NCBI RefSeq assembly: GCF_002933355.1
Contig: NZ_PDKU01000003.1
Span: 23,531 to 87,530 of the forward strand
Source of the DNA: Candidatus Pantoea edessiphila
Lineage (GTDB): Bacteria > Pseudomonadota > Gammaproteobacteria > Enterobacterales > Enterobacteriaceae
Reading direction: 5' to 3'
Length of the DNA: 64,000 nucleotides
Shown: positions 1 to 64,000 of the stretch, piece after piece
Position numbering within the stretch: position 1 is the stretch's first letter
Layout: the number at the start of each line of letters is the position of its first letter
Notes under the pieces: generated by a model
The model's input: the letters and a program-made list of their open reading frames with translations, nothing else
Told to the model about the DNA's origin: nothing
Databases searched by the model: none
Position numbers and translations under genes: made by a program

Positions 1-425
1 AGTATAACATTAAAGAAATGATAAAATTAGGTTATCAATGTTCTTTAACGGAACGTCGTGCTGAAGAAGCTGTTCGTGATGTTTCAGACTGGTTAAAATG
101 TGACTTTATGAGAAATAGAATAGGCAAAATATTCGAAGGGGTTATTTTTAGTATAACTAATTTTGGTTTATTCGTTCGTCTAAATGAATTTTTTATTGAA
201 GGTCTTATACATATTTCAACACTTACAAAAGATCATTATACATTAGACACAATATGTCAACGTCTTACAGGCAAGTCAAGCGGTTGTGTCTATAGTTTAG
301 GTGATACAGTAAAAGTTTCTATTACAGCTGTCAATATGGATGCAAGAAAAATTGATTTAACATTAATTTCTTACTGTAGTGTTTTTAGTGAAACGCGTAA
401 TATAAAGAGAAAAAATATGGTTTAA
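1..425 (+). CDS. rnr: Ribonuclease R, C-terminal fragment (partial at window edge)
   Basis: This is the 3' end of a gene that begins outside the window; the reading frame is open from base 3. The protein matches the end of RNase R, a processive 3'-5' exoribonuclease that degrades structured RNA. The motif AERRA..V.DWLKCDF of the RNB domain end (here TERRAEEAVRDVSDWLKCDF) is followed by an S1 RNA-binding domain that starts near GKIFEGVIFSITNFGLFVRL. The protein stops about 15 residues after the S1 fold, so the long lysine-rich tail of E. coli RNase R is missing. The next gene, rlmB, is also its neighbour in E. coli, which supports the call. Confidence 0.93.
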   Translation, partial: YNIKEMIKLGYQCSLTERRAEEAVRDVSDWLKCDFMRNRIGKIFEGVIFSITNFGLFVRLNEFFIEGLIHISTLTKDHYTLDTICQRLTGKSSGCVYSLGDTVKVSITAVNMDARKIDLTLISYCSVFSETRNIKRKNMV

Positions 426-609
426 TATGTAATTATCGAAAACAAAAAAGTAATTAAATTATTTCTTTAATGAAGGTGCTATAATATACTAGGTAATAAA
501 ACTAATTTTCATTTTAATTTGCTGCTGATACAATAAAAGTTATTTTTCTATAATTTTGTTATTTTATATCTTTTACAACTATTGATAATTTATTTAACTA
601 AATAAAAAT

Positions 610-1362
610 ATGAACAATAATATTATTTTTGGAATACATCCTATAGATGCTTTACAGAAAACTAATCATCAAAGCTTACAAGAAGTTTTTATTCTTAAAG
701 ATGTTAACAATAATCGATTAAATTTATTAAAGTGTTCTTTACAAAAAAAAGGCATTAAAATTAATTTAGTAGATCGTAAAATATTTACTAGTAAAGTTAA
801 AGATGATTGTGTTCATCAAGGCATAGTAGCAATAGTTAAATATATTAATCAACATCATGAAGAATATCTATATAAAATAATTAAAAATGTACAAAAACCA
901 TTTTTATTAATTCTAGATTGCATTACTGATCCTCATAATCTTGGTGCCTGTATTCGTACTGCTGATGCAGCTGGAGTTGATGCAATAGTAATACCAAAAA
1001 AAAGATCAGCTTCAATTAACAAGACTGTACATAAAGTTGCTAGCGGTGGGTTAGCAAATACACCAGTAATTCGAGTTACCAACTTAGCTAGAATATTATG
1101 TTTATTAAAAAAACAAAATATTTTAGTAGTTGGTACTTCAGATGGGTTGAACAATAATTTATACGAAAAAACATTACTACCTCCAATAGCTGTCGTAATA
1201 GGTTCAGAAAGTACAGGTATACGATATCTCACTCGCAAGTATTGTGATATAATTATAAATATTCCGATGTATGGCATCGTTTCATCTTTAAATGTATCAG
1301 TTGCAACTGGTATCTGTTTATTTGAAATAATACGTCAACGAAATATGCAAAAAAATCAATAA
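610..1362 (+). CDS. rlmB: 23S rRNA (guanosine-2'-O-)-methyltransferase RlmB
   Basis: RlmB is a SPOUT-family enzyme that uses S-adenosylmethionine to methylate the ribose of G2251 in 23S rRNA (E. coli numbering). The 250-residue protein has an N-terminal RNA-binding substrate domain and a C-terminal trefoil-knot domain. SPOUT motifs are visible: DPHNLGACIRT (107-117), GSESTGI (198-204) and SLNVSVATG (226-234). Length is close to the E. coli protein (243). It lies 184 bp after rnr, the same order as E. coli. No clear Shine-Dalgarno sequence precedes the ATG. The stop codon is part of a short AT hairpin. Confidence 0.95.
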   Translation: MNNNIIFGIHPIDALQKTNHQSLQEVFILKDVNNNRLNLLKCSLQKKGIKINLVDRKIFTSKVKDDCVHQGIVAIVKYINQHHEEYLYKIIKNVQKPFLLILDCITDPHNLGACIRTADAAGVDAIVIPKKRSASINKTVHKVASGGLANTPVIRVTNLARILCLLKKQNILVVGTSDGLNNNLYEKTLLPPIAVVIGSESTGIRYLTRKYCDIIINIPMYGIVSSLNVSVATGICLFEIIRQRNMQKNQ

Positions 1363-1614
1363 TAGCTTATTGATTTAATCATTAATATATCTAAATTAAA
1401 AAAATAAACTAAAACTATTATCATTTTACTATTTGAAATATTCTTGATATAATTCATTTACTTTAAAAAATATACTTATTGATTTTTAAAATTACTTTAC
1501 TATTAATTATAATTAATACGCTTTAATAATTTTTCTAATTGTTTAAAGTGTTTGAAATGATCGACTAATAATATTAATTGTATTTTTAATAAAGTTCCTT
1601 GCTTCTATTATTTA

Positions 1615-1643
1615 TTGACAATGATATTTAAGGAAGCTATAAC
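1615..1643 (+). promoter_or_regulatory. Candidate sigma-70 promoter for rpsF
   Basis: A perfect -35 box TTGACA (1615-1620) is followed after exactly 17 bases by TATAAC (1638-1643), five of six matches to the -10 consensus. The first base of the transcript would fall near 1649-1650, inside the AAGGAG ribosome binding site at 1648-1653, so the leader would be very short. This closeness is odd and lowers confidence; the match could be chance in AT-rich DNA. Confidence 0.4.
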
Positions 1644-1661
1644 CCATAAGGAGCCATTACA

Positions 1662-2048
1662 GTGCGTCATTATGAAATTGTATTTATGGTTCACCCTGAT
1701 CAAAGTGAACAAGTTACAAAAATCATTGAAAGTTACACTACTTTAATAACTAAATCTCAGGGCAAAATAAATCGTGTAGAAGATTGGCGTCGTCGTCAGT
1801 TAGCTTATCCAATAAAGAAACTTCATAAAGCTCATTATATTCTATTGAATATTGAAGTTTCAAAATTAATAATTAAAGAAATAGAAAATAGTTTTAGATT
1901 TAACGATGCTATCATACGTAGTATGATCATACGTGTTAAAGACGCAATAATCGAACCTTCATGTATCATGAAAATTAAAGATGATCGCCGAAATAAACGT
2001 GAAGATTTAGTTGCTGAATCCACAATTTCTTCATCTAATGATGAGTAA
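1662..2048 (+). CDS. rpsF: 30S ribosomal protein S6
   Basis: S6 is a component of the small-subunit platform, where it pairs with S18. The 128-residue protein carries the family sequence [18 protein letters not shown] at its start and the [12 protein letters not shown] segment near residues 40-52. The start is GTG at 1662, preceded by AAGGAG at 1648-1653. The C-terminal tail is acidic and polar as in enteric S6, which in E. coli is modified by RimK. In E. coli the order is rpsF-priB-rpsR-rplI; here priB is absent and only 96 non-coding bases separate S6 from S18. Confidence 0.97.
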
Positions 2049-2144
2049 AAATTACTGAAGAGTAGTATGTAATTTGTTTGACACAGTAGATTATAACAGG
2101 TATTTATATAAAATTAGCATAATAAATTTTAAGGAATGAGTTAT

Positions 2145-2372
2145 ATGACACGTTTTTTCCGCCGTCGTAAATTTTGTCGTTTTACAGTAGAAGGAATTCA
2201 AGAAATAGATTATAAAGATATTGTAATGCTTAAAAATTATATTACTGAGAATGGTAAGATCGTGCCAAGTCGCATTACTGGTACTTGTGCGAAATATCAA
2301 CGTCAATTATCTTTAGCTATTAAACGTGCACGTTATTTAGCTTTAATACCTTATACTGACCGTCATAAATAA
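2145..2372 (+). CDS. rpsR: 30S ribosomal protein S18
   Basis: S18 binds 16S rRNA next to S6 in the platform of the small subunit. The start was set at ATG 2145 rather than the in-frame ATG at 2136. The AAGGA ribosome binding site at 2131-2135 touches the earlier ATG but is 9 bases from 2145, and starting there gives 75 residues, the same length as E. coli S18. The conserved start [14 protein letters not shown] and the end [12 protein letters not shown] are both present. It is cotranscribed with rpsF and rplI by position. Confidence 0.97.
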
Positions 2373-2426
2373 TAAATATTTTTGGTTTCAACACAAAAGT
2401 GTGTTCAATATAAGTAGGATCTAATA

Positions 2427-2876
2427 GTGAAAATTATTGTTCTTGATAAAATAAAAAAACTAGGTAATGTTGGTGATGTTATTGATGTTAAACCTGGATA
2501 TGCACGTAATTTTCTAGTGCCGAAAGGAAAAGCATTAATTGCTACTCAAAAAAATGTTGAGTCTTTTAAAATAGATAGAATAAAAATAAAAGATCAATTA
2601 GCTGAAAATATGAGAATAGCAAATAGTAGAGCAGAAAAAATTAATAAACTAGGCATTGTTACAATTATATCTAAAGCAGGAGATAAAGGTAAACTATTTG
2701 GTTCTGTTACTACACGTAATATTGCAAATGCTGTTACTTCAGCTGGTGTTGAAATAAATAAACATGAAGTAAGATTACCAAATGGTGTGTTACGTACAAT
2801 TGGTAAGCATGAAGTATATTTTCATCTTCATAATGAAGTATCTGCTAAGTTGATTATAAATGTTGTAAATTGTTAA
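2427..2876 (+). CDS. rplI: 50S ribosomal protein L9
   Basis: L9 is an elongated two-domain protein near the L1 stalk base that helps maintain reading-frame fidelity. The 149-residue protein equals the E. coli length. The N-domain signature [21 protein letters not shown] is present near residues 16-36, followed by the long helix and the C-domain ([18 protein letters not shown] near 84-101). The start is GTG at 2427. It is the last gene of the S6 operon, 54 bp after rpsR. Confidence 0.97.
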
Positions 2877-2989
2877 CATTATAACATTTTAATATTATGA
2901 AATTTTATTTGTTAGTTAATAGGATTAGTTACTTTTTTATAGTATAATGTTAAAATTTTATTTGTTAATGATAGTAATCAAATTGCTAT

Positions 2990-3757
2990 ATGAGTAAAAA
3001 ACATGAAAATATATTAAAAAGTGTTTGTATCATAGCACGCTCAGCAGGTGATGCCATAATGTATATATATAATAATCTGGAAAATTATTATACTAGTAAA
3101 AAAAATGATAAATCACCGGTAACCATTGCAGACTTTATTGCACATGACATAATAATCAAAGGACTAAGACATTTAGTACCAACTATGCCTATTTTATCAG
3201 AAGAAAATCCAATATCTTGGGAAATTCGTAAAAATTGGCAACATTACTGGTTAGTAGATCCTTTAGATGGTACTAAAGAATTTCTTAAACATAACAATGA
3301 ATTTACTGTAAATATTGCTTTAGTTGAATACGGTAAACCTGTGCTAGGAGTAATTTATGCACCAGCAATGAGTACTATGTATTATGCAATTGAAGGAAAA
3401 TCATATAAAGAAATTAATAATAAAATAGTACAAATTAGAGCTCGTATTATCCATCCACCGGTAGTAGTTATCAGCCGTTCACATGATAATAATATTGATA
3501 AAATAAATAATTTTTTATTAAAATTAGGTGCACATAAAATTATCAAAATAGGATCATCACTAAAGTTTTGTTTAGTAGCTGAAGGTAATGTACAATTTTA
3601 TCCTCGTTTTAATCCAACAAACATTTGGGATACATGTGCAGGACATGCAATAGCTTTAGCTGCTGGAGCATATGTTAATGATTGGAGCGGTAATACATTA
3701 AATTACTTGCCTAACAGGTCATTTATTAATCCAAATTTTTTAGTTTCTGTATTGTAA
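2990..3757 (+). CDS. cysQ: 3'(2'),5'-bisphosphate nucleotidase CysQ
   Basis: CysQ removes the 3'-phosphate from adenosine 3',5'-bisphosphate (PAP), a by-product of sulfate assimilation and of phosphopantetheine transfer to acyl carrier protein. It belongs to the inositol monophosphatase superfamily of Mg-dependent, lithium-sensitive phosphatases. Metal-site motifs are visible: EE at 71-72, DPLDGTKEF at 90-98 and WDTCAGHAI at 213-221. Length is 255 residues against about 246 in E. coli. In E. coli cysQ also lies downstream of rplI and upstream of ppa, with several genes between that are missing here. Confidence 0.93.
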   Translation: MSKKHENILKSVCIIARSAGDAIMYIYNNLENYYTSKKNDKSPVTIADFIAHDIIIKGLRHLVPTMPILSEENPISWEIRKNWQHYWLVDPLDGTKEFLKHNNEFTVNIALVEYGKPVLGVIYAPAMSTMYYAIEGKSYKEINNKIVQIRARIIHPPVVVISRSHDNNIDKINNFLLKLGAHKIIKIGSSLKFCLVAEGNVQFYPRFNPTNIWDTCAGHAIALAAGAYVNDWSGNTLNYLPNRSFINPNFLVSVL

Positions 3758-3793
3758 TGAATATCTAGCATTATTTTAAGTATTGCATAAAAA

Positions 3794-4345
3794 TTATTCG
3801 TCAATAAAACTATTTTTCAGTTTTTTAGCACGTTCGACAGAAGCAATTATTTCATTTTTAGCTGCTGTAACATCATCCCAAGATTTTATTTGCACCCATT
3901 TCCCTTCTTCTAAATCTTTATAATGTCTAAAGAAATGCATTATTTGATTACGTAAAAGTTTTGGAAGGTCATTTATATTATGAATATCATCATATTCTTT
4001 AGATACTGTTGTATGAGGTACAGCTATTAATTTAAAATCTTCTCCAGAATCATCGATCATCTTTAACATACCGACTGGACGACATCTAATTACAGATTTT
4101 GATCTTAATGGATATGGAGTTGGTACTAATACATCAATTGGGTCACCGTCAAGAGACAAAGTATCATTAATATAGCCATAATTACATGGATAAAACATAG
4201 TTGTTAAAATAAAACGATCTACAAATAAAACATTTAATTTCTTATTGATTTCGTATTTAATTGGATTATCATTTGCAGGAATTTCGATAATCACATAAAT
4301 ATCTTCTGGTATTTGTATACCTGCTGGTACTTTACTTAAGTTCAT
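3794..4345 (-). CDS. ppa: Inorganic pyrophosphatase
   Basis: Ppa hydrolyses pyrophosphate to two phosphates, pulling polymerase and aminoacyl-tRNA reactions forward. The 183-residue protein is family I, with the signature DGDPIDVLV at 66-74 carrying the Mg-binding aspartates, and conserved FYPCNYGYI just before it. Length agrees with the enteric enzyme (about 176). It converges on cysQ, only 36 bp apart. A GAGGTATAAC stretch upstream of the start may serve as ribosome binding site. Confidence 0.97.
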
Positions 4346-4566
4346 TAAAGTTATACCTCTAAATATAAAAAATAATAAAATTTAAGATATATATCTTATC
4401 AAATCTTTAAATTAAGAAAAGTATTCTTTCACACTAGAATTTAGTAAAGTTAAATATAAATGCAATATTAATAATAATCTTTTTTGTAAACATAAATAAA
4501 TAATTTATTGCAGTAAATTATTTATTAGTTAAATATAATTATATTTGTTAAAATATAAATTATTTG

Positions 4567-4595
4567 CTGACATAAATAATAAAACGTGTTACTCT
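4567..4595 (+). promoter_or_regulatory. Candidate promoter of rnpB
   Basis: CTGACA (4567-4572, four of six matches to the -35 consensus with its core TGACA) is followed after 17 bases by TACTCT (4590-4595). The mature RNase P RNA starts at 4602, seven bases after the -10 box, which is the expected transcription start. The -10 match is weak, but the geometry fits. Confidence 0.42.
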
Positions 4596-4601
4596 GCTTT
4601 A

Positions 4602-4974
4602 GAAAGTCGACTAGACAGTCGCTGCTTCCTTAATCTAAAAAGGAAGGAGAGGAAAGTCCGGGCTCTTAGGGTTAGGGTGCCAGGTAACGCCTGGGAAGCG
4701 AGAGCTTACGACTAGTGCAACAGAAAAAAAACCGCTTATGTAAATATTTTAAATATTAACTATTTACAAGCAAGGGTGAAAAGGTGTGGTAAAAGCACAC
4801 CGCGCTTATTGGTAACAATTTGTGGCATTGTAAACTCCACCCGGAGCAAGGCCAAATAGGGTTTTTTTAAGTATAACCCATACTAAACCCGGGTAGGCTG
4901 CTTGAATTAATAAGTAATTATTAGTCTAGATGAATGACTGTCCACGACAGAACCCGGCTTATAGGTTGACTTTC
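4602..4974 (+). ncRNA. rnpB: RNase P RNA, M1 RNA, bacterial type A
   Basis: This is the catalytic RNA that removes 5' leaders from tRNA precursors together with the RnpA protein. Conserved blocks are readable: GAGGAAAGTCCGGGCTC near 4650-4666, GGTAACGCCTGGG near 4683-4695, CGACTAGTGCAACAGA, the GTAAACTCCACCCGGAGCAA block near 4829-4848, and AGATGAATGACTGTCCACGA near 4927-4946. The 5' end GAAAGTC pairs with the 3' end GACTTTC, closing helix P1. Length is 373 nt (E. coli about 377). The AT-rich swaps are in variable helices. Confidence 0.98.
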
Positions 4975-4984
4975 TTAAAAAACA

Positions 4985-5278
4985 TCATATAAAATATCTT
5001 ATAGCTTTCCAAATGTAAAAAAATCTCAATCCATATCTGAATCCGTACTTAGTCCAATTAAATAACGCATTAATTCTCTGTAGTTTTGTAGACCATATTA
5101 GTAATATACTACTACCTAATAATAAATATTTTTGCATATTTACAAAAATTAACCAATAATTATCATAATTTTTAGTCCTTATAATCAATTCATACTTTAA
5201 TTTTAATAGATCTAATCGCTGATTATTAATTTGATTGCACATTGAATTGATTAAAATTACACGTTTCCTACTATTCAT
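4985..5278 (-). CDS. yqjK: YqjK-like small membrane protein
   Basis: This 97-residue protein resembles the E. coli YqjK family, whose function is not established. An N-terminal basic, amphipathic stretch with the shared NNQRLDL motif (18-24) is followed by a hydrophobic segment at about 44-62 (containing LLGSSILLIW) and a C-terminal WTKYGFRYGLRFFYIWKA region like that of YqjK. Its start overlaps the end of yqjE by 8 bases, so the two are probably translated together. It ends 11 bases from the 3' end of rnpB, which points towards it. Confidence 0.8.
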   Translation of the reverse strand: MNSRKRVILINSMCNQINNQRLDLLKLKYELIIRTKNYDNYWLIFVNMQKYLLLGSSILLIWSTKLQRINALFNWTKYGFRYGLRFFYIWKAIRYFI

Positions 5279-5687
5279 TATATTGATCTTCCTTGTTGTT
5301 CATTATAGCACTATCAGTCTTTAGTTCTTTACGCGTATACTGCAACAAAGTGGAACTTCTTAATTTTTTAAGAACCCAAAGAACTAAAAGAAATGATATT
5401 GATAGCAGTATGACACTTAAGATAGTAATAGTTATTATACGAAATTTAGGATTTAAAGACCATACTACTGCCATCAATAGACAAACAAATCCTAATGCAG
5501 CAAATAAAAAGATAAAACCAAGCATTAGTAATATCTTTATTATTTTAGATTTTTCTTCTTCTATCTCCAATATTGCCAAACATAGTCTAGTTTCAACTAT
5601 ATTTATCATTTTTGTAATAATTTTTTGACCAATTTCTATTATAGTTTTGCTAGGTCCTTGTCTGCTTTTCGAAGTATTCATGGTCAT
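5271..5687 (-). CDS. yqjE: YqjE-like inner-membrane protein (phage-holin-like superfamily)
   Basis: The 138-residue protein matches YqjE of E. coli along its length, including GPSKTIIEIGQKI at the start and the ETRLCLAILEIEEEK amphipathic stretch at 32-46. Two membrane segments follow at about 51-77 and 83-106, and a polar tail ends the protein. The family has a holin-like fold assignment, but YqjE is not a proven holin; in E. coli it sits in an operon with YqjD, a ribosome-associated inner-membrane protein, which I do not find here. Two in-frame ATGs (5687 and 5681) could start it. Confidence 0.88.
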   Translation of the reverse strand: MTMNTSKSRQGPSKTIIEIGQKIITKMINIVETRLCLAILEIEEEKSKIIKILLMLGFIFLFAALGFVCLLMAVVWSLNPKFRIITITILSVILLSISFLLVLWVLKKLRSSTLLQYTRKELKTDSAIMNNKEDQYNE

Positions 5688-5958
5688 ATCTTAGGTTAAG
5701 ATTATAATTCAATATTATTTTTGTATTTCTAGATGTAACATATTTTTGATTTACAAATAATAATGTATCATAGAAAAACAATGATGAAATATTTCATTTT
5801 TTAGACACTTAACGTTAATTGTATTTAATATCAATCGTTCATATCATACTGATGATACAATAACAAATTATAGACATTACTAATTAAAAATTCAAAAAAC
5901 CGATAGATAATTTTAAATTATTCTTGTATATTTCAAACTAACGATTTATTAATCAATA

Positions 5959-6621
5959 TCATTTTTTATTCAATTTACGTTTACGATACAACATTACTAA
6001 TAGACTAATTATGCCAAACAATAGCAATATTAGAGGTAATACTATTAATAAAAACATTAATTTATCTTCATAATAAATAAAAAATTTTGTTTTACTTAGT
6101 ATAAATCCTACTGTAATAAGTATTACAACCCATAATAATCCGCTGATCCAACTAAAAAACTGAAAACGGATATTGTTTAATCCTGACATACCAGCAATTG
6201 TAGGAAGTAAAGTTCTTAAAAAAGCAATAAATCTACCTATTAATAGTGCTGCTAATCCATGACGATAAAAAAGGTTATATGCTCTTTTATGATATTTATC
6301 AGGAAGTTGTGCAAGCCATTTTTGTACTATTATAGTATTTCCTAACCATTTTCCTTGTATATAACTTATCCAATAACCTAAACCAGCACTAATAGTTAAT
6401 AAAAAAACAATTAATGGAAAATTTACTATTCCTTTACCTACAAGAACACCCACTAAAATTAATAAACTGTCTCCTGGTAAAAAAGCTGCTGGTAGCAACC
6501 CATTTTCTAAAAATACAATTAGAAATAAAATCCCGTAAATTAACCACATTACTGCTGGATCTGATAAAGTGTTATAATCTTTTTGCCATAAAGCATGTAA
6601 TAAAGTTTGCAAAATATTCAT
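5959..6621 (-). CDS. yqjA: DedA-family inner-membrane protein YqjA
   Basis: YqjA belongs to the DedA family of proton-dependent membrane proteins needed in E. coli for envelope integrity, alkaline tolerance and normal cell division together with YghB. The 220 residues equal the E. coli length. Residues shown in the literature to be essential are all present: E39, D51 in FLPGDS, and R130 and R136 in GRFIAFLRTLLPTIAG. Several hydrophobic segments are evident. In E. coli it lies in the same cluster as yqjE and yqjK, but yqjB, yqjC and yqjD are missing here and a 270-bp spacer remains. Confidence 0.95.
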   Translation of the reverse strand: MNILQTLLHALWQKDYNTLSDPAVMWLIYGILFLIVFLENGLLPAAFLPGDSLLILVGVLVGKGIVNFPLIVFLLTISAGLGYWISYIQGKWLGNTIIVQKWLAQLPDKYHKRAYNLFYRHGLAALLIGRFIAFLRTLLPTIAGMSGLNNIRFQFFSWISGLLWVVILITVGFILSKTKFFIYYEDKLMFLLIVLPLILLLFGIISLLVMLYRKRKLNKK

Positions 6622-6650
6622 TTACAATTCCTGAACTATTTATTAAATAA

Positions 6651-7080
6651 TATTTCATATTTTGGGATTATTTTGTAATACATTACATTTTGTTAAAATA
6701 GCAGGTAGGCATATTTACTAATAAATTTTTAGAAAATTAGTTTTTTTAAATTACTTCTTACTTGAATTCTTTCTATAAATAACAAACTTAATATAAACAC
6801 ACAATATATCAGTTAAAAAATGTATTAAAACTTGTTTTTTTATAAAAATCTAATTTTGGAATTAATTAAAATTACATTTTTTACTAATAATAAAAATAGC
6901 ATACATAAAAACATTTAGTTAAAATTTTAATAATAATTATTGTTAAAATTTTAATGTTCTTAGTCAAATGATCTTATTATTTTTTGAAAAAACAATAAAA
7001 TTAAATACTTATTTCTATGAAATAAAAAAATAAATTTATGAATAAATAACTACTGAAAGTTAAATTTTATATTCAGTTTA
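6651..7080. other. AT-rich spacer between yqjA and the tandem repeats
   Basis: No open frame of believable composition and no RNA signature is visible in these 430 bases. The E. coli region holds many genes between yqjA and ileX, so this is probably eroded DNA. Confidence 0.5.
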
Positions 7081-7294
7081 AATTTGTATATTAGCAAGGT
7101 TTGTGTAGTTATAAAGGTGAGATTTGTATATTAGCAAGGTTTGTGTAGTTATAAAGGTGAGATTTGTATATTAGCAAGGTTTGTGTAGTTATAAAGGTGA
7201 GATTTGTATATTAGCAAGGTTTGTGTAGTTATAAAGGTGAGATTTGTATATTAGCAAGGTTTGTGTAGTTATAAAGGTGAGATTTGTATATTAG
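7081..7294. repeat. Tandem array, 5.35 copies of a 40-bp unit
   Basis: Units start at 7081, 7121, 7161, 7201 and 7241, with a 14-base partial sixth copy at 7281-7294. Each runs from GATTTGTATATTAGCAAGG to the closing AAAGGTGA. Apart from the first base of copy one (A instead of G) the copies are identical. The period is not a multiple of three and every frame has stops, so it does not encode a repeated peptide. It lies just beyond the 3' end of tRNA-Ile. Perfect identity implies recent expansion or ongoing homogenisation. Confidence 0.97.
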
Positions 7295-7304
7295 ATAATA
7301 TAAA

Positions 7305-7376
7305 TGGCCCCTGCTGGATTCGAACCAGCGACCAAGCGATTATGAGTCGCCTGCTCTACCACTGAGCTAAGAGGCC
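7305..7376 (-). tRNA. ileX: tRNA-Ile2 (anticodon CAU, read as k2CAU)
   Basis: The minus strand folds as a tRNA: a 7-bp acceptor stem GGCCTCT/AGGGGCC with one G-U pair, D arm GCTC..GAGC, anticodon stem GGCGA/TCGCT with loop CTCATAA, and T arm GCTGG TTCGAAT CCAGC. The sequence follows E. coli ileX, the AUA-reading isoleucine tRNA whose C34 is changed to lysidine by TilS, rather than a methionine tRNA. Its place downstream of rpoD is also the E. coli place. CCA is not encoded: bases after the discriminator A are TTT, so cca must add it. Total 72 nt. Confidence 0.93.
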
Positions 7377-7579
7377 TGAATTTAAAATAATTACCAATGA
7401 TTTTTATATTACAATATACATCAGTACAGTAAACTTTTAAGTGACAACGATCATAACTTACTGCATGATAATATATAATACGGCACTATTATGTAAATCT
7501 ATAACAATGGTATCTCTTTTCGCTAATGTTACCATAAAAAAAAAATTATTACATCTAATTATAATAAAAAATTATAAAT

Positions 7580-9403
7580 TTAATCATCGAGAAAACTTCG
7601 AAGTATTTCACAACGACTAGGATGACGTAATTTACGTAAAGCTTTAGCTTCAATTTGTCTGATACGTTCTCGAGTGACATCAAATTGTTTGCCTACTTCT
7701 TCTAATGTGTGATCAGTATTCATATCTATTCCAAAACGCATCCTTAAAACTTTAGCTTCACGTGCAGTGAGACTAGATAATATATCGTTAGTTACTGCTC
7801 TTAAACTTTCAGAAGTTGCTGAATCCAAAGGCAATTCTAACGCAGTGTCTTCAATAAAATCTCCTAAATGTGAATCTTCATCGTCACCAATTGGAGTTTC
7901 CATTGAAATTGGTTCTTTTGCGATTTTTAATACCTTACGAATTTTATCTTCAGATATAAACATTTTTTCGGAAAGTTCTTCTGGTGTTGGTTCTCGTCCT
8001 ATTTCCTGTAATATTTTACGTGAAATACGATTTAACTTGTTAATAGTTTCGATCATGTGTACAGGAATACGAATAGTACGTGCTTGATCAGCTATAGAAC
8101 GAGTAATTGCTTGACGAATCCACCATGTTGCATAAGTAGAAAATTTATAACCTCTTCGGTACTCGAATTTATCAACTGCTTTCATTAAGCCTATATTACC
8201 TTCTTGAATTAAATCTAGGAATTGTAAACCTCGATTAGTATATTTTTTTGCAATTGAAATAACTAGTCTTAAATTAGCTTCTACCATTTCTTTTTTTGCT
8301 CTTCTAGCTTTAGCTTCACCAATAGACATTCGTTTGTTTATATTTTTTATTTGTTCTATAGTTAATCCAGTTTCTTTTTCTATTTCTATTAATCTATCTA
8401 TACAATTTACAATATCATTTTGATATTCCAATATTTTTTCAGACCATGGTGTATTCATTGCTATTATATTTTTGAGCCAAATGCGATTTGTTTCATTTCC
8501 AGAAAATAATTTAATGAAATTTTTTTTAGGCATCTTAGAAAAATTTACACAAAACTTCATTATTATACGTTCTTGAAAACGTATTTTTTCTATTATGATA
8601 CGCATATTGTTTACTAAATGATCAAACTGTTTGGGTACTAGTCTAAATTGCTTAAATATTTCAGAAAGTGTTTGGATTGTAGCAATAGAATCCATATGAT
8701 TACGATTTTTTACTTTAATAACTGCCTTAGTAATTTCATACTGAGCTCTAAGAGCTGAAAATTTTTCTCGTGCTAGATCCGGATCTATTTCTTCACTATG
8801 TTCATTTTCCTCGTCACAATTTTTACAATCTTGTTCACAAATTTCAGATTCAATATTAGCTGGTATAGGTATTGGATCTTCTTTAGCATTAGGATCAACA
8901 AAACTAATTATTAAATCGGATAATTTAGATTCTCCTATTTCAACTTTATCATATTGTTCTAATAAATATGTTATTGCTTCTGGATATTCAGCAATTGAAC
9001 ATTGAACTTGGTTAATACCTTCTTCAATTCTTTTTGCAATATCAATTTCTCCTTCTCTAGTCAATAGGTCCACTGTCCCCATTTCTCGCATATACATACG
9101 AACAGGATCATTAGTAAGACCAATTTCAGATTCAACACTTGATAATACTTGGGCAGCAGCTTCCTCTACATTATCATCGTAAGTACTAGAATTGCTTTCG
9201 TTCAATATTAAATCGTCGGCATCTGGAGCTTTTTCAACTACCTGAATTCCCATATCATTAATTGTTTTAATTATATCTTTTATTTGATTTGAATCGGTAA
9301 TATCTTCGGGTAGATGATCATTAACTTCAGCATAGGTCAGATATCCTTTTTCCTTGCCGCAAGTAATAAGAAGTTTAAGCTGTGACTGTGAATTTTGTTC
9401 CAT
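7580..9403 (-). CDS. rpoD: RNA polymerase sigma-70 factor (housekeeping)
   Basis: This is the primary sigma factor that directs RNA polymerase to -35/-10 promoters. At 607 residues it is nearly as long as E. coli sigma-70 (613). Region 1.1 opens with [20 protein letters not shown], region 1.2 contains [20 protein letters not shown], regions 2-3 contain [19 protein letters not shown] and [20 protein letters not shown], and region 4.2 ends with [20 protein letters not shown]. The acidic non-conserved loop is shorter than in E. coli. It is the last gene of the rpsU-dnaG-rpoD operon. A GGAG sequence precedes the ATG. Confidence 0.98.
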
Positions 9404-9610
9404 AAGATGGTATCTACACTCCTGTTAATTAAATTAGTATCTATTGGCTACGAGCTAACATGTTGCTCATAAATCAAGCAAGAGTACAGCCTCTAGCAGA
9501 ACAATATTTAATAAGGCGTGGCTTAAACGGTGATAAATCGACTGTTTAACCGTACTAGTAAATTTATTAAGCTGAATTATAACTTTTAAAAACAAAAAAT
9601 AATAAATACA

Positions 9611-11362
9611 CTATTTTTTTACAAATTTTTTACTTAAAATCCAAAATTTATTACGTTCTTCAGCACTTAATTTTTTGATACGATCACGCATAATTAGGTC
9701 TTCAAGTTGCTTTTCACGTAAATTGTCGCAAATTTTAATTAACGAATCTTGAAATACTGCCTTGATTTGTTCATCTACTATCATGTGGTTCCATAATGCC
9801 AATGTTTCAAGCTTATTAATAAAATTTGTACCTCGATATAACTCTAATAATTGGGCTGTATTTAACTTAGGATTTATATTGCACTGTTTAACCAAATCAA
9901 TAAACATTGATAGACCAGCAATTTTATATTGTGCAATATTCTTGAAAGACGGTACTAATATTGCTAATTTTGGATTTTGTATTAATAATGCTAGCAAAAT
10001 TTTCATAGTAGTAAATTTAAAAGACGGAACAACAGATGTTGTTTTAATTTGTATTATCTTTTCTTGAGGTATTAATTTTTCAATCTGATTATCATCAAGA
10101 ATTCCTAATTTACTTCCTAGTTGCTGACGCATGTAAATGCGCAATGTTTCACCAGGAATTTGAGAAATTAAAGGTAATGCAAGAGCACTTAATTTAGCTT
10201 TTCCATCATAAGAACTAAAATCTACTGCAGTTAATAATGTATCAAATAAAAAAGAAGAAAATGGTACTTTTTCTTTAATTCTATTTTCAAAAGCAATTTT
10301 TCCTTCTTTACGAATTAAAGAATCTGGATCTTCATGATCAGGTAAAAATAAAAAACTGAGTTGATAACCATCATGCATATAAGGTAATGCAATTTTTAGT
10401 GTTTTCCAAGCAGCTTTTCTTCCAGATTGATCACCATCATAACAACAAATTATATTTGGTGTATTATAAAACAATTGTTGAATGTGATCAGATGTTATTG
10501 AGGTACCCAGTAAAGCAACTGCATAATTTATGCTATATTGTGATAATGTCATTACATCTGTGTAACCTTCAACTACTATTAAATGATTAGGTTTTGGATT
10601 ATAATTTAATGACTCATATAGTCCATATAATTGACGTCTCTTATGAAAAATAGTTGTTTCTGGGGAGTTTAGATATTTAGGTTCTTTATTTCTTATAGAA
10701 CGTCCACCAAATCCAATAACACAACCGGTTTTATTGCGAATTGGAAAAATAATTCTTTCACGAAACCGATCATATAAATTATCATTTTTGTTCCTAACTA
10801 ACATACCAGCTTTAATCAATAATTCACGATCTTCATGAGTTTTACCAAAGTTTTTAAGGATGTTATTCCAACCTATGGGTGCATAACCAATGCCGAAACG
10901 ATCAATAGTCGTAGAAGTAAAACCACGATCATTAAGATAATTTAATGCATATTTTGCTGTAGATTTATTTAATTCTAATTTATAAAAAATAAAAATATTA
11001 TTTATTAAAGAATATATTTTTTTTCGATAAAAATGAATTTTTTGATTTGAGTATTGAAATTTTTCAAAGATTATTTCAGAATGATTTAAACTGGCTAGTT
11101 CTTCTATAGCTTCAACAAACCCAAGGTGTTCATATTTCATTAAAAAATCAATAGCATTACCATGTATACCACAACCAAAACAATAAAAAAATTGTTTTTC
11201 ACTATTTACAGTAAAAGAGGGTTTTGTTTCCTTATGAAAAGGACAATATGTATAAAAGTTATTGCCTTGTTGTTTTAAGTTAATACGAGTGTTAATTAAA
11301 TTAACTATGTCTGTATTAGCAATCAAGTCAATAATAAACTTACGTGAAATTTTTTCAGTCAT
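9611..11362 (-). CDS. dnaG: DNA primase
   Basis: DnaG makes RNA primers at the replication fork. The 583-residue protein has all three domains. The zinc-binding domain has ligands C40, H43, C61 and C64. The catalytic TOPRIM domain carries E265 in VVEGYTDV and D309/D311 in CYDGDQSG. A C-terminal helicase-binding domain ends in the basic RNKFWILSKKFVKK tail. Length agrees with E. coli (581). It lies between rpsU and rpoD, with a 207-bp spacer before rpoD in which transcript processing occurs in E. coli. Confidence 0.97.
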   Translation of the reverse strand: MTEKISRKFIIDLIANTDIVNLINTRINLKQQGNNFYTYCPFHKETKPSFTVNSEKQFFYCFGCGIHGNAIDFLMKYEHLGFVEAIEELASLNHSEIIFEKFQYSNQKIHFYRKKIYSLINNIFIFYKLELNKSTAKYALNYLNDRGFTSTTIDRFGIGYAPIGWNNILKNFGKTHEDRELLIKAGMLVRNKNDNLYDRFRERIIFPIRNKTGCVIGFGGRSIRNKEPKYLNSPETTIFHKRRQLYGLYESLNYNPKPNHLIVVEGYTDVMTLSQYSINYAVALLGTSITSDHIQQLFYNTPNIICCYDGDQSGRKAAWKTLKIALPYMHDGYQLSFLFLPDHEDPDSLIRKEGKIAFENRIKEKVPFSSFLFDTLLTAVDFSSYDGKAKLSALALPLISQIPGETLRIYMRQQLGSKLGILDDNQIEKLIPQEKIIQIKTTSVVPSFKFTTMKILLALLIQNPKLAILVPSFKNIAQYKIAGLSMFIDLVKQCNINPKLNTAQLLELYRGTNFINKLETLALWNHMIVDEQIKAVFQDSLIKICDNLREKQLEDLIMRDRIKKLSAEERNKFWILSKKFVKK

Positions 11363-11461
11363 AAGCCCGTCAATTATTAATGAAGAAAAAATATGCTAGG
11401 GCTTTTCTTATTTTTTTAGAAATTAAAAAATATATTTCATTATATAAAAATATAAACATAC

Positions 11462-11677
11462 CTAATATAATCGAATATGGCGTGCATTTTCACGGGCTAT
11501 TTTCTTAGAATGTCTTTTAATTGCTGATGCTTTAGCACGTTTACGCTCTGCTGTAGGTTTTTCATAAAATTCACGTCGACGTACTTCAGTTAAGATACCT
11601 GCTTTTTCACAAGAACGTTTAAAACGACGTAATGCTACATCAAATGGTTCATTTTCGCGTACATTAATTATTGGCAT
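11462..11677 (-). CDS. rpsU: 30S ribosomal protein S21
   Basis: S21 is a small basic protein of the 30S platform near the 3' end of 16S rRNA, needed for efficient initiation on natural messages. The 71 residues equal E. coli and include [20 protein letters not shown] and [20 protein letters not shown]. First gene of the macromolecular-synthesis operon rpsU-dnaG-rpoD, with AAGGAAT upstream of the ATG. It diverges from tsaD, as in E. coli. Confidence 0.98.
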
Positions 11678-11741
11678 TTCATCTATTCCTTATCAATTAA
11701 TTTAATTAAAATGCATTTTATTGCGATATTAATTTCAATGC

Positions 11742-11756
11742 ATTATACTATGTCAA
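11742..11756 (-). promoter_or_regulatory. Candidate promoter elements for the rpsU-dnaG-rpoD operon
   Basis: Read on the minus strand, a perfect TTGACA (11756-11751) and a perfect TATAAT (11747-11742) lie in the rpsU-tsaD spacer. They are only three bases apart, so they cannot form one promoter together. TTGACA has the poor hexamer ATTAAT 17 bases further on, and TATAAT lacks a good -35 at normal distance. At least one is probably used. Confidence 0.3.
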
Positions 11757-11899
11757 AATGTTTATGATATTTTAATCTAGTATAAATTACTTTGTAAAGT
11801 ATTAATATAATTTAATTAAATATTAAAAATTATATATTACAAAGCTATTTTTTAATTTTAAATTTATATTGTTGTTTTTTCAAAAAATTGGTATAAATC

Positions 11900-12913
11900 A
11901 TGCGCGTTTTAGGTATTGAAACTTCTTGTGATGAAACTTGTGTTGCAATATATGATGATAATATTGGATTGTTAACTAATGAAATATATAGCCAAACGGA
12001 ATTACATTCTTACTATGGAGGAGTAGTTCCAGAACTAGCATCACGTGATCATGTACAAAAAATTATACCATTGATTTCATCCTCTTTAAAAAAAGCTAAA
12101 TTAGAACCGTATCAACTTGATGGTATAGCATATACAGCAGGACCGGGTTTAGTTGGTTCATTGTTAGTTGGTGTAACAGTTGGCCGTACTTTAGCTTTTT
12201 CATGGAATATACCTGCTGTGCCAGTCCATCATATGGAAGGTCATATTATGAGTCCAATGTTAGAACATAATAATTTAACGTTTCCCTTTTTAGCTTTATT
12301 AATTTCTGGAGGACATACTCAATTAGTTAGCGTGAATGGAATTGGATCTTATAAAATAATAGGTGAATCACTAGATGATGCAGCGGGGGAAGCTTTTGAT
12401 AAAATAGCTAGGTTATTAGGTATTAAATATCCTGGTGGAGCTACTTTATCAAAAATAGCAAAAAATGGAAAAAAAAATCGATTTATTTTTCCAAGACCTA
12501 TGATTAATGATGATAGTCTTAATTTTAGTTTTTCTGGATTAAAGACATTTGCTGCAAATACTATTAATAAAAATAATAAAGATGATCAAACAATATCTGA
12601 TATTGCTCGTGCTTTTGAAGATGCAATCATAGAAACATTACTGATTAAATGTAGACGAGCACTAAAACAAACTGGCCTTAAGAAATTAGTCCTTGCTGGG
12701 GGAGTCAGTGCTAATTGTACTTTACGTAATAGAATGTCTGATATGATTACAGAGATTAAAGGGGAAATATTTTATTCCATTCCAGAATTATGTACAGATA
12801 ATGCAGCAATGATTGCTTATGTTGGTATGTTACGTATTAATACTGATAACTGTAAAGAACTAAGCATTACGGTTTATCCTCGATGGTCATTAACAGAGTT
12901 ATCTAGTATTTAA
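11900..12913 (+). CDS. tsaD: tRNA N6-threonylcarbamoyladenosine transferase TsaD
   Basis: TsaD transfers the threonylcarbamoyl group from its adenylate (made by TsaC) to A37 of tRNAs that read ANN codons. The 337 residues equal the E. coli length. The ASKHA-type fold shows [15 protein letters not shown] at 5-19, the metal ligands H111 and H115 in [17 protein letters not shown], and [12 protein letters not shown] towards the end. Its partner tsaC is at 62.3 kb in the same window; tsaB and tsaE are not in the window. Confidence 0.97.
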
Positions 12914-13012
12914 TTAAATATTTATACACTTTATATTATTATAAATAACTACATATAAATTTACGTTTTTTGTTTTATTAAAAATATTTATATTAAACTA
13001 ATAATTAAAATA

Positions 13013-13378
13013 ATGGATATTATCTTCATAGAACAGTTAGTAATATTTACTACCATTGGCATTTACGACTGGGAACAAAAAATAAAACAAAAATTGATTA
13101 TAGATGTTGAAATGATATGGGATACACAATTATCAAAGAACAAAAATAATATTGACAATTATCTTAATTATTCTGAAGTATCTGAAGCTATTTTAACATA
13201 TTTAAATAATAATCATTTTTTGTTAATTGAAAAAGTAGCTGAAGAAGTTGCTAGTTTGCTAATGAACCGTTTTAATTCACCAGGTGTATATATAAAAGTA
13301 AGTAAACCCAATGCTATTGCACAAGCCAAACAAGTTGGTATAAAAATAAAACGTGGTGTTATTATTGATGATCATTAA
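13013..13378 (+). CDS. folB: Dihydroneopterin aldolase
   Basis: FolB converts 7,8-dihydroneopterin to 6-hydroxymethyl-dihydropterin and glycolaldehyde in folate synthesis. The 121-residue protein is typical in length (E. coli 122). Family features are the start MDIIFIEQLVIFTTIGIYDWE, the Y-E-V segment LNYSEVSEAI near 60-69, the catalytic-lysine segment VSKPNA near 100-105, and the QVGIKIKRG end. In E. coli folB lies beside tsaD and cca as here; plsY, its usual divergent partner, is not seen. Confidence 0.94.
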   Translation: MDIIFIEQLVIFTTIGIYDWEQKIKQKLIIDVEMIWDTQLSKNKNNIDNYLNYSEVSEAILTYLNNNHFLLIEKVAEEVASLLMNRFNSPGVYIKVSKPNAIAQAKQVGIKIKRGVIIDDH

Positions 13379-13418
13379 TTTTTATTAAAAATTATGAATT
13401 AATACTTTGATTATAAGA

Positions 13419-14651
13419 TTATAAAATTTTAAAAACTGTCAGACCATCTTTAATAGCTATAATTCTTCTTTTAGTAAGTTCTTCGAAAACTTTCATTCCT
13501 TCGAATCCTTCTTTAACTATCGTTTTACTAGAAACACTTTGAGCTAACTTGAAAGTATAACGTAAATAATAACCCTGTTTGTATTTTATATTTTCTAATC
13601 CAGCACGACCTCTAGCATCAGCTTCACTAATTATAGCCATTTGTTCTACACGATAAGGCTTACGCCAAGCATCAATACGATTAAAAAAATTTACTAATGA
13701 TTCAATGGATTGGTTTTCGATTGTATGTATTTTATCATGTAGTTCTGTAACTAAAATAGATAAATTACGAATTGTATTTGGTATTGGCCAGCGTTTACAT
13801 AAAGATTTTATTAACGAAACTCCTAGTTGTCCATGATTATGATGGCTTGGCCATTGATTACGTGGTGTTAATGATTTACCTACATCATGAAATAACGTAG
13901 CAAATCTTATATCTACTGAATTAGATAATGCTGCAGATATTGTTAATGACATTAATGCATGTAATCCTGTATCGATTTCTGGGTGCCATTTAATTGGAGA
14001 TGGAATTCCAAATAAATTATTTATTTCTGGAATCAATATCCTTAGTGCACCACATTCACGTAATACATGAAAATAGATTTGAGGATTTTTTGAAACAAGA
14101 GCTTTTTGTGTTTCTCTCCATATACGTTCTGTTGTTAAACTAGATAATTCTCCATCTTGAGTTATTTGATACATTAATTTTTTTGTATCATGGGCTATTT
14201 GAAAATTAAGGTGAGCAAAACTTGCTGCAAATCTTGCTACTCGCAATACTCGTAGTGGATCTTCATTAAAAGCTGAAGATACATGACGTAATTTACGATT
14301 GATAATATCATTCTGACCATTATATGGATCAACTAATTTACCTTGATCATCACAAGCAATAGCATTAATTGTTAAGTCTCTTCTTTTTAAATCTTGTTCT
14401 AATGTAATATCTGGAGTAGACCAAGTAACAAATCCACTATAACCTTTTCCAATCTTACGTTCAGTTCGTGCTAGTGAGTATTCTTCACCGTTTTGTGGGT
14501 TTATAAAAACAGGAAAATCATTACCTACTTGATGATAGCCTTTTTTTATCATCATTTCTGGAGTAGCACCTACTACCACCCAATCTTTATCTTGAATAGG
14601 AAGATCGAGTAATCTATCGCGAACAGCTCCACCAACAAGGAAGATTTTCAT
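13419..14651 (-). CDS. cca: CCA-adding tRNA nucleotidyltransferase, multifunctional
   Basis: Cca builds and repairs the 3' CCA of tRNAs, which is essential here if tRNA genes lack encoded CCA, as the one tRNA in this window does. The class II nucleotidyltransferase head has GGAVRD (7-12) and catalytic D21 and D23 in QDKDW. A C-terminal HD domain ([11 protein letters not shown]) gives the phosphatase and phosphodiesterase activities of the enteric enzyme. The start is ATG 14651 with GGAGA just upstream; a TTG codon three bases earlier is in frame but unlikely. Length is 410 residues against 412 in E. coli. Confidence 0.96.
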
Positions 14652-15805
14652 CAATGAATCTCCATAAACTTAAAATATTACTATAAAATTAATAGTTATT
14701 ATGTGAAATAAAATTTTATTTTTAATATTTTGATTGATATCATTTTTACTAATGATACAGTCTTATATTTTTATTTGTATATAACTAAATATTCAATTGG
14801 AATTAAAAAAAGAAAATATAGTAATAAATTATTTTCAATAATATATAATAGAATTTTTAATTTATTGCTAATATTGCAATTGTCCTTTTTTTTATAATGA
14901 AATTACAGTAAATTTGTCTGTTACAAAAATGTTTAATTACATTTATCAAATTGCAAAATAATATTATTAAAATTTTTATTATTTTATAAATCTTTTAGTA
15001 AACAAAGATATAACATTTTTTTCAAAAAAATAGTATAATGTGTTCTTTAACAATTTTATTAAACTAATATATTTCAATGATATTGCATTATTAATAATGC
15101 ATAATATATTATGATGTACGAATTAAATATAGTACCATATATATTTAGTAAATTACTAACATAGAAGTAAACGCTAAAATGACGTAAATTAAAATTTAAA
15201 AAAAGGATTTTTATATTATAAAAATTATATTAAAAATTAAAAAAATATGTGATCAAATTGGGAAAAAATGATATGTTACCTATACTGTTTATACTTTAAA
15301 TATAATCAACTCAATAAACTGTTAGAAGTTATTTTATTAATTTAATTAAATATCATCACTATAAATACATGTTAATTAAAAATAATTTTGATTATAATTA
15401 ATATAATGTGTATATATCAATAAATCATGTAGAATCATGTTTTTATAATTATTTAAATTTATGATTTCAATTTTTCAAGTAAACATTTAACTTAATAATA
15501 TGATTTATTTAGGTGAATTTTACATTAATGTATGACTGCTTATAAACATTAGTACCTCGCTATTAATTTTAGATGAAAATATTACATGTTTATCTGTAGT
15601 AACGGATTTATAATTTAGTAGTTAGAAATTTTTTATAAATTATTAGATTCAAATTTTTTAAAATTAAACATTAAAGTTAGGAATGAAACGTAATAATGCT
15701 ATTATTTATTAATATATCGATATTATTGCAGACCATTTTTTCAAATTTATAATTGAACTTATTTTAGTTATATCAGTTAAATACATTTAAACAAGGTGTA
15801 TTACC
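14652..15805. other. Long gene-free spacer before ribB
   Basis: These 1.15 kb are extremely AT-rich. I see no protein-like frame, tRNA or rRNA fragment. The FMN riboswitch of E. coli ribB should show conserved GGGCGGGG and CCACCGGCGGT-like blocks; none is visible. The stretch probably marks genes lost between cca and ribB. Confidence 0.55.
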
Positions 15806-16453
15806 ATGAATCAGAAATTACTTTCTGAATTTGGCACACTAGAACATCGTGTGGAACGATCTATTTATTCACTACGTAATGGACAGGGCGTAATAGTAGT
15901 TGACAATGAAAACCGTGAAAATGAAGGTGATATTATTTTCGTTGCTGAAACTATGACTATAGAACAAATGGCATTAACAATTCGTTATGGTAGTGGAATT
16001 GTTTGTCTTTGTCTAACTGAAAAGATTTGTGAACAATTAAACTTACCATTAATGGTAAAAAATAATACGAGTGCTTATGGTACTAGATTTACTGTAAGTA
16101 TTGAAGCAGCTTTAGGTGTTACTACAGGTGTATCTGCTAAAGATAGAATTACTACTATTCGTACTGCAATAGCTGATGGTGCAAAACCTGAAGATCTGAA
16201 TCGTCCAGGTCATGTTTTTCCAATTTGTGCTCGTAATGGAGGAGTTTTAGTTAGAGCTGGACATACAGAAGCAACAATAGATTTAGTTAAATTAGCTGGA
16301 TTTAAACCTGCAGGAGTTTTATGTGAATTAACTAATGATGACGGTTCAATGGCTCATATGGAAGAAGCTATTATATTCGCAAAACTCCATAATATGCCTA
16401 TAGTAACTGTTGAAGATTTAATTTTATTTTTTCATAGTAAAAAAATATTTTAA
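15806..16453 (+). CDS. ribB: 3,4-dihydroxy-2-butanone 4-phosphate synthase
   Basis: RibB converts ribulose 5-phosphate to 3,4-dihydroxy-2-butanone 4-phosphate plus formate, giving the four-carbon unit for the riboflavin xylene ring. The 215-residue single-domain protein (E. coli 217) has the acidic loop motif [10 protein letters not shown] at 33-42, RPGHVFPI at 133-140 and RAGHTEA at 150-156, which carry metal and substrate ligands. It stands alone after the long spacer. An AAGGTG sequence sits upstream of the ATG. Confidence 0.96.
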
Positions 16454-16695
16454 ATGTATTAATTTAGTTACATTAAAAATTTTTACTTGATCAGGATAAT
16501 TAGGAAACATAATGACATGTTGTGCAACTTTATGTACTTTTTTATAGTATTTCTAAAATATAAGTAATTATAGATTTTATATTATTATAATTACTTCAGT
16601 TGAGATTGATAAAATTCAACTAATATATTAAAAATATTGAAGCATTTAGTGTTAAATTTTTCTAACAAAAATATATTTCTAGTAAAGAGATACAT

Positions 16696-17439
16696 ATGTT
16701 ATTTATATTACGTATTATTTTTTTTATTGTCTATTCATTAATAATTTTTATTAGTAGTATTATTTGGTGTTCTTTTTCGCCTAGAAACCCACGTAATTTA
16801 GCAATATTCGGTCGAATGTTTAGTATTTTATCTACAGTATTTGGTATGAAAATTGAATTAAGACAATCTAAATTGGTTGAAAATTATCTGGGTAATGCTA
16901 TATATATAGCGAATCATCAAAACAATTATGATACAATTATTTTATCTAAAATAATACCTAAAAACACAGTAACAATAGGTAAAAAAAGTTTATTTTGGAT
17001 TCCATTTTTCGGCTTGTTTTATTGGATTACTGGTAATATGTTTATTGATCGTAATAGTAATATTAAATCTTATAATACTATTAGACATATAGTTAAAAAA
17101 TTAAAAGAACAACATATTTCGTTTTGGATTTTCCCAGAAGGTACTCGTAGTAATGGAAGAGGACTATTACCTTTTAAATCTGGAGCTTTCCAAGCTGCAA
17201 TAATGGCTGGAGTTCCTATCATTCCTGTAATTTTTTCTAATACGCACAATAGAATTAAACTTAATCGTTTAAATAATGGGTTAGTAATTATTGAAATGTT
17301 ATCTCCTCTAGATTTAGACAGATACAAATATTTATCAGTACGTGAATTATCTAAAGCATGCCATAATTTAATGCTCAGTAAATTAGAAAATCTGAATGCT
17401 GAAGTAAATGCTAAAGAGAAATATGATAAATTACAATAA
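16696..17439 (+). CDS. plsC: 1-acyl-sn-glycerol-3-phosphate acyltransferase
   Basis: PlsC acylates lysophosphatidic acid to phosphatidic acid, the second step of phospholipid synthesis, at the inner membrane. The 247 residues match E. coli (245). A hydrophobic N-terminal anchor (about 1-25) is followed by the catalytic NHQNNYD motif with H74 and D79, and by the substrate-binding FPEGTRS at 146-152. It is likely monocistronic here; parC, its E. coli neighbour, is absent. Confidence 0.96.
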   Translation: MLFILRIIFFIVYSLIIFISSIIWCSFSPRNPRNLAIFGRMFSILSTVFGMKIELRQSKLVENYLGNAIYIANHQNNYDTIILSKIIPKNTVTIGKKSLFWIPFFGLFYWITGNMFIDRNSNIKSYNTIRHIVKKLKEQHISFWIFPEGTRSNGRGLLPFKSGAFQAAIMAGVPIIPVIFSNTHNRIKLNRLNNGLVIIEMLSPLDLDRYKYLSVRELSKACHNLMLSKLENLNAEVNAKEKYDKLQ

Positions 17440-17635
17440 ATATAACTTATATGATCAATAAGATAACTTTAATACATCATATTTATGTATAATACTTTTT
17501 TAAATGTTATAAACTATAAAATAAAAATTTTATTATAAAGATATAGTTAATAATAATAAAATATATTTTAAAGTATTTATAATATTAAAAAATGTTTTAT
17601 GTCAAAGAAATGATTTTTATTAGGAATATGATTCT

Positions 17636-19228
17636 ATGTGTGATTCCTGTCTAAAAGAACTATTACGTCGTCGAACCTTTGCAATAATTTCTCATCCAGA
17701 TGCTGGTAAAACCACAGTAACAGAAAAAATGCTTTTATTTGGTAATGTAATTAATATGGCAGGTACAGTTAAAAGTAGGGGATCCAATAAATATGCTAAG
17801 TCCGATTGGATGTCAATTGAAAAAGAACGCGGTATATCTGTAACCACTTCTGTTCTACAATTTTCATATCTTGGTAGATTAATTAACTTACTAGATACTC
17901 CTGGACATAAAGATTTTTCTGAAGATACCTATCGCACTTTAACTGCAGTTGATTCTTGTGTCATGATAATTGATTCTTCTAAAGGTGTAGAAGAACGTAC
18001 TTGTAAATTAATAGAAGTTACACGACTGCGTGATATACCTATCATAACGTTTATGAATAAATATGACTGTGATGTAAATAATCCCTTCGATTTAATAGAT
18101 GAAATAGAAAGTAAGTTAGGTATTATTTGCACCCCAATTACTTGGCCAATAGGTTATAGTAAGTATTTTAAAGGTGTTTACAACCTTTATGAAGATCTTG
18201 CTTATATTTATAAAACAGGTAAAGGTAATATCATTAAACAAACAAATATTGTTAAAGGTTTATATAATTCTAACCTTGATAATGAAATAGGTAAAGAATC
18301 ATCAATACAATTACGCGAAGATATCAAATTAATTAGAAAATCTATTTGTGAATTTAATCATGAAGATTTTTTAAATGGAATACAATCACCGGTATTATTT
18401 GGTACTGCATTAGGTAATTTTGGCATTGATCATATACTTAATTTTTTAATTTTATGGGCTCCGTATCCGATGCCACGGACTACAGATTTGAGATTAGTTG
18501 ATTCAAAAGAAAAGCAATTTACTGGCTTTGTTTTTAAAATTCAAGCCAATATGGATTTAAAACATCGTGATAGAATAGCATTTATTCGTATAGTATCTGG
18601 AATATACAATACAGGAATGAAACTTTATCACGTTCGTATTAAAAAATACATAATTGTTTATAATGTTCTAACATTTATAGCAGGTAGTCGTTCGAATATA
18701 AAAAAAGCATATCCAGGTGATATTATAGGATTGCATAATCATGGCTCTATTAAAATTGGTGATACTTTTACGCAAGGTGAGAACATTAATTTCATAGGTA
18801 TTCCTAAATTTGCTCCTGAGATTTTTTTTATTGTACGTTCTAAAGATCCATTTAAAAAAAAACAACTAAATATTGGTTTAATGCAAATATCAGAAGAAGG
18901 TAATGTACAATTAATACGTCGCATTTATAATAACGATCTTATTATTGGAGCAATAGGTCAATTACAATTTGAAATTATTATTTCTCGTTTAAAGCATGAA
19001 TATAAAGTTGAAGCATCATATTCATATACTAATATTGCTACTATACGTTGGTTAGAGTGTAGTGATAATAAAATACTTAAATCTTTCCAAAGTGAATGCA
19101 ATAAAAATATTGCATTCGATAACAATGATAATTTAATTTATATTGTTTATAATATGGTTAATCTAAAGATAGTGCAAGAACGTTATCCGGAAATTTTGTT
19201 TTGCAAAACACATGAATATCAAATATGA
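17636..19228 (+). CDS. prfC: Peptide chain release factor 3
   Basis: RF3 is a translational GTPase that recycles RF1 and RF2 after peptide release. The 530 residues match E. coli (529). The G domain shows the P-loop SHPDAGKTT (19-27), the RF3-type switch region [28 protein letters not shown] (87-102) and NKYD (141-144; usually NKLD). The RF3-specific C-terminal domains follow. It contains an in-frame A9 tract near 18854-18862 that could be slippage-prone. The gene is not in its E. coli neighbourhood. Confidence 0.96.
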
Positions 19229-19282
19229 CTATTTTAATAATAAAATCTAAATTTAAGATTAATAACATTCTATCTCAATGAG

Positions 19283-19304
19283 AATCTAACACATTAGTTA
19301 GATT
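19283..19304 (+). terminator. Hairpin after prfC, possible terminator
   Basis: A perfect 8-bp inverted repeat AATCTAAC / GTTAGATT with loop ACATTA lies 54 bp after the prfC stop and is followed by TTATAT. The stem is AT-rich and the U tract is short, so it would be a weak terminator. Confidence 0.3.
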
Positions 19305-19381
19305 TATATCTAAATAATATGCTATAATAACTTCAATAAAATTATTAAAATAATCACTTTAAGTTATGAGATCATTAAATA

Positions 19382-20188
19382 ATGAGTGTATTTAAGAGTA
19401 GAGATGATTTTGATCTTTATTATAAAGACTGGGGTAAGGGTAAGCCAATTATTTTCAGCCACGGTTGGCCATTGAATGCTGATATGTGGGATAATCAAAT
19501 GTATTTTCTCGCAGAGAATGGCTATCGTGTAATATCTTTTGATCGTCGTGGTTTTGGCCGTTCAGCACAACCATGGAAAAACTATAATTTTGATGTATTT
19601 TCTGATGATATTTATTGTTTGATTGAACATTTACAACTACAAGATGCTACTTTAGTTGGTTTTTCTATGGGAGGAGGAGATGTAACAAGATATATAAGCA
19701 AATATGGTACAGATAAAGTGAAAAAACTTGTATTGCTGGGTAGTATAACACCAGTTGTCTGTAAGACTCACAATAACCCTAATGGTATTGAAAAGGCGAT
19801 TTTTGATAGTATAAAATTAGAATTATTAAAAGATCGACCTCAATTTCTTAAGGAGTTTATAAAAACTTTTTATGGTAATATGGTTTCAGATGGAATAATG
19901 ATTCAAACTCTGAATATTGCTCTATCAGCTTCTTTAAAAGCTACTATTGATTGTATGATTGCATTCTCTGAAACTAATTTTTTTAATGATTTAAATAAAA
20001 TCAATATTCCTACATTAATTATTCATGGTTTCAATGATCAAATTTTACCCTATCAATTTACTGCTGAAATAACACATAAATTGATATGCAATTCTACATT
20101 AAAATTATATGAAAATGGTCCCCATGGATTTGTTGTTACACACCAAGATAAATTAAGACAAGATCTAATATTATTTTTAAAAACATAA
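19382..20188 (+). CDS. Alpha/beta hydrolase, non-heme chloroperoxidase-like
   Basis: The 268-residue protein has the full alpha/beta-hydrolase plan: oxyanion-hole HGWP at 27-30, DRRGFGRS at 54-61, nucleophile elbow GFSMGG with S95, acid D219 in HGFND and H248 in NGPHGF. The overall pattern, including DLYYKDWG near the start and the GGGDVTRY after the nucleophile, is that of cofactor-free haloperoxidase or esterase proteins. Many members of this family are really esterases or perhydrolases, so the substrate is unknown. It lies between prfC and yggS without a clear ribosome binding site. Base composition is like its neighbours. It is an unusual survivor in such a reduced genome. Confidence 0.85.
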   Translation: MSVFKSRDDFDLYYKDWGKGKPIIFSHGWPLNADMWDNQMYFLAENGYRVISFDRRGFGRSAQPWKNYNFDVFSDDIYCLIEHLQLQDATLVGFSMGGGDVTRYISKYGTDKVKKLVLLGSITPVVCKTHNNPNGIEKAIFDSIKLELLKDRPQFLKEFIKTFYGNMVSDGIMIQTLNIALSASLKATIDCMIAFSETNFFNDLNKINIPTLIIHGFNDQILPYQFTAEITHKLICNSTLKLYENGPHGFVVTHQDKLRQDLILFLKT

Positions 20189-20265
20189 AAATTTGATGAT
20201 CGACTTTAAATAAAGTACAATGTTTGCTTTATATTTATGGAACTCACTTTTTCAATTATTAAATT

Positions 20266-20979
20266 ATGAAATTAATTCAAGATAATTTAAAAAAAATAAT
20301 AAAAAAAATAAATAATATTGCTATACTAAACAATCGTGATCCTAAAACAATTAGACTAATTGCAGTAAGTAAGAATCAATCTATTGATAATATTTCGAAA
20401 GTTGCATCTTTAGGGCAAATAAGTTTTGGAGAAAATTATGTACAAGAAAGCATTAAAAAAATTCAGTTAACAAGAAGTACTTATCCTAATTTAAAATGGC
20501 ATTTTATTGGTTTATTACAATCTAATAAAACCAGGTTAGTAGCAGAAAATTTTTCTTGGTGCCATACAATTAATCGAATTTGTATAGCAAGAAGATTGAA
20601 TGATCAAAGACCAAATTCATTACCTCCACTTAATGTTTTAATTCAAGTAAATATTAGCAATGAAATTAAAAAATCTGGAACTTCATCTAATGAGATTTTT
20701 AATATCGCGAATCAAATTTTGTCTCTGCCTAACCTTAGGTTACGTGGGTTGATGGCAATTCCTAAAATAGAAAAACATTATCATAAACAATTAGATGAAT
20801 ACAAAAATTTTACTAAATTATTTAAAAATTTAAAAAATAATTTTAGAGATATAGATACTATTTCATTAGGAATGAGTAATGATATAGAAGCAGCTATCGT
20901 TGCAGGAAGCACAATGTTACGTATCGGAACAGCAATATTTGGTACTAGAGATAACTGTAATAATTCTAACAGAAATTAA
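20266..20979 (+). CDS. yggS: PLP homeostasis protein YggS/PLPBP
   Basis: YggS is a pyridoxal 5'-phosphate-binding protein with an alanine-racemase-like barrel but no known catalysis; in E. coli it keeps vitamin B6 and amino-acid pools in balance. The 237-residue protein has the PLP lysine K36 in IAVSKNQS, FGENYVQE, WHFIGLLQSNK and the phosphate-binding end LGMSNDIEAAI...GSTMLRIGTAIFG. It is followed 11 bp later by hemW, the order seen in the E. coli yggS-hemW region. Confidence 0.95.
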   Translation: MKLIQDNLKKIIKKINNIAILNNRDPKTIRLIAVSKNQSIDNISKVASLGQISFGENYVQESIKKIQLTRSTYPNLKWHFIGLLQSNKTRLVAENFSWCHTINRICIARRLNDQRPNSLPPLNVLIQVNISNEIKKSGTSSNEIFNIANQILSLPNLRLRGLMAIPKIEKHYHKQLDEYKNFTKLFKNLKNNFRDIDTISLGMSNDIEAAIVAGSTMLRIGTAIFGTRDNCNNSNRN

Positions 20980-20990
20980 ATATTAAAAAA

Positions 20991-22126
20991 ATGATTTTTC
21001 TACCCCCTTTAAGCTTATATATTCATATACCATGGTGTATAAAAAAATGTTATTACTGTGATTTTAATTCACATCAATTAAAAAAAAAGTATCATATATT
21101 AAGTATGTCACCCATCTATTATTGGATCTTAAAAATGATTTATGTTTAATTGATCATAGAACAATATATACTGTTTATATTGGAGGAGGTACACCTAGTT
21201 TAATGGATATAGAAGCTATTGATATTTTAATCAATGGTATAAAGGAGAATCTAAATTTATCACTAGATGTAGAAATTACTATAGAAGTAAATCCTGGTAC
21301 AATCAATGTTGATCTTTTATCTTTCTATAAAAAAATTGGAATTAATCGTATTTCAATAGGTGCTCAAAGTTTCAACTCGAAACAGTTAATTTCACTCGGA
21401 AGAATTCATACTCCAGAAGCAATATATTATACAGTTAATTTAATTAAACATCTTGGGTTTAATAACTTTAATATAGATTTAATGCATGGTTTACCCAATC
21501 AATCAATTTCAGTAGCTTTAAATGATCTATACCAAACTATTATACTTGATCCTCCGCATATATCATGGTATCAATTAACTATTGAACCAAATACGTTATT
21601 TAGCGCAAAAAAAATAAATTTACCTAACGATAGTATTTTATGGAATATCTTTAAAGCAGGGCATGATTTACTAATTAATTATGGTTATCATCAATACGAA
21701 ATATCAACTTATGCTAAGTTAAATTATTATTGTAGGCATAATCTTAATTATTGGTATTTTGGTGATTATATTGGAATTGGTTGCGGTGCACATGGAAAAA
21801 TAACACAATTAAATGGTGAAATTATACGTACTATCAAAATTCGTCATCCTCAAAAATTTATGAAAGGGTTTTATCTTAGTAAGAAATACACTATTTCTGA
21901 TTTTGATAAACCACTTGAATATTTTATGAATAGATTTCGTTTAATAGACATTGTGTATCGTGGCGAATTTGAGTTTTTTACTGGTTTAAAAGAAGATTAT
22001 ATTCGTTCAAGCATAGATGTAGCAATATCAGAAAAATATATAATTGAAACAAAAAAATACTGGAAACTAACTACAAAAGGTAGATTATTCTTAAATGATT
22101 TACTAGAACTATTTTTTAATACATAG
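20991..22126 (+). pseudogene. hemW: hemW, haem chaperone (HemN-like radical SAM), frameshifted in an A9 tract
   Basis: The gene starts at ATG 20991 with LPPLSLYIHIPWCIKKCYYC, which carries the radical-SAM CxxxCxxC motif. This frame ends at a stop codon near 21142. From the A tract onward the HemW match continues in another frame (HLLLDLKND near 21113, then IYTVYIGGGTPS), open to the stop at 22126. The shift falls in the nine-A run at 21080-21088; one more A would join both halves and align with E. coli HemW without a gap. The downstream part keeps GAQSF, DLMHGLP, GIGCGAHGK and the intact C-terminus. It may be a young pseudogene, a sequencing error, or a gene rescued by RNA polymerase slippage on the A run. 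Confidence 0.88.
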
Positions 22127-22173
22127 ATAAATTAATTTATAATATTTAATTAAATAAATATATAATAAATTTT

Positions 22174-22863
22174 TTATTTGTGTTCATTATTCTTTTCAAA
22201 TATTAAATCCCAAATTTTATGTCCTAAAATTTTTCCACGTTGTTCAAATTTAGTTATAGGTCTATTTTTAGATATTTTAGAAGATTGGTTTCGATAATTA
22301 TCTATACTATTAATTAACTTAATGATATAATGGGCATAATTTTCACAATCTGTTACTATATGAAATATAGAGCCGTGTGAATTGAGTTTTTTATTTACCA
22401 AATTAATGAACGGTAAATTTATAATTCTACGTTTATGATGACGAGTTTTAGGCCATGGGTCGGGACAAAATAATTGAACTTTATGTATTGAATTATCAGG
22501 AATCATATTTTCTAAGACTTCTGTTATATCATGGTATATAATACGCAGATTTCTTAATTCTGCTGTTTTTACCTCAGCAATACAATTACATACTCCCGGT
22601 AAGTAAACTTCTACCCCTAAAAAATTTTGATCTGGATTATCTTGTGCCATTGCAACCAAAGAATTACCCATCCCAAATCCAACCTCAATTATAACTGGTT
22701 TATTAGATTTAAATAATGCAGTGAAATTTATTAATTCAAATTTAAATTCAATACCAATTTCTAACCAGTAATTATTAATTGCTATTTGTTGTTTTTTAGT
22801 TAATTTTCTTCTTCTAATCATAAAACTACGAATTTTACGTAATAGGATAACATTATTTTTCAT
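22174..22863 (-). CDS. trmB: tRNA (guanine-N7-)-methyltransferase TrmB
   Basis: TrmB methylates N7 of G46 in the variable loop of tRNAs. The Rossmann fold SAM site reads EVGFGMGNSLVAMA, and the catalytic region is FCPDPWPKTRHHKRRIIN, followed by TKFEQRGKILGHKIWDL. I start it at ATG 22863 (MKNNVILLRKIRSF), giving 229 residues and matching the E. coli start MKNDV; the frame stays open upstream to 22935 with a hydrophobic low-complexity stretch that is probably not translated. It is divergent from yggX; mutY, which sits between them in E. coli, is absent. Confidence 0.93.
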   Translation of the reverse strand: MKNNVILLRKIRSFMIRRRKLTKKQQIAINNYWLEIGIEFKFELINFTALFKSNKPVIIEVGFGMGNSLVAMAQDNPDQNFLGVEVYLPGVCNCIAEVKTAELRNLRIIYHDITEVLENMIPDNSIHKVQLFCPDPWPKTRHHKRRIINLPFINLVNKKLNSHGSIFHIVTDCENYAHYIIKLINSIDNYRNQSSKISKNRPITKFEQRGKILGHKIWDLIFEKNNEHK

Positions 22864-23102
22864 ATATAAATTCATCAAAAGTAATATTATAAAGTTATAA
22901 AGTATTGAATATATAATTAATAAATTTCTGAACATTGTAATATATAAAATAATTTGATTATTTTATATATATTTTTTAAAAATAATTTTTAATTGGTATT
23001 ATTATAAGATTATAATAAGTAATATAACATATAAAATTTTATAATAAATAATGTAATTTTAAGTAAATTTATTACTTTTCAGTAAATAAATAGAGATTAA
23101 TA

Positions 23103-23342
23103 ATGAATCGTATCATTTTTTGTAGTTTTCTAAGATGTGAATCTGAAGGACAAGAGTATCAAGTTTATCCAGGTGATATAGGTAAACGAATTTATAATGA
23201 AATTTCTAAAAAAGCTTGGAAATTATGGATAGAAAAACAAACCATATTAATTAATGAAAAAAAACTTAATTTAATTAATCAAAAAGATCGTAAAATATTG
23301 GAAGATGAAATGATCAAATTTTTATTTAAATCATTTTTATAG
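23103..23342 (+). CDS. yggX: Fe(2+)-trafficking protein YggX
   Basis: YggX is a small protein tied to iron trafficking and protection of Fe-S clusters from oxidation. The 79-residue protein keeps the conserved core: NRIIFCSF with the reactive C7, [18 protein letters not shown] and [16 protein letters not shown]. It ends at FLFKSFL, about 12 residues short of E. coli YggX (91), which lacks the polar tail but not the fold. It follows the lost mutY position. An AGAG sequence precedes the ATG. Confidence 0.93.
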
Positions 23343-23465
23343 TATTAATATTTTTACTATTTTTACAAAACAGCAAATAAAAAGACATGATTTGTTGAAT
23401 ATTCATAAAATGATTGTGTTTTTGAATAAATTAAAAAATTATTTAATTTGCTCATAAAATTTTAA

Positions 23466-23891
23466 TTACTTTGAAAGATAACCTATAATCCAATCTTGTA
23501 AAATAATTGCAGCAGAATTAGAATCAATAGATTTTTTAATTAAAGCACTATATCCTCCACATCTAAATAATTCTGAACGTGCTTCTATAGTACTAAGTCG
23601 TTCATCTTGCATATAAACATTAATACTATATTTATCATTCAAATAATCAGCGAATTTTTTAGCACAATTAGTAATATGTTGTTCCGTTCCATCCATGTTT
23701 AATGGTAAACCTACAACAATGGCACTGGGTTGCCATTCTTTTATTATTTTTCCAATTTTTGTCCAATCAGGTATCCCTTCTTTTGATTTTAAAGAACATA
23801 TAGGACTTGTTGTGCCAGTAATTAATTGTCCAATTGCAATACCAATATTTTTAATACCAAAATCAAATCCTAATATGATTTGTATTGACAT
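23466..23891 (-). CDS. yqgF: Holliday-junction-resolvase-like protein YqgF (RuvX); 16S pre-rRNA processing nuclease
   Basis: YqgF has an RNase H-like fold; in E. coli it is essential and takes part in maturation of the 16S rRNA 5' end. The 141-residue protein has the first catalytic aspartate in GFDFGIKNIGIAIG, the AIVVGLPLNMDGTE loop, and the QDERLSTIEA motif with acidic residues, ending with AAIILQDWI. Its ATG overlaps the yqgE stop by one base (TAATG), so translation is coupled. Gene order gshB-yqgE-yqgF is as in E. coli. Confidence 0.95.
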   Translation of the reverse strand: MSIQIILGFDFGIKNIGIAIGQLITGTTSPICSLKSKEGIPDWTKIGKIIKEWQPSAIVVGLPLNMDGTEQHITNCAKKFADYLNDKYSINVYMQDERLSTIEARSELFRCGGYSALIKKSIDSNSAAIILQDWIIGYLSK

Positions 23892-24454
23892 TAAGCATGT
23901 CCTAAATCACTAGCTATATTATACATATTTACTCCGATATTTAAAGCTGCCTGACTCCAACGTTCTGCTGCTGGAGTATGGAACAGAATCGTACTGTTAG
24001 CTGGAGTAGTTAACCAAGCATTAGCCATTAATTCATTTTCCAACTGATTTTTCTCCCATGCACAATAACCAAGTGCTATTAATATATTATTTGGTTGTAA
24101 ATTTGACCCAATGACTTCTAATACGTCTCTTGATGTTGTAATAATAGTTGTATCTGATATATACACACTAGAATTAAAAACACGTTGTGCAGAATGTAAT
24201 ATAAAACCTCGGTCTTCAGCCAAAGGCCCACCTATAAATACTTGTTTATCAAGTGTTATATTTGGATCTCTATTGTTTATAGAAATATTTAATTTTTTCA
24301 GTATATCTTTTATACTTAAATTTCTTATAGGTTTATTAATAATTAATCCCATTGCTCCATCTACATTATGTTCACAAACGTATATAACAGAACGCTTAAA
24401 AAATGGGTCGCTTAATGATGGCATAGCTATTAAAAAGTGATTTTGTAAATTCAT
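23891..24454 (-). CDS. yqgE: UPF0301 family protein YqgE
   Basis: YqgE is a conserved protein of unknown function (DUF179). The start at ATG 24454 ([14 protein letters not shown]) gives 187 residues, the E. coli length; the open frame extends six codons further upstream. The family signatures are [29 protein letters not shown] and [16 protein letters not shown]. It is translationally coupled to yqgF and follows gshB after 81 bp. Confidence 0.94.
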
Positions 24455-24535
24455 TATTAGGTAATATACCAAAAGTAACCTAGATCAGAATAGGTATTCA
24501 GTTATAAAAAATTATTAAATTTGTGTTAAATAATC

Positions 24536-25480
24536 TCAATGTAATCGTTTTTCAATTGCATCCATTAACATACAAGAAATAGAAATTGGTAATCTTGATT
24601 CAATTTGACAAACTCCGGTAGGACTAGTTACATTAATTTCTGTAAGTTTATTACCAATGACATCTATACCAACAAAAATTAAACCTCTCTTTTTTAGCTC
24701 CACACCAATGTTTTTAGCAATTTCTAAATCATTTTTACTTAAATTCCTTACTTCCCCATGACCACCCGCAGTAAGATTAGCTCTGCTGTCTCCTTTTTGG
24801 GGTATTCTAGCTAGACAGTAAGGTACTGGTTTACCATCTACAATTAAAATTCGTTTATCTCCATCTTTAATATCTGGAATATATTCTTGTACTGTACAAA
24901 ATAGTCTTCCTTCTTTAGTTAGAGTCTCTATGATTACTGAAAAATTAGGATCATCTTTTTTCACATGAAATATAGATTTTCCGCCCATATTATCTAGCGG
25001 TTTTATGACTATATCAATATGTTTTTGCCAAAATTTTTGAATTTGTTGTTTATTACAAGAAACTAAAGTGCTAGGAGTTAACTCTTTAAACCAAGATATA
25101 TATAATTTTTCGTTACAATCTCGTAAACTTTGTGGTTTATTGATAACTAGTGTACCTGATTTTTCTGCGTATTCTAAAATGTATGTTGCATAAATATATT
25201 GCATGTTAAATGGAGGATCTTTACGCATTAATATCACATCTAAGTCAGAAAGATTAATATATTCCTTTTTTTCAAAGTTATACCAATTGTTATTATCTTT
25301 TTGTACCTGAAGTAAATATGTATCTGCATAAGCTACACCTTCAAATAAAGAAAGATCATTTATTTCCATATAGTAAATTTTATAGTCACGTTTTTGTGCT
25401 TCTAATAACATATTAAATGTAGTATCTTTTTCTATATTAATAGAAGAAATGGGATCCATTAATATTCCAAGTTTAATCAT
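24536..25480 (-). CDS. gshB: Glutathione synthetase
   Basis: GshB joins gamma-glutamylcysteine and glycine with ATP to make glutathione. The 314-residue ATP-grasp enzyme (E. coli 315) starts MIKLGILMDPISSINIEKDT and has VIKPLDNMGGKSIFHV, the RILIVDGKPVPYCLARIP segment, the glycine-rich loop NLTAGGHGEV and the metal-binding ending INVTSPTGVCQIE. The upstream gene rsmE of E. coli is missing. A CTAAGGAG ribosome binding site precedes the start on the minus strand. Confidence 0.96.
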   Translation of the reverse strand: MIKLGILMDPISSINIEKDTTFNMLLEAQKRDYKIYYMEINDLSLFEGVAYADTYLLQVQKDNNNWYNFEKKEYINLSDLDVILMRKDPPFNMQYIYATYILEYAEKSGTLVINKPQSLRDCNEKLYISWFKELTPSTLVSCNKQQIQKFWQKHIDIVIKPLDNMGGKSIFHVKKDDPNFSVIIETLTKEGRLFCTVQEYIPDIKDGDKRILIVDGKPVPYCLARIPQKGDSRANLTAGGHGEVRNLSKNDLEIAKNIGVELKKRGLIFVGIDVIGNKLTEINVTSPTGVCQIESRLPISISCMLMDAIEKRLH

Positions 25481-25796
25481 TATTATCTCCTTAGAAGAGA
25501 TGATACATATTATCCATTAACTTAAATAAATATTTAACCTATAATGATTTGTTAATCAACATAGTATAAACATGAAAAGAAATGAAAAATTAAATGAATT
25601 TCAGTTTTTATTGATCAATATTTTTTATTTTAACTAACAATATATAATTGATATTTAGTATATATTATGATGATTTATATGATAACTAATTTATATTAGC
25701 ATAACTAGTTATCATCACGTGGCACTTTCAAACAATTATTACATTAAATAATTATGATTAGCATTAATTATTTAAAACACAATTATTAAGGTTTTA
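25481..25796. other. AT-rich spacer between gshB and hemB
   Basis: This 316-base stretch carries the gshB promoter region. I see no gene or RNA. Confidence 0.45.
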
Positions 25797-26774
25797 TTAT
25801 AGTAATTTTTTTTCAGCAAGATCTAGAGTGAAGTAACTAAAAATGATATCTGCACCAGCGCGTTTAATTGAACCTAAACTTTCTAATATTGCTTTGTTTT
25901 CATCTATTGCACCTGCTTTAGAAGCAAATTTTATCATAGAGTATTCCCCACTCACTTGAAAAGCAGCTAGTGGTAGTTCAGTTTTTTCACGGATATCACG
26001 TAATATATCAAGATAAGCACCTGCTGGTTTTACCATTAATGCATCTGCACCTTCATTCATATCAATTAAAGATTCTCTAATAGCTTCTCTACGATTCATT
26101 GGATTAATTTGATAAGTGTCACGATTAGATTCATAATTGATTTTTGTTGCTTGTCTAAAAGGACCGTAAAAAGAAGATGCAAATTTAGTAGAATAAGAAA
26201 TTATTGCCGTCTGATTAAATCCAGATAAATCTAGTGCTTTACGTATACTTTGTACTTGTCCATCCATGGAAGCTGAAGGTGCAATAAAATCAGCACCTGC
26301 TGCTGTTGCTACTACTGCTTGCTTACATAAATTAATTAATGTTTGATCATTATCAATATTATTGTTATATATAATTCCACAATGTCCGTGAGTAGTGTAC
26401 TGACAAAAACAAGTATCAGATATTAATACCATTTCTGGTACTGTATGTTTACATGTACGAATAATGCGTGCTATTAAACCATTTTCATTCCATGTATCAC
26501 TTCCTGTATCATCAGTATGATGAGATATACCAAATAATAATACTATATTAATTCCCGCTTTAGCTATACGTTCTATTTCATATGCTAATTTTTTTTCAGG
26601 AATACGCATGATTCCAGGCATAGTTGTTATTTCTTGATAATCAGATAAATTTTCTTCAACAAAAATTGGAAAAACCAATTTATTTAAACTAAGATTAATT
26701 TCTTGAAAAGCTTGACGAATAAAAGCATTAATGCGTAATCTTCTTGGACGCTGATGTAAATTAATTATTTTCAT
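25797..26774 (-). CDS. hemB: Delta-aminolevulinic acid dehydratase (porphobilinogen synthase)
   Basis: HemB condenses two 5-aminolevulinate molecules to porphobilinogen in haem synthesis. The start at ATG 26774 ([14 protein letters not shown]) gives 325 residues against 324 in E. coli; the frame runs nine codons further upstream. The zinc-site cysteines are in [14 protein letters not shown], and the two active-site lysines are in YSTKFASS and MVKPAGAY. The gene is out of its E. coli context. It suggests that haem synthesis is at least partly retained, consistent with the nearby hemW remnant. Confidence 0.96.
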
Positions 26775-27119
26775 TATTTTATGAATTATTTTATTTAACA
26801 ATATATTATAAATAAATTGTAATTTTATTATTTAATATTAAAATATTATGTTTCAAATCTTGTTTCATTATCAACGATAATAGTTTAATTTATGTTAATT
26901 GATAAATTTTATTTAGGGTAATTCAATGAATAATCCTTGTATTAAATAAAATCACATTTTGTACAATTTTGAGTTGTAATAAATATCAATATATACTAAA
27001 CAATAGATAATTATAGTATTGTATTAAAATAAATTGATAATCAGAACTATATTTATGTAATAGACAATATGTGTCAATGAAATAATATTTTCATATATAA
27101 CTATATTTAATGGTATTAT
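26775..27119. other. AT-rich spacer between hemB and rsmD
   Basis: These 345 bases hold no visible gene or RNA; they include the upstream region of hemB. Confidence 0.45.
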
Positions 27120-27698
27120 TTATTGATTCAAATGATATAAAGAAAAACTTACTTTTCCAGCTGTTTTTCTACGATACAACTTCCAATTTATTGGTATATC
27201 AGCTATCATTATATCTATTTTATTTTCAATATATATTAATGAATCATCGTTTAACCAACCAAAAGTATTTAGTAACCATACGGTTTTATTTACCAAATTG
27301 TCATCAAACGGTGGATCAACAAACACTACATCAAATGGTTTACCTCTTTGTTTTAGCCAAGATAAGGTATTTGTTTTGATAATCTTTCCATTAAATATTT
27401 TAAGATTTTTTAAATTTTTTTCTAATTGTTTTACTGCATTAATATTTGATTCTAGCATTATTACGTAACTTGCATAGCGTGATATGGCTTCAAATCCAAG
27501 GGCTCCACTTCCTGAAAAACAATCAAGACAATTAGATTGTTCCAAAATGGGGTTTAACCAATTGAATAAAGTTTCACGTATTCGATCACTAGTAGGATGT
27601 AATCCTTTTAAATTCAAAACTGGTAGTTTATATCCACGAAATTTACCTCCAATAATACGAATATATCCAGAATAATAATTATTGTAAAATTTTTTCAT
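27120..27698 (-). CDS. rsmD: 16S rRNA (guanine(966)-N2)-methyltransferase RsmD
   Basis: RsmD methylates G966 of 16S rRNA in the assembled small subunit. The 192-residue SAM enzyme (E. coli 198) has RIIGGKFRGYKLPVL near the start, the substrate segment LHPTSDRIRETLFNWL, SAM motif CLDCFSGSGALGFEA and the catalytic DPPF loop in VVFVDPPFD. It is divergent from ftsY, as in E. coli. Confidence 0.95.
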   Translation of the reverse strand: MKKFYNNYYSGYIRIIGGKFRGYKLPVLNLKGLHPTSDRIRETLFNWLNPILEQSNCLDCFSGSGALGFEAISRYASYVIMLESNINAVKQLEKNLKNLKIFNGKIIKTNTLSWLKQRGKPFDVVFVDPPFDDNLVNKTVWLLNTFGWLNDDSLIYIENKIDIMIADIPINWKLYRRKTAGKVSFSLYHLNQ

Positions 27699-27859
27699 CG
27701 AAGTATTTATATGATAATATGCAAGTAAATAACAATTAATTTAAATTTCTAACAATAAATATACGAATTAACATATTAAAATATTCACAATTGAGTTAAT
27801 TCATATAATTGTTTGAAAAAAATACTAAGTTAATCTGACTCTAAAGGATCTAAAATATA

Positions 27860-29134
27860 ATGGTAAAAAAAACACAAAATTCTTTTCTTTCTTGGTTAGG
27901 ATTTAAAAAAAAAGATAAAGAAAACAAAAACTTATTAACACAAAAGAATAACACTACGTTATCTAAAAAAAATGAAACTTCAAAACAAGCAAAAATAGAC
28001 GTTTTATTTAATAATCAAGAAATATCATTAAATGAAATAGATAACAGACACACAATAACACAATCAGAGATCATACCTCAACATATACAAAATAACGATT
28101 CGAACAGTACTGATTTGCATACAATTAACAAATCTATCGAACAAACAGATATCAATCATCTTAACTCACTAAATGATACACCTAATTATGATATAATATC
28201 AAATAATTTTGATAACAAAAAAGGATTTTTTACTCGTTTAAAAAACAGTTTAATAAAAACCCGCCAAAATTTGGCTGTAAATTTAATAAAATTATTTCGT
28301 GGAAAAGCAATTAACAATGCATTGTTTAAAGAGTTAGAAGAACATTTGTTAATTGCTGATGTAGGAGCGGAAACAACTAAAACTATTATAGAACGAATAT
28401 CTAAACAAGCATATCTTAAAGGTATATATAACGCAGAAAATCTTTATGATTTACTGAAATTTGAATTAATACAAATCCTTGAAGGAATAGATATTCCCCT
28501 TACATTAACAAATAAAAAACCTTTTATTATTTTAGTTGTAGGCGTGAATGGCGTTGGAAAGACAACAACTGTTGGGAAATTAGCTTATCACTATAGTAAT
28601 TTAGGTAAATCAGTTATTTTAGCTGCAGGAGATACGTTTCGTGCTGCAGCAATTGATCAATTACAATTTTGGGGACAAAAATATAAGATTCCGGTAATTG
28701 CACAAAATACTGGATCAGATCCTTCTGCAGTAATTTTTGATTCTATAAAATCTGCTAAATCTCGAGAATCAGATATAGTAATTGCAGATACTGCCGGTCG
28801 TATTCACAATAAAATGCAATTAATGGAAGAGTTAAGAAAAACCATTCGCGTAATAAAAAAATTAGATGATTCTGCACCGCACGAAATAATGTTAGTTATA
28901 GATGCTAATACTGGACAAAATGCTATTTTACAAGCAAAGTTATTTCATCAATATGTTAAGTTGACAGGTATTGTAGTAACTAAATTAGATGGAACTGCTA
29001 AAGGAGGTATCATTTTTTCTATAGCTAATCAATTAGCAATACCAATTAGGTATATTTGCATTGGAGAAAAAGCTGATGATTTAAAAATTTTTAAATCTGC
29101 AGATTTCATTAAAGCATTATTTTCTCAAAACTAA
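27860..29134 (+). CDS. ftsY: Signal recognition particle receptor FtsY
   Basis: FtsY is the membrane-associated SRP receptor GTPase that passes ribosomes making membrane proteins to SecYEG. The 424-residue protein is shorter than E. coli (497). Residues 1-120 are a low-complexity region rich in Asn, Lys, Thr and Ile that replaces the acidic A domain. The N domain starts at KGFFTRLKNSLIKTRQNL, and the G domain has GVNGVGKTTT (228-237), GDTFRAAA (257-264), DTAGR and TKLDGTAKGG. The start of the gene holds an in-frame A9 tract (27905-27913). AAAGGA precedes the start. Confidence 0.97.
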   Translation: MVKKTQNSFLSWLGFKKKDKENKNLLTQKNNTTLSKKNETSKQAKIDVLFNNQEISLNEIDNRHTITQSEIIPQHIQNNDSNSTDLHTINKSIEQTDINHLNSLNDTPNYDIISNNFDNKKGFFTRLKNSLIKTRQNLAVNLIKLFRGKAINNALFKELEEHLLIADVGAETTKTIIERISKQAYLKGIYNAENLYDLLKFELIQILEGIDIPLTLTNKKPFIILVVGVNGVGKTTTVGKLAYHYSNLGKSVILAAGDTFRAAAIDQLQFWGQKYKIPVIAQNTGSDPSAVIFDSIKSAKSRESDIVIADTAGRIHNKMQLMEELRKTIRVIKKLDDSAPHEIMLVIDANTGQNAILQAKLFHQYVKLTGIVVTKLDGTAKGGIIFSIANQLAIPIRYICIGEKADDLKIFKSADFIKALFSQN

Positions 29135-29481
29135 CTAAGATTAATAGTTAATATTATTTTTTATAATTGATACGATCCTCATATTAATATATTTGCTATG
29201 TTAAGTGGTATGCTTAATATTAAAAAATGATATATTATTTATACTGTTAACAAATATGAAATAAATAATAGTATATATAAATACGCTATTTTATGTTATG
29301 TTTCTACTATAATGATAGTATCCTGATCATTGATTTTTATAATGAGTTATTTTAACAAATTCATTGAAAATTAGATTTTTATAGTTAGAAAATCTTCTTT
29401 AGTAAGTAATATGTTCACGTTTTTGATTATAAAAGACACAATTGATATAATGGTTTATCAAAAAATTTTAAAGGATTTTTA
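29135..29481. other. Spacer where ftsE and ftsX would lie
   Basis: In E. coli ftsE and ftsX separate ftsY and rpoH. Here 347 AT-rich bases remain, with no recognisable remnant of either gene. The stretch carries the rpoH promoter region. Confidence 0.55.
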
Positions 29482-30339
29482 ATGACAAAAGAAACACAAG
29501 CTTTATCTATTGCTCCATTGGGTAATTTAGAATCATATATTCAAGCTGCTAATATATTACCTATGCTATCAGCTGAAGAAGAAAAAATTTTAGCTAAGCA
29601 ATTACATTACCATGGTGATCTAAAATCAGCTAAGGTGTTAATTTTATCTCATTTACGTTTTGTAGTTCATATTGCTCGTAACTATTCTGGTTACGGATTG
29701 CCACAAGCTGATTTAATTCAAGAAGGAAATATTGGATTAATGAAAGCTGTAAGAAGATTTAATCCCGAAGTGGGTGTTCGACTAGTTTCTTTTGCCGTAC
29801 ACTGGATTAAAGCTGAAATTCACGAATATGTATTACGTAATTGGCGTATAGTGAAAGTAGCAACTACCAAAGCACAACGTAAATTATTTTTTAATCTTAG
29901 AAAAACTAAAAGGCATTTAGGTTGGTTTAATCAAAATGAAATAGAGATGGTAGCACGTGAATTAGGTGTAAGTAGCAAGGATGTGCGTGAAATGGAATCA
30001 CGTATGGCTGCACAAGATATGACTTTTGATTTATTTAATAGTGATGACAATAGTGAAGATAAAGTTATGGCACCAGTACTTTATCTTAAAGATAAAACCT
30101 CAGATTTTGCTAATGGTATTGAAGAAAATAATTGGGAATTACATGCTGCAGATAAATTAAGTTATGCATTAGAAAGTTTAGATGAACGTAGTAGATATAT
30201 TATACGCACTCGTTGGCTTGAAGAAGATAATAAAACCACTCTTCAAGAACTAGCTAATAAATATGGTGTATCAGCTGAACGTGTGCGTCAACTTGAAAAA
30301 AATGCTATGAAAAAACTTAGAGTAGCCATTGAATCATAA
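29482..30339 (+). CDS. rpoH: RNA polymerase sigma-32 (heat-shock) factor
   Basis: Sigma-32 directs polymerase to heat-shock promoters. The 285-residue protein (E. coli 284) has region 2 ([33 protein letters not shown] with the RpoH-type variation), the promoter-melting block [20 protein letters not shown], the RpoH-box region [12 protein letters not shown], and the region 4 helix [20 protein letters not shown]. It is read with rpoD in this window; no other sigma factor is seen here. AAAGGA lies upstream of the ATG. Confidence 0.97.
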
Positions 30340-30515
30340 TATTTTGAAATCATAATTTCATAAATTGTATGTTTTTGATTTTTTTAATCACCATTCTATT
30401 CTAGTTGATAACAATCTATTATGTATTATCAATACTAAATAAATTATACTAAAAAATCAGATTTTATTATATCAATATTCAAATATAATATATAACTATT
30501 CAATAAAAATTTAAA

Positions 30516-31109
30516 TTACAATTTTAAATAAACTCTAATACCATCTAAAAACATTTGTGTTGCTAGCATAACCAGCACTAAACCCATTAGGCGTTCGAGT
30601 GCATTTACACCCTTTTCTCCTAACACACGTAAAAATAATTCTGAAAGTAATAAAATAATTAATGTCAGTGCCCATGCTATCAGTATTGAAATTATGATAA
30701 TATGAATTTGATTTGCATATTGGTGAGCTAGCATCATTAAAGTTGCTAACAGCGATGGACCAGCAACTAATGGAATAGCTAAAGGAACTAAAAAAGGTTC
30801 TTCACCAGCAGGTAATCCAGTGTTATCATCTTCAGATGAGGGAAAAATCATTTTAATAGCTATTAAAAATAAAATAATGCCACCTGATATTGACACCGAT
30901 TCAGTACGTAAATTTAAGAAATTTAATATGCTTTCTCCAGAAAATAAAAATAATATCATGATTATTAAGGAAATAATCATTTCACGAATTAAAATTATTT
31001 TTCTTCTTTTAGGTTCAATATATTTTAAAATTGACATAAAAACAGGTAAATTACCTAAAGGATCCATAATTAATAACAATAATATTGTTCCAGAAATTAT
31101 CTCATTCAT
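30516..31109 (-). CDS. yhgN: MarC-family inner-membrane protein YhgN
   Basis: YhgN is a six-helix membrane protein of the MarC/UPF0056 family without a firmly known function. The 197 residues equal the E. coli length, and matches run end to end, including LLLIMDPLGNLPVFMSIL, VSISGGIILFLIAIKMIFP, LPAGEEPFLVPLAIPLVAGPS and EKGVNALERLMGLVLVMLATQ. It diverges from asd, as in E. coli. Confidence 0.95.
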   Translation of the reverse strand: MNEIISGTILLLLIMDPLGNLPVFMSILKYIEPKRRKIILIREMIISLIIMILFLFSGESILNFLNLRTESVSISGGIILFLIAIKMIFPSSEDDNTGLPAGEEPFLVPLAIPLVAGPSLLATLMMLAHQYANQIHIIIISILIAWALTLIILLLSELFLRVLGEKGVNALERLMGLVLVMLATQMFLDGIRVYLKL

Positions 31110-31337
31110 TTACTTTACACCTTAATTATTAAATATAATTTGTTATTAGTTAGTTTGCTAAAGTACTTAGTTTAAACAAATAATTTGTTTAAGGAAATTA
31201 AAATAACTTTGATCAAAGTACTAACTATTTATAAATCTAATTATTACATATCGCTAAACAAAATTAATACCCTAGTAATTTCTTTAAAAAGAAATTAGAA
31301 AATTTTGAACATTTGAACAATTGAAAATGGATATAAT

Positions 31338-32447
31338 ATGAAAAATGTTGGTTTTATTGGTTGGCGTGGAATGGTTGGTTCAGTATTAATGTCTAGAATG
31401 ATAGAAGAAAATGATTTTAAATTAATTAACTCTATATTTTTTTCTACATCACAGCAAGGACATTTAGCACCAAATTTTGGAGCCAATTATAATAGTATAC
31501 TTCAAGATGCTTTTAATATAGAAACTTTAAACATGTTAGATATAATTGTCACTTGCCAAGGAAGTGAATATACAAAAGAAATATATCCTAAATTAAGAAA
31601 TACAGGTTGGCAAGGTTACTGGATAGATGCTGCTTCTATATTAAGAATGAAAAAAGATACAGTTATTGTATTAGATCCAGTTAATCATCATATAATTTGC
31701 CGAGGTATAAATAACGGCATTAAAACTTTTATTGGTGGTAATTGCACAGTTAGTCTAATGTTAATGTCATTAGCTGGTTTATTTTCAAAAAATTTAATAG
31801 ACTGGGTATCAGTTGCAACTTATCAGGCTGCATCAGGCAGCGGTTCTCAACACATGAAAGAATTACTAATACAAATGGGTCTAATATATAACCATGTAGA
31901 AAAATCCTTAAAAAACCCAGCAACTCTAATTTTAGAAATAGAACGTAATATTAATAATTTTACTAAATCTGGTTTATTACCTACGAATAATTTCGGGGTG
32001 CCTTTAGCAAACAGTTTGATTCCTTGGATTGATAGAAAACTTGGAAATGGTCAGAGCCGAGAAGAATGGAAAGGTCAAGCAGAAACAAATAAAATCCTTG
32101 ATACTCAAAAATTAATTCCAGTTGATGGAATCTGTGTGCGTATTAGCACACTACGTTGCCATAGTCAGGCTTTTACTATCAAACTTAATAAAGACATACC
32201 ATTAAGAGAAATTGAAAAAATAATAAATTCAAATAACACTTGGGTAAAAGTAATTCCCAACGATCGTGAATTAACGATGCATCAATTAACTCCATCTACA
32301 GTTGCTGGAACTTTAGTAATTCCTATTGGTCGTTTAAGAAAACTTAATATAGGTTCAAAATATCTATCTGCTTTTACTGTTGGAGATCAATTATTATGGG
32401 GTGCTGCTGAACCTATACGCCGCATGTTACGTTTATTGATAAATTAA
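31338..32447 (+). CDS. asd: Aspartate-semialdehyde dehydrogenase
   Basis: Asd reduces beta-aspartyl phosphate to aspartate semialdehyde with NADPH, feeding lysine, diaminopimelate, threonine and methionine. The 369-residue protein (E. coli 367) has the NADP loop GWRGMVG (8-14), the catalytic C136 in GGNCTVSLM, and the general-base His in [11 protein letters not shown]. Its retention fits peptidoglycan precursor supply as well as amino acids. The start ATG lies 14 bases after a GAAAATGGATA stretch rather than a strong ribosome site. Confidence 0.97.
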
Positions 32448-32544
32448 AAATAATTTTTTCATTTCAAATACATCTGTTCATTATTTGCTTTATTAATTAA
32501 CAAACTAGAATTAATTTATTTAATTTTTGTTTTAAACTAAAGAA

Positions 32545-33123
32545 CTAAAAATAAGAGTGTCTTCCATGTAGATGCTCTGTATTATCAATAACCCCTCTTA
32601 ACACGGGAAATGCTAATAATAATTCTTTCTCTACACTATTTTTTAATGTAATATTAATCATTGCACATCCATTACAACCGCCTCCAAATTCTAGTATAGC
32701 ATAATTATCATCAGTAATTTCAATTAATGATACATATCCACCGTGTTCAGCTAACCTTGGATTAATTTGTGTATACAATAGATGTTCTATACGTTTAAAT
32801 ATGGGTGAGTTTTCAGGTAACTTTTTTACTTTTGTAGCATTTGGTGCTTTTAATGTCAGTTGAGATCCTAATTTATCTACTGCTAGATCAATTTCCGCTT
32901 CTTTTAGATAGGGTAAGCTCAATGGATCAATATAAACAGATAAGGTATCAAAGTCTAATTTAATATCTGTATCATTAACATTATTAGGTTGACAATAAGA
33001 AACACTACATTCAGCTCTAGGAGTACCTGGATTATTGACAAACATCCTAATCTGAGTACCTTTTTCTTGTTTACTTAGTAATCTTAAAAAATGTTTTAGG
33101 GCAGGATCGCTTATTTTAATCAT
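32545..33123 (-). CDS. nfuA: Fe/S biogenesis protein NfuA
   Basis: NfuA carries a 4Fe-4S cluster between two subunits and hands it to target enzymes. The 192-residue protein (E. coli 191) has an N-terminal degenerate A-type domain and a C-terminal Nfu domain with the CxxC motif C150/C153 in GGGCNGCAM. It neighbours bioH and asd as in E. coli (bioH-gntX-nfuA), with gntX lost. Confidence 0.96.
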
Positions 33124-33341
33124 TATTAATTACTCAATTTTTATTGGTTCTTAATTATATTAATTCAGATATTTAAATATATAAAATATATTACACTATA
33201 TTAGCAATTATTTACTATAGACATTTAGTTTAATATAACCAATAAATTTTTATTTACTTAGCTAGATTAATTATTTTAATTATATTTATTAATATATTGT
33301 AGTATATCTTAATTTCTTTTTAACTTTAATTGAAAATTTCA

Positions 33342-34109
33342 ATGTATTGGTATACTTGTGGAAAAGGTAGTACAAATCTTGTGTTAATACATGGCTGGGC
33401 TCTTAATGCAGAAATATGGAACCTTGTTATTCCTAATCTTAGTAAACATTTTCGTCTACATTTAGTTGATTTACCAGGTTATGGACGTAGTAAAGTTTGT
33501 ACTGAATTTACTATAAAAGGTTTAGCGAAACAATTAATACCATTTCTGCCTACTCAATCAATTGTACTAGGCTGGTCTTTAGGCGGTTTGGTAGCTATGC
33601 AAATAGCATTAATTCATCCTGAATTACTAAGTGGAGTTATTACTGTAGCATCATCACCTAAATTTATTGCTACAGAATCTTGGCCAGGTATAAAAATAAA
33701 CATATTGAAAAATTTCCAGCACTATGTTCATAAAAATTTACAGAAAGCAATAGAACGGTTTTTAGTATTACAAACATTAGGTTCAAAGAAAGATAGTATT
33801 GACATTTTAATGTTGAAACAAGCAATATTTTCTCAACCTATACCATCAATTTCAGTACTTAATAACGGTTTAAAAATATTGAGTATTACAGATATACGTA
33901 AAGAACTACCTTTAATACAATTACCTTTTTTACGTATATATGGGTCTTTAGATAGTTTAGTACCACGTTATGTTGTACCAATTATAGATGATATCATTCC
34001 ATCTTCACCTTCAATCGTAATAGAGAAAGCAGCACATGCTCCATTTATTTCTCATTCTGATAGATTTTGCGAACATGTTATTAACTTTTTAGATTTAGTA
34101 GGTTATTAA
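33342..34109 (+). CDS. bioH: Pimeloyl-[acyl-carrier-protein] methyl ester esterase
   Basis: BioH removes the methyl group from pimeloyl-ACP methyl ester, freeing pimelate for biotin ring assembly. This alpha/beta hydrolase has the oxyanion-hole HGW, the nucleophile elbow GWSLGG (Ser 79), the acid in YGSLDSLVP and the His in KAAHAPFISH, each matching E. coli BioH. I use ATG 33342 (255 residues; E. coli 256), but a TTG at 33330 is also in frame and would restore four residues. It diverges from nfuA. Confidence 0.93.
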   Translation: MYWYTCGKGSTNLVLIHGWALNAEIWNLVIPNLSKHFRLHLVDLPGYGRSKVCTEFTIKGLAKQLIPFLPTQSIVLGWSLGGLVAMQIALIHPELLSGVITVASSPKFIATESWPGIKINILKNFQHYVHKNLQKAIERFLVLQTLGSKKDSIDILMLKQAIFSQPIPSISVLNNGLKILSITDIRKELPLIQLPFLRIYGSLDSLVPRYVVPIIDDIIPSSPSIVIEKAAHAPFISHSDRFCEHVINFLDLVGY

Positions 34110-34481
34110 ATTATAGATTTTTATATGAAACTAATAATTTGCAATTATGCAATATTAATAGACAAAAAATCAAAATTACCAAAATAAATTATATTTATTT
34201 ACTATAAAGATTAATTTAGATTAAGATAAAATTTAATATTATTATAAATAGTACTATGAATATAAAATCCAATATGTAATAATAGTGATTTTAAAAATCA
34301 ATATCATGATGATCATGATGGGTAACTTGAATTGATTACTGTTTTTAATTTGAATAACTTAATATAATTATCATTTAATGATTTACCAAAGTTATAACAA
34401 TTTTTAACATTCAATTTTTATCTCGCCAGCTTAAATTATAAACGCTGGATATTATTAACAAATCTTATTAATACCAAAAAA
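34110..34481. other. Spacer upstream of aroK with a hairpin and palindromic repeats
   Basis: These 372 bases hold no gene. Two tandem copies of ATCATGATG (34303-34311 and 34312-34320), each with an 8-bp palindrome, are visible. A short GC-rich hairpin, CCAGC (34426-34430) with GCTGG (34444-34448) and a 13-nt loop, lies 33 bases before the aroK start. Their roles are unknown. Confidence 0.5.
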
Positions 34482-35009
34482 ATGGCAGAGAAACGTAATA
34501 TCTTTCTAGTTGGTCCAATGGGTGCTGGAAAAAGTACTATTGGTCGTTATTTAGCTCAACAGCTTAAAATGGAATTTTTTGATTCAGATCAAGAAATTGA
34601 ACAACGTACTGGAGCAGATATAAATTGGGTTTTCGATGTTGAGGGAGAAGAAGGTTTTCGTGATCGTGAAGAAAAAATCATAAATGAACTAACTGAAAAA
34701 CAAGGTATTGTTCTTGCAACTGGAGGGGGTTCTATTAAATCGCAGAAAACTCGTAATCATCTTTCTGCTAGGGGAATAGTAGTTTATTTAGAAACTGCAA
34801 TAGAAAAACAGTTATCAAGAACGCAACGTGATAAAAAGCGACCTTTATTACAACTGGATCCTTCTCCTAGTAAAATACTTAAAACGTTAGCTCAAGAACG
34901 TAATCCATTATATAGAGAAATTGCTGACATTACAGTTAGTACTGATAATCAAAGTACAAAAATTGTTGCTAATCAAATTATCAAATTGTTAAAAAACGAA
35001 ATAATTTAA
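34482..35009 (+). CDS. aroK: Shikimate kinase I
   Basis: AroK phosphorylates shikimate at O3 with ATP. The 175-residue protein has Walker [10 protein letters not shown] at 11-19, the shikimate-binding D-SDQEIE and FRDREE segments, the glycine loop LATGGGSI and the lid arginine in RDKKRPLL. It precedes aroB by 38 bp, as the aroKB operon of E. coli; aroE at 62.9 kb is a third gene of the pathway. Confidence 0.97.
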
Positions 35010-35047
35010 AAAATTAAAGTTAATATAAAATAAACAGGTACTGATTT

Positions 35048-36139
35048 ATGGAAAAACTTACTTTTTCATTAGGAAACAGAAGTTATCCAATTATTATATC
35101 TTCTGGATTATGCAATAATATATGTTCTTTATGGCATTTAAAAATAAATGATAAAGCATTAATAGTGACTAATCAAACTTTAGGTGCTCTATATTTGGAT
35201 AGATTGATAAAATTGATGCAAACAGCAAAAATACAAGTTGATCATATAATTTTACCTGATGGTGAGCAGTATAAAACTCTTGATACAATTAATAAAATTA
35301 TTAATTTATTATTAAAACAATTACACGATCGTAATACAACTTTAATTGCTCTTGGAGGAGGGGTTGTGGGTGACCTGACTGGGTTTGCTGCATCCATCTA
35401 TCAACGTGGAATACGTTTTATCCAGATACCAACAACTTTACTAGCACAAGTAGATGCTTCGATTGGAGGGAAAACAGGAGTAAATCATCTACTAGGCAAA
35501 AATATGATTGGTTCATTTCATCAACCAACTTTAGTAATAATAGATACTGATTTTTTGATATCATTGCCTTCTCGTGAATTTAATTCAGGGTTATCGGAAA
35601 TCATAAAATACGGTATTATTTTAGATTCTACATTTTTTCAATGGATTGAAGAAAATCTACATTTACTACTAGCACTAGATACAAGTAAACTTATTTATTG
35701 TATCCGTAGATGCTGTGAATTAAAATCTAGTCTAGTTTCCAGTGATGAATATGAAATTAAAAATCGTGCTCTCTTAAATTTAGGACATACTTTTGGTCAT
35801 GCGATTGAGGCGTATACGGGTTATGGCAAATGGCTACATGGAGAAGCAGTAGCAGCTGGAATTGTCATGGCTGTGCGTACAGCAGAACGTTTAGGACAAT
35901 TTAAATCGATAGAAGGCAACAGAATTGTCAAATTATTAAAACGTGCTAATTTACCAATAAGAGGTCCATTAGAAATGCTTCCAGAAAATTATTTACCTTA
36001 CATGATGCGAGATAAAAAAACAATATCAGGTCAATTGAGGCTAATACTTCCTTTAACTATCGGTATTGCTGAAATACGTCATGATGTTCCTAATCAATTG
36101 ATATTAGAAGCAATCAATGATTGTCAAAATATTCATTAA
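35048..36139 (+). CDS. aroB: 3-dehydroquinate synthase
   Basis: AroB cyclises DAHP to 3-dehydroquinate, the first ring of the shikimate pathway, using NAD and a divalent metal. The 363 residues match E. coli (362). Signatures are DGEQYKTL, the NAD loop [35 protein letters not shown], and the metal-ligand histidines in [15 protein letters not shown] and [10 protein letters not shown]. It is cotranscribed with aroK. E. coli damX and dam, which follow, are lost. Confidence 0.97.
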
Positions 36140-36439
36140 TAATTTTTTGAATATTTTTTAAATCAATTATTTTTTATTAAATATAGTTTAGTAAATGTTT
36201 ATAATATTCTCATTATGAGTTTATATACATTTTCAATATATGGAAGATAAAATATGACCATTGCAATCTGATATATCAAAATATTAAATCTAATAGAAAT
36301 GTATCATATGGAAAAGTATATTTATAAATATCATTTATGCAAATTATATGCTTTGCGGTACTAGTAATATAAAACTTAGCTTATCAGATGAGTTGTTAAC
36401 ATAATACAGCATATAGTTCGATAAAATAGGATGTTAATG
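36140..36439. other. Spacer where damX and dam would lie
   Basis: This 300-bp AT-rich stretch between aroB and rpe has no detectable gene or RNA. In E. coli damX and dam occupy this position. Confidence 0.5.
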
Positions 36440-37114
36440 ATGAGTAAATATTTAGTAGCTCCTTCAATACTTTCAGCTAATTTTGCTAAATTAGGTGAAG
36501 AAACTACAAACGTCTTAAATGCTGGTGGAGATGTAATTCACTTTGACGTTATGGATAATCATTATGTTCCTAATTTAACTATAGGTCCAATGGTGTTGAA
36601 ATCTTTGCGTGATTACGGTATTGCTGCACCTATTGATGTACATCTTATGGTAAAACCTGTAGATGATTTAATACCTGAATTTGCTAGAGTTGGTGCTAAT
36701 TACATTACATTTCACCCTGAAACAAGTGAGCATGTCGATCGTACATTGCAAATAATAAAAGAAAATGGTTGCAAAGCTGGATTAGTATTTAATCCTACCA
36801 CTTCACTTAACTATCTTGACTATATAATGGATAAACTAGATATTATTCTTATAATGTCGGTAAATCCTGGTTTTAGTAATCAATCCTTTATTCCTAGTAC
36901 ATTAGATAAATTAATTGATGCAAGAAAAAGAATTGATCAAAGTGGATACAATATTATTCTTGAGATAGATGGTGGTATAAAGATAGATAATATTAGGAAA
37001 GCAGCCGAATTTGGAGCTAATATGTTTGTTATAGGTTCTGCTATTTTTAGTAGTAACAATTATAAAAAAATTATTAATTCTATGCGTAATGAAATAGAAA
37101 AAGTAATTGCATAA
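36440..37114 (+). CDS. rpe: Ribulose-phosphate 3-epimerase
   Basis: Rpe interconverts ribulose 5-phosphate and xylulose 5-phosphate in the pentose phosphate pathway. The TIM-barrel protein has [10 protein letters not shown], the catalytic aspartates in [14 protein letters not shown] and in [16 protein letters not shown] and [10 protein letters not shown] (usually GFGGQ). I start it at ATG 36440, 8 bases after AGGA (36428-36431); in-frame ATGs at 36431 and 36437 are too near. This gives 224 residues (E. coli 225). Confidence 0.95.
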
Positions 37115-37295
37115 TTCATTAAAATAGAAATCATAATAAATGATGCCATCTAATAATATTTAATATTAATAGATAGATGAATTGTTACATGAATATTTTT
37201 AAACATTAAATTGTAGGTAGACGATTATTCACTTAGCTTATTTTACATATACGTTACGTTAAGATTTAATTTTCTTGATTATTTAGGGTTTCATT

Positions 37296-38303
37296 ATGGG
37301 AAAATATATAGTTTTTAGCGGTGCCCAACCATCTGGAGAATTAACTATTGGTAATTATTTGGGTGCAATTCGCCAGTGGAATCAAATGCAAGATAATTTT
37401 GATTGCTTATATTGTATTGTAGATTTACATACTTTAACTACTCGCCAAAATCCTCATATATTAAATAAATCTACTTTAGATACTTTAGCTTTATATTTAG
37501 CATGTGGTATTGATCCTAATAAAAGTATTATTTTTGTTCAATCTCATGTATTAGAACATACTCAACTTAATTGGATTTTAAATTGTTTTTGTTATTTTGG
37601 TGAACTCAGTCGTATGACACAATTTAAAAATAAGTTGATTAGTAATAATAACATAAATTCAGGTATATTTAACTACCCAGTATTGATGGCATCCGATATC
37701 TTATTATATCAAACTAATCAAGTACCTGTTGGTGAAGATCAAAAACAACATATAGAATTAAGTCGTGTAATTGCTTGTCGTTTTAATAAAATTTATGGAG
37801 ATATTTTTACAATTCCAGAACCAATGATACCTAAGTCAGGTGCAAAAATCATGTCGCTTACAGAGCCAAGTAGAAAAATGTCTAAATCGGATTGTAATAA
37901 TAGTAATGTTATTGGTCTTTTAGAAAATCCTAAATCCATAATAAACAAAATCAAGCATGCAATTACTGACTCTGAGTGCCCTCCTATAATTCGCTATGAT
38001 ATTAAAGAAAAAGCTGGTATTTCAAATCTTCTTAACATATTGTCAGCAGTAACTTATAAAGATATTGTTACATTAGAAAAAGAATTTCAAGGAAAAATGT
38101 ATAGTCAATTGAAATTTTCTGTTTCTAATGAAATTTGCTTAATGTTACTAGATATTCAAGAACGTTATCATTATTACAGAAATAATGTATCATTGCTTAG
38201 AGAAATTATGTATGAAGGAGCTAATAAAGCTAGAGTGAAAGCACAAAAAACAATCAGTAAAGTATATAATACAGTTGGTTTATGTTCTTATTTCAATGAT
38301 TGA
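37296..38303 (+). CDS. trpS: Tryptophanyl-tRNA synthetase
   Basis: TrpS charges tRNA-Trp. The 335-residue class I synthetase (E. coli 334) has the HIGH-equivalent PSGELTIGN (12-20), [15 protein letters not shown] for adenylate binding, and the KMSKS loop at 194-198. It follows rpe as in E. coli, with gph lost between them. AGGGTTTC precedes the ATG. Confidence 0.97.
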
Positions 38304-38417
38304 TCGTGATACGAATCACTTCGTTAATAATTAAGGAATAATCACGAATCTTACATTATTTCACTATATTGTTAAATTAATTAAGAAAATAAAAAAGATG
38401 TAATTATTAATTTTAAG

Positions 38418-39050
38418 TTATCTTGTTCCGTATACCACAATTGTTTTACCATGAGCATAAATTAATTTTTTATCTCCTAATATTTTTAAAATACGACCTA
38501 CCGTCTCTCGCGAACAACCAACTATTTGGCCTATTTCTTGTCTAGTAATTTTAATTTGCATTCCGTCAGGATGTGTCATAGCATCTGGTTGTTTAGTTAA
38601 ATCAATTAACGTTTTAGCAACACGTCCTTTTACATCTAAAAATGCGAGATTACTAACTTTTTCAGAAGTCAATTTTAACCGACGTGCCATTTGAGATGCT
38701 AATCTCATTAGAATATCTGAGTTTAATTGAATTAATTGACTAAATTTAATGTAAGAAATTTCTGCTAATTCACATGCAATTTTAGCACGTACATAAACAT
38801 TACGTTTTTTATCTTTTTTAAAAAATCCCAACTCACCAATAAAATCACCCTGATTTAAATAAGAAAGAATTATTTCTTTACCTTTATCATTTTTGATTAA
38901 TATTGTTGCTGACCCTTTAACAATATAGTAAAGAGTTTCAGCCTTTTCTTCGTGGTGAATTAAAGTGCTTTTAGAGGGATATTTATGAATATAGCAATGA
39001 GATAGGAACCATTCAAGTATAGAATCTGTTTGTGGTTTGGCAAGAACCAT
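38418..39050 (-). CDS. crp: cAMP receptor protein (CRP)
   Basis: CRP is a dimeric regulator that binds cAMP and activates many promoters. The 210 residues equal E. coli. The N-terminal cyclic-nucleotide domain keeps [10 protein letters not shown] with G72 and E73, R83, and the TS pair of the C-helix (LTSEKV). The neighbouring serine of the pocket (S84 counting Met, S83 of the mature protein) is asparagine here. The helix-turn-helix [19 protein letters not shown] is unchanged from E. coli. The gene is convergent with trpS. Whether adenylate cyclase survives cannot be seen here. Confidence 0.95.
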
Positions 39051-40003
39051 TCGGTATTATCCTCTTTTATCATTATGCTTAAAAAAGCAGGAGAAAAATA
39101 TTTTTACTTACGAGACAAAATTTAAGTATATTGTTTTTTTTATAAAAAAATAATTTGTTTTTAAATTGCAAAGAAAATATATATTATATTTTTGCGAATT
39201 TATAAAATAGAACAAAATATTTTTCTTTTTATTGTTATTAGCAATTATAATATATGTATTTTAATTACATCGAGTAATGTGAAAATAATTAGTGTATTTT
39301 TTAATTTGATTAAATTAGTTTAGTTTGATTTTTAAAATTAACATAGTTATTATAAATTTTATTGAATATAAAATTTGTGTTAATATTTAAGTCTGCATTA
39401 ATATTTTTCAAAAAATGAGAAATTATTAGAGATGAATACAGTGAACATATTAATTATCATATTTGCTGTATATTATCTCTTGAAGATGAATTGTTTTTTT
39501 GAAATAATAAATATTACATTTATTTTCTTCAGTATCATTTTTCTATGGAATATTATAAAAAATAAAAGAGTAATAAATTATGTTTTTACGCATGCAATTT
39601 GTTATTATGTTTTTGTTAATTTATATTGTCTTATAAATTTAAAATTTTATTATACAATACTATAACATCATATTTATGATATCAATTTAAGTATAAATCT
39701 ATTAAAAAATAATTGTTTTATATATATAATTTAATAAAAACAATTAAATTACTTTTTAAAAATTTTATTGTTAAAGTTAACATGAAAAATTCTATTTATA
39801 AAGATGGACAATATTTAATTAATCGACAAAATCATAATAAAAATAAATAGCTATTACGACTTTTGCTATTATTAAATAAATATATAAAAATATAAGAATA
39901 TTTATGTTAAGATACTCAAGTGAAATGAGAAAGTTCATATTAATATGATATATTACATTGTTATAATATTATCATTGGGTCATTAGTAGGTGTTAATTCC
40001 AAA
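39051..40003. other. Gene-poor spacer between crp and tusD
   Basis: In E. coli more than a dozen genes (including yhfA, prkB, yheS, kefB, slyD and fkpA) lie between crp and tusD; here only 953 AT-rich bases remain. A 77-codon frame at 39432-39665 reads as a Phe/Ile/Tyr-rich peptide and a 22-codon frame starts at 39781; neither resembles a known protein. The crp promoter should lie near 39051-39200. Confidence 0.5.
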
Positions 40004-40390
40004 ATGAATTACAATTTATTAGTAATGGGACCTCCGTATGGTACTCAGAATGCAACTAGTGCTTTATTATTTGCTCAGGCATTATTGAAAGCGGGTCACA
40101 ATCTAAAAAGCATTTTTTTTTATAGGGAAGGTGTGTTAAACGCTAATCAATTTATCACAATTCCTCATAATGAATTTAATATAATCCATGAATGGCAAAA
40201 TCTTAATAGAACACAAGGTGTGCTTCTAAATATATGCATATCATCAGCTTTCTATCGTGGTATATTAGATACACCAGAATCTGAACATCTACACTGCTCT
40301 TCAGGTAATCTTCAATCGGGTTTTAATTTTAGTGGGTTGAAATCATTGGCTGAAGCAATTGTAAATTGTGATAGAGTTGTACAGTTTTGA
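40004..40390 (+). CDS. tusD: Sulfur transferase subunit TusD
   Basis: TusD relays persulfide sulfur from TusA to TusE for 2-thiolation of wobble uridine-34 in tRNAs for Glu, Gln and Lys. The 128 residues equal the E. coli protein. The catalytic C78 is present in LLNICISSAFYRG, and the GPPYGTQNATSA start and NCDRVVQF end match. Its stop shares a base with the tusC start (TGATG). First gene of the TusBCD hexamer operon. Confidence 0.96.
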   Translation: MNYNLLVMGPPYGTQNATSALLFAQALLKAGHNLKSIFFYREGVLNANQFITIPHNEFNIIHEWQNLNRTQGVLLNICISSAFYRGILDTPESEHLHCSSGNLQSGFNFSGLKSLAEAIVNCDRVVQF

Positions 40391-40749
40391 TGCATCCTAT
40401 AGCTTTTATATTTTCTCGTGTACCGCATGGCAGTACTCTAGGTCTAGAAGGATTAAATGCGGCAATAGCCGTTGGTTCATTAAATAAAAATATAGGAATA
40501 TTTTTTATTGGAGATGGAGTTTTTCAATTGGTTGCTAATCAAATTCCTGAGGTTATTTTAAGTAAACATTACGCTCCTACTTTTTATGTTTTAAAATTGT
40601 ATGATATTAAAAGATACTATGTATGTTTGGATTCACTAATAAATCGTGGTTTATCAACTAAAGAATTTAACATACTAAATGTTAAAATAATTAATTCTAA
40701 AATTTTACGAAAAAAATTAATAAGTTATAATCATATTCTTACCTTTTAA
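40390..40749 (+). CDS. tusC: Sulfur relay protein TusC
   Basis: TusC is a structural subunit of the TusBCD complex. The ATG at 40390 overlaps the tusD stop by one base and gives 119 residues, the E. coli length; a TTG three bases earlier is in frame. The start IAFIFSRVPHGSTLGLEGLNAA and the FFIGDGVFQL segment match TusC. Its C-terminal half is more diverged. Confidence 0.93.
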   Translation: MHPIAFIFSRVPHGSTLGLEGLNAAIAVGSLNKNIGIFFIGDGVFQLVANQIPEVILSKHYAPTFYVLKLYDIKRYYVCLDSLINRGLSTKEFNILNVKIINSKILRKKLISYNHILTF

Positions 40750-40763
40750 AAGGTATATAGAAA

Positions 40764-41057
40764 ATGCTTCATACTTTAATAAATTCTCCTTATTATAGCG
40801 ATTTGAGTACATTGCTAATGTTAATAAACATCGAAGATGATGTTCTTTTAATACAAGACGGCGTTATAGCTTCAATAAAAGGTAATTTTATTATAAATAA
40901 AATATTTGAAATACATAAATCGGTTATAATATGGGCATTAGAAGAAGATTTAAAAGCAAGAGGATTAGTTAAACAAATTTCTACTAAAGTGCGTTTAGTG
41001 AACTATAATGGTTTTGTTAAGTTAACAGAAAAACATCAACAACAAATGATTTGGTGA
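40764..41057 (+). CDS. tusB: Sulfur relay protein TusB
   Basis: TusB is the third subunit of the TusBCD sulfur relay. The 97 residues (E. coli 95) contain the start MLHTLINSPYYSDL, the LLIQDGVIAS segment and the ending VNYNGFVKLTEKHQQQMIW. It follows tusC by 14 bp and precedes rpsL by 100 bp, in the same order as E. coli. Confidence 0.94.
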   Translation: MLHTLINSPYYSDLSTLLMLINIEDDVLLIQDGVIASIKGNFIINKIFEIHKSVIIWALEEDLKARGLVKQISTKVRLVNYNGFVKLTEKHQQQMIW

Positions 41058-41133
41058 TAATAGAGTTTATTTTTTTTAAATTATTATGATAAATTATTAT
41101 GATATTAAGATAATTATTTTTAATTAAAAATAA

Positions 41134-41532
<399 letters not shown>

Positions 41533-41610
41533 TTTTTTAAAATTAAAAAAATATTAATCAATTGTTAGTATTAAATTGAAAAATAGTAAATAAATAAACG
41601 GAGTGTTTTT

Positions 41611-42081
41611 ATGCCGCGTCGTCGTATTATAAGTCAGCGTAAAATTTTGCCAGATCCTAGATTTAAATCGGAATTATTAAGTAAATTTATAAACATTTTA
41701 ATGGTAGATGGTAAAAGATCTATATCTGAAGCAATAGTATATTCTGTCCTTGAAACATTATCTAAAAAATTTGGTAAAGATGAAATAGAAATATTTGAAA
41801 CAGCACTTGAAAATGTACGCCCAATAATTGAAGTTAAATCTCGTCGTGTGGGAGGTTCTACATATCAGGTACCAGTAGAAGTACGTCCAGTTCGACGAAA
41901 TGCTTTAGCAATGCGTTGGATTGTAGCAGCAGCTAGAAAAAGAACAGAAAAATCTATGATTGTTAGGTTAATAAATGAACTATCTGAAGCTGCAGAAAAC
42001 AAAGGTACTGCCGTTAAAAAACGTGAAGAAGTTCATCGCACAGCAGAAGCAAATAAAGCTTTTGCTCATTATCGTTGGTAA
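41611..42081 (+). CDS. rpsG: 30S ribosomal protein S7
   Basis: S7 starts assembly of the 30S head and, in E. coli, represses its own operon. The 156 residues begin [18 protein letters not shown] and contain [24 protein letters not shown]. The C-terminus ends at HYRW, the short form also seen in some E. coli strains. It follows rpsL by 78 bp; the S7-binding hairpin of that spacer is not obvious here. Confidence 0.98.
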
Positions 42082-42150
42082 TACAAACAGTAAATTCTAA
42101 ATATTTCTTGTCTCAAATTACTTTGAAAGTCTTAAAATCAGAGGAATTAA

Positions 42151-44268
42151 ATGGCTCGTACGATACCTATTACACATTACCGAAATATCGGTATTAGTGC
42201 ACATATTGATGCTGGAAAAACAACCACTACCGAACGTATCTTATTTTATACAGGAGTAAATCATAAAATAGGAGAAGTACATGATGGTGCAGCTACTATG
42301 GATTGGATGGCACAAGAACAAGAACGGGGTATTACTATTACTTCTGCAGCTACTACTACATTTTGGTCTGGGATGGCTAATCAGTTTGATTCGCATCGTA
42401 TTAATATAATTGATACTCCTGGTCATGTTGATTTTACCATAGAAGTAGAACGCTCTATGCGTATTCTTGATGGTGTAGTTATGGTTTACTGTGCAGTTGG
42501 TGGTGTTCAACCTCAATCAGAAACTGTGTGGCGTCAAGCAAATAAATATAAAGTTCCTAGAATTGCATTCGTTAACAAAATGGATCGTATGGGTGCTGAT
42601 TTTTTAAAGGTTGTTAAACAACTTAAAGATCGCTTGGGAGCAAATCCTATTCCTATACATTTATCAATCGGCGCTGAAGATAAATTTACAGGTATAATTG
42701 ATCTAATTAAAATGAAAGCTATCTATTGGAACGATGAAGATCAAGGTCTTACATTTAGATATAAAGACATTCCGCCAGAGATGATAAACATAAGTAGTGA
42801 ATGGCGTCAAAACTTAATTGAATCGGCTGTTGAATCATGCGATCAATTATTGGAAAAATATTTTAATGGTGAAACAATTACAGAAGAAGAGATTAAAAAA
42901 TCTTTACGTAAACGCGTATTGAATAATGAAATAGTACTTGTTACTTGTGGTTCTGCATTTAAAAATAAAGGTGTGCAATCTATGTTAGATGCAGTGATAG
43001 AATATCTACCTGCACCAACAGATGTTCCTGCTGTGAACGGAGTATTAAATACTACTGCTAATGAAAATGTAATAATCCGTCAACCTAATGATAAAGAACC
43101 ATTTTCTGCGTTAGCATTTAAAATAGCAAATGATCCTTTTGTAGGAAATTTAACATTTTTTCGAGTTTATTCAGGCGTAGTCAGTTCTGGTGATGCTGTA
43201 TTGAATTCTGCTAAACTGCATAAAGAACGTTTTGGTCGCATAGTACAAATGCATGCTAATAAACGTGAAGAAATTAAAGAAGTTAGAGCAGGCGATATAG
43301 CAGCAGCTATAGGTTTAAAAGATGTAATGACTGGTGATACATTATGTGATCCTAATGCGCCAATTGTTCTTGAGCGTATAAAATTTCCTGAACCTGTCAT
43401 ATCTGTTGCTCTTGAAGTAAAAACTAAAGCTGATCAAGAAAAAATGAGTGTGGCATTAAATAGATTAGCTAAGGAAGATCCATCATTTCGTGTTTGGACC
43501 GACGAAGAATCGAATCAAACTATTATAGCTGGAATGGGTGAATTACATTTAGATATTATTGTTGATCGTATGAAAAGAGAATTCAATGTTGAAGCTAATG
43601 TAGGAAAACCTCAAGTAGCTTATCGTGAAACAATTCGTGAAAAAATTACAGATATTGAAGGCAAATATATTAAACAGTCTGGTGGTCGAGGTCAATATGG
43701 TCATGTAGTAATTGATCTATATCCATTAGAAGTAAAAGATAAAGATAAGGAATATAAATTTGTTAATGATATCAAAAGTGGTGTTATTCCTAATGAATAT
43801 ATACCAGCAGTTGATAAAGGTATTCAAGAGCAATTAAGATCAGGACCATTAGCTGGCTATCCAGTAGTAGATATAGGTGTGCGTTTACATTTTGGTTCTT
43901 ATCATGATGTAGATTCTTCAGAACTCGCTTTTAAATTAGCTGCATCTTTAGCTTTTAAGGATGGATTTAAAAAAGCTAAACCTGTTTTACTTGAGCCAAT
44001 CATGAAAGTTGAAGTTGAAACGCCAGAGGAAAATACAGGAGATGTTATTGGAGACTTAAGCAGTCGTCGTGGCATTCTGAGAGGTCAAGAATCAAATTCA
44101 ATGGGTGTAATTATTTATTCTGAAGTACCTTTATCTGAAATGTTTGGTTATGCAACTCAGTTACGCTCGTTAACTAAAGGTCGTGCTTCATACTCCATGG
44201 AGTTTCTAAAGTATGAAGAAGCTCCCAATAACATAGCTCAGGCTATTATTGAAGCTCGTAATAAATAA
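42151..44268 (+). CDS. fusA: Elongation factor G
   Basis: EF-G is the GTPase that drives translocation and, with ribosome recycling factor, splits the ribosome. The 705 residues match E. coli (704). P-loop AHIDAGKTT is at 17-25, with [28 protein letters not shown] and NKMDR following. Domains II-V are complete, with GGRGQYGHV in domain IV and the C-terminal [10 protein letters not shown]. It lies 69 bp after rpsG. Confidence 0.98.
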
Positions 44269-44350
44269 AAAAAGCTAAGTTTAAATTTAAATAAGTATTT
44301 CTTGTTTATATATCCGTAATAAAAAGATATGATAGTTAAGGAATCTATCT

Positions 44351-45535
44351 ATGGCAAAAGAACAATTTCAACGAAATAAATTGCATATAAATGTAGGTAC
44401 CATTGGTCATGTTGATCATGGTAAAACTACTTTAACTTCAGCAATTACAACCGTTTTATCTAAAAAATACGGTGGTCAGGCTTGTGCTTTTGATCAAATT
44501 GACAATGCCCCCGAAGAAAAAGCTCGCGGTATTACTATCAATACTTCTCATGTTGAATATGAAACCCTAAATCGCCATTATGCACATGTTGATTGTCCTG
44601 GTCATGCTGACTATGTAAAAAATATGATTACGGGTGCTGCGCAAATGGATGGAGCAATTTTAGTAGTTGCTGCAACTGATGGTCCAATGCCGCAGACTCG
44701 GGAACATATACTATTAAGTCGTCAAGTAGGTGTGCCTTATATAATTGTTTTCCTTAATAAATGTGATCTAGTTGATGATGAAGAGCTTTTAGAATTAGTT
44801 GAAATGGAAGTTCGTGATTTGTTATCACAATACGACTTTCCTGGAGATAGCACTCCAATCATTCGTGGTTCTGCTTTAAAAGCATTAGAAGGAGATCCCG
44901 AATGGGAAAAAGGAATTGTAGAATTAGCTGAATATCTTGATAAATATATTCCAGAACCTATACGTGCAATTGATTTACCATTTTTATTACCAATTGAAGA
45001 TGTTTTTTCAATATCAGGTCGAGGAACAGTAGTAACCGGTCGCGTGGAAAGAGGTATTATAAAAGTTGGCGATGAAGTAGAAATTATAGGAATCAAACCA
45101 ACTGTAAAATCAATATGTACTGGAGTTGAGATGTTCCGTAAATTACTAGACCAAGGACAAGCTGGTGAAAATTGTGGTATATTACTGCGTGGTGTGAAAA
45201 GAGAAGATATTCAGCGTGGTCAAGTATTAGCTAAACCAGGTACTATTAAACCTCATATTAAATTTGAATCAGAAGTTTATATTTTATCTAAAGAGGAAGG
45301 GGGACGTCATACTCCTTTTTTTAAAGGATATCGTCCTCAATTTTATTTTCGTACTACAGATGTTACTGGTTCAATAGATTTACCTGAAAATATAGAAATG
45401 GTTATGCCAGGAGATAACATTAAAATGTTAGTTAATTTAATTCATCCAATTGCAATGGATGAAGGCTTACGTTTCGCTATTCGTGAGGGAGGTAGAACTG
45501 TAGGTGCAGGTGTTGTTTCTAAAGTTATTAACTAA
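44351..45535 (+). CDS. tuf: Elongation factor Tu
   Basis: EF-Tu brings aminoacyl-tRNA to the ribosome as a GTP complex. The 394 residues are full length, with GHVDHGKTT (19-27), [19 protein letters not shown] (81-85) and NKCDLVDD. Domains 2 and 3 are complete, ending [14 protein letters not shown]. As the last gene of the str operon it is at the tufA position. I see no second copy in this window. A stem-loop with five G-C pairs follows. Confidence 0.98.
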
Positions 45536-45541
45536 TTTTCA

Positions 45542-45564
45542 AGTGGCCGGTAAACACGGCCGCT
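45542..45564 (+). terminator. GC-rich hairpin after tuf, probable end of the str operon
   Basis: An 8-bp stem (AGTGGCCG / CGGCCGCT, one G-U pair) with loop GTAAACA begins 7 bases after the tuf stop. It is much more GC-rich than its surroundings, which argues for selection. No run of T follows directly, so it may act as a weak terminator or as a 3'-end stabiliser. Confidence 0.45.
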
Positions 45565-45879
45565 ATAAAAACAACCTAAATTATTCTTTTTTTACAAATA
45601 ATATCTAGTGATAATTTACATCAAGAAATTTGTAAAGCATATGGTATGTATAATAAAGATAAATTATATATTTTATATAGAAACTTTTATTTAGTATTAA
45701 TTTAGTATTGCATATATTACATGATTATGATATTAATTCACAAGTTGCATTAATACTATCTCTATAATTTAGATTATGAAATTTATAAAGTATAGGGTGT
45801 GTATAATTTGAAATAAAAATAAATCATATTTATTTATAGTAATAACAAATATGTATTAAAAGGAATCTTATAATATGTA

Positions 45880-45907
45880 TTGATTATTTTATTAATTTAA
45901 GTATAAT
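45880..45907 (+). promoter_or_regulatory. Candidate promoter of the S10 operon
   Basis: TTGATT (45880-45885) and a perfect TATAAT (45902-45907) are 16 bases apart, predicting a start near 45914 and a leader of about 130 bases before rpsJ. The E. coli S10 operon also has a long leader. The -35 box is only a four-of-six match. Confidence 0.38.
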
Positions 45908-45968
45908 AATGACTATAAATTGTTATTTTAGGCACTGCTTTGTTTTTTTAATGTTATTTATTATCTAC

Positions 45969-46020
45969 AATTAGGAAGTTAGTATAATTAAAATCTTTCT
46001 AATTATTAATTGGTTTTTTT
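45969..46020 (+). promoter_or_regulatory. Leader stem-loop with U tract, possible S10-operon attenuator
   Basis: AATTAGGAAG (45969-45978) can pair with CTTTCTAATT (45995-46004) over 10 bp with one G-U pair and a 16-nt loop. A T7 run lies at 46014-46020. In E. coli ribosomal protein L4 causes transcription to stop at a hairpin with a U tract in the S10 leader. The resemblance here is in layout, not sequence, and the stem is AT-rich. Confidence 0.3.
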
Positions 46021-46024
46021 ATAA

Positions 46025-46354
<330 letters not shown>

Positions 46355-46378
46355 TCTGTTAATAGAGAGGTTGAATTA

Positions 46379-47014
46379 ATGATTGGGTTAGTTGGTAAAA
46401 AAATAGGAATGACTCGTATCTTTACTAAAGAAAGTGTCTCTATTCCTGTGACAGTTATTGAAATTGAATATAACTATGTTGTTCAAGTTAAAAATCTTAT
46501 TCATGATGGTTATCAGGCAATTCAAGTGACTACTGGTAATAAAAAAACGAATCACATAAACAAACCTGAAGCTGGCCATTTTAAAAAAGCTATGGTTAAA
46601 GTTGGTCGTGGTTTATGGGAGTTTCGTGTTAAAAATAATGAAAAATATTCTTTAGGTCAAAAAATTACTATTGATGTTTTATCCAATATAAAAAAAGTTG
46701 ATGTAACAGGGACATCTAAAGGTAAGGGTTTTGCTGGTACAGTAAAGAGATGGAATTTTCGTACTCAAGATGCTGCCCATGGTAACTCACTATCTCATCG
46801 TGTTCCTGGTTCTATAGGTCAAAATCAAACACCTGGTAAAGTATTTAAGGGTAAGAAGATGGCGGGTCAGTTAGGTAAAGAACGAGTAACAATTCAAAGT
46901 TTAGATGTAGTATTAATCGATAGTAAACGTAATTTATTATTAGTTAAAGGCGGTGTTCCAGGTGCTATAGGTGGTGATTTAATTGTTAAATCAGCAATTA
47001 AGTTAGGAGAGTAG
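46379..47014 (+). CDS. rplC: 50S ribosomal protein L3
   Basis: L3 is an early-assembly protein whose long loop reaches toward the peptidyl-transferase centre. The 211 residues (E. coli 209) include [15 protein letters not shown], the loop [26 protein letters not shown] with the glutamine methylated in E. coli, and the VKGGVPGA end. It is 24 bp after rpsJ. Confidence 0.98.
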
Positions 47015-47017
47015 CAA

Positions 47018-47623
47018 ATGGAATTAGTATTACAAGATGCCCAAGGGACTATGAATGTTTCTGAAACCACTTTCAGTTGTTCTTTCAATGAAGCATTAAT
47101 TCATCAAGTTGTTGTTGCTTATGCATCAGGAGCTCGTCAAGGAACTCGCGCACAAAAAAACAAGTCAGAAGTAAGTGGTTCTGGTAAAAAACCTTGGCGT
47201 CAGAAAGGTACCGGTCGTGCACGTGTAGGTTCTATAAGAAGTCCTCTATGGCGTTCTGGTGGAGTAACTTTTGCAGCAAAACCTCAAAACCATAGTCAAA
47301 AAGTTAATAAAAAAATGTATAAGAGTGCATTAAGAAGTATCTTTTCTGAACTAATACGTCAAGATAGATTGATAGTTTTTAAACATTTTGTCATAGAATC
47401 TCCGAAAACTAAATTATTATTACAAAAAATTAAAAATTTAGCTATCAGAAACATACTTATTATTACAAGTACATTAGATAAAAACTTATTTTTAGCCGCT
47501 CGTAATTTATATAAAGTTAATATAAAAACTGTAATAAATATTGATCCTATTAGTTTAATTGTTTCTGATAAAATCATTATAACATCTGATGCAATGAAGC
47601 AAGTTGAGGGTATTTTAGAATGA
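47018..47623 (+). CDS. rplD: 50S ribosomal protein L4
   Basis: L4 lines the peptide exit tunnel and, in E. coli, also represses the S10 operon and inhibits RNase E. The 201 residues equal the E. coli length. The tunnel loop [21 protein letters not shown]...[11 protein letters not shown] is intact. Its stop codon overlaps the rplW start by 4 bases (ATGA), so the two are coupled. Confidence 0.97.
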
Positions 47624-47934
47624 TTTGTAAAGAACGTTTTTTTAAGATAATACGCAGGCCGCACTCTTCTGAAAAGACATCGTTCTTAGTTGAAAAGACT
47701 AACACTATTGTACTTAAAGTAGCTAAAGACGCTAATAAAAAAGAAATTTTTTCAGCTATTGAAAATATTTTTGAAGTAAAAGTTAAAAATGTTAATACAT
47801 TAATTGTTAAAGGTAAAATAAATAAAATTAAAAATCAACGAACACATAAGAAGAATCAACGTGAAAATTGGAAGAAAGCTTACGTTACTTTAAAAAAAGG
47901 TCAACACTTAGAATTTATTGGCGGTTCTGAATAG
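47620..47934 (+). CDS. rplW: 50S ribosomal protein L23
   Basis: L23 lies at the exit-tunnel mouth and is the docking site for trigger factor and SRP. The 104-residue protein (E. coli 100) has the start [16 protein letters not shown], the segment [16 protein letters not shown] and the ending [17 protein letters not shown] few extra basic residues occur near 70-85. Confidence 0.96.
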
Positions 47935-47958
47935 TTTATTGAGGAAAATAAAATAATA

Positions 47959-48780
47959 ATGGCAGTTATAAAATGCAAGCCAACATCTCCAGGCCGTAGG
48001 CATATGGTTAAAATAGTTGATTCAGATCTTTATAAAGGAAAACCATTTACTCGTTTATTAGAAAAAAAGAGTAAATCTGGAGGACGCAATAATAATGGTC
48101 GTATAACTACACGTCATATTGGTGGTGGTCATAAGCAAAATTATCGTTTAATAGATTTTAAAAGAAATAAAGATAATATTTCTGCAATAGTTCAACGTTT
48201 AGAATATGATCCAAATCGTTCTGCAAATATAGCTTTAGTATTGTATAAAGATGGTGAACGCCGATATATTTTAGCTGCTAAAGATTTAAAAATTGGTGAT
48301 ACGATTCAATCAGGTGCTGGTGCTTTTATTAAATTAGGTAATGCACTGCCAATACAGAATATTCCAGTAGGTTCCATTATTCATAATATAGAAACAAAAC
48401 CAGGTAAAGGTGGTCAGATTGCACGTTCTGCTGGTTCATATGCACAGATAGTTGCAAAAGAAGAGTCTTATGTTACTTTACGTTTGCGTTCAGGAGAAAT
48501 ACGTAAAGTTAGATCTAATTGTCGTGCAACTGTAGGAGAAGTTGGTAATTCTCAACATATGTTACAATCTTTTGGCAAAGCTGGTGCATCTCGTTGGCGA
48601 GGTATTCGTCCTACAGTTCGGGGAACTGCGATGAATCCAGTAGATCATCCACATGGTGGAGGAGAAGGTCGTAATTTTGGTAAACACCCTGTTACCCCTT
48701 GGGGAATACAAACTAAAGGTAAAAAGACTCGCAACAATAAACGTACTGATAAATTAATAATACGTAGACGTAATAAATAA
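47959..48780 (+). CDS. rplB: 50S ribosomal protein L2
   Basis: L2 bridges the subunits and supports the peptidyl-transferase centre. The 273 residues equal E. coli. The C-terminal signature [24 protein letters not shown] contains the conserved histidine, and [15 protein letters not shown] precedes it. AAT-rich spacing of 24 bp separates it from rplW. Confidence 0.98.
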
Positions 48781-48802
48781 CATTGAAAAAGGATACAGTT
48801 AT

Positions 48803-49084
48803 ATGCCACGTTCTCTCAAAAAAGGTCCTTTTATAGACTTACATTTACTTAATAAAGTAGAGAAAGCAGTGGAAAATGGTGATAAAAAACCCCTACGTAC
48901 TTGGTCACGTCGTTCAACGATTTTTCCTAAGATGATTGGTTTAACAATAGCTGTTCATAATGGTCGTCAACACATTCCTATTTTTATTTCAGATGAAATG
49001 GTAGGTCATAAGCTAGGTGAGTTTGCTCCAACACGTACCTATCGTGGTCATACATCTGATAAGAAAGTTAAAAAAGTAAAGTAA
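48803..49084 (+). CDS. rpsS: 30S ribosomal protein S19
   Basis: S19 is a head protein that contacts S13 and the A-site tRNA. The 93-residue protein (E. coli 92) begins [16 protein letters not shown] and ends in the basic [19 protein letters not shown] tail. An AAAGGAT site precedes it. It is 22 bp after rplB. Confidence 0.98.
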
Positions 49085-49093
49085 GGGAAAAAA

Positions 49094-49426
49094 GTGGAAA
49101 GTATTGCTAGGTATCGCCGTGCTCATTCTTCTGCTCAAAAAGTGCGCTTAGTAGTGGATTTGATTCGGGGTAAGAAAGTATCAGAAGCTTTAAATATTTT
49201 AGTATATAGTAATAAAAAGGCAGCTACATTAGTTAAAAAAGTATTAGAATCTGCTATTGCTAATGCTGAACATAATGATGGTTCTGATATTGATGAACTT
49301 AAAGTTAAAACGATTTTTGTTGATGAAGGGCCTACTATGAAAAGAATGATGTTACGTGCTAAAGGTCGTTCAGATCGTATTACAAAGCGTACTAGCCATA
49401 TTACTGTAGTTGTATCTAATCGATGA
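49094..49426 (+). CDS. rplV: 50S ribosomal protein L22
   Basis: L22 has a long hairpin that narrows the peptide tunnel. The 110 residues equal E. coli and include [35 protein letters not shown] and [16 protein letters not shown]. The start is GTG 49094, 9 bp after the rpsS stop. Confidence 0.97.
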
Positions 49427-49442
49427 AATACGGAGATTAGTA

Positions 49443-50144
49443 ATGGGTCAAAAAGTGCATCCAAATGGTATGAGGTTAGGTGTTGTAAAACAGTGGAATT
49501 CTACTTGGTTTGCAAATACAAAAGAATTTGCAAACAATTTAGAAAATGACTATAAAGTACGTCAGTTTCTTGCTAAAAAATTAGCTAAAGCATCTATATC
49601 TCGTATAGTTATTGAAAGACCTTCAAAAAGTATAAAAGTAACTATACATACTGCTCGTCCAGGCATAGTTATTGGTAAAAAAGGTGAAGATGTAGAGAAA
49701 CTACGCGTTTCTATAGCAAATATTTCTGGTGTTCCTACACAAATTAATATTTCTGAAGTTTCTAAACCGGAAATAGATGCTAAGTTAGTAGCGAATAGTA
49801 TTACTTCGCAATTAGAACGTCGTGTTATGTTTCGTCGTGTTATGAAAAGAGCTGTTCAAAATGCTATGCGCTTAGGAGCAAAAGGTATTAAAGTTGAAAT
49901 CAGTGGAAGATTAGGTGGATCTGAAATAGCACGCACTGAATGGTATCGTGAAGGACGTGTACCTTTACATACTCTACGTGCTGATATTGACTATAATATT
50001 TCTGAAGCTTACACTACATATGGTGTAATTGGTGTAAAAGTATGGATTTTTAAAGGTGAAATATTAGGTAATGTAACCTCTATTGAACAATTAGAAAAAA
50101 TGACTAATCAACCTAAAAAACAGCAGCGTAAAGGCCGTAAGTAA
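49443..50144 (+). CDS. rpsC: 30S ribosomal protein S3
   Basis: S3 sits at the mRNA entry channel and has helicase activity with S4. I start it at ATG 49443 ([13 protein letters not shown]), giving 233 residues as in E. coli; the open frame continues upstream over the end of rplV. The KH domain [11 protein letters not shown] and the ending [10 protein letters not shown] are intact. CGGAGATT supplies the ribosome site. Confidence 0.97.
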
Positions 50145-50155
50145 GGAGAATCGCT

Positions 50156-50569
50156 GTGTTACAACCAAAACGAACAAAATTTCGCAAAGTACAAAAAGGT
50201 AGAAATCGAGGCTTAGCTGTTGAAGCGCAAGTTAGCTTCGGTATGTTTGGGTTGAGAGCTATTGAGAGGGGACGTTTGACTTCTAAACAAATCGAAGCTG
50301 CTCGTCGTACTATGGCTAGAGCGGTTAAACGTCAAGGTAAAATATGGATCCGTATATTTCCGGATAAACCAATGACTGAAAAACCATTAGAAGTACGTAT
50401 GGGTAAAGGTAAAGGCAATGTAGAGTATTGGGTTGCTATGATTCAACCAGGAAAGATTCTCTATGAAATAGACAGTAGTGTAAGTGAAGAACTAGCCCGT
50501 GTGGCTTTTAAGTTGGCAGCTGCAAAGCTACCTATTAAAACTACCTTTGTAATGAAAACGGTAATATAA
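50156..50569 (+). CDS. rplP: 50S ribosomal protein L16
   Basis: L16 supports the A-site tRNA in the large subunit. The 137-residue protein (E. coli 136) has [38 protein letters not shown] and [12 protein letters not shown]. The start is GTG 50156 after AAGGAG. Its stop shares an A with the rpmC start (TAATG). Confidence 0.97.
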
Positions 50570-50760
50570 TGGAAGCAACAAAGTTGCGTAAAAAAAATAT
50601 TAAAGAGCTAAATACTGAACTATTTAGTCTGCTGCGTGAAGAATTTAATTTGCGTATGCAAGCATCATCTGGTCAATTACAGCAAACCCATTTATTGAAA
50701 AAAGTGCGTCGCAATATAGCACGGGTTAAAACGCTAATGACTGAAAAGGCTGATTTGTGA
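50569..50760 (+). CDS. rpmC: 50S ribosomal protein L29
   Basis: L29 is a two-helix protein at the tunnel exit beside L23. The 63 residues equal E. coli: [26 protein letters not shown], then [19 protein letters not shown]. It overlaps both neighbours by one base, so the rplP-rpmC-rpsQ stretch is translationally coupled. Confidence 0.96.
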
Positions 50761-51014
50761 TGAGTAATAAAATACGTACAGTACAAGGTCGAGTTACTAG
50801 TAATAAAATGCAAAAATCTGCAGTTGTTGCTATTGAACGTCTTGTAAAGCATAATGTTTATAGCAAATTTATTAAACGAACAACTACTTTGCATATTCAT
50901 GATGAAAATAATCAATGTCAACTTAATGATATAGTAGAAGTTTGCGAATGTCGTCCTTTATCTAAGACTAAATCATGGAAGTTAGTTCGTATAGTAGAAA
51001 AAGCTATTGTATAA
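50760..51014 (+). CDS. rpsQ: 30S ribosomal protein S17
   Basis: S17 is an OB-fold primary binder of 16S rRNA. I start it at ATG 50760, overlapping the rpmC stop (TGATG), giving 84 residues as in E. coli; a GTG three bases earlier is in frame. The [23 protein letters not shown] and [20 protein letters not shown] segments are diagnostic. Last gene of the S10 operon. Confidence 0.97.
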
Positions 51015-51057
51015 AAAACTTTTCTATAATTTACTCTATATTAGAAATATAATATGG

Positions 51058-51090
51058 ATGAACGACTCCACTTGAGTCGTTCATTTTCTT
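51058..51090 (+). terminator. Rho-independent terminator between the S10 and spc operons
   Basis: A perfect 11-bp stem ATGAACGACTC / GAGTCGTTCAT with loop CACTT (51058-51084) is followed by TTTCTT. It stands 43 bp after rpsQ, at the operon border known from E. coli. It is among the strongest hairpins in the window. Confidence 0.85.
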
Positions 51091-51179
51091 CAATTATAGA
51101 AAATAATATTAGGTTTTTGATTAGTATTGTTTTAACATTCAATAATATTAATTTATAGATATTAATGGAGCATTTTATA

Positions 51180-51551
51180 ATGATCCAAGAACAAACTGTG
51201 TTAAGTGTTGCTGATAATTCTGGTGCTCGTAGTGTAATGTGTATTAAGGTCTTAGGTGGTTCGCATCGTCGATATGCTAAAATTGGTGATATAATTAAAA
51301 TTACTGTTAAGGAAGCTATTCCTCGCGGTAAAGTAAAAAAAGGTGAAGTTTTAAAAGCAGTAGTAGTTCGTAGTAAAAAAGGTGTACGTCGCTCAGATGG
51401 TTCTACAATCCGTTTTGACAGTAATTCTTGTGTTGTTCTAAATAATACTAGTGAACAACCAATTGGTACTCGTATATTTGGACCAGTAACTCATGAACTT
51501 CGTACCGAAAAATTTATGAAAATAATTTCCTTAGCACCTGAAGTGCTTTAG
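51180..51551 (+). CDS. rplN: 50S ribosomal protein L14
   Basis: L14 forms part of the intersubunit bridge and binds the silencing factor RsfS. The start at ATG 51180 ([17 protein letters not shown]) gives 123 residues as in E. coli; the frame is open five codons further upstream. [24 protein letters not shown] and IGTRIFGPV are conserved. First gene of the spc operon. Confidence 0.97.
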
Positions 51552-51563
51552 TTGAGGTAAATA

Positions 51564-51893
51564 ATGGCAGCTAAAATCCGTCGTAATGATGAAGTTATTG
51601 TTTTAACTGGAAAAGAAAAAGGTAAAATAGGAAAAGTGAAAAATGTTTTAGTTTCTGGTAAAGTTATTGTAGACGGAATAAATTTGATTAAAAAACATCA
51701 AAAACCTATTGCATCACTTAATAAACCGGGTGGTATTGTTGAAAAAGAAGCTGCTATTCCAATTTCAAATATTGCTCTTTTTAATAAAACCACCGGTAAA
51801 GCAGATCGTGTAGGTTTTAGATTTGAAAATGGTAAAAAAATACGTTTTTTTAAATCTAATAATGAAGTTGTTAAGAGTAGAGTTGTTAAGTAA
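51564..51893 (+). CDS. rplX: 50S ribosomal protein L24
   Basis: L24 starts assembly of the 50S particle and lies at the tunnel exit. The 109-residue protein (E. coli 104) has the KOW motif [18 protein letters not shown] near residues 8-25, and [28 protein letters not shown]. It lies 12 bp after rplN. Confidence 0.97.
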
Positions 51894-51904
51894 GTTGGAG
51901 TCAA

Positions 51905-52450
51905 ATGATGATATCAAATCTTCATGATTATTACAAAAATCAAGTAACTCAAAAACTCATGATACAATTTAGATATAAATCTATCATGCGAGTACCAAAG
52001 ATTGAAAAAATTACATTGAACATGGGTGTTGGAGAAGCAGTTACAGATAAGAAATTTTTAGATGGAGCTGTATCTGATTTAACTTCTATTTCAGGTCAAA
52101 AACCATTGATAACTAAAGTTCGAAAATCAGTTGCAGGATTTAAAATTCGTCAAGGATACCCTATTGGTTGTAAGGTAACATTACGTGGCGAAAGAATGTG
52201 GGAATTTTTTGAGCGATTAATGGTAATTGCTATACCACGTATTCGTGATTTTCGTGGTTTATCTATTAAATCATTTGATGGTTTTGGTAACTATAATATA
52301 GGTATACGTGAACAGATTATATTTCCTGAAATTAAATATGATAAAATGAATCATATCCGTGGTTTAGATATTGCTATAAGTACTACTGCGAAATCTGATA
52401 ATGAAGGTATTGCTTTACTTAAAGCTTTTAATTTCCCTTTCCGTCAATAA
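51905..52450 (+). CDS. rplE: 50S ribosomal protein L5
   Basis: L5 binds 5S rRNA and contacts the P-site tRNA. The 181-residue protein (E. coli 179) starts [18 protein letters not shown]; a second ATG at 51908 is also possible. [41 protein letters not shown] and [13 protein letters not shown] are conserved. GGAG lies 6 bases upstream. Confidence 0.97.
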
Positions 52451-52473
52451 GTAACATAGGCTAACTTAAATAA

Positions 52474-52779
52474 ATGGCTAAACAATCAATTAAAGCACGT
52501 GAAACAAAAAGAACAAAATTAGCGGACAAATTATTCATTAAACGTAATAAACTTAAAGAAATTATTTCTGATATCAAAGTATCTGATGAAATTCGTTGGA
52601 ATGCTATTTTAAAGTTGCAGAGTCTTCCTCGTGATTCTAGTCCGTCACGTCAACGTAATCGTTGTCGTCAAACAGGTCGTCCTAGGGGATTTTTACGTAA
52701 ATTTGGATTAAGTCGTATAAAAGTTCGAGAAGCAGCAATGTGTGGTGATATTCCTGGATTAAAAAAAGCTAGTTGGTAA
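52474..52779 (+). CDS. rpsN: 30S ribosomal protein S14
   Basis: S14 is a head protein. The 101 residues equal the long, zinc-free enterobacterial form, with [20 protein letters not shown] at the start and [30 protein letters not shown]. The Cys4 zinc motif is absent, as expected for this type. Confidence 0.97.
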
Positions 52780-52808
52780 TTCAGGTAGTAGAATTAGAGG
52801 ATAAATTA

Positions 52809-53204
52809 ATGAGTATGCAAGATCCTATAGCCGATATGTTGACAAGAATCCGTAATGGTCATTCTTCCTTTAAAACAACTGTTAATATGCCTTCTTCTAA
52901 TTTAAAATTAGCAATTTCTAAAGTTCTTAAAGAAGAGGGGTATATTAAAGATTTTAATATTAAAAATGATAATAATAAAATAGAATTAGAAATTGCTTTA
53001 AAATATTTTAATGGTAAAGCTGTTTTAGAAACTATTCAAAGAATAAGCAGGCCTGGTTTACGTATTTATAAGAAAAGCAATAATCTTCCAAAAGTAATGG
53101 ATGGGATGGGAATTGCTATTGTTTCTACATCTAAAGGTGTTATGACTGATAGTATGGCGCGTCATATAGGCATTGGTGGTGAAATTATCTGCTATATATC
53201 ATAA
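52809..53204 (+). CDS. rpsH: 30S ribosomal protein S8
   Basis: S8 binds the 16S central domain and represses the spc operon in E. coli. I start it at ATG 52809 ([17 protein letters not shown]), giving 131 residues, one more than E. coli; the frame continues 12 codons upstream. AGGATA lies upstream. The end [25 protein letters not shown] is conserved. Confidence 0.97.
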
Positions 53205-53216
53205 TTGGAGGTTTTA

Positions 53217-53750
53217 ATGTCTCGTATAGCTAAAACACCTATTGTTATTCCTGTTGGTGTAGAGGTAACACTTGATGGTCAAGTAATTTCAATAAAAGGT
53301 AAAAATGGAGTATTAAATAGTGTTATAAATAATGCTGTAAAAATACAACATATCGATAATACCTTAATATTCTTTCCTTATAAAAAATTTGTTGATGGAT
53401 GGGCACAAGCGGGTACAGCTCGATCAATAATTAATTCAATGGTTATTGGTGTATGTAAAGGTTTTATAAAAAAACTACAATTAGTTGGTGTGGGATATCG
53501 TGCTTCGGTTAAGAATAATGTAATAAATTTATCTATAGGTTTTTCTCATTTTGTAAATCATTTATTACCTGAGGGTGTAGTTGCAGAATGTCCTATTCAA
53601 ACTGAAATTATTTTAAAAAGTGCTAACAAGCAGTTAATTGGTCAAGTAGCAGCTGACATACGTTCTTATCGGCCACCTGAACCATATAAAGGTAAAGGTA
53701 TTTGTTATTTTAATGAAAAAATACGTATAAAAGAAGCTAAAAAGAAGTAG
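53217..53750 (+). CDS. rplF: 50S ribosomal protein L6
   Basis: L6 is near the factor-binding site. I start it at ATG 53217 ([17 protein letters not shown]), 7 bases after TGGAGG; this gives 177 residues as in E. coli. The [22 protein letters not shown] stretch and the [19 protein letters not shown] end (here [15 protein letters not shown]) are conserved. Confidence 0.97.
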
Positions 53751-53759
53751 GTTGAAATC

Positions 53760-54116
53760 ATGAACAGTAAAAAATCTGCTCGTATGCGTCGTGGTAATAG
53801 TATAAGATCTAAGCTTAAAGAGCTTGATGCAATTCGTTTAGTTGTGCATAGAACTCCACGTCATATTTATGCACAGGTTATTAATTCAAAAGATTCTAAG
53901 GTTTTAGTAGCTGCTTCTACTGTAGAAAAAGCTATTAATACACAAATTAAATTTACTGGTAATAAAAAAGCTGCTGTTATTATAGGTAAAACTATAGCAG
54001 AACGTGCAATGAAAAAAGGTATTACTAGTGTTTCTTTCGATAGGTCTGGTTTTCAATATCATGGTCGTATCCAAGTACTAGCGGATGCTGCCCGTGAAGT
54101 AGGTCTTCAGTTCTAG
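53760..54116 (+). CDS. rplR: 50S ribosomal protein L18
   Basis: L18 binds 5S rRNA with L5 and L25. The 118-residue protein (E. coli 117) has [34 protein letters not shown] and ends [26 protein letters not shown]. It is 9 bp after rplF. Confidence 0.97.
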
Positions 54117-54129
54117 TTAGGTATTTAAT

Positions 54130-54636
54130 ATGGCAAATATTGAAAAACAAATAGGTGAATTACAAGAAAAATTAGTTTCTGTAAATCGTGTTTCTAAAAC
54201 TGTTAAAGGTGGACGTATATTTTCTTTTACTGCATTAACTGTAGTAGGTGATGGTAATGGTCGTGTAGGTTTTGGATATGGTAAAGCACGTGAAGTACCA
54301 TCAGCAATCCAAAAAGCAATGGAAAAAGCTCGTCGTAATATGATTAGTATTGCATTAAAAGATGGTACTTTACAACATTCTGTTAGAGGTAACCATACAG
54401 GTTCTAAAGTATTTATGAAACCAGCTTCTAATGGTACTGGTATTATAGCTGGAGGTGCAATGAGAGCTGTTCTTGAAGTGGCTGGAGTACATAATGTTTT
54501 AGCTAAAACTTATGGTTCTACTAATCCAATCAATGTTGTTCGTGCGACTATAGAGGGATTAAGTAACATGAATTCTCCTGAAACAATTTCTGCTAAACGT
54601 GGTAAATTGATAGAAAGAATTACGAGGTCATTCTAA
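54130..54636 (+). CDS. rpsE: 30S ribosomal protein S5
   Basis: S5 lies near the decoding centre and mRNA entry with S3 and S4. The 168 residues (E. coli 167) show [37 protein letters not shown], and then [22 protein letters not shown]. The next start is on its stop codon (TAATG). Confidence 0.97.
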
Positions 54637-54818
54637 TGGCTAGAATTATTGAAATAACTCAAGTACGTAGTTCTATTGGTAGATTACCTGCTCATAAAAA
54701 CACTCTTACTGGTTTAGGTTTACGTTACATTGGTCATACTGTTAAGCGTGAAGATACTCCGTCTATACGAGGTATGATTAATGTCATTTCATATATGGTT
54801 AAAGTAAAACATGAATAG
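54636..54818 (+). CDS. rpmD: 50S ribosomal protein L30
   Basis: L30 is a small late-assembling protein. The 60 residues (E. coli 59) include [42 protein letters not shown]. It overlaps rpsE by one base at its start and rplO by 8 bases at its end. Confidence 0.96.
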
Positions 54819-55254
54819 TTTACGCTTAAATACTATATCGCCAGCTAAAGGATCTAAACGTGCTAATAAACGCGTCGGTCGTGGTATAGGTTCTGGTTAT
54901 GGTAAAACTTGTGGTAGAGGTCATAAGGGTCAAAAATCTCGTTCTGGAGGGAATATAAATCGTGGTTTTGAAGGCGGTCAAATGCCAATTTATCGTCGTT
55001 TACCAAAATTTGGTTTTATATCACGTAAAAAATTTGTCCACAAAGAAGTACGTCTTTTTGAATTAATAAAAGTCAAAGATAATGTTGTAAATTTAAATAC
55101 ATTAAAAATGTTTAATGTTATTAATAGTAGTGTTAAATCAGTTAAAATAATTTGTTCTGGTAGTATTACTATTCCTAAGAAAATTTATGGTTTAAATGTT
55201 ACTAAAGGTGCTCGCAAAGCTATTGAAGCTGTAGGTGGAAAAGTTGAGGATTAA
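54811..55254 (+). CDS. rplO: 50S ribosomal protein L15
   Basis: L15 is a late-assembly protein that reaches into 23S rRNA with a glycine-arginine-rich N-terminus: [37 protein letters not shown]. The 147 residues are near the E. coli length (144). The C-terminal [18 protein letters not shown] is conserved. Confidence 0.96.
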
Positions 55255-55261
55255 GGAATAA

Positions 55262-56590
55262 ATGACAAAACAATTAGGATTAGATTTTAAAAACGCCAAA
55301 AATAATTTAGGTCAATTGAAATTTAGGTTGTTGTTTTTGTTAATAAGTTTAGTAGTTTTTCGCATAGGTTCTTTTGTTCCGATTCCTGGTATTGATCCAA
55401 CTATACTTACAAAAATACTTGATCAACAACGTGGAACAATAATTGAGATGTTGAATATGTTTTCTGGTGGAGCTTTAAGTCGTGCTTCTATATTTGCATT
55501 AGGTATCATGCCATATGTTTCAGCATCAATTATTATTCAATTGTTAACAACAATACATCCTTCTTTGTCAGAAATAAAGAAAGATGGAGAAGCTGGTCGT
55601 CGTAAAATTAATCAATATACTCGCTATTGCACTTTAATTTTAGCTGTGATTCAATCTTTAGGTATTGCCACTGGTTTACCTAGTATGCTAGGAATGCACA
55701 GTTTATTATTTAAGCCTAGTTTATCTTTTTATTTAACAGCTATTATAAGTTTAGTTACAGGAACTATTTTCTTAATGTGGTTAGGTGAACAAATTACTGA
55801 ACGAGGTATTGGCAACGGTATTTCTATTATTATTTTTGCAGGTATTGTTGCGGGACTACCACCAGCAATAGGTCATACTATTGAACAAGCAAGACAAGGC
55901 GAATTAAACTTTTTATTGCTATTATTTATCTTAATTTTTATATTTACGATAACATATTTTGTTATTTTTGTTGAACGTGGCCAACGTCGAATACTAGCTA
56001 ATTACGCAAAACGTCAACAAGGACGTCGTATGTATGCAGTACAATGTACACATTTACCATTAAAGGTGAATATGGCTGGTGTTATTCCTGCTATTTTTGC
56101 ATCTAGTATCATACTATTCCCTGCAACTATGGCTTCATGGTTTGGACATAATAATAATTGGAAGTGGTTATCAACGATTTCTTTATATTTACAACCAGGA
56201 CAATTGCTTTATGTTTTAATATACGCTAGTGCAATAATTTTCTTTTGTTTTTTTTATACAGCATTGGTTTTTAATCCTCGTGAAACAGCAGATAATCTGA
56301 AAAAATCCGGAGCATTCATACCAGGTATTCGTCCAGGAGAACAAACAGCAAAATATATTAATAAAGTAATGACTCGTTTGACTTTAGTTGGAGCTTTTTA
56401 TATAACTTTGATTTGCCTAGTTCCAGAATTTATGCGTACTTTTATGAAAGTACCTTTTTATTTTGGAGGTACTTCATTATTAATTGTGGTTGTCGTTATT
56501 ATGGATTTTATGTCTCAAATACAAACATTAATGATGTCAAATCAATATGATTTTGCCTTAAAAAAAGCTAATCTAAAAAGATCTAACTAA
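55262..56590 (+). CDS. secY: Protein translocase subunit SecY
   Basis: SecY forms the protein-conducting channel in the inner membrane. The 442 residues equal E. coli within one and carry ten hydrophobic segments. Seen are the start [34 protein letters not shown], the plug-region [31 protein letters not shown], the cytosolic loops with [13 protein letters not shown] and ERGQRRI, and [19 protein letters not shown]. It is in the spc operon. Confidence 0.98.
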
Positions 56591-56635
56591 ACTTTATAGA
56601 GATTATACAAATAGTTGTAATTAGGAATATAATTA

Positions 56636-56752
56636 ATGAAAGTTCGTGCATCTGTAAAAAAATTATGTCGTGATTGTAAAATCATTCGTCGTCATGGTAT
56701 TGTTCGTGTAATCTGTAAAGCAGATTTTAAACATAAACAAAGGCAAGGTTAG
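56636..56752 (+). CDS. rpmJ: 50S ribosomal protein L36
   Basis: This 38-residue protein starts [21 protein letters not shown] and ends [11 protein letters not shown]. The zinc-binding pattern of L36, with C11, C14, C27 and H33, is intact (CRDC...C...H), so this is the zinc-containing form. It is the last gene of the spc operon, 45 bp after secY. AGGAAT lies upstream. Confidence 0.96.
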
Positions 56753-56805
56753 TATTACACCGTTTATAAAAAATTTACAAAAATAAAATTTATTAGGAGA
56801 TTAAA

Positions 56806-57162
56806 TTGACTCGCATAGCAGGAATAAATATTCCTGATAAAAAACATACTGTCATGGCATTAACTTCAATATTTGGTATTGGTAAAGTCCGTTCTAAAAA
56901 AATTTGTGCTATTACTGGTATTAATGAAAGTATCAAAGTTAGTGAATTATCAGAAAAACAAATTGATCAATTACGTGATGAGGTTGCTAAATTTGTTGTG
57001 GAAGGTGATTTACGCCGCGAAATTAATATGAGTATTAAAAGATTGATTGATTTAGGTTGCTATCGTGGTTTACGTCATCGTCGTAGTCTGCCAGTTCATG
57101 GTCAACGTACTAAAACTAATGCACGTACACGCAAAGGTCCTCGTAAACCAATCAAAAAATAA
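56806..57162 (+). CDS. rpsM: 30S ribosomal protein S13
   Basis: S13 forms bridges to the large subunit and contacts the P-site tRNA. The 118 residues equal E. coli. The start is TTG 56806, six bases after TTAGGAGA; no ATG gives a better frame. The [27 protein letters not shown] start and the [18 protein letters not shown] end are typical. The spacer from rpmJ is 53 bp, too short and AT-rich for a clear alpha-operon pseudoknot. Confidence 0.97.
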
Positions 57163-57177
57163 TTGAGAATAACAAAA

Positions 57178-57567
57178 ATGGCAAAGGCACTAATTCGTAC
57201 ACGTAAGCGCTTAAAAAAACAAATTTTAGATGGTGTGGCTTATATACATGCTTCTTTTAATAATACTATTGTGACAATTACCGATCGTCAAGGCAATGCA
57301 TTAGGTTGGGCAACCGCAGGTGGATCTGGTTTTCGTGGTTCACGTAAATCTACTCCATTTGCTGCTCAGGTTGCTGCAGAACGTTGTGCAGAAGCAGTAA
57401 AAGATTATGGTATTAAGAATTTAGAAGTAATGGTAAAAGGTCCAGGTCCAGGTCGAGAATCAACTATTCGTGCTTTAAATACTGTTGGTTTTCGAATACT
57501 AAATATTATTGACATGACACCTATTCCTCATAACGGTTGTCGTCCGCCGAAAAAACGTCGTGTATAA
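57178..57567 (+). CDS. rpsK: 30S ribosomal protein S11
   Basis: S11 lines the mRNA exit site of the platform. I start it at ATG 57178 ([15 protein letters not shown]), giving 129 residues as in E. coli; a TTG at 57163 overlaps the rpsM stop and is in frame but has no support. [36 protein letters not shown] and the end [11 protein letters not shown] are conserved. Confidence 0.97.
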
Positions 57568-57599
57568 AAACTTATTTTATAGAATAGCTGGAGAAAAAA

Positions 57600-58220
57600 A
57601 TGGCAAGATATTTAGGGCCTAAGCTCAAGCTGAGTCGACGTGAAGGTACTGACTTATTTCTTAAGTCGGGTGTTCGAGCGATTGATTCTAAATGTAAAAT
57701 TGAACAAGCGCCTGGTCAACATGGTATACGTAAACCACGTTTATCAGATTATGGTGGTCAGTTGCGTGAAAAACAAAAAGTTCGTCGTATTTACGGTGTT
57801 CTTGAACGTCAATTTCGTAATTATTATAAAAAAGCAGCACGCTTAAAAGGCAATACTGGTGAAAACTTACTGGTTCTTCTAGAAAGTCGTTTGGATAATG
57901 TAGTTTATCGTATGGGATTTGGAGCTACTCGTGCAGAGGCCCGTCAGCTAGTAAGTCATAAATCTGTTATAGTAAATGGCCGATTTGTTAGCATTGCCTC
58001 TTATCAGGTATGTCCAAATAGTGTTATCAGAATTTGTGATAAAGCTAAAAATCAATCTCGTATTAAAGCTGCTCTTGAAATATCTGAACAACATGAAAAA
58101 CCAAATTGGCTAGAAGTTGATATAAAAAAAATGGAAGGTTGTTTCAAAAATATTCCTGAAAGAAATGATCTATCTACAGACATTAATGAACACCTGATAG
58201 TTGAGCTTTATTCCAAGTAA
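57600..58220 (+). CDS. rpsD: 30S ribosomal protein S4
   Basis: S4 starts 30S assembly and, in E. coli, represses the alpha operon. The 206 residues equal E. coli. The start [20 protein letters not shown], the segment [22 protein letters not shown], and the S4 domain [30 protein letters not shown] are present. TGGAGA lies upstream. Confidence 0.98.
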
Positions 58221-58245
58221 AGTTTAGTAGCAAAGAGAGGATATA

Positions 58246-59235
58246 ATGCAGGGTTCTGTGACAGAATTTCTTAAACCACGCCTGGTAGATATTGAACAAC
58301 TAAGTTCAACACAAGCTAAAGTAACTCTTGAACCATTAGAGCGAGGCTTTGGCCATACTCTTGGTAATGCACTTCGCCGCATTTTACTTTCTTCAATGCC
58401 AGGTTATGCAGTAACAGAAGTTGAAATTGATGGTGTATTACATGAATATAGTACTAAAGAGGGAGTCAAAGAAGATATCTTAGAAATTTTACTCAATCTA
58501 AAAGGATTAGTAGTAAAAGTTCAAGGTAAAGATGAGGTTATACTTAATTTAAATAAATCTGGTATTGGTCCAGTAACCGCAGCTGATATTACGCATGACA
58601 GTAGTGTAGAAATTATTCAACCTCAACATATAATTTGCCATTTAACTGATAAAAATGCTAGCATTAACATGCGGATAAAAATTCAACTTGGTCGTGGTTA
58701 TGTACCAGTTTGTAATCGAATTAAGACAGGAGAAAATGAACGTCCTATTGGTAGACTTTTGGTTGATGCTTGTTATAGTCCTGTAGATCGTATAGCTTAT
58801 AACGTTGAGGCTGCTCGTGTAGAACAACGTACTGATTTAGATAAGCTTGTGATTGATATGGAAACAAATGGTACAATAGATCCTGAAGAAGCTATTCGTC
58901 GGGCTGCAACTATTTTAGTAGAGCAATTAGAAGCTTTTGTTGATTTACGAGATTTGCGTCAACCTGAAATAGAAGAAGAAAAACCAGAATTTGATCCTCT
59001 TTTATTACGTCCTGTGGATGATTTAGAATTAACCGTTCGTTCTGCTAATTGTTTAAAAGCAGAGAGTATTCATTATATTGGGGATTTAGTACAGCGTACT
59101 GAAGTTGAATTACTTAAAACACCAAATTTGGGTAAAAAATCCCTGACTGAAATCAAGGATGTTTTAGCTTCACGTAATCTATCTCTTGGTATGAGACTTG
59201 AAAATTGGCCACCAGAAAGCATTATAGAAGAATGA
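58246..59235 (+). CDS. rpoA: DNA-directed RNA polymerase subunit alpha
   Basis: RpoA is the platform for RNA polymerase assembly. The 329 residues equal E. coli. The N-terminal domain has [22 protein letters not shown], the linker is acidic near residues 235-245, and the C-terminal domain has [21 protein letters not shown] and [25 protein letters not shown]. The C-terminal domain surface that touches CRP and UP elements is intact by inspection. GAGAGGAT lies upstream. Confidence 0.98.
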
Positions 59236-59273
59236 TGATAGTAACAAATAATTTTTAGAAAAAGGATAAAATC

Positions 59274-59666
59274 GTGCGCCATCGTAAAACTGGGCGGCAA
59301 TTAAACCGAAATGAAAGTCATCGTAAAGCTATGTTTCGTAATATTGTAGTTTCTTTAGTTCGTCATGAAATTATTAAAACTACTTTACCAAAAGCTAAAG
59401 AATTACGTTGTATTGTTGAACCATTAATTACTATCGCTAAAATTGACAATGTTTGTAACCGTCGATTTGTACATTCTCGTATTTGTGATAATGAAACAGT
59501 TGTTAAATTATTTAAACAAATAGGTCCACGTTTTACAAATCGTTTTGGAGGTTATACTCGTATTCTAAAGTGCGGTTTTCGTCCCGGTGATAAAGCTCCA
59601 ATGGCATATATTGAATTAGTTGACCGCTTAAAAAACACTCAAGTTAAAACTAATATAGCAAAATAA
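59274..59666 (+). CDS. rplQ: 50S ribosomal protein L17
   Basis: L17 is at the tunnel exit side of the large subunit. The 130 residues (E. coli 127) begin [23 protein letters not shown] and include [16 protein letters not shown] and [24 protein letters not shown]. The start is GTG 59274, and AAAGGAT lies upstream. Last gene of the alpha operon. Confidence 0.97.
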
Positions 59667-59694
59667 TTAGGATAATTTTAATTTATAATAAAAT

Positions 59695-59735
59695 AGAGTA
59701 AAAACTCATTGATTAATGGGTTTTTTACTCTTTTC
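59695..59735. terminator. Terminator at the end of the alpha operon, probably bidirectional
   Basis: AGAGTAAAAACTCAT (59695-59709) pairs with ATGGGTTTTTTACTCT (59716-59731) with a bulged T, then TTTT on the plus strand. It lies between the convergent rplQ and fmt, and the A-rich left arm gives U-rich transcripts on the minus strand too. It is one of the longest stems in the window. Confidence 0.75.
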
Positions 59736-59747
59736 AAAACAAATCAT

Positions 59748-60701
59748 TTATTGCAATTTAGTTCCAGGTCTAAATAGTTCATACCGAGAGTTAATAAAAT
59801 CCCTAGCTAACATTGGCTTTTTGCCTTGCGGTTGCAAACAAATTAAATTAAGAACTCCCTTCAAAGTAGTCACTTGAATTCCCTGTTTTGTAACTTCAAT
59901 AATTTCCCCTGGTTTTTTATCTACATGATCTAATATACTGACTTGCCAAACTTTAATTAAGTTGTTATTAACATAAAAAAAACTTATTGGCCATGGATTA
60001 AAAGCACGAACACAACGTTCTAATTGTTCAGCTGAACTTATCCAATTAAGTTGTGCTTCTTTTTTATTTATTTTTTTTGCATAACAAGCTAGTTTATTAT
60101 CTTGTTCTTTATAATAAACACTACCACAAGAAAGTTTGTATAATATATGTACTACGGCTTGTGATCCTAATGTTGCTAATTTAGCATAAATTGTTAAAGA
60201 AGTATCTCGTGAAGAAATATTACAATCAATTTGGTACAGTATATCTCCGCTGTCTAATTTACTATTCATTTTTATAATAGTAATTCCGGTTTTTTTATCA
60301 CCAGCTAAAATCGCTCTTTGTATAGGCGCAGCACCACGCCATCTAGGCAATAAAGAAGCATGAACATTTATACATCCTAAACGAGGAATTTTAAGAATGT
60401 TATTTGGAATAAGTAATCCGTAAGATACTACAATCATTACATCTGGATTTAAATCATAAATTATTTGCAAATATTTTTTAGATTTAGCATCATTAAATGA
60501 TTCTGGTTGAAAAATTGGGATATTCTTAATTTGAGATATGATTTTGACAGGACTAGGAGTTAGTTGTTGTCCTCTGCCAGATGGGCGATCAGGTTGAGTA
60601 AATACGCCTACAACTTGATAATTGTGTTGTATAATTTTATTGAGATGATGTACAGCAAACTCTGAAGTTCCAGCAAAAATTATTTTCAATTTTATAACCA
60701 A
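59748..60701 (-). CDS. fmt: Methionyl-tRNA formyltransferase
   Basis: Fmt formylates Met on initiator tRNA with 10-formyl-tetrahydrofolate. The 317 residues (E. coli 315) have the start IIFAGTSEF, the catalytic region INVHASLLPRWRGAAPIQ with Asn and His, the aspartate in LDSGDILYQI and RAFNPWPISFFYV. There is no ATG at the start; the frame begins with TTG at 60701, and another TTG lies at 60689. A GTG ten bases upstream is out of frame by one base in an A6 run. def lies 38 bp upstream. Confidence 0.94.
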   Translation of the reverse strand: MVIKLKIIFAGTSEFAVHHLNKIIQHNYQVVGVFTQPDRPSGRGQQLTPSPVKIISQIKNIPIFQPESFNDAKSKKYLQIIYDLNPDVMIVVSYGLLIPNNILKIPRLGCINVHASLLPRWRGAAPIQRAILAGDKKTGITIIKMNSKLDSGDILYQIDCNISSRDTSLTIYAKLATLGSQAVVHILYKLSCGSVYYKEQDNKLACYAKKINKKEAQLNWISSAEQLERCVRAFNPWPISFFYVNNNLIKVWQVSILDHVDKKPGEIIEVTKQGIQVTTLKGVLNLICLQPQGKKPMLARDFINSRYELFRPGTKLQ

Positions 60702-60739
60702 ATTTTTTCACTATTATTAAAGTATATACTACACTGGAA

Positions 60740-61243
60740 CTATTTTTTTAATCTAGCTATTTTTTCTAACCTAGTTTTAATTCTTTGACGTTTCAATTGA
60801 GATAAATGATCAATAAATAGCTTACCATTCAAATGATCTATTTCATGTTGTATGCAAATAGATAATAGACCGCCAGTTTCTATTTTAAAAAGATTACCAT
60901 ACCGATCTAATGAGTGAATTTTAATTATTTCAGCTCTAGATATAAATGCATGTTGATTTGGAATTGATAAGCAACCTTCTTTTATTCCAGCTTTTCCTTT
61001 CATATCTAGTATTTCTGGATTAATTAGTACTAAGCAATTTTTGCGATTTTTAGAAATATCAATTACTATAATACGTTTATGAATATTAACTTGAGTAGCT
61101 GCAAGACCAATACCTCCATTTGTATACATAGTTTCAAACATATCGTCTATGAGACGCTGAATTTTTTCATTAATCTCTTTAACTGGTAATGCTTGTTCTC
61201 TTAAACGATTGTCTGGAAAATATAATAATGGTAATACTTTCAT
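60740..61243 (-). CDS. def: Peptide deformylase
   Basis: Def removes the formyl group from nascent chains. The 167 residues (E. coli 169) carry all three motifs: GIGLAATQ (44-51), EGCLS (89-93, with the metal ligand Cys) and HEIDH (133-137, with two His ligands and the catalytic Glu). The operon def-fmt matches E. coli; rsmB and trkA, which follow fmt there, are lost. Confidence 0.97.
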
Positions 61244-61685
61244 AAATATTTTTGGTTATACTGTATAGTTTATTTATTAAATAACTTAATATATTATTAA
61301 TATTTAATTGATAAAATGTTGTTGATTATAATGATTATTTTAATAAAGTAAAGAGCATGATTCTCAAAATTATATTATATTTCAAAAAAAATATCATACT
61401 TTAATTAAAGTATCAAAATTAATAGAATCAATCAAAACAACATATAATATTGGTAGAGATAATTATAATATTTTTACATACAAAATTAATTATTTAGGAT
61501 ATAATATGAAATATTTTTAATTATAGTGTATGATTTAGTATTTTTATTTATATCTTCCTATTAAAATTATAATTTAGTATAAAAATACTAATTTTATTAC
61601 TGCAGATACCGCTCAACTTAATATTTTTTATTCCTAATAAAATCAATAGAATTTAGTATATACCTCTATTTAAGGAAAGTATGAT
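61244..61685. other. Divergent spacer between def and smg
   Basis: These 442 AT-rich bases hold the promoters of def-fmt and smg. E. coli has dprA here. I see no trace of a gene or RNA. Confidence 0.5.
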
Positions 61686-62159
61686 ATGTTCGATGTAATT
61701 ATTTACTTGTTTGAAACATATATATGTAGTAGGGTCGGAAATATGGTTGATGAGAATAAATTGAAAGATCATTTGAAAAATGTTGGATTTTATAGTGAAG
61801 ATGTATATAACGCCTTAAGATGGTTAGAACAACTATCATTGTATCAAAAAAAATTTATTGCATCAAATTTAACAAATCATAATTCATTGTCCATGCGTAT
61901 ATATGTAGAAGAAGAAAAAAAAAGATTAGATACGGAAAGTAGAGGTTTTTTGCTGTTTTTAGAACAAATTAAAATTCTAAATTTAGAAACAAGGGAAATG
62001 ATAATAGATCGTGTAATGGCACTTGATATCCATGAGTTTAAGTTAGAAGATTTAAAGTGGTTAATTTTAATGGTATTATTTAATGTACCAGGATGTGAAA
62101 ATGCTTACCAACAAGTAGAACAACTACTATTCGATTCTACAAGTAGTATTATTCACTAA
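61686..62159 (+). CDS. smg: Smg protein (DUF494)
   Basis: Smg is a conserved protein of uncertain role; it sits beside dprA or topA-like genes in many gammaproteobacteria. The 157 residues equal E. coli: MFDVIIYLFETYI at the start, GFYSEDVYNALRWLEQLSLYQ, then RGFLLFLEQIKILNLETREMIIDRVMALD, and LVLFNVPGCENAYQQ-like end. TTAAGGAAAG lies upstream. E. coli yrdD, which follows, is missing. Confidence 0.95.
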   Translation: MFDVIIYLFETYICSRVGNMVDENKLKDHLKNVGFYSEDVYNALRWLEQLSLYQKKFIASNLTNHNSLSMRIYVEEEKKRLDTESRGFLLFLEQIKILNLETREMIIDRVMALDIHEFKLEDLKWLILMVLFNVPGCENAYQQVEQLLFDSTSSIIH

Positions 62160-62322
62160 TTATTTTTAGTATATTCATTGTTAAAATTGTTTCTAAAATT
62201 GGTTAGAATTTTATTAATGCTTGACTTGATAAAATACTGTAAATAAAAAAATAATTAAACATTCCAATTTAAACAATCTTTTTTAACAGTAATGAAATTA
62301 ATTTAATAATTGATATAATAAC

Positions 62323-62895
62323 ATGTATAAAAAAATTATTTTCAGTTCAATAGAAAAATGTATAAAAGAACTTAAACAAAACGGTATAATAATTTATCCA
62401 ACAGAAGCAGTTTTTGGATTAGGTTGTAATCCTGAAAGTAAAACCGCAGTAAAAAAGTTAATTATTCTTAAAAATCGTTCACCTAATAAAGGTTTCATTT
62501 TAATTGCTGCTAATTATGATCAATTAAAATCATATGTTGCTGATGATAAAATTTCAGCATTTCAACGTAATTATATGTTTTCTCGTTGGCCTGGTCATGT
62601 AACTTTTATTGTACCAACTTTACCAAAAACACCAAAATGGATAATAGGAAATTTTGACTCAGTGGCAATTAGAATTAGTAAAAATCCCTATGTTAGAAAG
62701 CTGTGTACTAAATTTGGGAAACCAATAATATCAACAAGTGCCAATCTTTCAAACCAAAATCCTTGTCGCACATTTGAAGATGTTGTAAAACAATTTGGTC
62801 AGTCATTTCCTATTTTATTCGGTAGTACTTGTGGTCTTAAACATCCTTCTGAAATTCGAAATATTATCACCGGAGATTTAATACGTCAGGGATAA
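62323..62895 (+). CDS. tsaC: Threonylcarbamoyl-AMP synthase TsaC
   Basis: TsaC joins threonine, bicarbonate and ATP to threonylcarbamoyl-AMP, the substrate for TsaD in t6A37 tRNA modification. The 190 residues equal E. coli. The family has YPTEAVFGLGCNP, KNRSPNKGFILIA, RWPGHVTFIVP, and IISTSANLSNQNPCRTFEDV. It is 3 bp before aroE. tsaD lies at 11.9 kb. Confidence 0.96.
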   Translation: MYKKIIFSSIEKCIKELKQNGIIIYPTEAVFGLGCNPESKTAVKKLIILKNRSPNKGFILIAANYDQLKSYVADDKISAFQRNYMFSRWPGHVTFIVPTLPKTPKWIIGNFDSVAIRISKNPYVRKLCTKFGKPIISTSANLSNQNPCRTFEDVVKQFGQSFPILFGSTCGLKHPSEIRNIITGDLIRQG

Positions 62896-62898
62896 TTT

Positions 62899-63702
62899 AT
62901 GTTTAAATTTGCAGTTTTTGGTAATCCCATAAATCATAGTAAGTCTCCATTAATTCACCATGAATTTGCTAAACAGACAGGTATTAAGCATAACTATGGA
63001 TGCATATGTGTTCCAATAAATGAGTTTAAAAAATCAATTTCAAAATTTTTTTCTCAAGGTGGTTTAGGAGCTAATGTTACTTTACCTTTCAAACAAGAAG
63101 CATATCAATTTGCTGATGAACTTAGTGAAAGAGCATATTTTGCAGGAGCTGTTAATACCTTAAAAAAACAAAATGATAATAAAATTTTTGGAGATAATAC
63201 TGATGGAATTGGATTAATCAGTGATCTTCAAAGACTCAATATGATTAAAGCTGGAGATAGAGTACTGGTAATAGGTGCTGGAGGTGCAGCTAGAGGAATA
63301 ATTTTACCTTTACTTCTTTCAGGAGCTATTTTAACAGTAACAAATCGTACTAATAGTCGTGCACAAGAATTAGTTTATAATTTTAAATATAATGGTGTTA
63401 TCAATTCATGTAGTATTAGTGAATTAAATGGCAAATATTTTGATTTAATTATTAATGCAACTTCTAGTAGCTCTAATAAACAAATGCCTATTATACCTAG
63501 TTCTATATTAAACAACAAACCGAGATGTTATGATATATTTTATCAGAAAGAATTAACAACTTTTTTATACTGGTGTCAAAAACAAGGTTGCAATTACTTA
63601 TCTGATGGATTAGGAATGTTAATTTATCAAGCTGCACATGCATTTCAATTATGGCATGGGGTGATGCCTAACATTACAAATATATTTAAGAAATTACAAT
63701 AA
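62899..63702 (+). CDS. aroE: Shikimate dehydrogenase (NADP+)
   Basis: AroE reduces 3-dehydroshikimate to shikimate. The 267 residues (E. coli 272) show the shikimate loop NPINHSKSP (9-17), catalytic K65 in NVTLPFK, D102 in DNTDG, and the NADP loop GAGGAARG (126-133). It is 3 bp after tsaC and likely cotranscribed. With aroK and aroB in this window, three shikimate steps are seen. Confidence 0.96.
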
Positions 63703-63828
63703 TAATCATAATATTTCTTATATATTTATCAGAATTTTATCTTTTAATTATGTAAAGAATGATTTTTAATTTAATATGATAACATATGCAATCATATTGT
63801 TAATCAAGAACAGGTATTAAGTTAAGAC

Positions 63829-63857
63829 TTGACTAATAAACTAAATGGAGATATCAT
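63829..63857 (+). promoter_or_regulatory. Promoter of an rRNA operon
   Basis: TTGACT (63829-63834) and TATCAT (63852-63857) are exactly 17 bases apart, and TTGACT is the -35 of E. coli rrn P2. Transcription should start near 63864. Only one promoter is evident in the 126 bases between aroE and this site, where E. coli has P1 and P2. Confidence 0.7.
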
Positions 63858-63863
63858 AACAAT

Positions 63864-64000
63864 TTTATTGCTTTTTAAAAATTTATCAGACAATCTATGT
63901 GGGTATTCGTAGATTTAGTGTCAACGATTTTTAATCATAAGACTATAAATATCTATCGAATAAACACGTAATTTATTGCGTAGTTTAATCTGTAGAAACA
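63864..64000 (+). ncRNA. 5' leader of a 16S rRNA transcript (rrn leader, partial at window edge)
   Basis: The stretch reads like the E. coli rrn leader: TGCTTTTTAAAA at 63869-63880 matches boxA TGCTCTTTAACA, then TTTATCAGACAATCTATGTG follows, and later AACACGTAATTTATTGCGTA corresponds to the end of the E. coli leader before 16S. The antitermination site is thus kept. The 16S gene must begin shortly after 64000. In E. coli rrnD also lies near aroE, in the same direction. Confidence 0.85.

Follow-up and report, generated by a model that had tools for sequence, protein, structure and literature searches.

When the coding frame of a gene is one base short in a homopolymer, has the gene been lost, or is the shortfall made good when the gene is expressed? 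This question is raised by hemW in a 64,000-nucleotide stretch of Candidatus Pantoea edessiphila (contig C7, positions 23531-87530; hereafter the window), which belongs to a genome of 837,119 bases in 12 contigs. The genome (G000) is probably that of strain SoEL, listed in Table 1 of the available portion of PMC8032781 as the symbiont of Edessa loxdalii. A previous sequence-only reading had proposed that hemW in this window is split by a one-base deficit in a run of nine A residues, and that either the decay must be recent or the message must be corrected. Here, the gene was compared with its counterparts in the congeners SoEE (G001), SoET (G002), SoEO (G003) and SoEX (G004), and in G005, which appears to be the genome of the Brachystethus symbiont.

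The hemW frame is interrupted once, at an A9 tract

The frame of hemW in the window was assessed against congener HemW proteins and the profile TIGR00539. Frameshift-aware alignment of the intact SoET HemW (residues 1-374 of 378) with the window returned a single event, one base short, and placed it at the A9 tract (Table 1), which confirmed the proposed split. The first ORF comprises 52 codons, of which codons 34-52 form the out-of-frame tail and the stop lies at 21147-21149. By reading, this frame carries the radical-SAM CxxxCxxC motif as C-IKK-C-YY-C; thus, the earlier placement of the motif in the first frame stands, and the 46-50 codons that had been assigned to that frame shrink to ~33 conserved ones.

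The earlier count of about 335 stop-free codons downstream proved accurate, as the ORF at 21122-22126 has 334 codons counted from TTG and the frame is open over 352 codons in all. Neither the ORF list nor the frameshift-aware alignment contained a further stop or frameshift in the downstream frame. We take a CxxxCxxC cluster motif together with an HNxxYW motif to be the motifs of HemW; HNLNYW was found by reading in the second frame, so that it shares a chain with CxxxCxxC only if the frame is corrected. ORF 21122-22126 alone scored 337.7 bits against TIGR00539 (cut-off 205.4; profile positions 39-361 of 361), and residues 7-33 of the first ORF matched profile positions 1-27 with an E of 3e-10. 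As the curated cut-off is exceeded by the downstream piece alone, the product is, by profile match, the heme chaperone HemW (TIGR00539), which it resembles in this score, far above the cut-off, and in the CxxxCxxC of its first piece, and from which it differs in that its coding frame is split at the A9 tract.

Table 1. Parts of hemW in the window and genes with a frame broken at an A tract in the genus. Coordinates are window positions except where a genome and contig are given.
Feature	Coordinates	Strand	Broken in	Remarks
hemW, first frame	20991..21149	+		ATG start, ~33 conserved codons, then 19-codon out-of-frame tail, TAA
hemW, A9 tract	21080..21088	+		a single frame would need one more base
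hemW, downstream frame	21089..22126	+		346 codons including stop; GGGTPS and HNLNYW present
hemW			G000, SoEO	
accA			SoEE, SoET, SoEX	A10
rluD			G000, SoET, SoEX	A10; in frame in SoEO (A11), SoEE (A7) and G005
ygfA			G000, SoEE, SoEO	A10 in G000 and SoEE; SoEO (A9) one too long or two short
pdxA	G000:C6:84541		G000 only	one A short at A9
rlmB			SoET	
dusA			SoEX	
yhbP			SoEO	run only A8; three genomes examined

The same tract is broken in a second genome

hemW was present in all six genomes and lay in a single frame in four of them. The tract of G000 reads TT-A9-GTATC, and that of SoEO, which comes from a separate assembly, reads TT-A10-TATC and lacks one A at the same place; both sides of the break are intact in each of the two. 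SoEX has TT-A10-GTATC and is in frame, as are SoET, SoEE and G005, in which the run is interrupted. Identity to the downstream piece of the window was 72% in SoEO, 69% in SoET and SoEX, 67% in SoEE and 57% in Ca. P. carbekii.

A tree of 63 genes (15,924 columns) placed the genomes as (SoEO,(G000,(SoEE,(SoET,SoEX)))) with UFBoot values of 99-100, and a 21-gene tree gave the same branching order with weaker support. Since the two genomes with a broken hemW are not sisters in the 63-gene tree, their shared state indicates either that the frame broke twice or that it broke once long ago and was restored once. A sister relationship of G000 and SoEO, through which a single hemW break would have been inherited, was rejected for the 63-gene data (p 0.0045 in an AU test of five topologies, with a program warning that the replicates were too few).

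Two neighbours of hemW have decayed in SoEO (G003:C7 near 46250 / 47609-47929), namely trmB, beside hemW, of which only residues 104-167 align, and the nearby yqgE, with five events. Both genes, named by reading, are open on the minus strand of the window, at 22174-22935 and 23891-24472, respectively.

The downstream part of hemW evolves at ordinary rates

The downstream pieces of hemW were compared with each copy read in its own frame, and the yardstick consisted of the 74 intact genes of its contig with at least 100 columns, taken from 78 five-way orthologs. Between G000 and SoEO, dN was 0.188 and dS 0.812, and the pN/pS of 0.335 fell at the 61st percentile of the 74 genes. The shares of the tree taken up by the terminal branches stood at the 28th (G000) and 31st (SoEO) percentiles, and a codon model, applied to hemW only and with the transition/transversion ratio left at 1, gave an omega of 0.129. 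The dN/dS comparison with relatives that had been suggested as a check on the sequence-only reading thus returned ordinary rates and no relaxation, and neither pN/pS nor branch share revealed, against this yardstick, an acceleration of the downstream part in either broken lineage.

Tract breaks recur in other genes of the genus

The scan for breaks covered four G000 contigs, 396,654 bases in all, and the corresponding contigs of SoEO and SoEX, and yielded 2,745 alignments, of which 2,566 were usable after filtering. SoEE, SoET and G005 were outside the scan targets, so the break counts for these three genomes are lower bounds. Internal single-event breaks were found at 14 places, 10 of which fell on coding-strand A runs of at least 8; as A runs of at least 9 are rare in coding DNA (33 in the 330,696 bp of coding sequence in the G000 sample), this placement goes beyond chance. 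The four breaks away from A tracts were each supported by one query genome and are, we think, differences in ORF calling. Coding T runs of at least 9 amounted to 5 per genome sample, so that the absence of broken T tracts says little.

The broken genes were named by NCBIfam and then traced across the genus, which gave a total of 8 genes and 15 gene-by-genome breaks (Table 1), 14 of them one base short and one, ygfA in SoEO, of the opposite sign. The pdxA frame was unbroken in the relatives, the G005 copy being cut by a contig end. In ygfA, the gene for 5-formyltetrahydrofolate cyclo-ligase, the break is ~28 residues from the start of the protein and is therefore weak evidence. The dusA gene had one tract break in SoEX, many stops in the sister genome SoET and no match in G000, and its tract break is possibly a step toward loss. 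Both this gene and yhbP, with a run of A8 only, speak against rescue of all the broken genes. Downstream pN/pS was on the high side in rluD (70th-97th percentile over six pairs, the top two of which include the in-frame SoEE copy) and in rlmB (69th-97th percentile, and 77th-97th for the three comparisons that involve the broken SoET copy), and such values were seen in pairs of intact copies too. The branch shares of the broken copies were not raised (16th, 28th and 38th percentile for rluD, 39th for rlmB and 54th for pdxA).

The strongest case in the set, judged from the sequences, is accA, a gene that is essential in E. coli. In SoEE, SoET and SoEX, which form a fully supported clade in the 63-gene tree, it lacked one A in the same A10 tract and had no other event. 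Downstream of the break, SoET and SoEX differed by a dN of 0.066 and a dS of 0.787, with a pN/pS of 0.13 (20th percentile), and the pN/pS of SoEE-SoEX and SoEE-SoET lay at the 31st and 30th percentiles, with dS ranging from 0.79 to 0.89 among the three genomes. The branch shares of the broken copies were at the 3rd, 22nd and 65th percentiles, and accD was uninterrupted in all six genomes. One break inherited through two splits while constraint stayed normal is hard to explain without correction, and accA would probably serve better than hemW as a test of slippage.

Correction at expression as the probable explanation of the hemW break

Overall, we estimate at roughly 0.6 the probability that hemW is a working gene whose A9 shortfall is corrected during expression, most probably through slippage of RNA polymerase. 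The gene is one A short in two genomes, and its remainder is intact and evolves normally, so its message is likely to be corrected during transcription. In this mechanism, RNA polymerase would slip on the A9 and add an A to some hemW transcripts; translation of the resulting A10 transcripts would give complete HemW, in which the cluster motif and the radical-SAM core are joined in one chain, and unslipped transcripts would yield a 52-residue dead-end peptide. The occurrence of such correction, its transcriptional rather than ribosomal nature and the heme-chaperone function of the product are all predicted. What was found in hemW corresponds to a slippage-rescued gene in that there is one indel only, it lies within a long A tract, and constraint downstream of it is ordinary. 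Of the two outcomes that the sequence-only reading had left side by side, correction is favoured over recent decay by the break at the same tract in SoEO, the lack of a rate rise and the clade-wide break in accA.

That reading had also pointed to a rescue of this type in Buchnera and Blochmannia, for which precedent is indeed found in the available portions of PMC5009743 and PMC3017870. The former reports that 12-50% of transcripts are corrected at such tracts in one aphid and one ant endosymbiont. The latter, which cites Tamas et al. 2008 and Wernegreen et al. 2010 on genes frameshifted at poly(A) tracts, reports 8, 4 and 4 of them for three genomes of Blochmannia and describes no unusual acceleration in the four that were tested. 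Compared to those genes, as they are described in this portion of the source, the present ones share an AT-rich reduced genome, a single indel in a long A tract with the rest intact, breaks that are common or recurrent between species, and no clear acceleration; they differ in belonging to Pantoea-named stinkbug symbionts, in being other genes, and in being known from DNA alone.

The main rival to RNA-polymerase slippage, which we regard as unlikely, is -1 frameshifting by the ribosome on A_AAA_AAG (A_AAA_AAA in SoEO), which would give the same full-length HemW while the A9 message stays as it is. In the first frame, the hemW tract reads TTA AAA AAA AAG TAT and contains A_AAA_AAG, a heptamer at which, in the available text of PMC5009743, E. 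coli ribosomes shift far more readily than at A_AAA_AAA or at three other heptamers, and which is the site used in dnaX. In addition, 14 of the 15 breaks run in the direction that such a shift would mend, and the accessible part of PMC8254509 favours ribosomal correction at an oligo-A tract of chloroplast atpB, while leaving room for slippage. The hemW tract shares with E. coli dnaX an A_AAA_AAG in the first frame and the direction, -1, of the shift that it would need. Unlike dnaX, it has no downstream stem, the 80 and 51 nt after the G000 tract folding no better than shuffles (z of 0.51 and 0.87), and no upstream Shine-Dalgarno-like stretch, none being found by reading in 21060-21079; moreover, the shift in hemW would restore the protein and not shorten it. 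For SoEO hemW the fold gave a z of -0.42, a partial result because it covers the sequence from ~27 bases after the tract onward. SoEO also lacks the G and carries the weaker A_AAA_AAA, and its ygfA break has the wrong sign: with one A in excess or two missing, it would be left unmended by -1 ribosomal slipping, whereas slippage of RNA polymerase, which works in both directions, could mend it.

Next, and less probable again, comes a recent pseudogene, hemW having been broken lately and independently in two lineages with its decay still to come. Long A tracts are mutation hot spots, G000 and SoEO are not sisters, dusA couples a tract break with decay, and plain pseudogenes do exist in these genomes, for example trmB beside hemW in SoEO and a SoEX gene with 6-7 events. 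Against this, the signs of a pseudogene that were sought in hemW, several disabling changes and faster evolution, were absent, the gene showing one event and no acceleration. In a neutral simulation of 340 hemW codons of G000, which used substitutions at the four-fold base frequencies of that genome and no indels, and thereby favoured a pseudogene, the frame stayed open in 38% of cases at 0.01 substitutions per site, in 5% at 0.03 and in 0 of 2000 at 0.1; the outcome for SoEO hemW was nearly identical. Synonymous change per hemW lineage is estimated at ~0.4 per site, half of the dS of 0.81. Because the open frame was lost so fast in the simulation, this estimate limits the age of a hemW pseudogene to less than ~7% of each lineage, and both breaks would need to have occurred within that final span. 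Like luck would be required in rluD and ygfA, with three genomes each, and a recent origin is a misfit with accA, in which the break is common to three genomes that are well separated in dS and have low pN/pS.

Two further explanations are very improbable. Both ORFs of hemW are open, as they would be if the 52-residue peptide acted in trans with a downstream protein that is started internally, but the first downstream start is the TTG at 21122, the next ATG comes only after GGGTPS, and G000 and SoEO agree in neither the length nor the sequence of the first ORF's tail. Homopolymers are the classic site of assembly error and the evidence is at the assembly level, but the available portion of PMC8032781 states that its own genomes were sequenced by Illumina MiSeq and gives mean coverages of 96x (SoEL) and 206x (SoEO) for genomes of an earlier study, and the presence of tract breaks with otherwise clean frames in 5 of 6 separate assemblies makes such an error unlikely.

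Beyond the correction of hemW by RNA-polymerase slippage, we tentatively consider, at somewhat less than even odds, that correction at long A tracts in the Edessa stinkbug symbionts is so good that the DNA frame at these tracts drifts almost neutrally and the genus depends on recoding for the production of core enzymes. On this broader reading, near-neutral tract drift would be reflected in the tracts of hemW, rluD and ygfA, which flip state between species, and in the central gene accA, which has stayed broken through two splits.

Heme context and implications

Ferrochelatase hemH scored above its cut-off in five of the six genomes, including G000, and hemB lies in the window at 25797-26801 (ORF by reading). 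No HemN above cut-off was found in any of the six genomes; besides hemW there were three weak matches, none of them in G000. This pattern would fit a retained role of hemW in heme use.

A protein search with the hemW piece returned the HemW of SoET, SoEX and SoEE first, and none of the best 120 matches exceeded 69% identity. The HemW proteins of G000 and SoEO were missing among these 120 matches, which suggests that automatic annotation drops tract-broken genes.

The titles and abstract openings of the literature searched held no report of slippage in Edessa symbionts, and in the available portion of PMC8032781 the word 'frameshift' is absent and 'slippage' is confined to the reference list. 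Correction at A tracts is of a kind known from Buchnera and Blochmannia; the lineage and the genes would be new. The break in hemW is real and non-random and appears to be retained, and is best explained by correction at expression. If this is true, tolerance of A-tract frameshifts arose in another reduced lineage, in which it extends beyond hemW to RNA modification and, with accA, to central metabolism. As one tract can be broken in some species and in frame in others, the efficiency of correction would be directly testable.

Other long runs in the window are located at 7536 (A10), at 12469, 18854, 27905 and 61915 (A9) and at 40113 (T9). The A9 runs at 18854 and 27905 fall within open genes, identified by reading as prfC and ftsY, where minor frame-shifted transcripts could naturally arise.
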